Below, in pieces: positions 1-36,197 of a stretch of DNA of 36,197 nt (position 1 is the stretch's first letter; every line of letters begins with the position of its first letter). The translations under genes were made by a program, and so were the position numbers. The notes beneath the pieces were generated by a model. That model did no database searches and was not told the DNA's origin. It saw nothing but the letters and a program-made list of their open reading frames with translations. The stretch covers positions 1 through 36,197 of the forward strand of contig JAFSVK010000088.1 in NCBI GenBank assembly GCA_017444985.1, read 5' to 3'. This DNA comes from Bacillota bacterium. Its GTDB lineage: Bacteria > Bacillota > Clostridia > Lachnospirales > CAG-274.

Positions 1-141
1 TCATAAATCGTAAAATTGGCTATCTTGCCCGATTACGTCGTCAATGTCTCTCACCAATGCTCTACATTGGCTTCGAGCCATTTCCTAGTCCTCGAACAAG
101 ATATCTCAATTTTACTTCAATAGCACTTTTTAGAGGTCCCC
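1..141 (+). repeat. MITE-like 157-bp element, copy 1 (left end cut by window)
   Basis: This is the 3' 141 bases of an element seen four times in the window (also 7628-7785, 29543-29699, 36057-36197). It ends in TTTTTAGAGGTCCCC, the inverted partner of the left end GGGNACCTCNAAAAA seen in complete copies. Inside are two smaller palindromes, CCAATG..CATTGG and TTCGAG..CTCGAA, and the subterminal inverted arms GTAAAATTG and CAATTTTAC. No reading frame is present. It is a non-autonomous mobile element by structure; no transposase is seen in the window. Confidence 0.85.
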
Positions 142-153
142 TACAATAAATGT

Positions 154-266
154 AAATGTATGGATGCGGTGTTTAATTTGACGGAAGAAGAACTGCAACC
201 GTTAGGCTCCCATGAACAGCCACGGCTGACGGGGAGCTGTCGGCATTAGCCGACTGAGAGGTTCCT
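154..266 (-). repeat. Diverged partial copy of the 300-bp intergenic repeat
   Basis: Read on the minus strand, this stretch matches the middle of the repeat found at 28671-28969 and 29167-29458: ATGTATGGATGCGG, then AACCGTTAGGCTC, GAACAGCCAC and GCTGACGG in the same order and similar spacing. It starts 13 bp after the MITE-like copy 1, so two repeat families sit side by side. The rest of 267-520 is AT-rich and I see no gene in it. Confidence 0.6.
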
Positions 267-525
267 TTTTCAAAGCCATAAAGGTAGTGTACGACCAAAA
301 GCTACGATCCGAATATCCGCCCTACATTAAAAAAATTTAATTTTATGTACCAAATACATAAAAAAACCTCCGCCAACCACAAAAATTTATAAAACATCCC
401 CAAAAACATAGACACAAAAAACAACACATAAAGCTTTTATTTATAACAGGAGGTTATTAAAAATAATACCCTGTAGTAATTATTACATAAAAGTTTTAAA
501 ACATTACATAAATGTAAAAAAGTTG

Positions 526-554
526 TTTAAAAATTCTTGCCTTTGTGTTATAAT
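526..554 (+). promoter_or_regulatory. gapA promoter, extended -10
   Basis: The -10 box is TATAAT at 549-554, preceded by TGT at 546-548, so it is an extended -10. A TTTAAA at 526-531 sits 17 bp upstream as a weak -35. Transcription would start near 561, giving a leader of about 70 nt before gapA. Confidence 0.8.
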
Positions 555-578
555 ATGTGCTGTAAAAATTTTAGGCTT

Positions 579-604
579 TAGTGTTAACATACATTGTTAA
601 CCTA
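579..604 (+). promoter_or_regulatory. Inverted repeat in the gapA leader, operator candidate
   Basis: Two GTTAAC hexamers at 583-588 and 596-601 lie within a larger imperfect palindrome (TAGTGTTAACA facing TGTTAACCTA). It lies downstream of the predicted start of transcription and upstream of the gapA ribosome-binding site, a usual place for a repressor site. The cognate regulator is unknown. Confidence 0.45.
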
Positions 605-631
605 ATAACAATTTCTTAGGAGGAAATTAAA

Positions 632-1639
632 ATGGTAAAAGTTGCTATCAACGGCTTTGGTCGTATCGGTCGTCTTGCATTCAGACAGATGTTTGTTGCA
701 GACGGTTATGAAGTTGTAGCTATCAACGATCTTACAGCTCCGAAGATGCTCGCTCATCTTCTTAAGTATGATTCGGCACAGGGCAAGTTTGACGGTGAAG
801 TTAGCTCTACAGACGATTCTATCATCGTTAACGGAAAAGAGATCAAGATCTACAAAGAGGCTGATGCCAACAACCTTCCTTGGGGTGAACTTGATGTAGA
901 CGTTGTACTTGAATGTACAGGTTTCTACACATCCAAAGAGAAGTCTATGGCTCACATCAATGCAGGTGCTAAGAAGGTAGTTATCTCCGCTCCCGCAGGA
1001 AACGATCTTCCTACCGTTGTATACAATGTAAACAACAACATCCTTACAAAGGAAGACAAGATCATCTCCGCAGCTTCTTGTACAACAAACTGTCTTGCTC
1101 CCATGGCTAAGGCGCTTAACGACTATGCTCCCATACAGTCGGGTATCATGGTAACTATCCATGCTTACACAGGTGACCAGATGGTTCTTGACGGACCTCA
1201 GAGAAAGGGCGATTTAAGAAGAGCTCGTGCGGCTGCTGTAAACATCGTTCCCAACTCTACAGGTGCAGCTAAGGCTATAGGTCTTGTAATACCCGAACTT
1301 AACGGCAAGCTCATCGGTTCCGCTCAGAGAGTACCCGTTCCCACAGGTTCCACTACTATACTTACAGCTGTTGTAAGCGGTAAGGATATCACAGTAGAGG
1401 GTATCAACGCTGCTATGAAGGCTGCTTCTAACGAGTCCTTCGGTTACAACGAAGACCTTATAGTATCTTCCGATATTATAGGTATCAAGTACGGTTCACT
1501 CTTTGATGCTACACAGACAATGGTTAGCAAAATAAGTGACGATCAGTATGAGGTTCAGGTCGTATCTTGGTATGACAACGAGAACTCTTACACAAGCCAG
1601 ATGGTAAGAACAATAAAGTATTTTGCAGAACTTGGCTGA
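632..1639 (+). CDS. gapA: Glyceraldehyde-3-phosphate dehydrogenase, NAD-type
   Basis: This cytosolic enzyme oxidises glyceraldehyde 3-phosphate to 1,3-bisphosphoglycerate with NAD+ and phosphate in glycolysis. The 335 residues are the full usual length. The Rossmann motif NGFGRIGR is at residues 7-14. Asp33 in INDLT points to NAD rather than NADP. The active-site segment is SCTTNC with catalytic Cys150, and the base is His177 in HAYTGDQ. An AGGAGG at 618-623 fixes the ATG at 632. The gene is monocistronic by appearance: it has its own extended -10 promoter with an inverted repeat in the leader, and a strong terminator hairpin follows the stop. The codon choice (AAG, CTT, GTA, ATC) is more biased than in its neighbours, as expected for a highly expressed gene. 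Confidence 0.98.
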
Positions 1640-1653
1640 TATATAAAATTTTG

Positions 1654-1682
1654 AAGGGGTGTGCAAAAGCACATCCCTTTTT
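1654..1682 (+). terminator. gapA terminator
   Basis: An 11-bp stem (AAGGGGTGTGC pairing with GCACATCCCTT, one G-T pair) has an AAAA loop and ends in TTTTT. It sits 15 bp after the gapA stop and 16 bp before the prmA start, so prmA may be expressed by read-through or from a promoter I could not identify. Confidence 0.85.
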
Positions 1683-1697
1683 AAAACGGAGGATTTT

Positions 1698-2684
1698 ATG
1701 GAATGGACACAGGTCACTGTATATACCACCACCGAGGGTATTGAGCCTTTAACGGCGGTACTTATGGAAAGCGGTATAAACGGTATAGAGGTAGAGGATG
1801 ACAAGCAACTTAAACAATTTCTTACGGAAAGCTCGGAATATTGGGACTATGTGGATGAAGAGCTTTTAAACAAAGAAGAAGGGGAAACCAAAATAAAGGT
1901 ATATGTAAGCCAAAATCCCTATGGGGAAGAGATGTTCATAAATATTAAAAATGCCGTTGAAAAGCTGAAAAATACAGATACGGGGCTGGATCTCGGGACT
2001 CTTAGGATAGAAAGAGAAGAGGACCTTAACGATGAGGTTTGGCTCAACAAATGGAAGGACTATTATAAGCCCTTTACCATAGGGGAAAGAATATTTATAA
2101 AGCCTGTTTGGGATGATATAAAGGCGCCCGAGGGTAGGGTCACCTTTAATATAAACCCGGGTCATGTTTTCGGTACGGGTCTGCATCAAACCACACAGCT
2201 TTGTATGCTTGAACTTGAAAAATACATAACAAATACTTCCGTTGTGGCGGATCTTGGTTGCGGAAGCGGTATACTGTCAATCGTTGCTTTGCTTTTGGGA
2301 GCGAAGAGCGCTTATGCAGTGGATATAGATGCCAATGCCATAAAAACCGCCTATGAAAATGCGGAATTAAGCGGAGTGGATAAAGATAAATATTATGTTA
2401 CAAGCGGAAATATCGTTACCGATAAAGGGTTAAGGGATGATATAGGCTACAACAAATACGATGTGGTGGTGGCAAATATAATTGCCGATGTTATATGCGC
2501 CATATCGGAGTACGTGCCCTCTCACCTTAAAGAAGGAGGCGTATTCATAGCCTCGGGCATTATAAAAGATAGAATAGAAGATGTTAAGGAAGCTTTGGAA
2601 AAGGCGGGACTTAGCATTTTAAGCATAAATACAAAGGATGAATGGGTAGCTGTAACAAGTGTAAAAGGAAAGCAAAATGCCTAA
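1698..2684 (+). CDS. prmA: Ribosomal protein L11 methyltransferase
   Basis: It trimethylates ribosomal protein L11 with S-adenosylmethionine in the cytosol. The product has 328 residues with this start. The SAM-binding motif DLGCGSGIL is at about 185-193, preceded by the PrmA signature FGTGLHQTT at about 158-166. An upstream in-frame ATG at 1659 lies inside the gapA terminator hairpin and lacks a ribosome-binding site. The ATG at 1698 has GGAGG 5 bp upstream and begins the typical PrmA N-terminus MEWTQVTVYT. It overlaps the next gene by 8 bp, so it is the first gene of a translationally coupled cluster (prmA-rsmE, a common pairing in Bacillota). Confidence 0.95.
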   Translation: MEWTQVTVYTTTEGIEPLTAVLMESGINGIEVEDDKQLKQFLTESSEYWDYVDEELLNKEEGETKIKVYVSQNPYGEEMFINIKNAVEKLKNTDTGLDLGTLRIEREEDLNDEVWLNKWKDYYKPFTIGERIFIKPVWDDIKAPEGRVTFNINPGHVFGTGLHQTTQLCMLELEKYITNTSVVADLGCGSGILSIVALLLGAKSAYAVDIDANAIKTAYENAELSGVDKDKYYVTSGNIVTDKGLRDDIGYNKYDVVVANIIADVICAISEYVPSHLKEGGVFIASGIIKDRIEDVKEALEKAGLSILSINTKDEWVAVTSVKGKQNA

Positions 2685-3408
2685 ATTTTTTACCGAAAAA
2701 GAAAATATATCCGAAGAAAGTGCACTTATCACGGGAGAAAACGTAAAGCACATATCAAAGGTATTAAGAAAAAAAGAAGGGGATATACTTACACTTTGCG
2801 ATGGTGAGGGTATGGACTATGCCGTAAGGATAGAAAGTATCACGGGAGAAAGTATTACCTGCACTGTATTAAATAGGTACAGGTGCGAAGCGGAGGCTCC
2901 TGTATTTATAACCCTCTATCAGGGCTTGCCTAAGGGAGACAAAACAGAACAGGTCATACAAAAGTGCACGGAGCTTGGTGTAAGCCGAATAGTTCCCGTT
3001 GAGACGGAGTTTTCCGTGGCAAAAATCAAAAAAGACAACAAGACCGAAAGATACAATAAAATTGCCCTAAGTGCCGCAAAACAGTGCGGAAGGGGCATAG
3101 TGCCAAAGGTAATGCCACCCCTTAAGTTTAAAGAGGCGGTAGAACAGGCTGCGGCAAGCGGAGCGCTTAACCTCATACCCTACGAAAGGGAGGAGGAAAC
3201 AAGTGTTAAAAAGGCTCTTTCGGGCTTTAAGGGAAAGTATATAAATATATTCATAGGCCCCGAAGGCGGTTTTTCGGAGAATGAAATAGAGCTTGCAAAA
3301 GAGTGCGGCTTTATACCCATAACATTAGGCAAAAGGATATTAAGGTGCGAAACGGCGGGTATGGTGACTATAGCTATTCTACTTTACGAGATAGAGTACG
3401 GTGAATGA
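2677..3408 (+). CDS. rsmE: 16S rRNA (uracil1498-N3)-methyltransferase
   Basis: This SPOUT-fold enzyme methylates N3 of U1498 in 16S rRNA, acting on the assembled 30S subunit with SAM. The 243 residues are the normal length. The trefoil-knot SAM site at the C-terminus is clear: IGPEGGFSENE, then ITLGKRILRCETA. The N-terminus carries the PUA-like domain with GENVKHISKVLRKKEGD. The ATG lies inside the end of prmA with AAGGAAAG just upstream. The prmA-rsmE order is a widely conserved pair. Confidence 0.96.
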   Translation: MPKFFTEKENISEESALITGENVKHISKVLRKKEGDILTLCDGEGMDYAVRIESITGESITCTVLNRYRCEAEAPVFITLYQGLPKGDKTEQVIQKCTELGVSRIVPVETEFSVAKIKKDNKTERYNKIALSAAKQCGRGIVPKVMPPLKFKEAVEQAAASGALNLIPYEREEETSVKKALSGFKGKYINIFIGPEGGFSENEIELAKECGFIPITLGKRILRCETAGMVTIAILLYEIEYGE

Positions 3409-3409
3409 A

Positions 3410-4540
3410 ATGATATATTTTGACAATGCCTCCACTACCGAGGTGTGCGAAGATATAAAGGAAAACTTAAAAGATATTTTGGATATGTACGCCAACCCCG
3501 GGTCTTTACACTCCTTTGGTTTTGAGTGTGAAAAACAGGTGGAAAAGGCGAGAAAGCAGGTAGCCGAGGCTATGGGGGCAGATAAAGATACCCTCTACTT
3601 CACAAGCGGAGGCACGGAAGCCAACAACACCGCCATACTGGGGGCTGCGGAAAGAAACAAGAGAAGAGGTAAAAGGGTAGTCACCTGCCTTACGGAACAT
3701 CCTTCCGTGCTTGAAAGCTTCCATGAGCTGGAAAGACGAGGGTTTGAAGTTATAAGGCTAAAGGTAGACGAAAAGGGCTATATAGATAAGGAAGAGCTTA
3801 AAGAGAGTATAAATCAAGAGACCGTACTTGTAAGCCTAATGGCTGTAAATAACGAGTACGGTACTATACAGCCCATTGAGGAGCTTAGCCGCATAGTAAA
3901 GGAAAAAAATAAAGATTGTCTTTTTCATACGGATTGCGTACAGGCTTTCGGGAAAGAGGATATAAATTTCCCTCAAGTAGACCTTATAAGCATAAGTGCC
4001 CATAAAATACATGCTTTAAAGGGGTGTGGGGCCCTGTATGTCAAGAAGGGTGTAAATATAAATAACCTTCATTTCGGCGGTCAACAGGAAAGAAGGCTGA
4101 GACCCGGTACGGAAAATACCTTCGGTATATTTGCCTTTGGCAGGGCGGCGGAGCTTCTAAAGGACAGACAGGCACAAAGAGAACATGTCCTTTCCGTAAA
4201 AAAGGAACTGCTTAATATAAAACAAGAGCTTGAAGGCGTGTATGTAAACGGAGATGAGGAAAAAGGCTCTCCCTACATACTTAATATATCCTTTGAAAAT
4301 GTAAAGGGAGAGGTGCTTTTGCACGCTCTTGAGGAAAAAGGTATTTTTGTTTCCACGGGAGCCGCTTGTTCAAGCCGTGCAAAGGAAAAGAAAAAGACCG
4401 TGGATCTTCTGAAAGAGGGAAGGGGAGCGGGAGCCGTAAGGTTCAGCTTTTCAAGATACAACACCGTAGAAGAAGCGACATTTTGCGTAGGGGTGCTGAA
4501 AGAAATAATCCCCTTTTTGAGAGAGTTTGTTCCCAGGTAA
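3410..4540 (+). CDS. Cysteine desulfurase, NifS/IscS family
   Basis: This PLP enzyme removes sulfur from cysteine as a persulfide. Its position directly before thiI suggests it feeds sulfur to 4-thiouridine in tRNA and possibly to thiamine. With the ATG at 3410 the protein has 376 residues and begins MIYFDNAST, the usual family start; a GTG at 3401 would add three residues. PLP lysine is Lys199 in SAHKIHALKGCG. Catalytic Cys320 sits in STGAACSSRAKEKKK. The substrate-binding segment RLRPGTEN is intact. The start is 1 bp after the rsmE stop. It is an IscS-like class I enzyme; the exact acceptor cannot be proven from sequence. Confidence 0.95.
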   Translation: MIYFDNASTTEVCEDIKENLKDILDMYANPGSLHSFGFECEKQVEKARKQVAEAMGADKDTLYFTSGGTEANNTAILGAAERNKRRGKRVVTCLTEHPSVLESFHELERRGFEVIRLKVDEKGYIDKEELKESINQETVLVSLMAVNNEYGTIQPIEELSRIVKEKNKDCLFHTDCVQAFGKEDINFPQVDLISISAHKIHALKGCGALYVKKGVNINNLHFGGQQERRLRPGTENTFGIFAFGRAAELLKDRQAQREHVLSVKKELLNIKQELEGVYVNGDEEKGSPYILNISFENVKGEVLLHALEEKGIFVSTGAACSSRAKEKKKTVDLLKEGRGAGAVRFSFSRYNTVEEATFCVGVLKEIIPFLREFVPR

Positions 4541-4549
4541 GGAGCGGTT

Positions 4550-5740
4550 ATGAGAAACGTACTTTTAATAAAATACGGCGAGATAGCCATAAGAGGAAAA
4601 AACAGATATTTAGCCGAAAACAGGCTTATAAGGACAATTATAAAAAGAATTGAAAATTTCCCGGGGTATATGGTTTACAAAGAGCAGGGAAGGCTCTTGG
4701 CTGTAAACGAAGAGGGAGATTTTGATTATGAAAAAATAATACCCATCGTTGTAAACATTTTAGGTGTTATAGCGGTATGCCCCGGGGTCGAGGTGGAGGA
4801 TCAGGACATTAAGAGCTTGCAGGAAAAGGCTCTTGAACATTTTAACCTTCATTTTCCCGAGAATAGCGAAGAGGGGCTGACATTTAAGGTGTTTACAAAG
4901 AGATCCGACAAAAGATATCCCCTTAACGGCAATGAGGTAAGTGCCCTTGTGGGAGGTTATATACTCCAAAACAGAGAGGATGTAAAGGTGGATGTTCATG
5001 AACCTAAGGTAAAGGTACATGTGGAGCTTAGGAACAATGCCTACATCTACAGTAAGGTCATACCCGGCAGAGGCGGGCTGCCCTACGGCTCGGGAGGAAA
5101 GGCTTTGGTACTTATGTCGGGTGGTATAGACAGCCCCGTAGCTGCCTACCTTACCGCAAGAAGAGGTGTTGAGGTGGAGGCGGTATACTTTGACTCTCCC
5201 CCCTACACATCCGAAAGAGCAAAGCAAAAGGTCTACGACTTGGCGGAAAGGCTCTCCCTCTTTACGGGAAATTTTAGACTTTATGTGGTGCCCTTTACTC
5301 AAACACAACTTTGCATATACAAAAACACACCTCCCGTTAAAATGACCATACTCCTAAAAAGAGCCATGCTCAAAGCGGCGGAGAAAATAGCTTTAAAAAA
5401 CAAGCAGTCCGCCCTTGTTACGGGAGACAGTATAGGTCAGGTGGCAAGCCAGACATTAGAGGCTATAAACGCCATAAATTTCGCCTCGGAGGAGGTAACG
5501 GTACTCCGTCCCCTTACGGCTATGGATAAGCAACAGATAATAGATGTGGCAAGGGATATAGGTACCTACGATATATCCATAAGACCCTATGAGGATTGCT
5601 GTACGGTATTTGTGGCAAAGCATCCCGAAACAAAGCCTAAAAAGAGTATCATAGAGGCCATAGAAAGAAAAATAGAAGGTCTTGACAAACTTATAGATGA
5701 GGCTGTGAAAAAAGCCGAGATAGTGGAGTTTGGGGGTTAA
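4550..5740 (+). CDS. thiI: tRNA 4-thiouridine synthase ThiI
   Basis: It adenylates U8 of tRNA and replaces the oxygen with sulfur received from a cysteine desulfurase, and in some species also supplies sulfur for thiamine thiazole. The 396 residues comprise an N-terminal ferredoxin-like and THUMP region (about 1-170) and a PP-loop ATPase with SGGIDS at 190-195. The C-terminal rhodanese domain of the E. coli protein is absent, as usual in Bacillota. Typical ThiI segments LIKYGEIAIRGKNR and YEDCCTVFVAKHP are present. It starts 9 bp after the desulfurase stop, with GGAG upstream, and is followed 3 bp later by the RNase lipoprotein gene. Confidence 0.96.
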   Translation: MRNVLLIKYGEIAIRGKNRYLAENRLIRTIIKRIENFPGYMVYKEQGRLLAVNEEGDFDYEKIIPIVVNILGVIAVCPGVEVEDQDIKSLQEKALEHFNLHFPENSEEGLTFKVFTKRSDKRYPLNGNEVSALVGGYILQNREDVKVDVHEPKVKVHVELRNNAYIYSKVIPGRGGLPYGSGGKALVLMSGGIDSPVAAYLTARRGVEVEAVYFDSPPYTSERAKQKVYDLAERLSLFTGNFRLYVVPFTQTQLCIYKNTPPVKMTILLKRAMLKAAEKIALKNKQSALVTGDSIGQVASQTLEAINAINFASEEVTVLRPLTAMDKQQIIDVARDIGTYDISIRPYEDCCTVFVAKHPETKPKKSIIEAIERKIEGLDKLIDEAVKKAEIVEFGG

Positions 5741-5743
5741 AAT

Positions 5744-6292
5744 ATGAAAAACATAAAAAGTATCTTCCTATTTGTATCCTTATTTTTAGCCCTTTTTACG
5801 GGTTGTCAAAAAAAGGAAGAACTGCCCGAGCTTAACGTTTTGCCCGTAGAGGCTGAAAGTGAATTATCCTCCGATGCGGAAACTTCTTCCTCGGAGCGAT
5901 TTACGGAAAAGCAAGAGGAGAAACAAGAGGAAAAGCGGGAAGAGAAAGAAGAGGCAACCCCTCAAAGCAATAACTATCTTTATTCCAAAGAAGATATAGC
6001 GGAGTACATACACACTCACAAAACTCTGCCCGAAAATTTTATAACAAAAGCAGAGGCAAGAAAACTTGGTTGGGATTCCTCCAAGGGAAATTTGTGGCAG
6101 GTAGCCCCCGGCTTTTGTATAGGGGGAGATAAGTTTTCAAACCTTGAGGGCAGACTTCCCAAAGGGCGCTACTTTGAGTGCGATGTAGACTATAAGGGCG
6201 GTCGCAGAAACGAAAAGAGGATAGTGTACACCAAAGACGGAGATGTGTATTACACGGGTGACCACTACAACAGCTTTGAAAAGCTGTACTAA
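5744..6292 (+). CDS. Barnase-family guanyl-specific ribonuclease as a lipoprotein
   Basis: The last 105 residues (about 78-182) are clearly barnase-like: LPENFITKAEA, SKGNLWQVAPG, IGGDKFSNLEG and TGDHYNSF match the known enzyme. The whole active site is kept: Lys102 (barnase Lys27), Glu145 (Glu73), Arg155 (Arg83), Arg159 (Arg87) and His174 (His102). It should cut single-stranded RNA after guanosine. Unlike classical barnase it has a lipobox (LFTGC, lipidated Cys21) after a hydrophobic signal, then a Ser/Glu/Lys-rich stalk with EKQEEKQEEKREEKEE (about 55-70). It is therefore predicted to be tethered to the outer face of the membrane. The gene sits 3 bp after thiI and 12 bp before a barstar homologue. 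Its biological target is unknown. Confidence 0.93.
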   Translation: MKNIKSIFLFVSLFLALFTGCQKKEELPELNVLPVEAESELSSDAETSSSERFTEKQEEKQEEKREEKEEATPQSNNYLYSKEDIAEYIHTHKTLPENFITKAEARKLGWDSSKGNLWQVAPGFCIGGDKFSNLEGRLPKGRYFECDVDYKGGRRNEKRIVYTKDGDVYYTGDHYNSFEKLY

Positions 6293-6304
6293 GGAGGGTT
6301 ATAT

Positions 6305-6580
6305 ATGATCTGCCTTGACGCAAAAAAGTTTTTGAATAAAGAAAAAGCTCACGACTATTTAAAAAGGAAGTTGAGCCTACCCTCATACTACGGCAAAAAT
6401 CTTGATGCCCTTAAGGATGTGTTGACGGAAATATCCCACCCCACGGATATAAAAATAAAAAACATCCACCTTATAAAAGAAGCATCGGAGGATGAAAAGC
6501 CGGATTACGGTCATCTTTTGTTGCAGACAATAAAGGAAAGTGCGGAAGAAAACGAAAATATAAAAATATATACGGAATGA
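6305..6580 (+). CDS. Barstar-family ribonuclease inhibitor
   Basis: This 91-residue protein matches barstar in length and in the interface segment LPSYYGKNLDALKDVL (barstar LPEYYGENLDALWDCL). Asp34 and Asp38 correspond to barstar Asp35 and Asp39, the key inhibitory residues, while Trp38 is replaced by lysine. It has no signal peptide, so it should stay in the cytosol and neutralise RNase that has not been exported. AGGAGGG at 6292-6298 precedes the ATG and overlaps the stop of the RNase gene, so the two are coupled. The pair ends the prmA operon; a terminator follows 4 bp after the stop. Confidence 0.92.
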   Translation: MICLDAKKFLNKEKAHDYLKRKLSLPSYYGKNLDALKDVLTEISHPTDIKIKNIHLIKEASEDEKPDYGHLLLQTIKESAEENENIKIYTE

Positions 6581-6583
6581 TAC

Positions 6584-6617
6584 AAAGCCGCAAGAGGGTG
6601 GTTCCCTCTGCGGTTTT
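6584..6617 (+). terminator. Terminator after the barstar gene
   Basis: The stem CCGC-AAGAGGG pairs with CCCTCT-GCGG (one bulged A, 5-nt loop) and is followed by TTTT. It closes the prmA to barstar operon. Confidence 0.85.
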
Positions 6618-7037
6618 GTTATTTTGCACCGATTTTTGTTTTTGGGGCAAAAGGTGTGGGATATACCCGCGTGTCGCTCTGCTCTTGTGTCTTAGGTATC
6701 CTTTTGTTCCAACCTTCAACGATAATAATTACACATATTTCCTCTGTTTTAATCAAATTTTAATCCGAAATCGAAAATAAAAAACACCTCTAAAATTTCT
6801 TTGTAAAAACCTAACAAAAATTTTGCTTTAACCGCCTTTAAATTTAGGCTAAAATTTACAAAATTTGAATTTTTTATGAATTTATAGGTGGTAATATTCT
6901 TATCAATGTGGTATAATATAGCAAGCTATGAAATAGCCGTTAAACAAAAAAAGATGTTGGGAAATGCTTGCAAAGGCTTTTCCTTATACTTATAAAAACC
7001 GATATTTTCGGAATGTAAAAGAGGGGTGCATTACTTT
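6618..7037. other. Intergenic region before the first prepilin gene
   Basis: This 420-bp stretch is AT-rich and holds the prepilin promoter (6909-6917) and a leader of roughly 115 nt. The leader has small hairpins (GGAAA..TTTCC near 6960-6983, CCGA..TCGG near 7000-7012). An open frame of 67 codons at its left end runs through the terminator and looks non-coding. CACCTCTAAAA at about 6785-6795 resembles the end of the MITE-like repeat but has no partner. Confidence 0.6.
6909..6917 (+). promoter_or_regulatory. Prepilin promoter, extended -10
   Basis: TATAAT at 6912-6917 is preceded by TGG at 6909-6911, an extended -10. No good -35 is seen 16-18 bp upstream, which is tolerable for this promoter type. 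Confidence 0.7.
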
Positions 7038-7442
7038 ATGAAAGGAAAAAAGGCTTACAAAAAAGGCTTTACACTGATGGAGCTTATAGCGGTAATAGCG
7101 GTGTTGGCTACCTTGGCTGCTCTGGCTATGCCTGCTTACATGGCTGTTAAACGGAAAATGGAGAAAAAAGAGTGCGACCAGAACAAATACATAATCTGGA
7201 GAACATTCCAAAACGAGCACCGTTTAGACCCGGGTGTCAAGCTTGAAGATGTTATACATGACAGATACCTTATAGACGCGGATTCGGGTACCTATGCAGA
7301 ACATATATTCTTTATAGAAAAACCCTACTGCGCACAGGATAAGGATATGACGGGATATTCCTACGGCGGAAGCGGAAACGATGAGGAAGACCTTCAGCTT
7401 GACGGATACTCCAGCCATATAGTATGCCCTATACATGGGTAA
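7038..7442 (+). CDS. Type IV prepilin-like protein with N-methylation motif
   Basis: This 134-residue protein has a class III signal: KKAYKKG followed by FTLMELIAVIAVLATLAALA. Cleavage after Gly by a prepilin peptidase would leave Phe1 and the conserved Glu5, with the hydrophobic segment forming the pilus core helix. The remaining about 100 residues are a small globular head. An upstream in-frame GTG at 7026 is possible, but GAGGGG at 7021-7026 is better placed for the ATG at 7038. It has its own promoter and a weak terminator and lies 370 bp before the pilC operon. It could be the major pilin of that system or a pseudopilin. Confidence 0.88.
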   Translation: MKGKKAYKKGFTLMELIAVIAVLATLAALAMPAYMAVKRKMEKKECDQNKYIIWRTFQNEHRLDPGVKLEDVIHDRYLIDADSGTYAEHIFFIEKPYCAQDKDMTGYSYGGSGNDEEDLQLDGYSSHIVCPIHG

Positions 7443-7478
7443 AAATATGTAATAAAAGTGGATTTGTTAATGGGAGAT

Positions 7479-7501
7479 TGTCGTTTAACGGCAATTTCTT
7501 A
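7479..7501 (+). terminator. Weak terminator candidate after the prepilin gene
   Basis: A 7-bp stem TTGTCGT pairs with ACGGCAA (one T-G pair, 3-nt loop) and is followed by TTTCTT. The stem is short and the T-run interrupted, so termination would be partial. Confidence 0.4.
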
Positions 7502-7548
7502 CGATACATTAAGTTAAAAAATTATCAAATTCACCTATATACGGGATA

Positions 7549-7577
7549 TTGAAACTTTTTGAGGTGTAAAATATAAG
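7549..7577 (+). promoter_or_regulatory. Promoter of the pilC operon
   Basis: TTGAAA at 7549-7554 and TATAAG at 7572-7577 are 17 bp apart, a good sigma-A type promoter. Its start near 7584 gives a leader of about 230 nt which contains the whole MITE-like copy 2. Confidence 0.7.
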
Positions 7578-7627
7578 TAAAGTCTGTTTTGCAAAGCAAA
7601 AAGCCTTCAAAGTCCCAAAGCAACTAA

Positions 7628-7785
7628 GGGAACCTCTAAAAAATCATAAATCGTAAAATTGGCTGTCTTGCAAAGGTTAGTCGTCAATGCCTCTCACCAA
7701 TGCTCTGACATTGGCTTCGAGTCATTTCCCGGTTCTCGAACAAGATATCTCGATTTTGCTTCAATAGCATTTTTTAGAGGTCCCC
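7628..7785 (+). repeat. MITE-like element, copy 2 (complete)
   Basis: Complete 158-bp copy with ends GGGAACCTCTAAAAA and TTTTTAGAGGTCCCC as terminal inverted repeats, and the same internal palindromes as the other copies (one extra G in the CCAATG..CATTGG loop). It is flanked by CTAA on the left and CAAA on the right, so no exact target duplication remains. It lies in the transcribed leader of pilC, 29 bp before the start codon, and can fold into a long hairpin in the mRNA. Confidence 0.9.
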
Positions 7786-7814
7786 CAAAATAACATAGAC
7801 AGGGGAGTGAATTT

Positions 7815-9008
7815 ATGCCAAATTTTGCATACAAAGCAAGAGATGCGGCGGGCAAAGTGGTAAGCGGCAGAATGGAAGCCGCCAACAAAAACGAAGTTGC
7901 CTCAAAACTTCGTGCCGACAACAAATTTGTTGTATCCATTAATGAGGCGGGATCGGCAGGTTCCGGCAGAGGCGTGGGTAAATTGAAAGGAAGAGATGTT
8001 GTAAACTTTTGTACACAGCTTGCTTCCACGCTATCGGCAGGTATAGTACTTGTAAGAGCTCTCGATATAGTTCAAGAGGCTACGGAGAGCAAGGTACTTA
8101 AGGCTGTCGTAAAACAAATTTACGATGCGGTTCAAAGAGGCCAGTCGCTATCGGAGGCTATGAGAGATTTGGGAGACACTTTCCCCAACCTTCTTATATA
8201 TATGGTTGAATCCGGTGAGGCCAGCGGTAACATCGACGAAGTTATGGAAAAGATGTCCATACACTACGAAAAGGAACAGAGGATAAACAGCAAGATAAAA
8301 TCCGCTATGATCTATCCTGTAATCCTTGGTGTACTTGCTACGGCGGTAGTTATATTCATGCTTTTGGTAATCATACCTACCTTCCAAAACACCTTCCAGG
8401 ACATGCAGATGCCTGCGACCACACAGTTCCTTATAGATGCGGGAGATTTCCTAAAGACGAAATGGCTCCTTCTCATAATCATAATAGCTGCTTTTGTAGG
8501 CTTATGGAAATACATTTTCGGTATGCCGGGCCCCAGACTGTGGCTTGATGAAGTTAAACTTAAGATCCCCAAAGTCGGAGGACTTTTAAGAACAATATAC
8601 ACGGCAAGATTTGCAAGTACCTTCAGTATGCTCTACTCTTCGGGTATAAGTATGCTTGTATGTATAGATATCTCCGCAAAAGTTATTACAAATGCCTTCA
8701 TAAGAGAAAGACTCTTTGAGGTAGGGGATAAGATAAAGGCCGGTGGAATGCTTTCCTCCGGACTTAAAGAAGCGAAGGTATTTAACTACATCTTTAACGC
8801 CATGGTAATGGTAGGCGAAGAATCGGGTTCCCTTGATGATGTACTTCAGAGAACCGGTGATTACTTCCAGAACGAAGCCGATGTTGCTATAGGCAACCTC
8901 ATGGCTATGATGGAACCTCTTATGATAGTTGTATTGGGCGGTATCATAGGTTTCATAGTTATATCACTTATTTCGCCTATGTTTGCGATGTATAACGAAA
9001 TTAAATAA
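7815..9008 (+). CDS. pilC: Type IV pilus inner-membrane platform protein PilC (GspF family)
   Basis: This is the polytopic platform protein of type IV pili and type II secretion, which couples the assembly ATPase to pilin insertion. The 397 residues show the family's two T2SSF repeats: FCTQLASTLSAGIVLVRALDI near 70 and the second RFASTFSMLYSSGISMLVCIDI near 265. There are three membrane segments (about 165-190, 212-235 and 370-393). The N-terminus MPNFAYKARDAAGKVVSG is typical. GGGGAG upstream supports the ATG. It is the first gene of a seven-gene operon. The ATPase partner is not in the window. Confidence 0.95.
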   Translation: MPNFAYKARDAAGKVVSGRMEAANKNEVASKLRADNKFVVSINEAGSAGSGRGVGKLKGRDVVNFCTQLASTLSAGIVLVRALDIVQEATESKVLKAVVKQIYDAVQRGQSLSEAMRDLGDTFPNLLIYMVESGEASGNIDEVMEKMSIHYEKEQRINSKIKSAMIYPVILGVLATAVVIFMLLVIIPTFQNTFQDMQMPATTQFLIDAGDFLKTKWLLLIIIIAAFVGLWKYIFGMPGPRLWLDEVKLKIPKVGGLLRTIYTARFASTFSMLYSSGISMLVCIDISAKVITNAFIRERLFEVGDKIKAGGMLSSGLKEAKVFNYIFNAMVMVGEESGSLDDVLQRTGDYFQNEADVAIGNLMAMMEPLMIVVLGGIIGFIVISLISPMFAMYNEIK

Positions 9009-9022
9009 ACAGGAGGAAAAGT

Positions 9023-9934
9023 ATGAGATCAATATTGAGTTTGACCAGTGAAGGGATAACCTATGTCGAGGGTGACGGAAATCCCAGAGCAGGCTCTGTA
9101 TCCATAAGCAAGGCGTGCAAGGTAGAGATACCCAAAAACGTTATAAACAACGGCCTTATAAATGATACCGACACATTGGGGGTAAGGCTCAGCGACTTTA
9201 TGTCGGCAAATAACATAAATGTAAAGGCTGTAGACTTGGTAATAGGTGTGGGACGTGTTCTTTCAAGAGAGATGACCGTACCTTTGGCTAAGGAAAAGGA
9301 AATGAGGACCATAGTACAGAATGAAGTATATCGTTCGGTAGGTACGGAAGACGAATACATCGTTGACTACGTGGTACTTTCAGCAGACGAACAGGCAAAG
9401 GCCGCAAAGGTTGCGGCTTACGCCGTTACAAGCAGAGTTATAAAAAGCTTTGTGGACTTTATGACAGACTCGGGTCTTGAGTGCAAGACTTTAGACTTTA
9501 CCACAAACTGCTTAGGTAAGCTTGTAGGCAGATACGACAGTGAAAGCAACGTTACAAGCGTATGTGCCATAAACAGAGATGCTATAACGATGGCACTTTT
9601 GGATAAGGGTGTACCCGTACTTTCCAGAAACTACAAGATAGATTATGATATGTTCAGAAGACCCGAAACTATGAGCATAGCCGTTGAAGAGCTTGTAGAC
9701 CACTACGGAAGACTTGTTCAGTTCCAAACAAGTAGGAACAGAGACGAAAAGATAAGCAATGTCTATTTCACGGGAGACTTTGAAGGTATAGCAAGTGTAA
9801 ACGCTAAGTTCAGAGAACTTACAACAGGCGACAGTTCCGTATTCTGGAACGACAGCACTTGGCTTTCTGCTCCGAGTGATTTCAATGTTAACGAGTATGC
9901 CTACGCTGTAGGTTCATTAGTGGGGAGAGTGTAA
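9023..9934 (+). CDS. pilM: PilM-like actin-fold pilus assembly protein
   Basis: PilM proteins are cytosolic, actin-like, bind ATP and the N-terminal tail of PilN, and link the platform to the inner-membrane PilNO ring. The 303-residue protein fits by position (pilC-M-N-O order) and by pattern: N-terminal strand repeats, EMTVPLAKEKEMRTIVQNEV near 78-97, AAYAVTSRVIKSFVDFM, and a C-terminal VYFTGDFEGI resembling the glycine segment of the fold. AGGAGG is 6 bp before the ATG. Similarity by eye is moderate, so the call depends partly on the neighbours. Confidence 0.78.
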   Translation: MRSILSLTSEGITYVEGDGNPRAGSVSISKACKVEIPKNVINNGLINDTDTLGVRLSDFMSANNINVKAVDLVIGVGRVLSREMTVPLAKEKEMRTIVQNEVYRSVGTEDEYIVDYVVLSADEQAKAAKVAAYAVTSRVIKSFVDFMTDSGLECKTLDFTTNCLGKLVGRYDSESNVTSVCAINRDAITMALLDKGVPVLSRNYKIDYDMFRRPETMSIAVEELVDHYGRLVQFQTSRNRDEKISNVYFTGDFEGIASVNAKFRELTTGDSSVFWNDSTWLSAPSDFNVNEYAYAVGSLVGRV

Positions 9935-9937
9935 GTT

Positions 9938-10696
9938 ATGGCATTTAATTTAGGAAGTTTCGGTGGAGGCGGTAGCGGTAAGTTAAAAAGAGATATCGAC
10001 TTCATTAAAGCGTATAAAGACAAAGGTGGCAGCAGTGTTCCCGGAGCAGCCGGCAAAGGCGGAAAAGCGGCAGGCGGATTTGCTCTCAATGCTACCGCGA
10101 TAAAAGTAATAGCAGGTGTTTGTGGCGTGTTTGCCGTATGGGCTGTAGCTCTTATAATATATGCTCTTATACTTGAAGGACAGGTAAAGGCATCCGCAAA
10201 GGATACCGAAAGTATCAGAGGCGAGTATGATAAGGCTATACAGAATGAAGCGGTACTTAACAACTACACAAAGTATAACAACCTTACCGACCAGATAAAG
10301 AAAAACATAAAGTCCTATCCTAAGGTAACTCTTGCAACTTATGACGCTATAAAGAATGTGGTAGACAGTGTTAACGCCAGAATACCCGGTACAATGAAGA
10401 TAACGGCGGTATCCTATTCAAACGGTGTTCTTACCTATAAGTTCAAGACCACAAGTACGGATACAGCCGATATAGGTACTCTTGTAGAGGCTATAAGAAT
10501 GGATCAGGCTTGTATGGATGAATATTCCTATATAGGATACACAGGTTATACCTCAACAAACGACAACGACGATCCTACATTAAGATACGGATTCGATCTT
10601 GCTTGTGAGGTAAAAGTAGACGAAGAAGAAGAGGCTCCCGTTGAGGAAACTACGGATGCTTCGGCTAACGCAGAGGAAGGGGGAGCTCAGCAGTGA
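9938..10696 (+). CDS. pilN: PilN-like pilus assembly membrane protein
   Basis: This bitopic protein of 252 residues has a short Gly-rich cytosolic N-terminus, one membrane helix at about 48-71 (VIAGVCGVFAVWAVALIIYA) and an outer domain with a coiled-coil start and ferredoxin-like pattern, as in PilN. The tail is very acidic (DEEEEAPVEETTDASANAEE). It begins 3 bp after pilM with GGGGAGAG upstream, and overlaps pilO by 4 bp. It likely forms the PilNO ring that aligns the platform. Family assignment rests on topology and gene order. Confidence 0.75.
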   Translation: MAFNLGSFGGGGSGKLKRDIDFIKAYKDKGGSSVPGAAGKGGKAAGGFALNATAIKVIAGVCGVFAVWAVALIIYALILEGQVKASAKDTESIRGEYDKAIQNEAVLNNYTKYNNLTDQIKKNIKSYPKVTLATYDAIKNVVDSVNARIPGTMKITAVSYSNGVLTYKFKTTSTDTADIGTLVEAIRMDQACMDEYSYIGYTGYTSTNDNDDPTLRYGFDLACEVKVDEEEEAPVEETTDASANAEEGGAQQ

Positions 10697-11562
10697 AAAT
10701 GGAATTAGGTACTATAAGCGAGAGAGATAAAGCTCTCCTTATTATAGTAGGTGCTATAGCTTTTGTGGTACTTGTATTAAGATTTGTTATAGCTCCTTAT
10801 AACGACAAGATTACAAAGCTTACGGCAGAGAGAAAAGAGTCTAACGACAACTACGAAGCTATGCAGATGAAGATAACAGAGTACACAGGCTCTGCTTTTG
10901 AAACAAAGCTTGCAACTGCCAAAGAAAAAATAGAAAAAGAGGACTACCTCTTAAAACTCAACCACAACAACGAACTTACTTTCAACGAGATTCCGGGTCA
11001 TGAGAAACTTACAAGTGATGTAGGTCTCGAAAGACTTTTGGAAGAACTTGCAAAGCAGGATAACCGTATATTGTATTATCTTTCCGAAGAAAAGGTAACG
11101 GCAAAGGCTCCCACACCCTTCGGTATAAATCACGAAGTTCTTTACTATCCCACAAGAAACGCTCTTGCTATAATAGATGAAGAACAGAGAAATATATACA
11201 ATGCGGAGATCGCCGCAAGTACAGACTCTAAGGTAGAAATGACCACGGTTTCACTTCCTACCTCCGAATCTACGGCTGAAGGTGAAGAGGGTGGAGAAGG
11301 CTCCTCCGATGTAGCACCCGCTACAAGCGGAAAGCCTTCCAAGGAAGAACTTGAAGAATACAAGATACCTTGTCTTACGGCAACAGCCGCTGTAACACTC
11401 GGAGAAGATAAAGTTAGGGATTTTGTTTCCTATGTAGGTAAGATCAACGAATTAAACAAGAGTATAGTTGTTAATCGTATGGCTATAACAGAGTATGAAG
11501 ACAACTTCGGAAATAAATCTGCCTCCGGTCAGATAGATTTCGACCTCTACTTCACACACTAA
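10693..11562 (+). CDS. pilO: PilO-like pilus assembly membrane protein
   Basis: A 289-residue bitopic protein with one membrane helix at about 13-34 (ALLIIVGAIAFVVLVLRFVI) followed by a coiled coil and a globular outer domain; a Ser/Glu/Gly-rich linker lies near 195-220. This is the PilO layout, and it follows pilN as in known loci. The start is taken as GTG at 10693, because AGGGGGAG sits 7 bp upstream and the GTGA overlaps the pilN stop; an ATG two codons later is the alternative. It is longer than the usual roughly 200-residue PilO because of the linker. Confidence 0.72.
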   Translation: MKMELGTISERDKALLIIVGAIAFVVLVLRFVIAPYNDKITKLTAERKESNDNYEAMQMKITEYTGSAFETKLATAKEKIEKEDYLLKLNHNNELTFNEIPGHEKLTSDVGLERLLEELAKQDNRILYYLSEEKVTAKAPTPFGINHEVLYYPTRNALAIIDEEQRNIYNAEIAASTDSKVEMTTVSLPTSESTAEGEEGGEGSSDVAPATSGKPSKEELEEYKIPCLTATAAVTLGEDKVRDFVSYVGKINELNKSIVVNRMAITEYEDNFGNKSASGQIDFDLYFTH

Positions 11563-11585
11563 GAGCAACATAAGGAGGGGGAAAA

Positions 11586-13703
11586 ATGAACAACAGCAAA
11601 AAAGGTGCTAATATCGCCCTTGTAATTGTTATCGCAGCTGTATTGAGTGTGCTTGTTTTAGGCTTTATGACAACCTCCTCGATGACAGTTAATACGGTAG
11701 CAAACAGAAGAGACTTAAACCAGGCTTATTACGATGCCAAGTCGGTAAACGAGGCTATGCATGACATACTTACAAACTCTGCAAGAAGCGGAAATATATA
11801 TTCCCTTTTCGACAAGGGTTATATATACAATGTCAGCGGTCTCACCCACGTGGATGTAGACTTGGAGCCTTTTGAACTTCCTTCGGGAAACGAGGCAAAT
11901 GTGGAGCTGGTCTATAATGAAAAGAAAGCTTCAAACAATGACTACGATGTTACCGTAGACATTCATGTAGATGTAAACGGTCAGAGATATTCTTCACAGA
12001 TATATGACCAAAGAAAACCTGCAAGAGCAGATGTTAACTACCCTATAGTAAGACGTTCGGGCGAGTATGTGCTCTGCTGTCTTGCGGGTATAAACGGATC
12101 GGGTGTTTCCTTGCAAAATTTCACAGCCTACGGTGCTGTATTTGCCATGGGTAATGTAGGATTTAAGGGAGACATAAAGGTAAAGGATTTTGCGGAATAT
12201 CAAGAAGCGGGCTATGAAGATGACGGCAATCTTAAAAATGACGATATTATAACCTACGGTAGCAACAATACGGTAAACTGTAGCGGTGCAGGTTATATAG
12301 AGGCTAACTTCCTTGATTGTGCAAAGGGAGAAGAGGCTGCTCTTTCAAGTGCCGAGGGTATACAGTTTTACTACGGTAATACCATAGACGGAAATGTTAC
12401 CTCCAACAGACAAATAAAACTGTACGGTGGCTATTTCCCCGCAGGTAGATATGTGTATGCAAATGCGGCTATGGTAGGCGGATATGTAGGCGGTGTTAAC
12501 CAGTTTGATTTTAACGGTACACTTAAAGCTAAGAATGCTATTACCACGAACCAGTATGATTGTATTCTTGGAGCTACCTCAAGAGTATACGGAAAGACAG
12601 GTCCCGTATGGGGTGGCCCTCACAATGCGGATAACAGAGAGCACATGGTACTTGAGGAAGACGGTTGGATAGCCGTTAATGATGTTAACTACGCTTCTGC
12701 TTGGGCAGATGCTATGTACGAGTCGGATAAGATGCGTGCCATTATAGAGTACAACGACTCTGTAAGTGCATGGTCTCATGATATAAGTGCTTACACATAT
12801 ATAGACGGTGTTCCTCAGCCTATGGAACATTCCATGTTCTGGATGGATAGACCTGCTGTCATGAACACATATATAAGTATGCAACATGATTACGATTTCT
12901 GGAACCCTCAGATGTGTCCCGGTATCCCCCTGCTTACATCAAGCGATTCAAACCTTATTATAGGTCCCTCGGGTGCTCCCGGTGTGGATATAGTAGTGGA
13001 AGATGAGCCTAACCAGGATATATGGATAGGTGTAAAATCCAACATCACATTGAACCAGATATCATTCTCACCCATGTTTTCGGAGAGAGAGTCTGCAAGA
13101 GTATTTATATATGTATTGGGTGGAAACACCATAACTCTCGGCAACCCCGGTACGGGCAAAGTACTTACCGTAGAGGACAACAAGAACTATACGGGTTCGG
13201 TGACTCCCACAACGGAGTTTAACAATATGCCTCTTTTGGAAAGACTTAAAAACCAAGAGTCTACCTCCGATGATGAGGATGAGAATAAAATAGTTCAAAC
13301 AAGGCTTACGGTCATTGCAGAAACAGGTAACTCCCATATTATAGTTGCCGACAACACAACATTACTTGCAAGACTTTATGCCATGGGAGCATCAAACTCC
13401 TTGAAGTTCGGCGAAAACTCCAGGCTCTACGGAAGAGCGACTGTGTTCAATATGTCCGATAGCGATTGGGGTAATGGGTCTGATGAGAGTAATATACAAC
13501 TTGTACTTGTACCCGAATACTGGAGAGGTGATTCCGACGAATATCCTTCATGGCCTCAGATCCCCGAAGGTACCATAGAGTACAGGGATCCCGTTGCCGC
13601 GGGAGGAGATTACGATCACGCATACAGATTTAACCACACAATGGTAGACGAAGTTGCGGACGATTCCATTATAAACTGGACGCACTATAAGAGCGAGGTG
13701 TGA
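11586..13703 (+). CDS. Large PilX-like pilus-associated exported protein
   Basis: The first 60 residues resemble the PilX N-terminal domain: SKKGANIALVIVIAAVLSVL, then an aligned helix with RRDLNQAYYDAKSVNEAMHD. A KKG precedes the hydrophobic segment as in prepilins, but the fifth residue after it is Leu, not Glu. The remaining about 640 residues are exported, rich in Gly, Asn, Asp and Tyr, with short repeating strand-turn patterns (NGSGVSLQNFTAYGAVFAMG, NVTSNRQIKLYGGYF, NTITLGNPGTGKV) that suggest a beta-helical or beta-sandwich fold. AAGGAGGGGG precedes the ATG. Between pilO and two minor prepilins, it is probably a minor or tip component of the fibre, possibly adhesive. The function beyond that is unknown. 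Confidence 0.7.
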   Translation: MNNSKKGANIALVIVIAAVLSVLVLGFMTTSSMTVNTVANRRDLNQAYYDAKSVNEAMHDILTNSARSGNIYSLFDKGYIYNVSGLTHVDVDLEPFELPSGNEANVELVYNEKKASNNDYDVTVDIHVDVNGQRYSSQIYDQRKPARADVNYPIVRRSGEYVLCCLAGINGSGVSLQNFTAYGAVFAMGNVGFKGDIKVKDFAEYQEAGYEDDGNLKNDDIITYGSNNTVNCSGAGYIEANFLDCAKGEEAALSSAEGIQFYYGNTIDGNVTSNRQIKLYGGYFPAGRYVYANAAMVGGYVGGVNQFDFNGTLKAKNAITTNQYDCILGATSRVYGKTGPVWGGPHNADNREHMVLEEDGWIAVNDVNYASAWADAMYESDKMRAIIEYNDSVSAWSHDISAYTYIDGVPQPMEHSMFWMDRPAVMNTYISMQHDYDFWNPQMCPGIPLLTSSDSNLIIGPSGAPGVDIVVEDEPNQDIWIGVKSNITLNQISFSPMFSERESARVFIYVLGGNTITLGNPGTGKVLTVEDNKNYTGSVTPTTEFNNMPLLERLKNQESTSDDEDENKIVQTRLTVIAETGNSHIIVADNTTLLARLYAMGASNSLKFGENSRLYGRATVFNMSDSDWGNGSDESNIQLVLVPEYWRGDSDEYPSWPQIPEGTIEYRDPVAAGGDYDHAYRFNHTMVDEVADDSIINWTHYKSEV

Positions 13704-13707
13704 TATT

Positions 13708-14157
13708 ATGAAAAAGAACAATAAAGGTTTTACATTGGTCGAGGTCATAGTTTCCATAGCTCTTCTCACACTGGTTTGTTTGGGATTTTTTACGGTCATA
13801 GCCGCATCCACCGGCTCAGTTGCAAGATCCGAAATATATGAAAACATGACCGAGGATTATGTGGAACTATACAACAGAAAATACAGTGAGACCCATGACG
13901 GAGAGGCAAAGTACTCCAAGGCTGATTGGGGCACTGTGGATGTTGTGGTAGGCGACGGTAAGAACTATATTACAGGCGCCTCCGTTCCCGATGTAACAAT
14001 AACACTTAAGCAAAAGAATATGACTGTTGGCGATGCGCAAACGTTAAAGAAGAATACGCCCTCCGACCCGGATGAGCTTCCTACACCTATGGATACTCAG
14101 CCTGCACTTGTAAGAGGTACCCGTTACGCAGCCGGCGGACTTAAGTTTGTAGAGTAA
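13708..14157 (+). CDS. Minor prepilin, PilV/GspI-like
   Basis: A 149-residue protein with a clear class III signal: MKKNNKG then FTLVEVIVSIALLTLVCLG, with Glu5 after the cleavage site. The rest is a small head ending in ALVRGTRYAAGGLKFVE. It starts 4 bp after the PilX-like gene. Position before a PilW-like prepilin suggests a minor pilin that helps start fibre assembly. It is recognisable as a pilin only by its N-terminus. Confidence 0.88.
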   Translation: MKKNNKGFTLVEVIVSIALLTLVCLGFFTVIAASTGSVARSEIYENMTEDYVELYNRKYSETHDGEAKYSKADWGTVDVVVGDGKNYITGASVPDVTITLKQKNMTVGDAQTLKKNTPSDPDELPTPMDTQPALVRGTRYAAGGLKFVE

Positions 14158-14170
14158 GGAGGAAAAGACT

Positions 14171-15274
14171 ATGAATAAATTTACTTCCTTACGCAAAAAC
14201 ACCCGTAAGGGTATGACGTTGGTGGAACTCATTATCGTAATGTCGCTTTTGACGGTGGTAGTGGTATTTGTAATGGGTATGATCACCCCTCTTATAAAAA
14301 GCTACGGCACCATGACAGACAGACAACAGGCTGTGACCCTTGCAGACAGTATGATAGATAATATTGCAAGGCAGTTTCAGTGTGCCGACAGGGTCAGACT
14401 TCACGGTACGGACCCCGATATAGACACAAGAGAAGACGGTACAGAGAATACCGATGTTGTAAAATGGACATTCAAGGTAGAGAACTTAGGTACAGCCAAT
14501 TGGTCCATGAAGGCCACCAGCGAAGACGGCGAGGAAATAAGCTACGATATGGGGCTTATGGACTATATACTTGAGGATGTGGTAGTGGATAACCTTATGG
14601 AAGATCCCGACGGCGACGGTGTTTACAACCAAAGAACAAACGTTCTGAGAGTTACCGTAAAGCTTAAGGGCGGACAGAATAACGTATCCATAGAAAGAAG
14701 AGCATCCATACAGTGTGCAAATGCCGATTGGCATCAGGTCATCACTTTAGATGCCGACAGAGATGTATACGAGTACACCATACCTAAGGTAAGAGACCTT
14801 CAAAACGGTGTGGTACTTGATTCCGATACGGAGCCTACCACTATAACAATGGCTCCCACAGAGGTACAACCTCCTACGGAAGCTCCTACATCAGCTCCCG
14901 TAACAGAGAATGAAACGGAAGCTCCTACTTCCGCACCCGTAACGGAAGCACCTACAGAGGCTCCTACGGAAGCACCTACCGAAGCACCTACAGAGGCTCC
15001 TACAGAGGCGGTTCCTTCGGATATATCCTACGGAAATAAGTATCTCGACATACCTTCATCTTACGCAGGTCAGAATTTGACTATTATACTCCATACCGAC
15101 GGTACGGTTTGGTATTGGCAGTTAGCTAACTGGTTATCTACAAATACCTTTAATGCCACACCTACCATAACGCCTAATAACGGCGGAACCACCGTAACAA
15201 TACAAACTAACGGCGGTACGGGTAGAATGGAATTCAACAGTGGTACAAATATCGTAAGTATCGAAATGGGATAA
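14171..15274 (+). CDS. Minor prepilin, PilW-like, with Thr-Glu-Ala-Pro repeat linker
   Basis: A 367-residue prepilin: after TRKG the core helix is MTLVELIIVMSLLTVVVVFV with Glu5. A pilin head follows to about 225. It then has a low-complexity linker (about 235-280) made of TEAP/TSAP repeats, and a C-terminal domain of about 85 residues rich in Asn, Thr, Gly and aromatic residues (TDGTVWYWQLANW). The linker plus extra domain is unusual for a minor pilin and looks like a stalk that presents a binding domain. AGGAGG 7 bp upstream sets the ATG. It is the last gene of the pilus operon; a terminator follows 9 bp after the stop. Confidence 0.85.
   Translation: MNKFTSLRKNTRKGMTLVELIIVMSLLTVVVVFVMGMITPLIKSYGTMTDRQQAVTLADSMIDNIARQFQCADRVRLHGTDPDIDTREDGTENTDVVKWTFKVENLGTANWSMKATSEDGEEISYDMGLMDYILEDVVVDNLMEDPDGDGVYNQRTNVLRVTVKLKGGQNNVSIERRASIQCANADWHQVITLDADRDVYEYTIPKVRDLQNGVVLDSDTEPTTITMAPTEVQPPTEAPTSAPVTENETEAPTSAPVTEAPTEAPTEAPTEAPTEAPTEAVPSDISYGNKYLDIPSSYAGQNLTIILHTDGTVWYWQLANWLSTNTFNATPTITPNNGGTTVTIQTNGGTGRMEFNSGTNIVSIEMG
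14874..15011 (+). repeat. In-frame 12-bp repeats coding the TEAP linker
   Basis: Near-identical 12-bp units of the form ACGGAAGCACCT / ACAGAGGCTCCT repeat in frame, continuously from 14942 to 15008 and more loosely before that. Each unit codes Thr-Glu-Ala-Pro. Such arrays can change length by slippage. Confidence 0.85.
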
Positions 15275-15283
15275 CGACATTTT

Positions 15284-15313
15284 AGGACGAGGCGAAAGCT
15301 TCGTCCTTTTTTA
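15284..15313 (+). terminator. Terminator of the pilus operon
   Basis: A 10-bp stem AGGACGAGGC pairs with GCTTCGTCCT (one G-T pair), has a GAAA tetraloop, and is followed by TTTTTT. Confidence 0.92.
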
Positions 15314-15314
15314 T

Positions 15315-15343
15315 TTGCTTTAATCTAAATATTGTGATATAAT
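15315..15343 (+). promoter_or_regulatory. rbgA promoter
   Basis: TTGCTT at 15315-15320 and TATAAT at 15338-15343 are 17 bp apart, and TGA at 15335-15337 makes an extended -10. It lies directly behind the pilus terminator. Confidence 0.85.
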
Positions 15344-15373
15344 AATTCGGTAGTTTGTTGAAAGGGGGATAAT

Positions 15374-16222
15374 ATGAACATACAATGGTACCCCGGGCAT
15401 ATGACAAAAACAAGGCGTATGATGGAAGAGGATATTTCCCTTGTGGATATCGTTATAGAACTTCTTGATGCCAGAATACCCTACAGCAGTAAAAACCCGG
15501 ATATTGATACTTTGGCAAAAAATAAATACAGAATAGTTATACTCAATAAAGCAGACCTTGCAGACCCTGTTAAGACCGCAGCTTGGACAAAGTACTACAC
15601 GGATAAGGGCTTTAGAGTAATAGAAACCAACTCCGTTACGGGTAAGGGTGTAAAGGATATCACAAATGTTTCTCAAGAGCTTATGAAGGAGAAGCTGGAG
15701 GCTCTGAGAAAAAGAGGTAGGATATTTAAACCCATAAGGGCTATGATAGTAGGTATACCCAATGTGGGCAAGTCCACTCTTATAAACAAGTACGTAGGCA
15801 GAAAGCTTGCCAAAACAGGTGATAAAGCAGGTGTTACAAGGGGCAAACAGTGGGTAAAGGTGGTAAAGGGCTTTGAGCTTTTGGATACCCCGGGTATACT
15901 ATGGCCTAAGTTTGACGATGAGGCGGTAGGCTTAAAGCTGGCATTTACGGGAGCTTTAAACGACGATATCGTAGACAGCGTGACCCTATCACTAAAGCTT
16001 ATAGAAATGTTGGAAGAGACCTACCCCGGCTCTGTAGAAGCAAGATACAAAATAACCCCCGAGGGTAAAACCACAGAGACCGTACTTGAAGAAATAGGAA
16101 GAATAAGGGGCTTTCTCAAAAAAGGCAACGAAGTAGACTTTGAAAGAACGGCATCCATACTTTTAGACGAGTTCAGAGCCGCCATGCCGGGCAGGATGAC
16201 CCTTGATTCGATACCGGAATAA
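15374..16222 (+). CDS. rbgA: Ribosome biogenesis GTPase RbgA (YlqF)
   Basis: This circularly permuted GTPase acts late in assembly of the 50S subunit. The 282 residues carry the permuted motif order: G4 NKAD at 58-61, then G1 GIPNVGKST at 127-135, then G3 DTPG at 171-174. The N-terminus IQWYPGHMTKTRRMMEED is diagnostic for the family. It has its own promoter and AAAGGGGG upstream of the ATG. The stop is followed within 8 bp by the preQ1 aptamer, so read-through transcripts from this promoter probably also feed the riboswitch. Confidence 0.97.
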   Translation: MNIQWYPGHMTKTRRMMEEDISLVDIVIELLDARIPYSSKNPDIDTLAKNKYRIVILNKADLADPVKTAAWTKYYTDKGFRVIETNSVTGKGVKDITNVSQELMKEKLEALRKRGRIFKPIRAMIVGIPNVGKSTLINKYVGRKLAKTGDKAGVTRGKQWVKVVKGFELLDTPGILWPKFDDEAVGLKLAFTGALNDDIVDSVTLSLKLIEMLEETYPGSVEARYKITPEGKTTETVLEEIGRIRGFLKKGNEVDFERTASILLDEFRAAMPGRMTLDSIPE

Positions 16223-16229
16223 TATAAAA

Positions 16230-16270
16230 AGACAGTTCGAGACCCTCCTGTCTATAAACAAAACTAAGGA
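16230..16270 (+). promoter_or_regulatory. preQ1-I type riboswitch aptamer
   Basis: P1 is a 6-bp stem AGACAG (16230-16235) with CTGTCT (16248-16253). The 12-nt loop TTCGAGACCCTC carries the ACCC that binds the ligand and pairs with the tail. The A-rich tail ATAAACAAAACTAAGGA ends with the AAGG that closes the pseudoknot. These match the small class I preQ1 aptamers; this loop is a few bases shorter than the B. subtilis one. A terminator follows 10 bp later, then queD, so binding of preQ1 should turn off transcription of the queuosine operon. Confidence 0.82.
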
Positions 16271-16279
16271 ATTGGAATG

Positions 16280-16300
16280 AAGGGCTTTATGCCCTTTTTT
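16280..16300 (+). terminator. Expression-platform terminator of the preQ1 riboswitch
   Basis: The stem AAGGGC pairs with GCCCTT (5-nt loop TTTAT) and runs into TTTTTT. It sits between the aptamer and the queD start codon, 11 bp from the ATG. Confidence 0.85.
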
Positions 16301-16310
16301 AGGTGAAAAT

Positions 16311-16748
16311 ATGTATATTTTAAAAGCAGAGAGCAGTTTTGATTCTGCCCATTTTTTAAAGGACTATAAAGGAAAATGCGGAAATATCCACGGCCACAGG
16401 TGGAAAGTGACAATAGAGATAAAGGGCGATACTTTAAACACAGGCGGTAACACACGGGATATGATAATAGATTTTGGTGAGCTTAAAGCCTTGGTAAGGG
16501 AAATAACAAAGCCCTTTGACCATAGCCTTATCATAGAAGAAGGTTCTCTTAAAGAAACTACACTTACAGCCCTTAAAGAAGAGGACTTTAGTATTATAAC
16601 ACTACCCTTCAGACCTACGGCGGAAAGATTTGCAAAATACTTCTACGAACAGGCAAAGCTTAAAGGTTGTAATGTTCTGTCTGCCACCGTATACGAGACC
16701 CCTGCCAATTGTGCCAAGTATTGCGAGGAAGATATATGTACGAAGTAG
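16311..16748 (+). CDS. queD: 6-carboxy-5,6,7,8-tetrahydropterin synthase QueD
   Basis: It converts 7,8-dihydroneopterin triphosphate, made by FolE, to 6-carboxytetrahydropterin, the second step to preQ0. The 145 residues belong to the PTPS/QueD family: zinc ligands His14, His27 and His29 (SAHFLKDYK and HGHRW) and catalytic Cys23 in KCGNIHGH are present, as is PFDHSLI. It is the first gene after the preQ1 riboswitch terminator; AGGTG is the ribosome-binding site. The 3' end overlaps queE by 13 bp. Confidence 0.95.
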   Translation: MYILKAESSFDSAHFLKDYKGKCGNIHGHRWKVTIEIKGDTLNTGGNTRDMIIDFGELKALVREITKPFDHSLIIEEGSLKETTLTALKEEDFSIITLPFRPTAERFAKYFYEQAKLKGCNVLSATVYETPANCAKYCEEDICTK

Positions 16749-17398
16749 CGGAAAAATTCGTAAGTATAAACGGCGAGGGCATGAAAGCGGGACAGCTGGC
16801 TGCCTTTATACGCTTTAAGGGTTGCAATTTAAACTGTTCTTACTGTGATACCCTGTGGGCAAAGGAAGAAAACTGCAAGACAGAGAAGCTTTCAAAAGAA
16901 GATATATATGCCTTTGCACTATCAACGGGTGCGAGAAACATCACCCTTACGGGGGGAGAGCCTCTTACGGTGGAAGGTATAGAAACTCTTATAGAATATC
17001 TTTCACATTTTGAAGATATACGCACCGAGATAGAAACAAACGGCAGTAAAGATATATCATTTACAAAAAAATATAAAAATAGACCCTCCGTAACACTGGA
17101 CTACAAAACCCCCTCAAGCGGTATGGAAAAGTATATGCTTATGTCCAACTACGAGTATGTAGACAAGGGAGATTGTGTAAAGTTTGTGTGCGGGAGTAGG
17201 GAAGATCTGGAAAAGTCACGGCAGATAACAGACTTTTACCGTCTCAGAGAAAGAACGAATGTATATATAAGCACCGTTTTCGGTTCTCTTACACCAAGAG
17301 AAGCGGTGGAATACCTTATTGAGAACAAGCTTAGAGATGTAAATATACAGCTACAGCTGCATAAATATATATGGGCACCTGATACGAAGGGAGTATAA
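16736..17398 (+). CDS. queE: 7-carboxy-7-deazaguanine synthase QueE (radical SAM)
   Basis: It ring-contracts 6-carboxytetrahydropterin to 7-carboxy-7-deazaguanine using SAM and a [4Fe-4S] cluster. The start is the ATG at 16736, which gives [15 protein letters not shown], the family N-terminus, with GAGGAAG upstream; a longer frame from 16709 has no such support. The 220 residues carry the cluster motif CX3CX2C at Cys30, Cys34 and Cys37 and LTGGEP near 76-81. It overlaps the end of queD and is followed 1 bp later by folE. Confidence 0.96.
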
Positions 17399-17399
17399 T

Positions 17400-17975
17400 A
17401 TGATAGACACAAAGGCGATAGAAGAACATATAAGAGGCATACTTAAAGCCCTGGGAGACGATCCCGAAAGAGAGGGGCTTGCGGATACTCCCAAAAGAGT
17501 GGCAAAAATGTATGAGGAAGTTTTCGAGGGTATGAACTATACCAACGACGAGATAGCCGAAATGTTTGAAAAGACATTTTCCGAGGACTACAGAACGTCC
17601 TCAAGGGATCTTGTGGTGGTGAGGGATATAAATATATTCAGTTTCTGCGAGCACCACATGGCACTTATGTATGATATGAAGGTGTCCGTAGCCTATATAC
17701 CCAAGGGAAAGGTCATAGGCTTAAGCAAGATAGCAAGAATAGCCGAAATGGTAGGCAAGAGGTTGCAGCTTCAAGAGAGGATAGGTAACGATATAGCAGA
17801 CATTATGTCTAAGGTCACAGGCTCCGAGGATGTGGCTGTTATGATACAGGGTTGCCACAGCTGTATGACGGCAAGGGGCATTAAAAATGTAAATGCCAAA
17901 ACATTTACCACCACCTTGAGAGGGGCTTTCGAGACCGAACTCTCACTTCAACAAAGAATAAGGGGCGTGATGTGA
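17400..17975 (+). CDS. folE: GTP cyclohydrolase I
   Basis: It opens the imidazole ring of GTP to form 7,8-dihydroneopterin triphosphate, the shared precursor of folate and 7-deazaguanines. The 191 residues are the normal length. Zinc ligands are Cys83 and His86 in FCEHH and Cys155 in [19 protein letters not shown] is the family signature. AAGGGAG lies 6 bp upstream. Its place between queE and queC, under a preQ1 riboswitch, indicates that this copy serves queuosine; whether there is another folE for folate cannot be seen here. Confidence 0.97.
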
Positions 17976-17976
17976 T

Positions 17977-18660
17977 TTGAAGGCTCTTGTACTTTCAAGC
18001 GGTGGCATAGACTCCACCACAGCCCTTTGCGAAGCGGTGGAAAAATACGGCAAAGATAATGTTATATCCCTTTCGGTATTTTACGGTCAAAAGCACACCA
18101 AAGAAATAATATCCGCAAGAAAGGTAGCAGAGTACTACGGTGTGGAGCATATAGAAACAGACCTTACAAATATGTTTGTATACAGCTCTTCTTCTTTATT
18201 GTCCTCTTCAAAAGAAGAGATACCAAAAGAAGAATATGCCGAGCAGCTTAAAACCACGGGAGGAGATTCCGTGTCTACTTACGTGCCTTTCAGAAACGGT
18301 CTTTTTCTCTCTGCGGCAGCCGCTATAGCCATATCAAAGGATTGTGATGTGCTTTACTACGGAGCCCACGCAGACGATGCAGCGGGAAATGCCTACCCCG
18401 ATTGCAGTGAAGAGTTCAACGAGGCTATAGGAAGAGCCATATATTTGGGAAGCGGCAAGAAGGTAAAGGTCTATGCTCCCTATGTAAAATGTAATAAAGC
18501 AGAGGTAGTAAAAACGGGACTTGAAAAGGGGGCACCCTACCACCTTACTTGGAGTTGCTACGAAGGCGGAGAAAAGCCCTGCGGAAAATGCGCCACCTGT
18601 ATAGACAGGCAAAAAGCCTTTAGCTTAAACGGTGCAAAAGACCCTGCATTGGAGGAGTGA
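17977..18660 (+). CDS. queC: 7-cyano-7-deazaguanine synthase QueC
   Basis: This PP-loop ATPase turns 7-carboxy-7-deazaguanine into preQ0 with ATP and ammonia. The start codon is TTG at 17977, giving MKALVLSSGGIDSTT; no ATG or GTG would preserve this conserved N-terminus. AGGGG is 11 bp upstream. The 227 residues include the PP-loop SGGIDS (8-13), YVPFRNGLFLS, and the zinc site Cys194, Cys202, Cys205 and Cys208. It starts 1 bp after the folE stop. The operon continues directly into the hydrolase gene. Confidence 0.96.
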   Translation: MKALVLSSGGIDSTTALCEAVEKYGKDNVISLSVFYGQKHTKEIISARKVAEYYGVEHIETDLTNMFVYSSSSLLSSSKEEIPKEEYAEQLKTTGGDSVSTYVPFRNGLFLSAAAAIAISKDCDVLYYGAHADDAAGNAYPDCSEEFNEAIGRAIYLGSGKKVKVYAPYVKCNKAEVVKTGLEKGAPYHLTWSCYEGGEKPCGKCATCIDRQKAFSLNGAKDPALEE

Positions 18661-18664
18661 TACT

Positions 18665-19378
18665 ATGGCAGACGGATATATACGCTCCGGAAGTGCGGAT
18701 ATACACTATGAGATATACGAAAAAAAGGAAGCCCCAGTACTTGTACTTATACACGGTAACGGCGGAAAAGCAGGGGATTTTAAACATCAGGTAGAGTTTT
18801 TTAAAGACCGCTATACCCTCCTTGTGCCCGACTCCAGAGGCCACGGTCAGTCTTCCTTTGGCAGAGACGACTTAAGCCTTGGGAAAATAGTTATAGACCT
18901 TGAAAATATACTAAAGACCTTGGAATACGATAAAGTGAATATATTGGGCTTTAGTGACGGTGCCAATATAGCCATGCTCTTTGCCATTAAAAATCCCGAC
19001 ATGGTGGACAGGCTTATACTTGTGGGAGGAAACTACAAGTTTTCGGGGCTTACATTTTCGGCGGGAGCTCTTATATACCTTGGCTATATATCCCACTGCC
19101 TTGCGGCAAAGTTTTCATCCGCCGCAAAGCTTGAAAAGGAAGTTTATGCCCTTATGGTAAATGAACCCAAGCTTGAAAGACAGGCACTTACAAACATAAA
19201 GGCAAAAACATTGGTGGTAAACGGCAAAAAAGATATGATAAAGGTAAGCCATGCCAAGGATATAGCCTCTGCCATACCAAATGCCACCCTCTCTCTTAAC
19301 GAGGGAGACCATTTTTACCTTTTTAAGGAACATGAAGAGTTTAATAAAAGGGTACTTGCCTTTTTGGAGGAAGAATAA
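18665..19378 (+). CDS. Alpha/beta-fold hydrolase
   Basis: A 237-residue cytosolic hydrolase of unknown substrate. The oxyanion region is HGNGG (30-34). The nucleophile elbow is GFSDGA with Ser97; the acid is probably Asp189 in NGKKDMIKV and the base His215 in EGDHFYLF. The ATG at 18665 has GGAGGAG 9 bp upstream; a longer frame starts inside queC and is not supported. It is coupled with the Nudix gene by a TAATG overlap. It sits in the same transcript as the queuosine genes but has no known role in that pathway. Confidence 0.88.
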   Translation: MADGYIRSGSADIHYEIYEKKEAPVLVLIHGNGGKAGDFKHQVEFFKDRYTLLVPDSRGHGQSSFGRDDLSLGKIVIDLENILKTLEYDKVNILGFSDGANIAMLFAIKNPDMVDRLILVGGNYKFSGLTFSAGALIYLGYISHCLAAKFSSAAKLEKEVYALMVNEPKLERQALTNIKAKTLVVNGKKDMIKVSHAKDIASAIPNATLSLNEGDHFYLFKEHEEFNKRVLAFLEEE

Positions 19379-19824
19379 TGAAGGATATAACCACTCTTTG
19401 CTATATCAAAAAGGAAAATAAGTACCTTTTCCTCTTAAGAGGAGAAAATAAGTCAGATGCAGGCAAATGGTCGGGAGTAGGCGGACACTTCTATGAGGGA
19501 GAAAGCCCGAGAGAGTGCATTATAAGAGAGGCAAAGGAAGAAACGGGCTATGATATAGAGCCTGTATTCAGAGGTATAGTGACCTTTGTAAACGGAGACT
19601 ATACCGAGTACATGTTTATATTCACCTCGGAAAATTTTACGGGGGAAGAAATAGCCTGCAATGAAGGTAGATTAGAGTGGATAGAAGAGGAAAGGATACT
19701 TTCTTTAAACACTTGGCAGGCGGATAAAATATTTTTAAAATACATTATTGAAAACAGACCCTTCTTTTCGCTAAAAGCAGTATATGAGGGCGATACCCTA
19801 CTGTATGCGAAGGAAGAGGAATAG
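19378..19824 (+). CDS. Nudix hydrolase, MutT-like
   Basis: The full Nudix box GX5EX7REUXEEXGU is present at residues 36-58 (G36, E42, R50-E51, E54-E55, G57). The 148 residues and the N-terminal TTLCYIKKENKYLFLLR resemble 8-oxo-dGTP-type pyrophosphohydrolases of Bacillota, but the substrate cannot be set from sequence. The ATG overlaps the preceding stop by 1 bp, and the stop is 8 bp before the Mrp gene, so it is an operon member. Confidence 0.9.
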   Translation: MKDITTLCYIKKENKYLFLLRGENKSDAGKWSGVGGHFYEGESPRECIIREAKEETGYDIEPVFRGIVTFVNGDYTEYMFIFTSENFTGEEIACNEGRLEWIEEERILSLNTWQADKIFLKYIIENRPFFSLKAVYEGDTLLYAKEEE

Positions 19825-19832
19825 GAGGAAAC

Positions 19833-20642
19833 ATGAGTGATTGTTCATCTTGTCCTTCAAAGGGCAAGTGCGGAAATGACAGCGGAAATTGCGGAGTAAA
19901 AATAAACCCTTTAAATAAAATAAAGAATGTTATAGGTGTTATGAGCGGTAAAGGCGGTGTGGGAAAAAGCACAGTATCCGCTTACGTGGCTAAATCTTTG
20001 GCAAAACAAGGCTACAAAGTAGGCCTTATGGATGCGGATATCATGGGTCCCAGCGCAGGAAGACTTATGGGTGTTGCAGGACAGAGAGCCTATGCCGAAA
20101 ATGATATGATAGTGCCCGTCGTAAATGAAGACGGTGTAAAGGTAGTGAGCCTTAACATGATGCTGGGGGACGAAAACCAGCCCGTAGTATGGAGAGGTGC
20201 CATGCTTTCAAGCTGTGTCACACAGTTTTGGAGCGAGACCAATTGGGGAGAACTGGACTATCTTGTAGTGGATATGCCTCCCGGCACAGGGGATATAACC
20301 CTTACCGTAATGCAAAGCATACCCCTTACGGGTGTTATAATGGTGACGATTCCTCAGGATATGGTAGGTATGATAGTAAATAAGTCTATAAATATGGCAA
20401 AGCTTCTCAATGTAGAGGTAATAGGCGTGGTGGAAAATATGAGCTATATGCTCTGTCCTCATTGCGGAGAGAGGATAGAAGTATTCTCAAGACCAAAAGA
20501 AGCCTATGTCGAAGCGGATATAATATGCTCCCTTCCCATGGATAGCAGTGTTTCGGCTATGACAGAGGGAGAGGCTTTAAAAGAAGAAATAGATAAGCAA
20601 TTTGCTCTCATCACAAAGAGGATAACGGATTTTTCAAAATAA
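19833..20642 (+). CDS. Mrp/NBP35-family Fe-S cluster carrier ATPase
   Basis: A P-loop ATPase that binds and passes on Fe-S clusters. The 269 residues show an N-terminal cysteine cluster (Cys4, Cys7, Cys13, Cys20) as in NBP35-type proteins. They also have the deviant Walker A GKGGVGKS, the switch segment DADIMGPS, DMPPGTGD, and the bridging CPHCG motif near 208-212. AGGAGG precedes the ATG. The gene overlaps queH by 1 bp (TAATG). It could supply clusters to QueH or QueE of the same operon; that is an inference from position. Confidence 0.93.
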   Translation: MSDCSSCPSKGKCGNDSGNCGVKINPLNKIKNVIGVMSGKGGVGKSTVSAYVAKSLAKQGYKVGLMDADIMGPSAGRLMGVAGQRAYAENDMIVPVVNEDGVKVVSLNMMLGDENQPVVWRGAMLSSCVTQFWSETNWGELDYLVVDMPPGTGDITLTVMQSIPLTGVIMVTIPQDMVGMIVNKSINMAKLLNVEVIGVVENMSYMLCPHCGERIEVFSRPKEAYVEADIICSLPMDSSVSAMTEGEALKEEIDKQFALITKRITDFSK

Positions 20643-21268
20643 TGACGATAAAAGAAAACTACGATAAGACCATGGAAAAGGAAATAGCCTCTTTTCCCGA
20701 GGTTTTCGGTGAAAACAAACCGAAGCTGCTTCTTCATTCCTGTTGCGGTCCCTGTTCCACAGCGGTACTTGAAAGGCTGGCAAGCTACTTTCACATCACC
20801 CTCCTTTATTACAATCCCAATATTTACCCCGAAGATGAGTACCTTCTTCGTCTAAAGACTCAAATAGAGGTCATAAATAAGTGTGGGTATGATATTTCGC
20901 TTTTGGAAGGTGAGTACATACATGAGGAGTATCTTGCCTTTATAAAGGGACTTGAAGAGGAAAAAGAAGGTGGGAAACGGTGCGAAGCCTGTTTTAAGCT
21001 GAGGCTTGAAAAAACGGCAGAGCTGGCAAAAAAGGAAAGCTTTGACTATTTCACCACCACTCTCACCGTAAGTCCCCACAAAAATTCACCCCTCATAAAT
21101 GCCATAGGCAAGGAGATCTCCCAAAAATACGGGGTGAAATACCTTTTTTCGGATTTTAAGAAAAAAGAGGGTTACAAAAGGAGTACACAGCTTTCAAAGG
21201 AATACGGTATATATAGGCAAAACTATTGTGGCTGTGAGTTTTCCATGTGGTTTAAGGAGGAACAATAA
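20642..21268 (+). CDS. queH: Epoxyqueuosine reductase QueH
   Basis: QueH (former DUF208) reduces epoxyqueuosine in tRNA to queuosine, the last step of the pathway, and is not related to QueG. The 208 residues have the family Cys motifs: HSCCGPCS (Cys34, Cys35, Cys38), RCEACF (Cys114, Cys117) and NYCGCEF (Cys196, Cys198). [12 protein letters not shown] and [11 protein letters not shown] are also typical. The ATG overlaps the Mrp stop. It lies in the same run of genes as queD-queE-folE-queC, so the early and last steps are co-located, while queF, tgt and queA are not in the window. Confidence 0.94.
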
Positions 21269-21269
21269 T

Positions 21270-21758
21270 ATGGGGTTTAAAGTTGGCTTGGGTTACGATG
21301 TACACAGGCTTGGCAAGGATAGAAAACTTATTATAGGTGGCGTGGATATCCCTTTTGAATTGGGGCTTATAGGGCACTCCGATGCGGATGTTCTCATACA
21401 TGCCATAATGGATGCCATGACGGGAGCGGCAAAGCTTGGAGATATAGGAAAGCTTTTCCCCGACACCGACCCTCAATATAAGGGCATATCCAGTTTAAAG
21501 TTGCTTAAAGAAGTATATGATAGGATAGTTGAAAAGGGCTACACCGTTGTAAATATAGATGCGGTCATAGTGGCACAAAAACCTAAAATGAGACCCCATA
21601 TCCCCCAAATGGAAGAAAATATAGCTTCTGTTCTTGAAATGGATACGGAGGATATAAACATAAAAGCCACCACCGAGGAAGAATTGGGCTTTACGGGAGC
21701 CATGGAAGGCATATCCGCAAAAGCGGTCTGCCTTTTGGAAAAGGCTGTACAAAAGTAA
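21270..21758 (+). CDS. ispF: 2-C-methyl-D-erythritol 2,4-cyclodiphosphate synthase
   Basis: It forms the cyclodiphosphate of the MEP isoprenoid pathway. The start is the ATG at 21270, with AAGGAGG upstream and the family N-terminus [14 protein letters not shown]; the upstream frame into queH is not used. The 162 residues contain the metal ligands Asp10, His12 and His44 ([22 protein letters not shown]) and [11 protein letters not shown] near the C-terminus. It starts 1 bp after the queH stop and ends the operon. Confidence 0.97.
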
Positions 21759-21774
21759 AAAAGTTTGATATAAT
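21746..21774 (+). promoter_or_regulatory. Promoter of tRNA-Arg (and probably proS)
   Basis: TATAAT at 21769-21774 with TGA in front is an extended -10; TGTACA at 21746-21751 is a weak -35 at 17 bp. The -35 overlaps the end of ispF. It would read the tRNA and proS together. Confidence 0.72.
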
Positions 21775-21781
21775 AAGGCAT

Positions 21782-21799
21782 TGCCCGAAGGGGCATTTT
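21782..21799 (+). terminator. Short terminator-like hairpin after ispF
   Basis: The 5-bp stem TGCCC pairs with GGGCA (4-nt loop) and is followed by TTTT. It lies between the -10 box and the tRNA, so it may end ispF transcripts; it would also fall in the 5' leader of the tRNA precursor. Confidence 0.5.
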
Positions 21800-21803
21800 C
21801 CTT

Positions 21804-21875
21804 GCACTCTTAGTCCAATGGATAAGACGCTCGGCTCCGAACCGGGTAATGGGGGTTCAATTCCCCCAGAGTGCA
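21804..21875 (+). tRNA. tRNA-Arg, anticodon CCG
   Basis: The cloverleaf is complete: acceptor GCACTCT with AGAGTGC, D-stem GTC with GAC, anticodon stem CTCGG with CCGGG and loop CTCCGAA, T-stem GGGGG with CCCCC around TTCAATT. The anticodon is CCG, which reads CGG. The discriminator base is A at 21875; CCA is not encoded (TAG follows). Confidence 0.96.
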
Positions 21876-21903
21876 TAGAATATTTTTTTAAAGGAGAAAA
21901 ACA

Positions 21904-23340
21904 ATGGCAGGTAAAGAAAAACTTGTAAGCGCCATCACCTCAAGAGAAGAGGATTTTGCGCAGTGGTATACGGATATCGTAAAAAAAGCGGAGCTTATAA
22001 ACTACTCCAGCATAAAGGGTTGTATGATAATACGCCCCAACGGTTACGCTATCTGGGAAAATATACAAAGGGCTCTTGATGAAAGATTTAAGGCTACGGG
22101 GGTCGAGAACGTGTATATGCCTATGTTCATACCCGAAAGCCTTTTACAGAAGGAGAAGGACCATGTAGAGGGTTTTGCTCCCGAGGTGGCTTGGGTCACC
22201 CACGGCGGAGGAGAAAAGTTGCAGGAGAGAATGTGTGTAAGACCTACCTCCGAGACCCTTTTCTGCGACCTCTATGCCAATATAGTACAGTCCTACAGAG
22301 ACCTTCCCAAGCTTTATAATCAGTGGTGTTCCGTTGTAAGATGGGAAAAGACCACAAGACCTTTCTTAAGAAGTATGGAATTTTTGTGGCAGGAGGGGCA
22401 CACTGCCCACGCTACGGAGGAAGAGGCAGAGGAAAGAACGATACAAATGCTCAACCTCTATGCGGACTTCTGTGAAGAGGTACTTGCCATACCTATGATA
22501 AAGGGTAAAAAGACGGATAAGGAAAAATTTGCGGGTGCAAACTCCACCTATACCATAGAGGCTCTTATGCACGACGGCAAAGCCTTGCAGTCGGGTACCA
22601 GCCACAACTTCGGTGACGGCTTTGCAAAGGCTTATGATATACAGTACACCGACAAGGAAAATAAACTTTCCTACGTACACCAAACAAGTTGGGGTATGTC
22701 CACAAGAATAATAGGTGCTGTTATAATGGTACACGGCGACGACAGCGGACTTGTACTTCCTCCCAAGATCGCACCCAAGCAGGTAATGGTAATACCCATT
22801 GCCCAGAAAAAAGAAGGTGTACTTGAAAACGCACAGGCTCTTTGCGACAGACTCTCAAAAGTGGCAAGAACGGGCATAGACATTTCCGATAAGTCTCCGG
22901 GTTGGAAGTTTAGCGAGTACGAAATGAGAGGTATACCCGTAAGAGTTGAAATAGGCCCCAAAGACATCGAAAATGGTGTTTGCGTACTTGCAAGAAGAGA
23001 TACGGGCGAAAAGCTTACCGTAAATATTGCGGATGTGGAAAAAGAGGTAACAGCCCTTCTTGATACCATACAAAAGGATATGCTTGAAAGAGCAAGAGCC
23101 CACAGAGATGCCCACACATACACCGCCCAAAGCCTGGAAGAAATGGGCAAGATCATAAACGAGACCCCCGGCTTTATAAAAGCTATGTGGTGCGGCTCCC
23201 AAGAGTGCGAGAACAAAATAAAAGAAGAATACGCCATCACCTCAAGGTGTATGCCCTTCGAGCAGGAAAAAATAAGCGATAAATGCGTATGCTGCGGCAA
23301 GGAAGCCAAAACAATGGTTTATTGGGGTAAAGCATACTGA
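21904..23340 (+). CDS. proS: Prolyl-tRNA synthetase, archaeal/eukaryotic type
   Basis: It charges tRNA-Pro. The 478 residues lack the editing insertion of the common bacterial form (about 570 residues). They follow the short type found in many Clostridia, archaea and eukaryotes: [20 protein letters not shown] at the N-terminus, [12 protein letters not shown]-like motif 1 region, RPTSET, and a C-terminal zinc-like domain with [22 protein letters not shown] upstream supports the ATG. It is probably transcribed with the preceding tRNA-Arg, 28 bp away. A perfect terminator follows. Confidence 0.96.
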
Positions 23341-23346
23341 TATACA

Positions 23347-23373
23347 AAAAGCGAACGCCGAGCGTTCGCTTTT
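23347..23373 (+). terminator. proS terminator
   Basis: A perfect 12-bp stem AAAAGCGAACGC / GCGTTCGCTTTT with a CGA loop. It has A's on one side and T's on the other, so it could work from both directions and also stop the minus-strand ATPase gene. Confidence 0.9.
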
Positions 23374-23458
23374 GTGCATTTTTGTAATGAAAACAGCAAA
23401 AGAAAAGTCACAAAAATACACTTTTATGACTTTTCTAAACAAAAATCACAGAGAAAGA

Positions 23459-24661
23459 TCACAAACAGTTGGTATTCATTAGCCACTCCGAAAAATCTAT
23501 TATACGAATACCTTCATATTGGTAGCTTTCATGTCGTGTCTTGGCTATTATCATTTTAGGATACGCATCTTGTATGGATAAAAGAGGAGATACCTCTCTT
23601 TGAAATGTCTTTTCGTCCGAAATGTTATCCGAAACTTGAATATATATTTTTTCGTTACGCTTTATGGCTACAAAATCCACTTCCTTTTTGTAAAGTACGC
23701 CTACATATACTTCATAACCCCGTCGCAAAAGTTCTATTGCCACGATATTTTCAAATACTCTGCCATAGTCCATATTTTTGGTGCCAAGCTTCGCATAGCG
23801 GAAGGAATGGTCGCTAAGATAATATTTTTCGGTAGTTGACAGATATTTTTTACCTTTAATGTCATATCTGTTTATTTTATAAAAGGCAAAAGCATTACAC
23901 AAATAATTTATATATGTACCTACGGTTTTGTGGCTTATCTTGTCTTTATTTGAATTAAATGTATCGGATATTGTCCTGACAGAGGAGAGATTTGAAATAT
24001 TATCCATAAGAAAATCGGCTGTTTTATCCATGAGAGCCATATTTCTTATTTTGTATTTTTGCCGTATATCTCTTATTATCAAAGTGTTGAATACTTCTTC
24101 TATGTAGTCGTATTTGGTTTCTTGGTCTTTATACACATAGGAACCCGACATACCGCCCTCGATAACATATTTATCAAAAGCGGAATAAAGATCGCTGTAT
24201 TGAAAATATTCCACATATTCCGCAAAGGAAAAGGGATATATTTTTATTTCAAATGTTCTTCCAGTAAACAGTGTCGCAAGATCCGAACTTAATAAAAAAG
24301 CATTTGAGCCTGTAATATAAATGTCGAATTTTTCCGAGGTATGAAGGCTGTTTATGGCTTTTTCGAAGTTGTTGCACATTTGTATCTCATCTATAAGAAC
24401 AAAGTTTTTACACCCTTCTTTATAGCCTTTGTTAATATAATCATACAGTGGTCTGTAATCCGTCAGTTCATCAAAATCAAGGAGATTGAAATTGATATGT
24501 ATTATATTTGCATTAGGCTCATTCTTTTCTATATAACTTTTGAAAGCCTCCAACAGCTTGGATTTACCACAACGACGCACCCCCGTCAAAACCTTTATAT
24601 CCGGCGTACCCATTACACCTATGATCTTGTCCAAATATTTTTTTCGCTCTATAAGTTTCAT
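23459..24661 (-). CDS. AAA-type ATPase with DUF4143 C-terminal domain
   Basis: A 400-residue member of the AAA_14/DUF4143 family, common in Clostridia and archaea and of unknown cellular role. Walker A is GVRRCGKSK near residues 28-36; Walker B is FVLIDEIQ near 86-93; TGSNAFLLSSDLATLFTGR is the usual sensor segment. The C-terminal nuclease-like part has YEVYVGVLYKKEVDFVAIK. The start is the ATG at 24661 with AGGAGGG upstream; 11 upstream in-frame codons lie across that site. It is minus-strand between plus-strand housekeeping genes and more AT-rich than they are, which suggests acquisition. A 14-bp palindrome overlaps its promoter. Confidence 0.9.
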   Translation of the reverse strand: MKLIERKKYLDKIIGVMGTPDIKVLTGVRRCGKSKLLEAFKSYIEKNEPNANIIHINFNLLDFDELTDYRPLYDYINKGYKEGCKNFVLIDEIQMCNNFEKAINSLHTSEKFDIYITGSNAFLLSSDLATLFTGRTFEIKIYPFSFAEYVEYFQYSDLYSAFDKYVIEGGMSGSYVYKDQETKYDYIEEVFNTLIIRDIRQKYKIRNMALMDKTADFLMDNISNLSSVRTISDTFNSNKDKISHKTVGTYINYLCNAFAFYKINRYDIKGKKYLSTTEKYYLSDHSFRYAKLGTKNMDYGRVFENIVAIELLRRGYEVYVGVLYKKEVDFVAIKRNEKIYIQVSDNISDEKTFQREVSPLLSIQDAYPKMIIAKTRHESYQYEGIRIIDFSEWLMNTNCL

Positions 24662-24684
24662 CCAAAATACCCTCCTTTTACAAT

Positions 24685-24713
24685 ATGTTAACATATCTAT
24701 TACCCAAAATCAA
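24685..24713 (-). promoter_or_regulatory. Promoter of the DUF4143 ATPase gene
   Basis: On the minus strand TTGATT (24713-24708) and TAACAT (24690-24685) are 17 bp apart. The -35 box lies at the edge of the 14-bp palindrome, so binding there would block transcription. Confidence 0.55.
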
Positions 24714-24737
24714 GAAATTTTCAATTTTGGGTAATAG
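24697..24737. promoter_or_regulatory. Perfect 14-bp inverted repeat upstream of the ATPase gene
   Basis: CTATTACCCAAAAT at 24697-24710 is exactly complementary to ATTTTGGGTAATAG at 24724-24737, with a 13-nt AT-rich spacer. It overlaps the predicted -35 region, which fits an operator. It has no T-run that would make it a typical terminator. Confidence 0.7.
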
Positions 24738-24761
24738 AAAAGGTGGAAAATACTCCGTGCA

Positions 24762-24797
24762 ATAACAAACCCCCGAGGTTATTCGGGGGTTTGTTAT
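24762..24797 (-). terminator. Terminator of the secreted-protein operon
   Basis: A perfect 15-bp stem ATAACAAACCCCCGA / TCGGGGGTTTGTTAT with a 6-nt loop. Read on the minus strand it follows the small peptide gene by 35 bp, and the stem ends with TTTGTTATT. Confidence 0.82.
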
Positions 24798-24832
24798 CTG
24801 CAGATTTTAAAAATATCGATATTTGTTGTTTT

Positions 24833-24976
24833 TTATGAGTTTAAACCAAGTGTTGCTTCGGCTTTTTTACTTGTAGGAGTAACGGAAAATATCTTATCTC
24901 CTACAGCACTTAATGTAATTATATCAGAATTATCCAACACAGTAATAACTATTTGTGGACTAATATATTTTTTCAT
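24833..24976 (-). CDS. Small 47-residue protein
   Basis: This short frame encodes 47 residues beginning MKKYISPQIVITVLDNSDII and ending KAEATLGLNS. AGGAGGGG lies 6 bp before the ATG, and the gene starts 13 bp after the stop of the secreted protein, before the operon terminator, so it is very likely translated. It has no signal peptide or membrane helix. The N-terminal pattern MKKYxxPxIxxxxxxxxDII is one I associate with short, poorly studied Clostridia proteins found beside exported proteins; I know no function. A precursor peptide or regulatory peptide are possibilities only. Confidence 0.75.
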   Translation of the reverse strand: MKKYISPQIVITVLDNSDIITLSAVGDKIFSVTPTSKKAEATLGLNS

Positions 24977-24989
24977 TGTTTACCCCTCC

Positions 24990-26612
24990 TTATTGTACTA
25001 CCGTAAACTCGCCTGTTATTTGAGAAACAGATAATTTTTCGGTTGTAGGTATTGCATAAAGATACTTACCGTTACCTGAATATGTAGTTCCATCGGGGAA
25101 TACAATATTGTTGTACAACTCTGTAATTTCTTCTTCACCATATATAAGGCTGTCTATATCAGCCACATCAGCAGGGGAAAACTCAAAAATAAGGTAACCG
25201 GCATCGTCATCGGTTGTGTATACTGCATTAGGAGCAGGATCTAAACCGGTAAGGGTTTGCTTTGAAATAACTGTTGAAAGTGCAGCGGTGTTTGCCTCTG
25301 TATAAGGTGTTAAAGCAATGTTATAAAAGTTTATACCGTTGCTTGTTGTTAAAGTATAAGTTCCAGCAGATGTAAGATGTCTTTTCACTGCTACCATACC
25401 CTTTCCATTATCACCACCAACACTTCCGCTAACAGCCGTAAGTACTTCGTTATAAGTGCTGTTCGAATCACAAGTGATGGTGATCGTTCTGTCTAATGAA
25501 CTGCTCGAACCTGAAAGGAATTCTAATTCAAGATCCATAGGTGAAGCAATCTTAAATATTAAAACATTGCCACCACCACTTTTTAATCTCTTTGTATAAT
25601 CTGTTCCATTGTATGATTGAGAATTTGTCTCAACAACCCAAGCCTTATTTTTAGCTGTAGTACTTAATTGGAAATGATAATCTCCAACCAAAGCACCTGG
25701 CTCGTATGTACCAACATCAAGGCTGCTTGTATTTAAAGCGTACGCACTTGATATGGTTTCTAATTCATGTTCTACATAAAGGGTAATCGTACAAGAAGCT
25801 GTATCAATTAGGTCATTGGTGTCATCATATAAATCAACGGTTACAGTCGCCGTTTCATTTTCTTGCGCTGAAGATGTTGCTTTTACTGTGCGACTATCAC
25901 CTGTTCCTGACAATTCAATGTTACCTGTAGATGACCATTGCAAATAATATCCATCATCATCAGAAGCGTTCTCTCTTGTTGCAGTTAATTTTATGCCATC
26001 TTCATTCAAAATATTTAATTCTGCGGTTTCATCAAGACCAACAGAAGGTTCCGTAGAAGTCTTGTAAACAGTAATTTCTATCTTTTGAACATATGCGTGT
26101 GAACCTGCTCTACCCAATGTCCATTTTCCTGCGTCACAATTTGTTTTTGTTACCGTGCCACCATTTGAAGCTGATGAATCAATTACATTACTTGAAGAAG
26201 GGGACTCTCCCTTATTTAAAGTTAATTGATCAATACCTTTACCGGAGGGTGCCGTTACAGAAATATCAAATTTTCCTTTAGTGGTAAAAGTAATGGCTGA
26301 AGATGTACTAGAAAACTTATAAGCATTTGATTCAGCTTCACTATCTCCAACACCCGTAATTGTTAAACCATAAATAGTATCACCATTTACAAGATCTGTG
26401 AGATCTAAGGTGTATTTAACTCCATCGGTAGCATTTTCTGCTGTACTTCCCTTGTAAGTATCAGCAATTTCGGGAACAGAATCGCCGGATAAAACAGTCG
26501 TATCTGCTGAATTAAAATTATTTGCCGCAAAAACGCCCATACTACTTAAGACCATCGCACTCGCCATTACACCGGCGGCGACGATAGCCTTTGTTAAAAA
26601 TGATTTCCTCAT
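24990..26612 (-). CDS. Secreted beta-rich protein of unknown function
   Basis: A 540-residue protein with a Sec signal peptide (MRKSFLTKAIVAAGVMASAM, cleavage predicted after VFA at about 29). The mature part is rich in Ser, Thr, Asp, Gly and Asn with alternating strand patterns. Residues about 85-185 (LTITGVGD to AYVQKIEITVYK) resemble small carbohydrate-binding-like modules seen in exported enzymes. The stretch about 195-285 (TAELNILNEDGIKLTATREN to ASCTITLYVEHE) looks like an Ig-like domain. A second module (about 295-435) ends with INFYNIALTPY, echoing the first. There is no anchor, sortase or SLH motif. GGAGG precedes the ATG. It has a strong promoter and long structured leader. Cargo or substrate unknown. 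Confidence 0.85.
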   Translation of the reverse strand: MRKSFLTKAIVAAGVMASAMVLSSMGVFAANNFNSADTTVLSGDSVPEIADTYKGSTAENATDGVKYTLDLTDLVNGDTIYGLTITGVGDSEAESNAYKFSSTSSAITFTTKGKFDISVTAPSGKGIDQLTLNKGESPSSSNVIDSSASNGGTVTKTNCDAGKWTLGRAGSHAYVQKIEITVYKTSTEPSVGLDETAELNILNEDGIKLTATRENASDDDGYYLQWSSTGNIELSGTGDSRTVKATSSAQENETATVTVDLYDDTNDLIDTASCTITLYVEHELETISSAYALNTSSLDVGTYEPGALVGDYHFQLSTTAKNKAWVVETNSQSYNGTDYTKRLKSGGGNVLIFKIASPMDLELEFLSGSSSSLDRTITITCDSNSTYNEVLTAVSGSVGGDNGKGMVAVKRHLTSAGTYTLTTSNGINFYNIALTPYTEANTAALSTVISKQTLTGLDPAPNAVYTTDDDAGYLIFEFSPADVADIDSLIYGEEEITELYNNIVFPDGTTYSGNGKYLYAIPTTEKLSVSQITGEFTVVQ

Positions 26613-26827
26613 TTAGTTTTTCCTCCTTGTAATTTATTCGGAGATGTAGCCTTCTCCGTAAATAAATTTGGGAGACGGGAGTGCCGTCTCCCGGTTTGCA
26701 AATCGTGGATATTTCGAGCTCGGAAAACTCCTTTCCCGTCTGCATACGGGTCGCAAGTAAACTGCAGAATTACTTGCAAGAGCTCGACACACCCTCCCTC
26801 TTAGCCATAGAAGGGCGATAAATATCC
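26613..26827 (-). ncRNA. Structured 5' leader of the secreted protein, cis-regulatory RNA candidate
   Basis: On the minus strand the roughly 215-nt leader folds by eye as follows. Outer stem GGATATTT (26827-26820) with AAATATCC (26714-26707). Inside is a stem CGAGCTC / GAGCTCG (26786-26780 with 26721-26715). That stem encloses hairpin A (GCAAGTAA / TTACTTGC) and hairpin B (CCCGT / ACGGG). Loops A and B hold CTGCAG and TGCAG, which could pair with each other. A 9-bp hairpin GGGAGACGG / CCGTCTCCC (26692-26670) and another hairpin (26668-26631) follow, the last one just before the ribosome-binding site. I could not match it to a named riboswitch class. Confidence 0.6.
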
Positions 26828-26834
26828 TTTATAA

Positions 26835-26863
26835 ATGATAACACTCTTTTACTTTTTTGTCAA
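26835..26863 (-). promoter_or_regulatory. Strong promoter of the secreted-protein operon
   Basis: On the minus strand a consensus -35 TTGACA (26863-26858) and TATCAT (26840-26835) are 17 bp apart. The start near 26828 coincides with the first base of the outer stem of the leader. Confidence 0.85.
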
Positions 26864-26963
26864 TCTTGTAAAAGTCAAAGAAAAAGAGGGAGAACATACG
26901 TATTTTACTATGGGTTAAAATAAATTAACTCTTTGTAATAAAATTGTAACCGCCTACACCCCG

Positions 26964-26978
26964 TATATATGTTATAAT
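26964..26978 (+). promoter_or_regulatory. Promoter of the copper-amine-oxidase-N-domain gene
   Basis: TATAAT at 26973-26978 is preceded by TGT at 26970-26972, an extended -10. No convincing -35 is seen. It is divergent from the secreted-protein promoter about 110 bp away. Confidence 0.65.
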
Positions 26979-27017
26979 AGCCGATAAATTGTATTTTTAC
27001 TCAGAAGGAATGATAAT

Positions 27018-28016
27018 ATGAAATTAAAAAAATTAGCCTGTTCACTTTTGGCTTTGGGTGCGTTTTGTGTAAATGCACAAGCTTCCGTTATTAAAATAAA
27101 CGATGCTGTACTTGAGCTGGAGGGAGAGGTAAAGACCATAAATGAAAGGACCTATGTGCCCTTTAGAGAAATAGCCGAGGCTATAGGGGCGAGCGTAGGC
27201 TGGGATGAGGCTACAAGGCAGGTAAGTGCCACAAGAGGAAAAAGACAGTTAAGTTTTAAAGCGGGAGATGACTTTTTCACCCTTAACGGGGAAAAGTTGG
27301 ATATAGAAGGCAGTGTGGAAAATATAAAGGGTGTTACCTACGTGCCTTTAAGAAGTTTTTCAGAGAGTTTCGGGGCAGAGGTGGAATGGCAGGCAAATAC
27401 CAAAACCATAAGCATTACAGTAGCAAGACCCGAGGAGGTAGACAGCAGTACCGAAGGGGAGTTTACACTTTCCGATGTGGAAATAAACAGGGCGGATGTG
27501 GAGCTTAAAATAACATTTCCCCGTAAGGACTATGGCTCCGAGTTAAACAGGCTCCTAAGCCAAAACAGCGAAAAAAAGGGTAAGGAGTTTATAAACAGGC
27601 TTGAAGGTGAGGCAAAGGGTGCAAAATTTAAGGTGGATATAAGCGTAAAGGAAAGCTATGAGGACCGTGACATAATATCCTTCGCTCTTAAAGAACAGGT
27701 GTATATGGGAGATAGAAAGGTATCATCCACCCTCTGCCCTCTTACATTTTCCAAAAGAGAAAATACCCTCCTTTCCGAAAGCGAGATTTTCGGACCCGAT
27801 GCGGATCTTAAAAAAGACGGCAAAAATACCCTTATAAACCTTGTAAATAACAGTGATAAATTTTACTTTGACAGCCCCGAGATAATAGATAGCTTGGAGG
27901 AGATACCCTACTACATAAACTCCTACGGCAGGGTAGTATACACTTTGGGAGAGGGTATCATAGCCCCCGAGACCTTAGGCAACATTGAGGCGGAGGGGAA
28001 TGTACAAATTTCCTAA
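27018..28016 (+). CDS. Exported protein with copper amine oxidase N-like and DUF3298-like domains
   Basis: A 332-residue protein with a signal peptide ending AQA at about 22. Residues about 24-135 have two copper-amine-oxidase N-terminal repeats: INERTYVPFREIAEAIGASVGWDE and IKGVTYVPLRSFSESFGAEVEW. In Clostridia these repeats are extracellular binding modules and imply no oxidase activity. The C-terminal half (about 150-325) resembles the DUF4163/DUF3298 region of RsiV/PdaC proteins, with FYFDSPEIIDSLEEIPYYIN and VYTLGEGIIAPETLGNIE at its end. No catalytic NodB domain is present. AGAAGGAA precedes the ATG. It has its own promoter. Likely cell-surface sensing or wall-associated; exact role unknown. 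Confidence 0.8.
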   Translation: MKLKKLACSLLALGAFCVNAQASVIKINDAVLELEGEVKTINERTYVPFREIAEAIGASVGWDEATRQVSATRGKRQLSFKAGDDFFTLNGEKLDIEGSVENIKGVTYVPLRSFSESFGAEVEWQANTKTISITVARPEEVDSSTEGEFTLSDVEINRADVELKITFPRKDYGSELNRLLSQNSEKKGKEFINRLEGEAKGAKFKVDISVKESYEDRDIISFALKEQVYMGDRKVSSTLCPLTFSKRENTLLSESEIFGPDADLKKDGKNTLINLVNNSDKFYFDSPEIIDSLEEIPYYINSYGRVVYTLGEGIIAPETLGNIEAEGNVQIS

Positions 28017-28042
28017 AAATGTGAAATTTCGCAATAAAACTC

Positions 28043-28071
28043 TTGCAATTACGGTTTTAATGTGGTAGTAT
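28043..28071 (+). promoter_or_regulatory. secG promoter
   Basis: TTGCAA at 28043-28048 and TAGTAT at 28066-28071 are 17 bp apart, with TGG directly before the -10. Confidence 0.7.
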
Positions 28072-28116
28072 TAAAAAGATTTTGAAATGAACAGAAGTTT
28101 TTGGAGGTGTAATATA

Positions 28117-28443
28117 ATGGAAAACGCAAGTGAGGTAGTGACAGAGGTTGCAAATGCCGCAACAAACACTGTATCTGTTGCAGGCGCATCTTCTCAGATG
28201 CCTTTTATAGTACTTTCCGTATTGTCCGTAATTACCGCTATACTTTTAGTAGCGCTTATATTGGCTCAAAAGAAGGATTCCGCAGGCTTTACAAGCAGCA
28301 TGGGCGGTATGGCATCAGGCGGTGTGGATTCTTCTTACTGGGGAAAGAACAAAAAGAATTCCATAGAAGGAAAGCTTGAACTTTTAACAAAGGTCACCGC
28401 ATTTTTCTTCTTTGTGTTTATAATTGCCGCAAACTTTGTATAA
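28117..28443 (+). CDS. secG: Preprotein translocase subunit SecG
   Basis: A small membrane subunit that aids SecYE-dependent export. The 108 residues have two membrane helices (about 29-50 and 91-107) joined by a Gly/Ser-rich loop with ALILAQKKDSAGFTSSMGG, the SecG signature. The first 28 residues are an Ala/Val/Thr-rich extension longer than in most SecG proteins. The ATG at 28117 has GGAGG 9 bp upstream; an upstream in-frame ATG at 28087 lacks a ribosome-binding site. It stands alone with its own promoter and terminator. Confidence 0.93.
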   Translation: MENASEVVTEVANAATNTVSVAGASSQMPFIVLSVLSVITAILLVALILAQKKDSAGFTSSMGGMASGGVDSSYWGKNKKNSIEGKLELLTKVTAFFFFVFIIAANFV

Positions 28444-28447
28444 TAAT

Positions 28448-28480
28448 AAAGGCTGTGAAGTGGTTCTTCACAGCCTTTTT
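28448..28480 (+). terminator. secG terminator
   Basis: The stem AAAGGCTGTGAA pairs with TTCACAGCCTTT (7-nt loop) and runs into T's. It sits 4 bp after the secG stop. Confidence 0.93.
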
Positions 28481-28485
28481 AACGT

Positions 28486-28557
28486 TTACGCAGTATATGC
28501 TATACCGTTATCCGTTGCCAATTCTTTTAAGGATTCAACAGACAAAGAGGTGATCAA
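28486..28557 (-). pseudogene. Possible tiny ORF or gene remnant
   Basis: On the minus strand GAGGAGAGA is followed by a TTG and 23 codons (MITSLSVESLKELATDNGIA and then YTA) before TAA. The placement of a ribosome-binding site suggests either a very small gene or the start of a larger gene lost when the repeats accumulated. Nothing is recognisable and coding use is uncertain. Confidence 0.25.
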
Positions 28558-28670
28558 ACTTATCTCTCCTCAATTATAAATCAAAGCCGATATAAAAACA
28601 ATAGTATTGTTAGACTGTGGTGTCTTCTGTTTTTGGAATTTGTATAAGGGGTATGAATTCTATTTTGAAA

Positions 28671-28969
28671 TCGAAGGTGTTGGTCGTTCCATCGTCAGCC
28701 CCATGGGCTTCCTTCCCCTCCCGGGGTGGGTACCTCTCCGTCACAGCTGTGCTGTGCCACCTCTCCGTCAGCTGTGGCTGTTCAGGCGAGGCTAACGGTT
28801 GAGGGCTTTCTTTCTTCAACTACACTGCCGCATCCATACATTAACATTTTTTTGGTTTCTGACAATATATGAAAATTAAATTCCCTTGTAACAACCACAA
28901 CTGCGACAAAGCCTCGGGTTTTGTTTCTTACTTTGTTGTCATTTCAAAATATGTCGCCATAACTTCCCC
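28671..28969 (+). repeat. 300-bp intergenic repeat, copy A
   Basis: It begins TCGAAGGTGTTGGT and ends CATAACTTCCCC, and is over 90 percent identical by eye to copy B at 29167-29458. It contains palindromes around CCCCTCCCGGGGTGGG and CACAGCTGTGCTGTG. Compared with B it has about 6 extra bases in the ACAACCACAACTGCG region. It resembles the MITE-type intergenic repeats common in gut Clostridia. Confidence 0.88.
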
Positions 28970-28989
28970 CCATTGCTACATCGACACCC

Positions 28990-29037
28990 ATGCCTCGCCT
29001 GAAAGGAGAGGTGGCAGCTTTAGCTGACGGAGAGGTT
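28990..29037 (-). repeat. Inverted fragment of the 300-bp repeat
   Basis: GCCTCGCCTGAAAGGAG and AGCTGACGGAGAGGT match, on the opposite strand, the middle of copies A and B (CCTCTCCGTCAGCTG, CAGGCGAGGC). It sits 20 bp after copy A. Confidence 0.6.
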
Positions 29038-29081
29038 TCGCCACAACGGTAAATTTGTAATTACCGAAAAGGTTGATGGAA

Positions 29082-29116
29082 AAATCAATTTTTACGCGTT
29101 AGCTAAAAATTGATTT
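29082..29116. repeat. 12-bp inverted repeat
   Basis: AAATCAATTTTT (29082-29093) is complementary to AAAAATTGATTT (29105-29116) with an 11-nt spacer. A second, shorter one (CGGTAA..TTACCG, 29047-29066) lies just upstream. They occupy the space between the two direct repeat copies and have no gene beside them. Confidence 0.6.
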
Positions 29117-29166
29117 GGGTCAACAAATTATTGTTTGTGGGTTGAACGGTGCTAATAGCTCTGCAA

Positions 29167-29458
29167 TCGAAGGTGTTGGTTTCTCAATTGTCAGCCCTAT
29201 GGGCTTCCTTCCCCTCCCGGGGTGGGTACCTCTCCGTCACAGCTGTGCTGTGCCACCTCTCCGTCAGCTGTGGCTGTTCGGGCGAGGCTAACGGTTGAGG
29301 GCTTTCTTTCTTCAACTACACTGCCGCATCCATACATTAACATTTTTTAGTTTCTGACAATGTATGAAAATCAAATTCCCTTGTAACAACTGCGACAAAG
29401 CCTTGGGTTTTGTTTCTTACTTAGCTGTCATTTCAAAATATGTCGCCATAACTTCCCC
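29167..29458 (+). repeat. 300-bp intergenic repeat, copy B
   Basis: Direct copy of 28671-28969 at an offset of 496 bp, same boundaries, about 7 bases shorter. Differences are mostly single bases plus the short deletion near 29388. Confidence 0.88.
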
Positions 29459-29542
29459 TGATGCTGTTTTTATAACGTAAAGTGCAAAAAAACGAAAGAT
29501 CCATATCACAACCATCGAACTTTAAAGAATACTCTAACTTAG

Positions 29543-29699
29543 GGGCACCTCAAAAAAGTCATAAATCGTAAAATTGGCTATCTTGCCCGAGTACGTCGTC
29601 AATGTCTCTCACCAATGCTCTACATTGGCTTCGAGCCATTTCATAGTCCTCGAACAAGCTATCTCAATTTTACTTCAATAGCACTTTTTAGAGGTACCC
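29543..29699 (+). repeat. MITE-like element, copy 3 (complete, with target duplication)
   Basis: Complete 157-bp copy with ends GGGCACCTCAAAAAA and TTTTTAGAGGTACCC. It is flanked on both sides by TTAG (29539-29542 and 29700-29703), which looks like a 4-bp target-site duplication. The internal palindromes are the same as in the other copies. Confidence 0.92.
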
Positions 29700-29771
29700 T
29701 TAGGTTTTTAGTGGGTGTTTTCCGTTAAAAATCGGTCAACACGGGGGTAGGGCGTTGTCTTAATCTTTATA

Positions 29772-29800
29772 TTGTATTTTTAAAGCCTATGTGTTATAAT
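29772..29800 (+). promoter_or_regulatory. metA promoter
   Basis: TTGTAT at 29772-29777 and TATAAT at 29795-29800 are 17 bp apart, with TGT in front of the -10. The leader is about 50 nt, too short for an S-box or T-box. Confidence 0.82.
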
Positions 29801-29857
29801 GTTCCTTTAATGGGATAAAACAGTCCCTTGGGATTATTTAGAAAGAGATGATAGTAT

Positions 29858-30763
29858 ATGCCTATAAAGGTTTCGGACAACTTACCCGCAAAAACCATAC
29901 TTAACAACGAAAATATATTTGTAATGGGGGATGACAGGGCTTTTCATCAGGATATAAGGCCTCTTAAAATAGCCATACTCAACATCATGCCCAATAAGTT
30001 ACAGACAGAGGTACAGCTTTTAAGACTTTTGAGTAATTTTCCCATACAGGTGGAAATAACACTTATAAGAACGGAAAGCTACAACTCAAAGCACACCTCC
30101 ATGGACTATTTGGAGGAGTTTTACAAGGTGTTTACGGACATAAAGTCAAAGAGATTTGACGGTCTTATTATAACAGGGGCTCCCGTGGAGAAAATGGCTT
30201 ACGAAGATGTGGACTATTGGGATGAGCTTAAGGAGATAATGGAGTGGAGCAAGGAGAATGTTACAAGCACCTTCCATATATGCTGGGGTGCACAGGCAGG
30301 ACTTTACTACCACTACGGCATAGAAAAGTACGACCTTGATAAGAAAATATCGGGAGTTTACCCCCACACCAAAAGACAGCGCCATGTTGACCTTTTGAGA
30401 GGTTTCGACGATGTATTTTATGCCCCTCATTCAAGATATACACAGGTGAGAGAAGAGGACATACAGAAGGTAAAAGACTTGGAAGTATGGGCATCCTCCG
30501 AAGAGGCGGGGCTTTACATCGTGGCAAGAAATGACGGAAGACAGATATTTGTAATGGGTCATTCGGAATACGACTCCCTCACACTTAAAAACGAGTATGA
30601 AAGGGATGTAGCAAAGGGTATTGACCCCGAGATACCTCAAAACTATTTTAAGGATAACGACCCTTCAAAGGAGCCTATAGTACTTTGGAAGGCACACTCG
30701 AGCCTTCTTTTTACAAATTGGCTCAACTACTATGTATATCAGTCTACACCTTTTGAATGGTAA
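29858..30763 (+). CDS. metA: Homoserine O-acyltransferase MetA, probably acetyl-CoA dependent
   Basis: It activates homoserine for methionine synthesis. The 301 residues match MetA (class I glutamine amidotransferase-like fold), with catalytic Cys142 in [10 protein letters not shown] and His in MGHSEYD. Residue 111, in TGAPVEK, is glutamate; in studied MetA proteins Glu111 selects acetyl-CoA and Gly111 succinyl-CoA, so O-acetylhomoserine is the likely product despite the family name O-succinyltransferase. It has its own promoter. The ribosome-binding site is weak (GAAAGAGATGA). The glycan genes start 10 bp after its stop, so they may share its transcript. Confidence 0.95.
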
Positions 30764-30772
30764 GAGGAGAGC

Positions 30773-32680
30773 ATGATGACCAAAACAGAAATTGAAAAAA
30801 TAAACTCCAGCGATATTATAGTGGCTGTGTGTCTTTTTATAGCCATAGCCCTTATACCTCTTGTAAGCGTTCTTGCAAAGGTACCCGTTAACGCCGATGA
30901 GTACGGCATTATAAGATCCGCCGACACCATAAAAGATGTTTTTTCATTTGCAAAAGCCAAGTGGCTTAAGGTGGTGGCTGTTGCTACGGTGCTTGCGGTG
31001 GTATTCCAAATAGTGGGAAGAGACGGCTTTAGCATAAGGTTTAGATCTCTGCCCGTTATACTGAGTGGCGTGCTGGCGCTTTTTGCACTGGTTTCAAGCA
31101 TATTTTCCAAGAACATCACCACAGCCTTTTCGGGAGCTGCCGAAAGATACGAAGGTATGTGGATATGGCTTTGCTATATAGTGTTTTTCATAGTAACAAT
31201 GGCATTTTGCGAAAGCAAGAAGAGGCTTTATATAGCTGTTGGCATATTTATGACAGCTTTTCTTCTTTCGGGACTTATAGGCTTTTTTCAGGCTATTGGA
31301 CTTGACATATTTAAAACCGATATTATGAACAGGCTTGTAAGAGGCTCTTCCTACACACCTAATTCTCCCGCCCTTGTTATAAGATTCGATTCCGTATTCG
31401 GAACATTCTATAACCCCAACTGTGCGGGGATGTACTACGGCTTTGCAAGTGCCTTTGCCTTTATATGCGCACTTTTTATGCCTGTTAAAAAGCGTATTAA
31501 ATATGTTTTTGCCGCACTTAGCCTTATACTCCTTGTTGCTATGTTCGGTACGGACAGTATAGGCGGCCTTTTAGGCTTCTTTTCGGGTACCTTGGTATCC
31601 TGCCTTGTAGGCGGAGCTTTTCTGATATTTAAAAAGAAGGATAAGAAAGCTCTGATAGGCGCCGTTTCTTTTGCGGTTGTTGCCGTGGTGGGAACCACAC
31701 TTGCCTTTATATTAAACCCTCTTTTACCTCAAAAGCTCGGCATTATAACGGATGCTGTTTTTAAGGGCAATGTGGGAGAGTCTGCAAGTGCCTACAAAAA
31801 AGTGGATGTACAGGGCAAAAACTGTATCATAGAAACGGCTTTCGGTGTTTTTTCCGTAGAATATAAGGGAGAGGATACCTTGCTTTCAAAGGACGGGGCT
31901 GTGTACTATCCCGATGAAGAAAGTGAGAGCCAAGAGCCTAAAGGTGTTATAAAGACTTACAAAATATTTAAAGAAGATACGGGAATGCAGTGGTGTCTTA
32001 ACATATATCCCAAGGGTATAAGCAAGGATAAGACCTCACCCCTTATGATGATAGACTCTGCCGATGAGTCGGGCAATACCATAAGTTTCATATTTGTACA
32101 GGTAGCCGAAAACGAGTTTGCCTTTGCGGATAAGTTTTCAAACCCCGTAGGTAAAGAGGGTGTAAGTGCCATAGGCTTTAAGGGCCTTGAAAGACTGGGT
32201 TCAAACAGAGGTTATATATGGTCAAGGTCTATACCCGTACTTTTCCGTCACATCATATTCGGAGCGGGAGCGGACTGCTTTGAGTTTGAATTTCCTCAGG
32301 AAGATGTTTACAAAAAACTGGAATATTTGGGAAATCCCTATCAGATAATAGATAAACCCCACAGCATATTCTTACAGGTGGGTATAAACTTCGGCTTGGT
32401 AAGTTTGTTGCTGTTTGTATTTTTGTACGGATACTATGTTGTCACAACGGTAAAGACCCTTTTTGCCGCTGACGAAAACCCCTTCGTTTTCGCTGTGGCT
32501 CTGGGATTTTTAGCGGCAGTTACATCCTTTTTCGCCTCGGGACTCACAACGGACTCGGTGGTCAGCGTTTCCCCTGTGTTCTGGTGTATTTTCGGTGCGG
32601 GCTTTGGAGTGAATACTATACTGAAGAGAGAAGAACAAAATGAACAAAAAGAAGCTCTTGGCAAGGGAAAGAACAAATAA
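30773..32680 (+). CDS. O-antigen ligase/polymerase-like membrane protein
   Basis: A 635-residue polytopic membrane protein of the Wzy/WaaL-like O-antigen ligase family, which polymerises or transfers lipid-linked glycans outside the membrane. About ten membrane segments flank a large outer loop (about 325-490). Family-typical segments are FGTFYNPNCAGMYYGFAS near 210-225, RGYIWSRSIPVLFRHIIFGAGAD near 481-503 and PHSIFLQVGINFGLVS near 527-542. GAGGAG precedes the ATGATG. Its 3' end overlaps the next gene by 41 bp. In a monoderm it could ligate glycan to a surface protein or polymerise a capsule-like polysaccharide. Confidence 0.85.
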   Translation: MMTKTEIEKINSSDIIVAVCLFIAIALIPLVSVLAKVPVNADEYGIIRSADTIKDVFSFAKAKWLKVVAVATVLAVVFQIVGRDGFSIRFRSLPVILSGVLALFALVSSIFSKNITTAFSGAAERYEGMWIWLCYIVFFIVTMAFCESKKRLYIAVGIFMTAFLLSGLIGFFQAIGLDIFKTDIMNRLVRGSSYTPNSPALVIRFDSVFGTFYNPNCAGMYYGFASAFAFICALFMPVKKRIKYVFAALSLILLVAMFGTDSIGGLLGFFSGTLVSCLVGGAFLIFKKKDKKALIGAVSFAVVAVVGTTLAFILNPLLPQKLGIITDAVFKGNVGESASAYKKVDVQGKNCIIETAFGVFSVEYKGEDTLLSKDGAVYYPDEESESQEPKGVIKTYKIFKEDTGMQWCLNIYPKGISKDKTSPLMMIDSADESGNTISFIFVQVAENEFAFADKFSNPVGKEGVSAIGFKGLERLGSNRGYIWSRSIPVLFRHIIFGAGADCFEFEFPQEDVYKKLEYLGNPYQIIDKPHSIFLQVGINFGLVSLLLFVFLYGYYVVTTVKTLFAADENPFVFAVALGFLAAVTSFFASGLTTDSVVSVSPVFWCIFGAGFGVNTILKREEQNEQKEALGKGKNK

Positions 32681-34559
32681 AACACTGCTTTATATAGTAC
32701 TTGACATACTGTTTATAAATTTTTCTCTTATATTTGCTATATGCCTTTGGTACGGCGGCACCATACCCGGACTTCCGGGAGGCGCGGGGGTAGTCATAGC
32801 ACCACAGGTATGGAACTGGTATATTTTGGCAGCTTTGTGCATATCCCCTATATGTATCATAATATACTATCTTTTTAGGTTTTACTCCAATATATGGAAG
32901 TATGCCACAATAGAGGATGTATATAAGATAATTATTGCCGATACCTTTGTGTTTGTGCTTTTGTATGTTATAGACTACTCTTTTATAAGTGAGGCAGTAC
33001 CCTTTGTGCTTTCAAAGCGTATGCTTATGGTGGCGTGGATAACGGATATCATACTTTTTATGTTTTCCCGCTCGGGCTACAGGGTAATAAAGAAGTTTCT
33101 TATAAATATAGAACACATCATCACGAGAAAAGCAGGTTTTAAAAGGGTGCTTGTGGTAGGTGCGGGTTTTGCGGGCTACAATGTTATAAGAAGCATCGCC
33201 ACCGCAGAAAAAGGCTACGAGGACAGAACGGCTGTGCTTATAGTCGATGATGATATCAAAAAGAACGATACCAACATCATGGGTGTAAGAGTTACCCATA
33301 ACTGTGCCAATATACCAAGGCTTGCCTCGGAGTACGAGATAGAAGAGATAATAGTAGCCATACCCTCCGCCACAAATGCACAGCTTAATCAAATTATGAA
33401 ATACTGCGCAAAAACAAATTGCGTGCTTAAGATGATACCCCCTTTAAGCGATATATCACAGGGTTTCCATGTGCTTAGAGATGTGGATATCACAGACCTT
33501 CTTTTCCGTGAAGAGGTGGAGATAGATACCAAGAGCATATCGAGCTACATATCGGGTAAGACCGTACTTGTTACGGGAGGTGGAGGTTCTATAGGTTCCG
33601 AACTTTGCAGACAGATAGCAAAGTTTTCTCCGGGGCTTCTTATAATATTTGACGTATATGAAAATAATGCTTACGAACTTTACACGGAACTTAATGACAA
33701 GTACGAGGGTAAGCTTAATATGACGGTCAGAATAGGCTCTGTCAGGGATGTAAGTTCTATAGAAAGAGTGTTTGAAGACTATCGCCCTCAGGTTGTTTTC
33801 CATGCGGCTGCTCACAAGCATGTGCCTTTAATGGAACAGGTACCTGCGGAGGCTGTTAAAAACAATGTATTCGGCACTCTCAATACCGTAAAGTGTGCGG
33901 ATAAGTACAGAAGCGAGATATTTGTACTTCTCTCCACCGACAAGGCGGTAAACCCCACAAATGTTATGGGAGCCACAAAGAGGATAACGGAGCTTATAGT
34001 ACAAAGCTATGCCAAAAAGAGCAATACAAAATTCGTAGCGGTACGCTTTGGCAATGTATTGGGCAGTAACGGAAGTGTTATACCCCTGTTTAAAAAACAG
34101 ATCAAAACAGGAGGCCCCGTTACGGTAACGGATCCCGAAATAACAAGATATTTTATGACCATACCCGAGGCATCAAGGCTCGTACTTCAGGCGGCAGCCT
34201 TCGGGGCAAGCGGTAAGATATTTGTACTTGATATGGGAGACCCCGTAAAAATAGATGACCTTGCAAGAAACCTTATAAGGCTTTCGGGCTTTACTCCCGA
34301 TAAGGACATCAAAATAGTTTACACGGGCTTAAGACCCGGAGAAAAGCGTTTTGAAGAGCTTATTATGGAAGAAGAGAAAAACGATATGCAAATACTCTTC
34401 CACGATAAGATATTCGTTACCAAACCCGTGGATATAGATGAAGAGGATTTTGAGAGGAAACTGCAAGACCTTTACTATGTTTCTCAAAACGAACCCGAGA
34501 ACACGGTGGATATGATAAAGAAGATAGTGCCTAATTTTAGCCCCGAAGGAGAAAAATAA
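32640..34559 (+). CDS. Membrane NDP-sugar 4,6-dehydratase (CapD/PglF/WbpM type)
   Basis: It removes water from UDP-N-acetylglucosamine to give a 4-keto-6-deoxy sugar, the first step to diamino-trideoxy sugars and similar glycans. The 639 residues have an N-terminal membrane part (helices at about 17-37, 60-80, 99-116 and 127-141), a first Rossmann domain with LVVGAGFAGYN near 171-181, and the catalytic SDR domain with TGGGGSIGSE at 312-321. The family's catalytic STDK is at 432-435 and MGATK at 443-447, in place of the usual YxxxK. The N-terminus overlaps the ligase gene by 41 bp; no later start would keep the first helix. Confidence 0.93.
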   Translation: MNKKKLLARERTNKTLLYIVLDILFINFSLIFAICLWYGGTIPGLPGGAGVVIAPQVWNWYILAALCISPICIIIYYLFRFYSNIWKYATIEDVYKIIIADTFVFVLLYVIDYSFISEAVPFVLSKRMLMVAWITDIILFMFSRSGYRVIKKFLINIEHIITRKAGFKRVLVVGAGFAGYNVIRSIATAEKGYEDRTAVLIVDDDIKKNDTNIMGVRVTHNCANIPRLASEYEIEEIIVAIPSATNAQLNQIMKYCAKTNCVLKMIPPLSDISQGFHVLRDVDITDLLFREEVEIDTKSISSYISGKTVLVTGGGGSIGSELCRQIAKFSPGLLIIFDVYENNAYELYTELNDKYEGKLNMTVRIGSVRDVSSIERVFEDYRPQVVFHAAAHKHVPLMEQVPAEAVKNNVFGTLNTVKCADKYRSEIFVLLSTDKAVNPTNVMGATKRITELIVQSYAKKSNTKFVAVRFGNVLGSNGSVIPLFKKQIKTGGPVTVTDPEITRYFMTIPEASRLVLQAAAFGASGKIFVLDMGDPVKIDDLARNLIRLSGFTPDKDIKIVYTGLRPGEKRFEELIMEEEKNDMQILFHDKIFVTKPVDIDEEDFERKLQDLYYVSQNEPENTVDMIKKIVPNFSPEGEK

Positions 34560-35143
34560 TGTATCCGAGAATAAAACAAAGTATAGATTGCTATATTTGC
34601 ATACTTTTCCTTGTGTTTTTCGGCTGGCTCATACTTTTACTTGCTTTGGCGGTAAAGCTTGAGGACGGTGGCCCCGTAATATTCAAACAGAGGCGTATAG
34701 GAAAAAACAGAAAACATTTCTATATTTATAAATTCAGAACTATGAAAGTGGATACCCCCAAGGATGTACCCACTCATCTGCTTGAAGACCCCGAAAAGTA
34801 TATTACAAGGGTGGGCAAGTTTATGAGAAAGTACAGCCTTGACGAACTCCCTCAAATATTTAATATTTTACAGGGAAAGATGGCTATAGTAGGACCTCGC
34901 CCCGCACTGTGGAACCAGCACGATCTGGTAAAGCTTAGGGACAGATATAATGCAAACTCCGTTCTTCCCGGGCTTACGGGTCTTGCACAGATAAACGGCA
35001 GAGATGAACTGCCCATAGAACTTAAGGCTAAGTATGACGGAGATTATGTTAAGAAAATGAGCTTTTTCACCGACTTTGTAATTATAATAAGAACGTTTTT
35101 TTCCGTTCTTGGTGCAAAGGGTGTTAAGGAGGGTAAGGATTGA
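34559..35143 (+). CDS. Initiating sugar-phosphate transferase (PglC/WcaJ family)
   Basis: It transfers a sugar phosphate from a UDP-sugar to undecaprenyl phosphate, the first membrane step of glycan assembly. The 194 residues are the minimal, PglC-like form: one re-entrant hydrophobic helix (about 12-32), GPVIFKQRRIGKNRKHFYIYKFRTM split across 38-62, the catalytic Asp95-Glu96 in SLDELPQ, and VGPRPAL and PGLTGLAQINGR. It begins at the stop of the dehydratase (TAATG overlap). Together they suggest the dehydratase product or a derivative is the first sugar. Confidence 0.94.
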   Translation: MYPRIKQSIDCYICILFLVFFGWLILLLALAVKLEDGGPVIFKQRRIGKNRKHFYIYKFRTMKVDTPKDVPTHLLEDPEKYITRVGKFMRKYSLDELPQIFNILQGKMAIVGPRPALWNQHDLVKLRDRYNANSVLPGLTGLAQINGRDELPIELKAKYDGDYVKKMSFFTDFVIIIRTFFSVLGAKGVKEGKD

Positions 35144-35988
35144 AAGTAGTTATAACCGGGGAGAAAGGTTATATAGCAAGAAATGTATGCGCATATCTTA
35201 CGGAAATGGGATATGAGTGCAAGTGTGTAAGTGTAAGAGAGGGGATATTTAACGAACCCTGCGATGTGGTAATACACTGCGCCGCTATAGTTCATAAAAG
35301 AGAAAAAAAATACGCCGCAGCCTACAAAAAGATAAATACCGACCTTGCGGCGGATATAGCCGAGGCTTCCAAGAAAATGGGTGTGAAACACTTTATATTT
35401 CTCTCATCTATGTCGGTATACGGCGGAGATGGAGAAATAAATTCCCACACCCCGGTAATACCCGACAGCCTCTACGGTAAAAGCAAGTTTTTCGGGGAAA
35501 GAAAAATAAAGGCTCTTGAAAGTGAGGATTTTAAAGTTTCTGTAATAAGACCTCCCATGGTATACGGCAAAGGATGCCCCGGAAACTACAGAAAGCTCTC
35601 TCTTTTTATAAGGCTCTCTCCCGTATTTCCCCTTATAAACAATAAAAAAAGTTTCATATACATAGAAAATCTTGCCTATCACATAGAGAGGGTAATAAAA
35701 GAGGATGTGTCCCAAACCACAAGGCCTATGGACCCTAAGCACATATCCACCTCTACCTTTGCAAAGCTTATAGCACAGGCACAGGGCAAGAAGATATTCT
35801 ATGAAAGCAGGTTTTTGGGAAATATACTCACTTTCTTCGGAAAGGTGAAGTTCATAAGAAAAATATTCGCTTCCAGATTTTACTCCGAGGAAATAGCCGT
35901 AAAGATACACTATGTTTCTGTGGAGGATGCCGTAATAAGAACGGAAGAAAAACAAAAAAACGAAGGTGAGGCTCACCCGGAGGATTAA
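35140..35988 (+). CDS. NAD-dependent epimerase/dehydratase (extended SDR)
   Basis: A cytosolic nucleotide-sugar enzyme of 282 residues. The NAD site is TGEKGYIARN (6-15), the catalytic motif is YGKSK with Tyr112 and Lys116, and Ser90 in LSSMSVYGG completes the triad. The start is TTG at 35140 with AAGGAGGG 6 bp upstream, overlapping the previous stop by 4 bp. The family includes UDP-glucose 4-epimerases and 4-ketosugar reductases. It is shorter than GalE (about 330 residues), so a reductase acting on the 4-keto sugar of the upstream dehydratase is plausible but unproven. Confidence 0.85.
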   Translation: MKVVITGEKGYIARNVCAYLTEMGYECKCVSVREGIFNEPCDVVIHCAAIVHKREKKYAAAYKKINTDLAADIAEASKKMGVKHFIFLSSMSVYGGDGEINSHTPVIPDSLYGKSKFFGERKIKALESEDFKVSVIRPPMVYGKGCPGNYRKLSLFIRLSPVFPLINNKKSFIYIENLAYHIERVIKEDVSQTTRPMDPKHISTSTFAKLIAQAQGKKIFYESRFLGNILTFFGKVKFIRKIFASRFYSEEIAVKIHYVSVEDAVIRTEEKQKNEGEAHPED

Positions 35989-36025
35989 AGGGGCTGAAAA
36001 AACAAAATACGTTTTTTAGCCCCTT
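35988..36025 (+). terminator. Terminator-like hairpin after the glycan cluster
   Basis: The stem AAGGGGCT-G-AAAAAAC pairs with GTTTTTT-AGCCCCTT (one bulged G, 7-nt loop). There is no T-run after the outer stem, but the inner hairpin is followed by its own T's. It overlaps the stop codon of the epimerase gene. Confidence 0.6.
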
Positions 36026-36056
36026 GATAAACATTGTCGCCGTCGGCAGTTTTTAA

Positions 36057-36197
36057 GGGCACCTCTAAAAACTCATAAATCGTAAAATTGGCTATCTTGC
36101 AAAGGTTAGTCGTCAATGTCTCTCACCAATGCTCTACATTGGCTTCGAGCCATTTCATAGTCCTCGAACAAGCTATCTCAATTTTACTTCAATAGCA
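36057..36197 (+). repeat. MITE-like element, copy 4 (right end cut by window)
   Basis: The first 141 bases of the 157-bp element, beginning GGGCACCTCTAAAAA after TTAA. It shares the GCAAAGGTTAGTCG variant with copy 2, while copies 1 and 3 share another variant, so there are at least two subtypes. Confidence 0.88.

Follow-up and report, generated by a model that had tools for sequence, protein, structure and literature searches.

On the minus strand of positions 26613-26863 of the window, by which we mean the whole stretch of 36,197 nucleotides that was analysed, lies a leader that belongs, as a divergent member, to a family of structured leaders not described before. Sequence comparison gives good support to the view that this is a conserved structured RNA family. 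About 36 leaders were recovered, comprising type A (n = 7), type B (n = 27) and type C (n = 2); the source genome carries six leaders, and among the genomes sampled all matches fall within one family-level clade of Clostridia. The reading that we favour, with a probability of roughly 0.55, is that the window leader belongs to a new lineage-specific type-A class of cis-acting structured leaders that would control a regulon of secreted proteins, a reading in which we infer both the regulation and a ligand or partner.

The leader is flanked by a divergent gene on the plus strand (27018-28016) and, on the other side, by the minus-strand gene for a 540-aa secreted protein (24990-26612), whose ATG is at 26612. 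Transcription would begin at a sigma-70-type promoter (TTGACA-17-TATCAT with TG before the -10 element, 26835-26863; -35 at 26863-26858, -10 at 26840-26835) that matches the consensus at 11 of 12 positions and has a spacer of 17 nt. Seven nucleotides separate the end of this promoter from P1, an 8-bp closing stem formed by GGATATTT (26820-26827) and AAATATCC (26707-26714). Within P1 lie the P2 hairpin (26790-26817), which is seen in the fold, the helix table and the model alignment alike, and the 7-bp P3 stem, in which CGAGCTC (26780-26786) pairs with GAGCTCG (26715-26721). P3 encloses the P4 hairpin (26751-26779), with a CUGCAG loop (CTGCAG in DNA) that is invariant in the family, and P4b (26735-26750), a lineage-variable hairpin of the form CCCG-UAUGCAGA-CGGG with TATGCAGA in its loop. 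In the window, the place of P5 with its UAGC loop is taken by a short GGA-GUUU-UCC hairpin. Directly after P1 comes the invariant octamer UUUGCAAA (26695-26702), followed by P6 (26670-26692), a GC-rich hairpin that is terminator-like by pattern with a weak U tract, and by P7 (26631-26668), which has a GGCUA loop and ends 2 nt before a Shine-Dalgarno sequence, AAGGAGG (26622-26628), that is unpaired in the predicted fold. All of these features are on the minus strand, the strand having been left unstated in the initial annotation; the promoter, stems, hairpins and ribosome-binding site named there are all present, and P2, missing from that list, completes the core.

The claim of a long structured leader upstream of a secreted protein is borne out by folding and by the signal-peptide gene downstream. 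The leader of about 215 nt has a minimum free energy of -84.8 kcal/mol against -59.3 +/- 4.35 for 200 dinucleotide shuffles (z = -5.86), none of which folded as well. The plus strand of the same stretch is also well folded (z = -4.3), as is expected from inverted repeats; the gene, the promoter, the ribosome-binding site and all relatives identify the minus strand as the sense strand. Several aspects of this arrangement would also suit a constitutive leader that stabilises or insulates its message, in which the 5' stem and closed fold would block decay dependent on the 5' end, leave the ribosome-binding site open and involve no switching. P1 begins no more than about 10 nt from where transcription probably starts, the promoters are close to consensus, AAGGAGG is unpaired in the fold, and surface-type proteins may be produced in bulk. 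The regulatory reading has its main rival in such a purely stabilising leader, which we consider rather unlikely, for reasons that appear with types B and C below.

No known RNA class accounts for the leader. The initial annotation had been unable to match it to a riboswitch, and a cmscan search against Rfam 15 gave the window leader no match to any family at gathering or relaxed thresholds. Leaders at 16 loci, including relatives, were also without a match in Rfam 15, and the c-di-GMP-I and c-di-GMP-II models (RF01051 and RF01786) failed to match the window leader even at E values up to 5. A DNA similarity search among relatives with the window leader returned only promoter and ribosome-binding-site fragments, a phage collection yielded no match, and the type-B core had none among viral contigs. 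The pattern CTGCAGAT..TTTGCAAA, run over the order, was discarded as evidence because almost all of its matches were coding coincidences. Searches of the open-access literature turned up surveys of candidate structured RNAs (for example PMC8040213, PMC2864571 and PMC7247131) and no account of the motif; an unnamed prediction could be present in the supplementary tables of such surveys.

Relatives were reached through the signal peptide of the downstream gene. The 540-aa protein has almost no relatives in public genomes and matched nothing when used as a query against the genome contigs. Its signal peptide, MRKSFLTKAIVAAGVMASAMVLSSMGVFAA, recurs in several more genes of the same genome and in about ten in the sampled relatives, and upstream of these genes are leaders of the same kind, with stems that are quite different in sequence and loops that are the same. 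The presence of several leaders per genome suggests a shared signal. One sibling gene (C1) has a signal peptide of this type but only a short leader.

Type A consists of the window leader (C32), four others of the source genome (C100, C83, C126 and C164), one from a MAG of UBA3680, which is another species of the same genus as the source genome, and one from a MAG of RGIG4310. Their common order is P1 closing P2 and P3, then P4 with the CUGCAG loop, mostly P5, the octamer UUUGCAAA after P1, P6, P7, the ribosome-binding site and the ATG. The CUGCAG loop is invariant in all seven, as is UUUGCAAA, which is also invariant in every type-B leader aligned. P5, with its UAGC loop, occurs in five of the seven and is common rather than universal, and GGCU(A/G) is present in six of the seven P7 loops. 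The window leader has P1, P2, P3, the CUGCAG P4, UUUGCAAA and P6 and lacks the UAGC-loop P5; it is the weakest member of type A.

A covariance model (R1) was trained on five type-A leaders with variable loops trimmed, the window leader and C164 being held out. It matched both held-out leaders, that of the window at 28.3 bits (E = 8.5e-5 per genome; core 26673-26827) and C164 at 37.0 bits (E = 3.1e-7). Across 48 genomes of the family R1 recovered exactly the seven type-A leaders, the next best score anywhere being 18 bits; a wider run, in which fewer candidates were scored in each genome, missed the window leader and gave zero matches in genomes outside the family. In the R1 alignment 89% of cells are paired, 30 of 35 pairs show double changes, and the covariation score is 0.547, compared with 0.271 +/- 0.026 after shuffling and at most 0.18 after sliding, for an alignment that is fitted to the model and in which a weak antisense match accounts for one of eight distinct rows. 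The initial annotation had named lack of covariation in homologous leaders as the result that would count against a conserved structure, and what we found is the opposite, with compensatory changes in all helices from P1 to P7. In a helix table drawn by eye from the seven type-A sequences, a small number, P1 is paired in 54/55 cells (double changes at five of eight positions), P4 in 35/35 (five of five positions), P5 in 25/25 and P6 in 49/49 (four of seven positions), and strand shuffling abolishes the pairing. The held-out R1 matches are the stronger evidence, since the strands in the table were chosen by eye.

A kissing interaction between the CTGCAG loop and the TGCAG of P4b, as first suggested, is feasible in the window copy and is not conserved: in the six type-A relatives the P4b loop differs or P4b is absent. 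The conserved candidate partner for the CUGCAG loop is UUUGCAAA after P1, a proposal based on invariance and not on covariation. Invariant unpaired motifs on variable stems, in nearly every copy, are also what one would expect if the leader were a docking site at which a trans-acting small RNA or RNA-binding protein recognised the loop or UUUGCAAA, the leader itself not sensing a ligand. A candidate partner was not found, and conservation of the architecture extends past the loops, suggesting a role larger than display; we consider this explanation improbable.

Type-B leaders were collected by searching for the palindrome TTATAATTTGCAAATTATAA, the long form of the octamer, and with a second covariance model (R2). 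The 27 leaders come from ten genomes of the same family as type A and have in common a hairpin with a CTGCAG (or GGTGCA) loop, a Shine-Dalgarno-like AAAGGAGG or AAAGGGGG, an H-type pseudoknot and the palindrome. In pseudoknot helix S2 about 95% of cells are paired; one pair is A-U in 11 leaders and G-C in 11, and another is represented by all four Watson-Crick types. S2 is retained, with additional compensatory changes, in six R2 matches that had no part in training the model, and across 391 genomes drawn over the class the sole R2 match was within the same family. The Shine-Dalgarno-like AAAGGAGG/AAAGGGGG immediately precedes the pseudoknot, and no start codon follows it at a suitable spacing (L024, L026, L031, L044, L113 and others). 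Programmed frameshifting at AAAGGAGG was considered and rejected, no reading frame being seen to cross the pseudoknot. The window leader does not belong to type B: it gave no R2 match, does not show the S1/S2 pseudoknot with the UUAUAAUUUGCAAAUUAUAA hairpin, and shares with this type only the octamer and the CUGCAG hairpin. Types A and B are alike in two motifs, their order, the downstream gene family and the clade, and may have descended from one RNA.

At least 16 of the 27 type-B leaders are found directly after a helix-turn-helix (HTH) gene (L026 834-1262, L044 618-1058, L035 1006-1392 and others), whose product of about 125-170 aa resembles the C-terminal part of a serine resolvase without the catalytic domain, with HTH_7 in L035. 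This resolvase-type protein may regulate the leader or the gene downstream of the leader. At L116 and L121 (G017:C13 and G024:C71) a large serine recombinase gene (PF00239, PF07508) converges on the leader, and beyond GGTACGCC the sequence diverges from that of the intact relative L113, which looks like the insertion of an element between the leader and the gene for the secreted protein. L026 also carries a cobalamin riboswitch (RF00174, 45.2 bits; 438-573, minus strand) near a cobalamin-type biosynthesis gene.

The HTH and recombinase neighbours, together with a palindrome that is perfect in the DNA of many copies, invite the explanation that TTTGCAAA (in type B the 20-bp palindrome TTATAATTTGCAAATTATAA) acts at the DNA level, with the resolvase-type HTH protein using it as an operator or for recombination, and both the short HTH_7-like genes in front of at least 16 of 27 leaders and the two leaders broken by a serine recombinase element are consistent with it. 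Against it, helices distant from the palindrome covary, A-U has changed to G-U at two palindrome positions so that the RNA hairpin is kept and the DNA palindrome broken, and type A has the octamer with no adjacent HTH gene in the stretches read. We therefore give a DNA-level site little credence. The covarying pseudoknot kept across genera, like the invariant hexamer loop and the invariant octamer, is also something for which a purely stabilising leader would have no need.

Type C is represented by two leaders, L022 and L030, both from UBA3680, with the same type of promoter as their siblings. Their 3' end consists of CCTCGGTATATTCTGCCGAGG followed by five or six T directly before the ribosome-binding site, by pattern a clear intrinsic terminator. 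The loop side of this terminator, AUUCUGC, is complementary to GCAGAAU of an upstream hairpin, and an attenuation mechanism in type C is therefore likely. A stabilising leader would not need a terminator before the ribosome-binding site.

All 33 leaders that could be evaluated (7 A, 24 B and 2 C) precede an open reading frame with a signal peptide; of the three other type-B leaders, two are severed from their gene by the serine-recombinase element and one is at a contig end. The protein encoded at 24990-26612 has a signal peptide and a C-terminal module as in other leader-bearing genes. The proteins have nearly identical signal peptides and, in the complete-ended ones aligned, a C-terminal module of about 90 aa, with unrelated middles that are Ig-like or of a similar kind. 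Some have Big_2 and CarboxypepD_reg-like domains, and no enzyme domain was recognised in them. In sequence, the window protein and its siblings look like an uncharacterised family of surface or secreted proteins.

Homologous promoters with an A-tract spacer precede most other type-A leaders and the type-C leaders. They consist of TTGACA, a run of 7-11 A and a GTTATAAT-like -10 element (L032 in C83, L038 in C126, L037 in C164, L034, L023 and L022), and in the sibling leaders the spacers, of 12-19 nt, track the length of the A run; in the window promoter the tract is interrupted (A6). In four genomes the pattern occurs almost only at leader-bearing genes. One such promoter without a structured leader (L164; G000:C184 38922-38947, minus strand) is situated before an apparent membrane-protein gene. 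In the vlp genes of Mycoplasma hyorhinis, transcription is switched when a homopolymeric A tract in the promoter becomes longer or shorter (PMC10502178), and by analogy the A-tract promoters are candidate sites of slipped-strand phase variation. A broader proposal would combine these features into a new riboswitch class with two related architectures, A and B, both organised about the CUGCAG loop and UUUGCAAA; such a class, possibly responding to a nutrient or surface signal or to a second messenger, would govern a regulon of secreted surface proteins and be layered on promoters that could vary in phase; we regard this as speculative and on balance doubtful.

In the reading that we prefer, that of a type-A cis-acting leader, transcription would start at the leader's own promoter just before P1, and P1 would close a branched core made up of P2 and of P3 with P4, P4b and P5. 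This core would display the two invariant motifs, the CUGCAG loop and UUUGCAAA, with P6 and P7 separating it from the ribosome-binding site. A single ligand or trans-acting factor shared by every leader in the cell most likely recognises the core, and the 3' hairpins, one of them a putative switch hairpin, would relay this recognition to transcription or translation, with the result that many secreted proteins would come under joint control. Such a common factor or ligand, and joint control, are what three observations point to: helices are conserved around unpaired motifs that do not vary, a genome carries several copies, and the target genes are of a single kind. In the leaders of the window and of C100 the pattern of P6 is that of a terminator, with a weak U tract; no switch is visible in type A, because P6 lacks a strong U tract in most copies and the ribosome-binding site is not obviously sequestered. 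An antiterminator formed by P1 and P6 was rejected, as it beats shuffled sequences in only two of the seven type-A leaders and is absent in the window. Kissing between the loops of P5 (UAGCC) and P7 (GGCUA) is good in three leaders, partial in one and absent in three.

The family gives uncultured gut Clostridia an undescribed structured RNA whose covariation is clear and which includes a new H-type pseudoknot. Since it is tied to a defined set of secreted proteins, it offers an entry point to the control of displayed or secreted proteins, and the motif can be used directly to search for a ligand or partner. Stabilising 5' leaders, of which those of ompA and aprE are examples, have a stem near the 5' end and an unpaired ribosome-binding site. 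The new leaders resemble them in both respects and differ in having invariant loop motifs and a multi-helix core conserved over genera. Like ribosomal-protein and other protein-binding leaders (PMC7247131), they are lineage-restricted, structured and covarying. In contrast to ribosomal-protein leaders, their target genes encode secreted proteins of Ig-like or carbohydrate-binding type and not RNA-binding proteins, which makes simple autoregulation unlikely. Unlike c-di-GMP-I and c-di-GMP-II riboswitches, the new leaders have no Rfam 15 match and most copies have no obvious expression platform. The closest systems in function are nevertheless the c-di-GMP riboswitches of Clostridioides difficile, which precede surface-protein genes (PMC6200980, PMC6366702): in both cases structured leaders occur in several copies per genome before genes for surface or secreted proteins, and the covarying helices, with a pseudoknot in type B, are those of riboswitch-type leaders.
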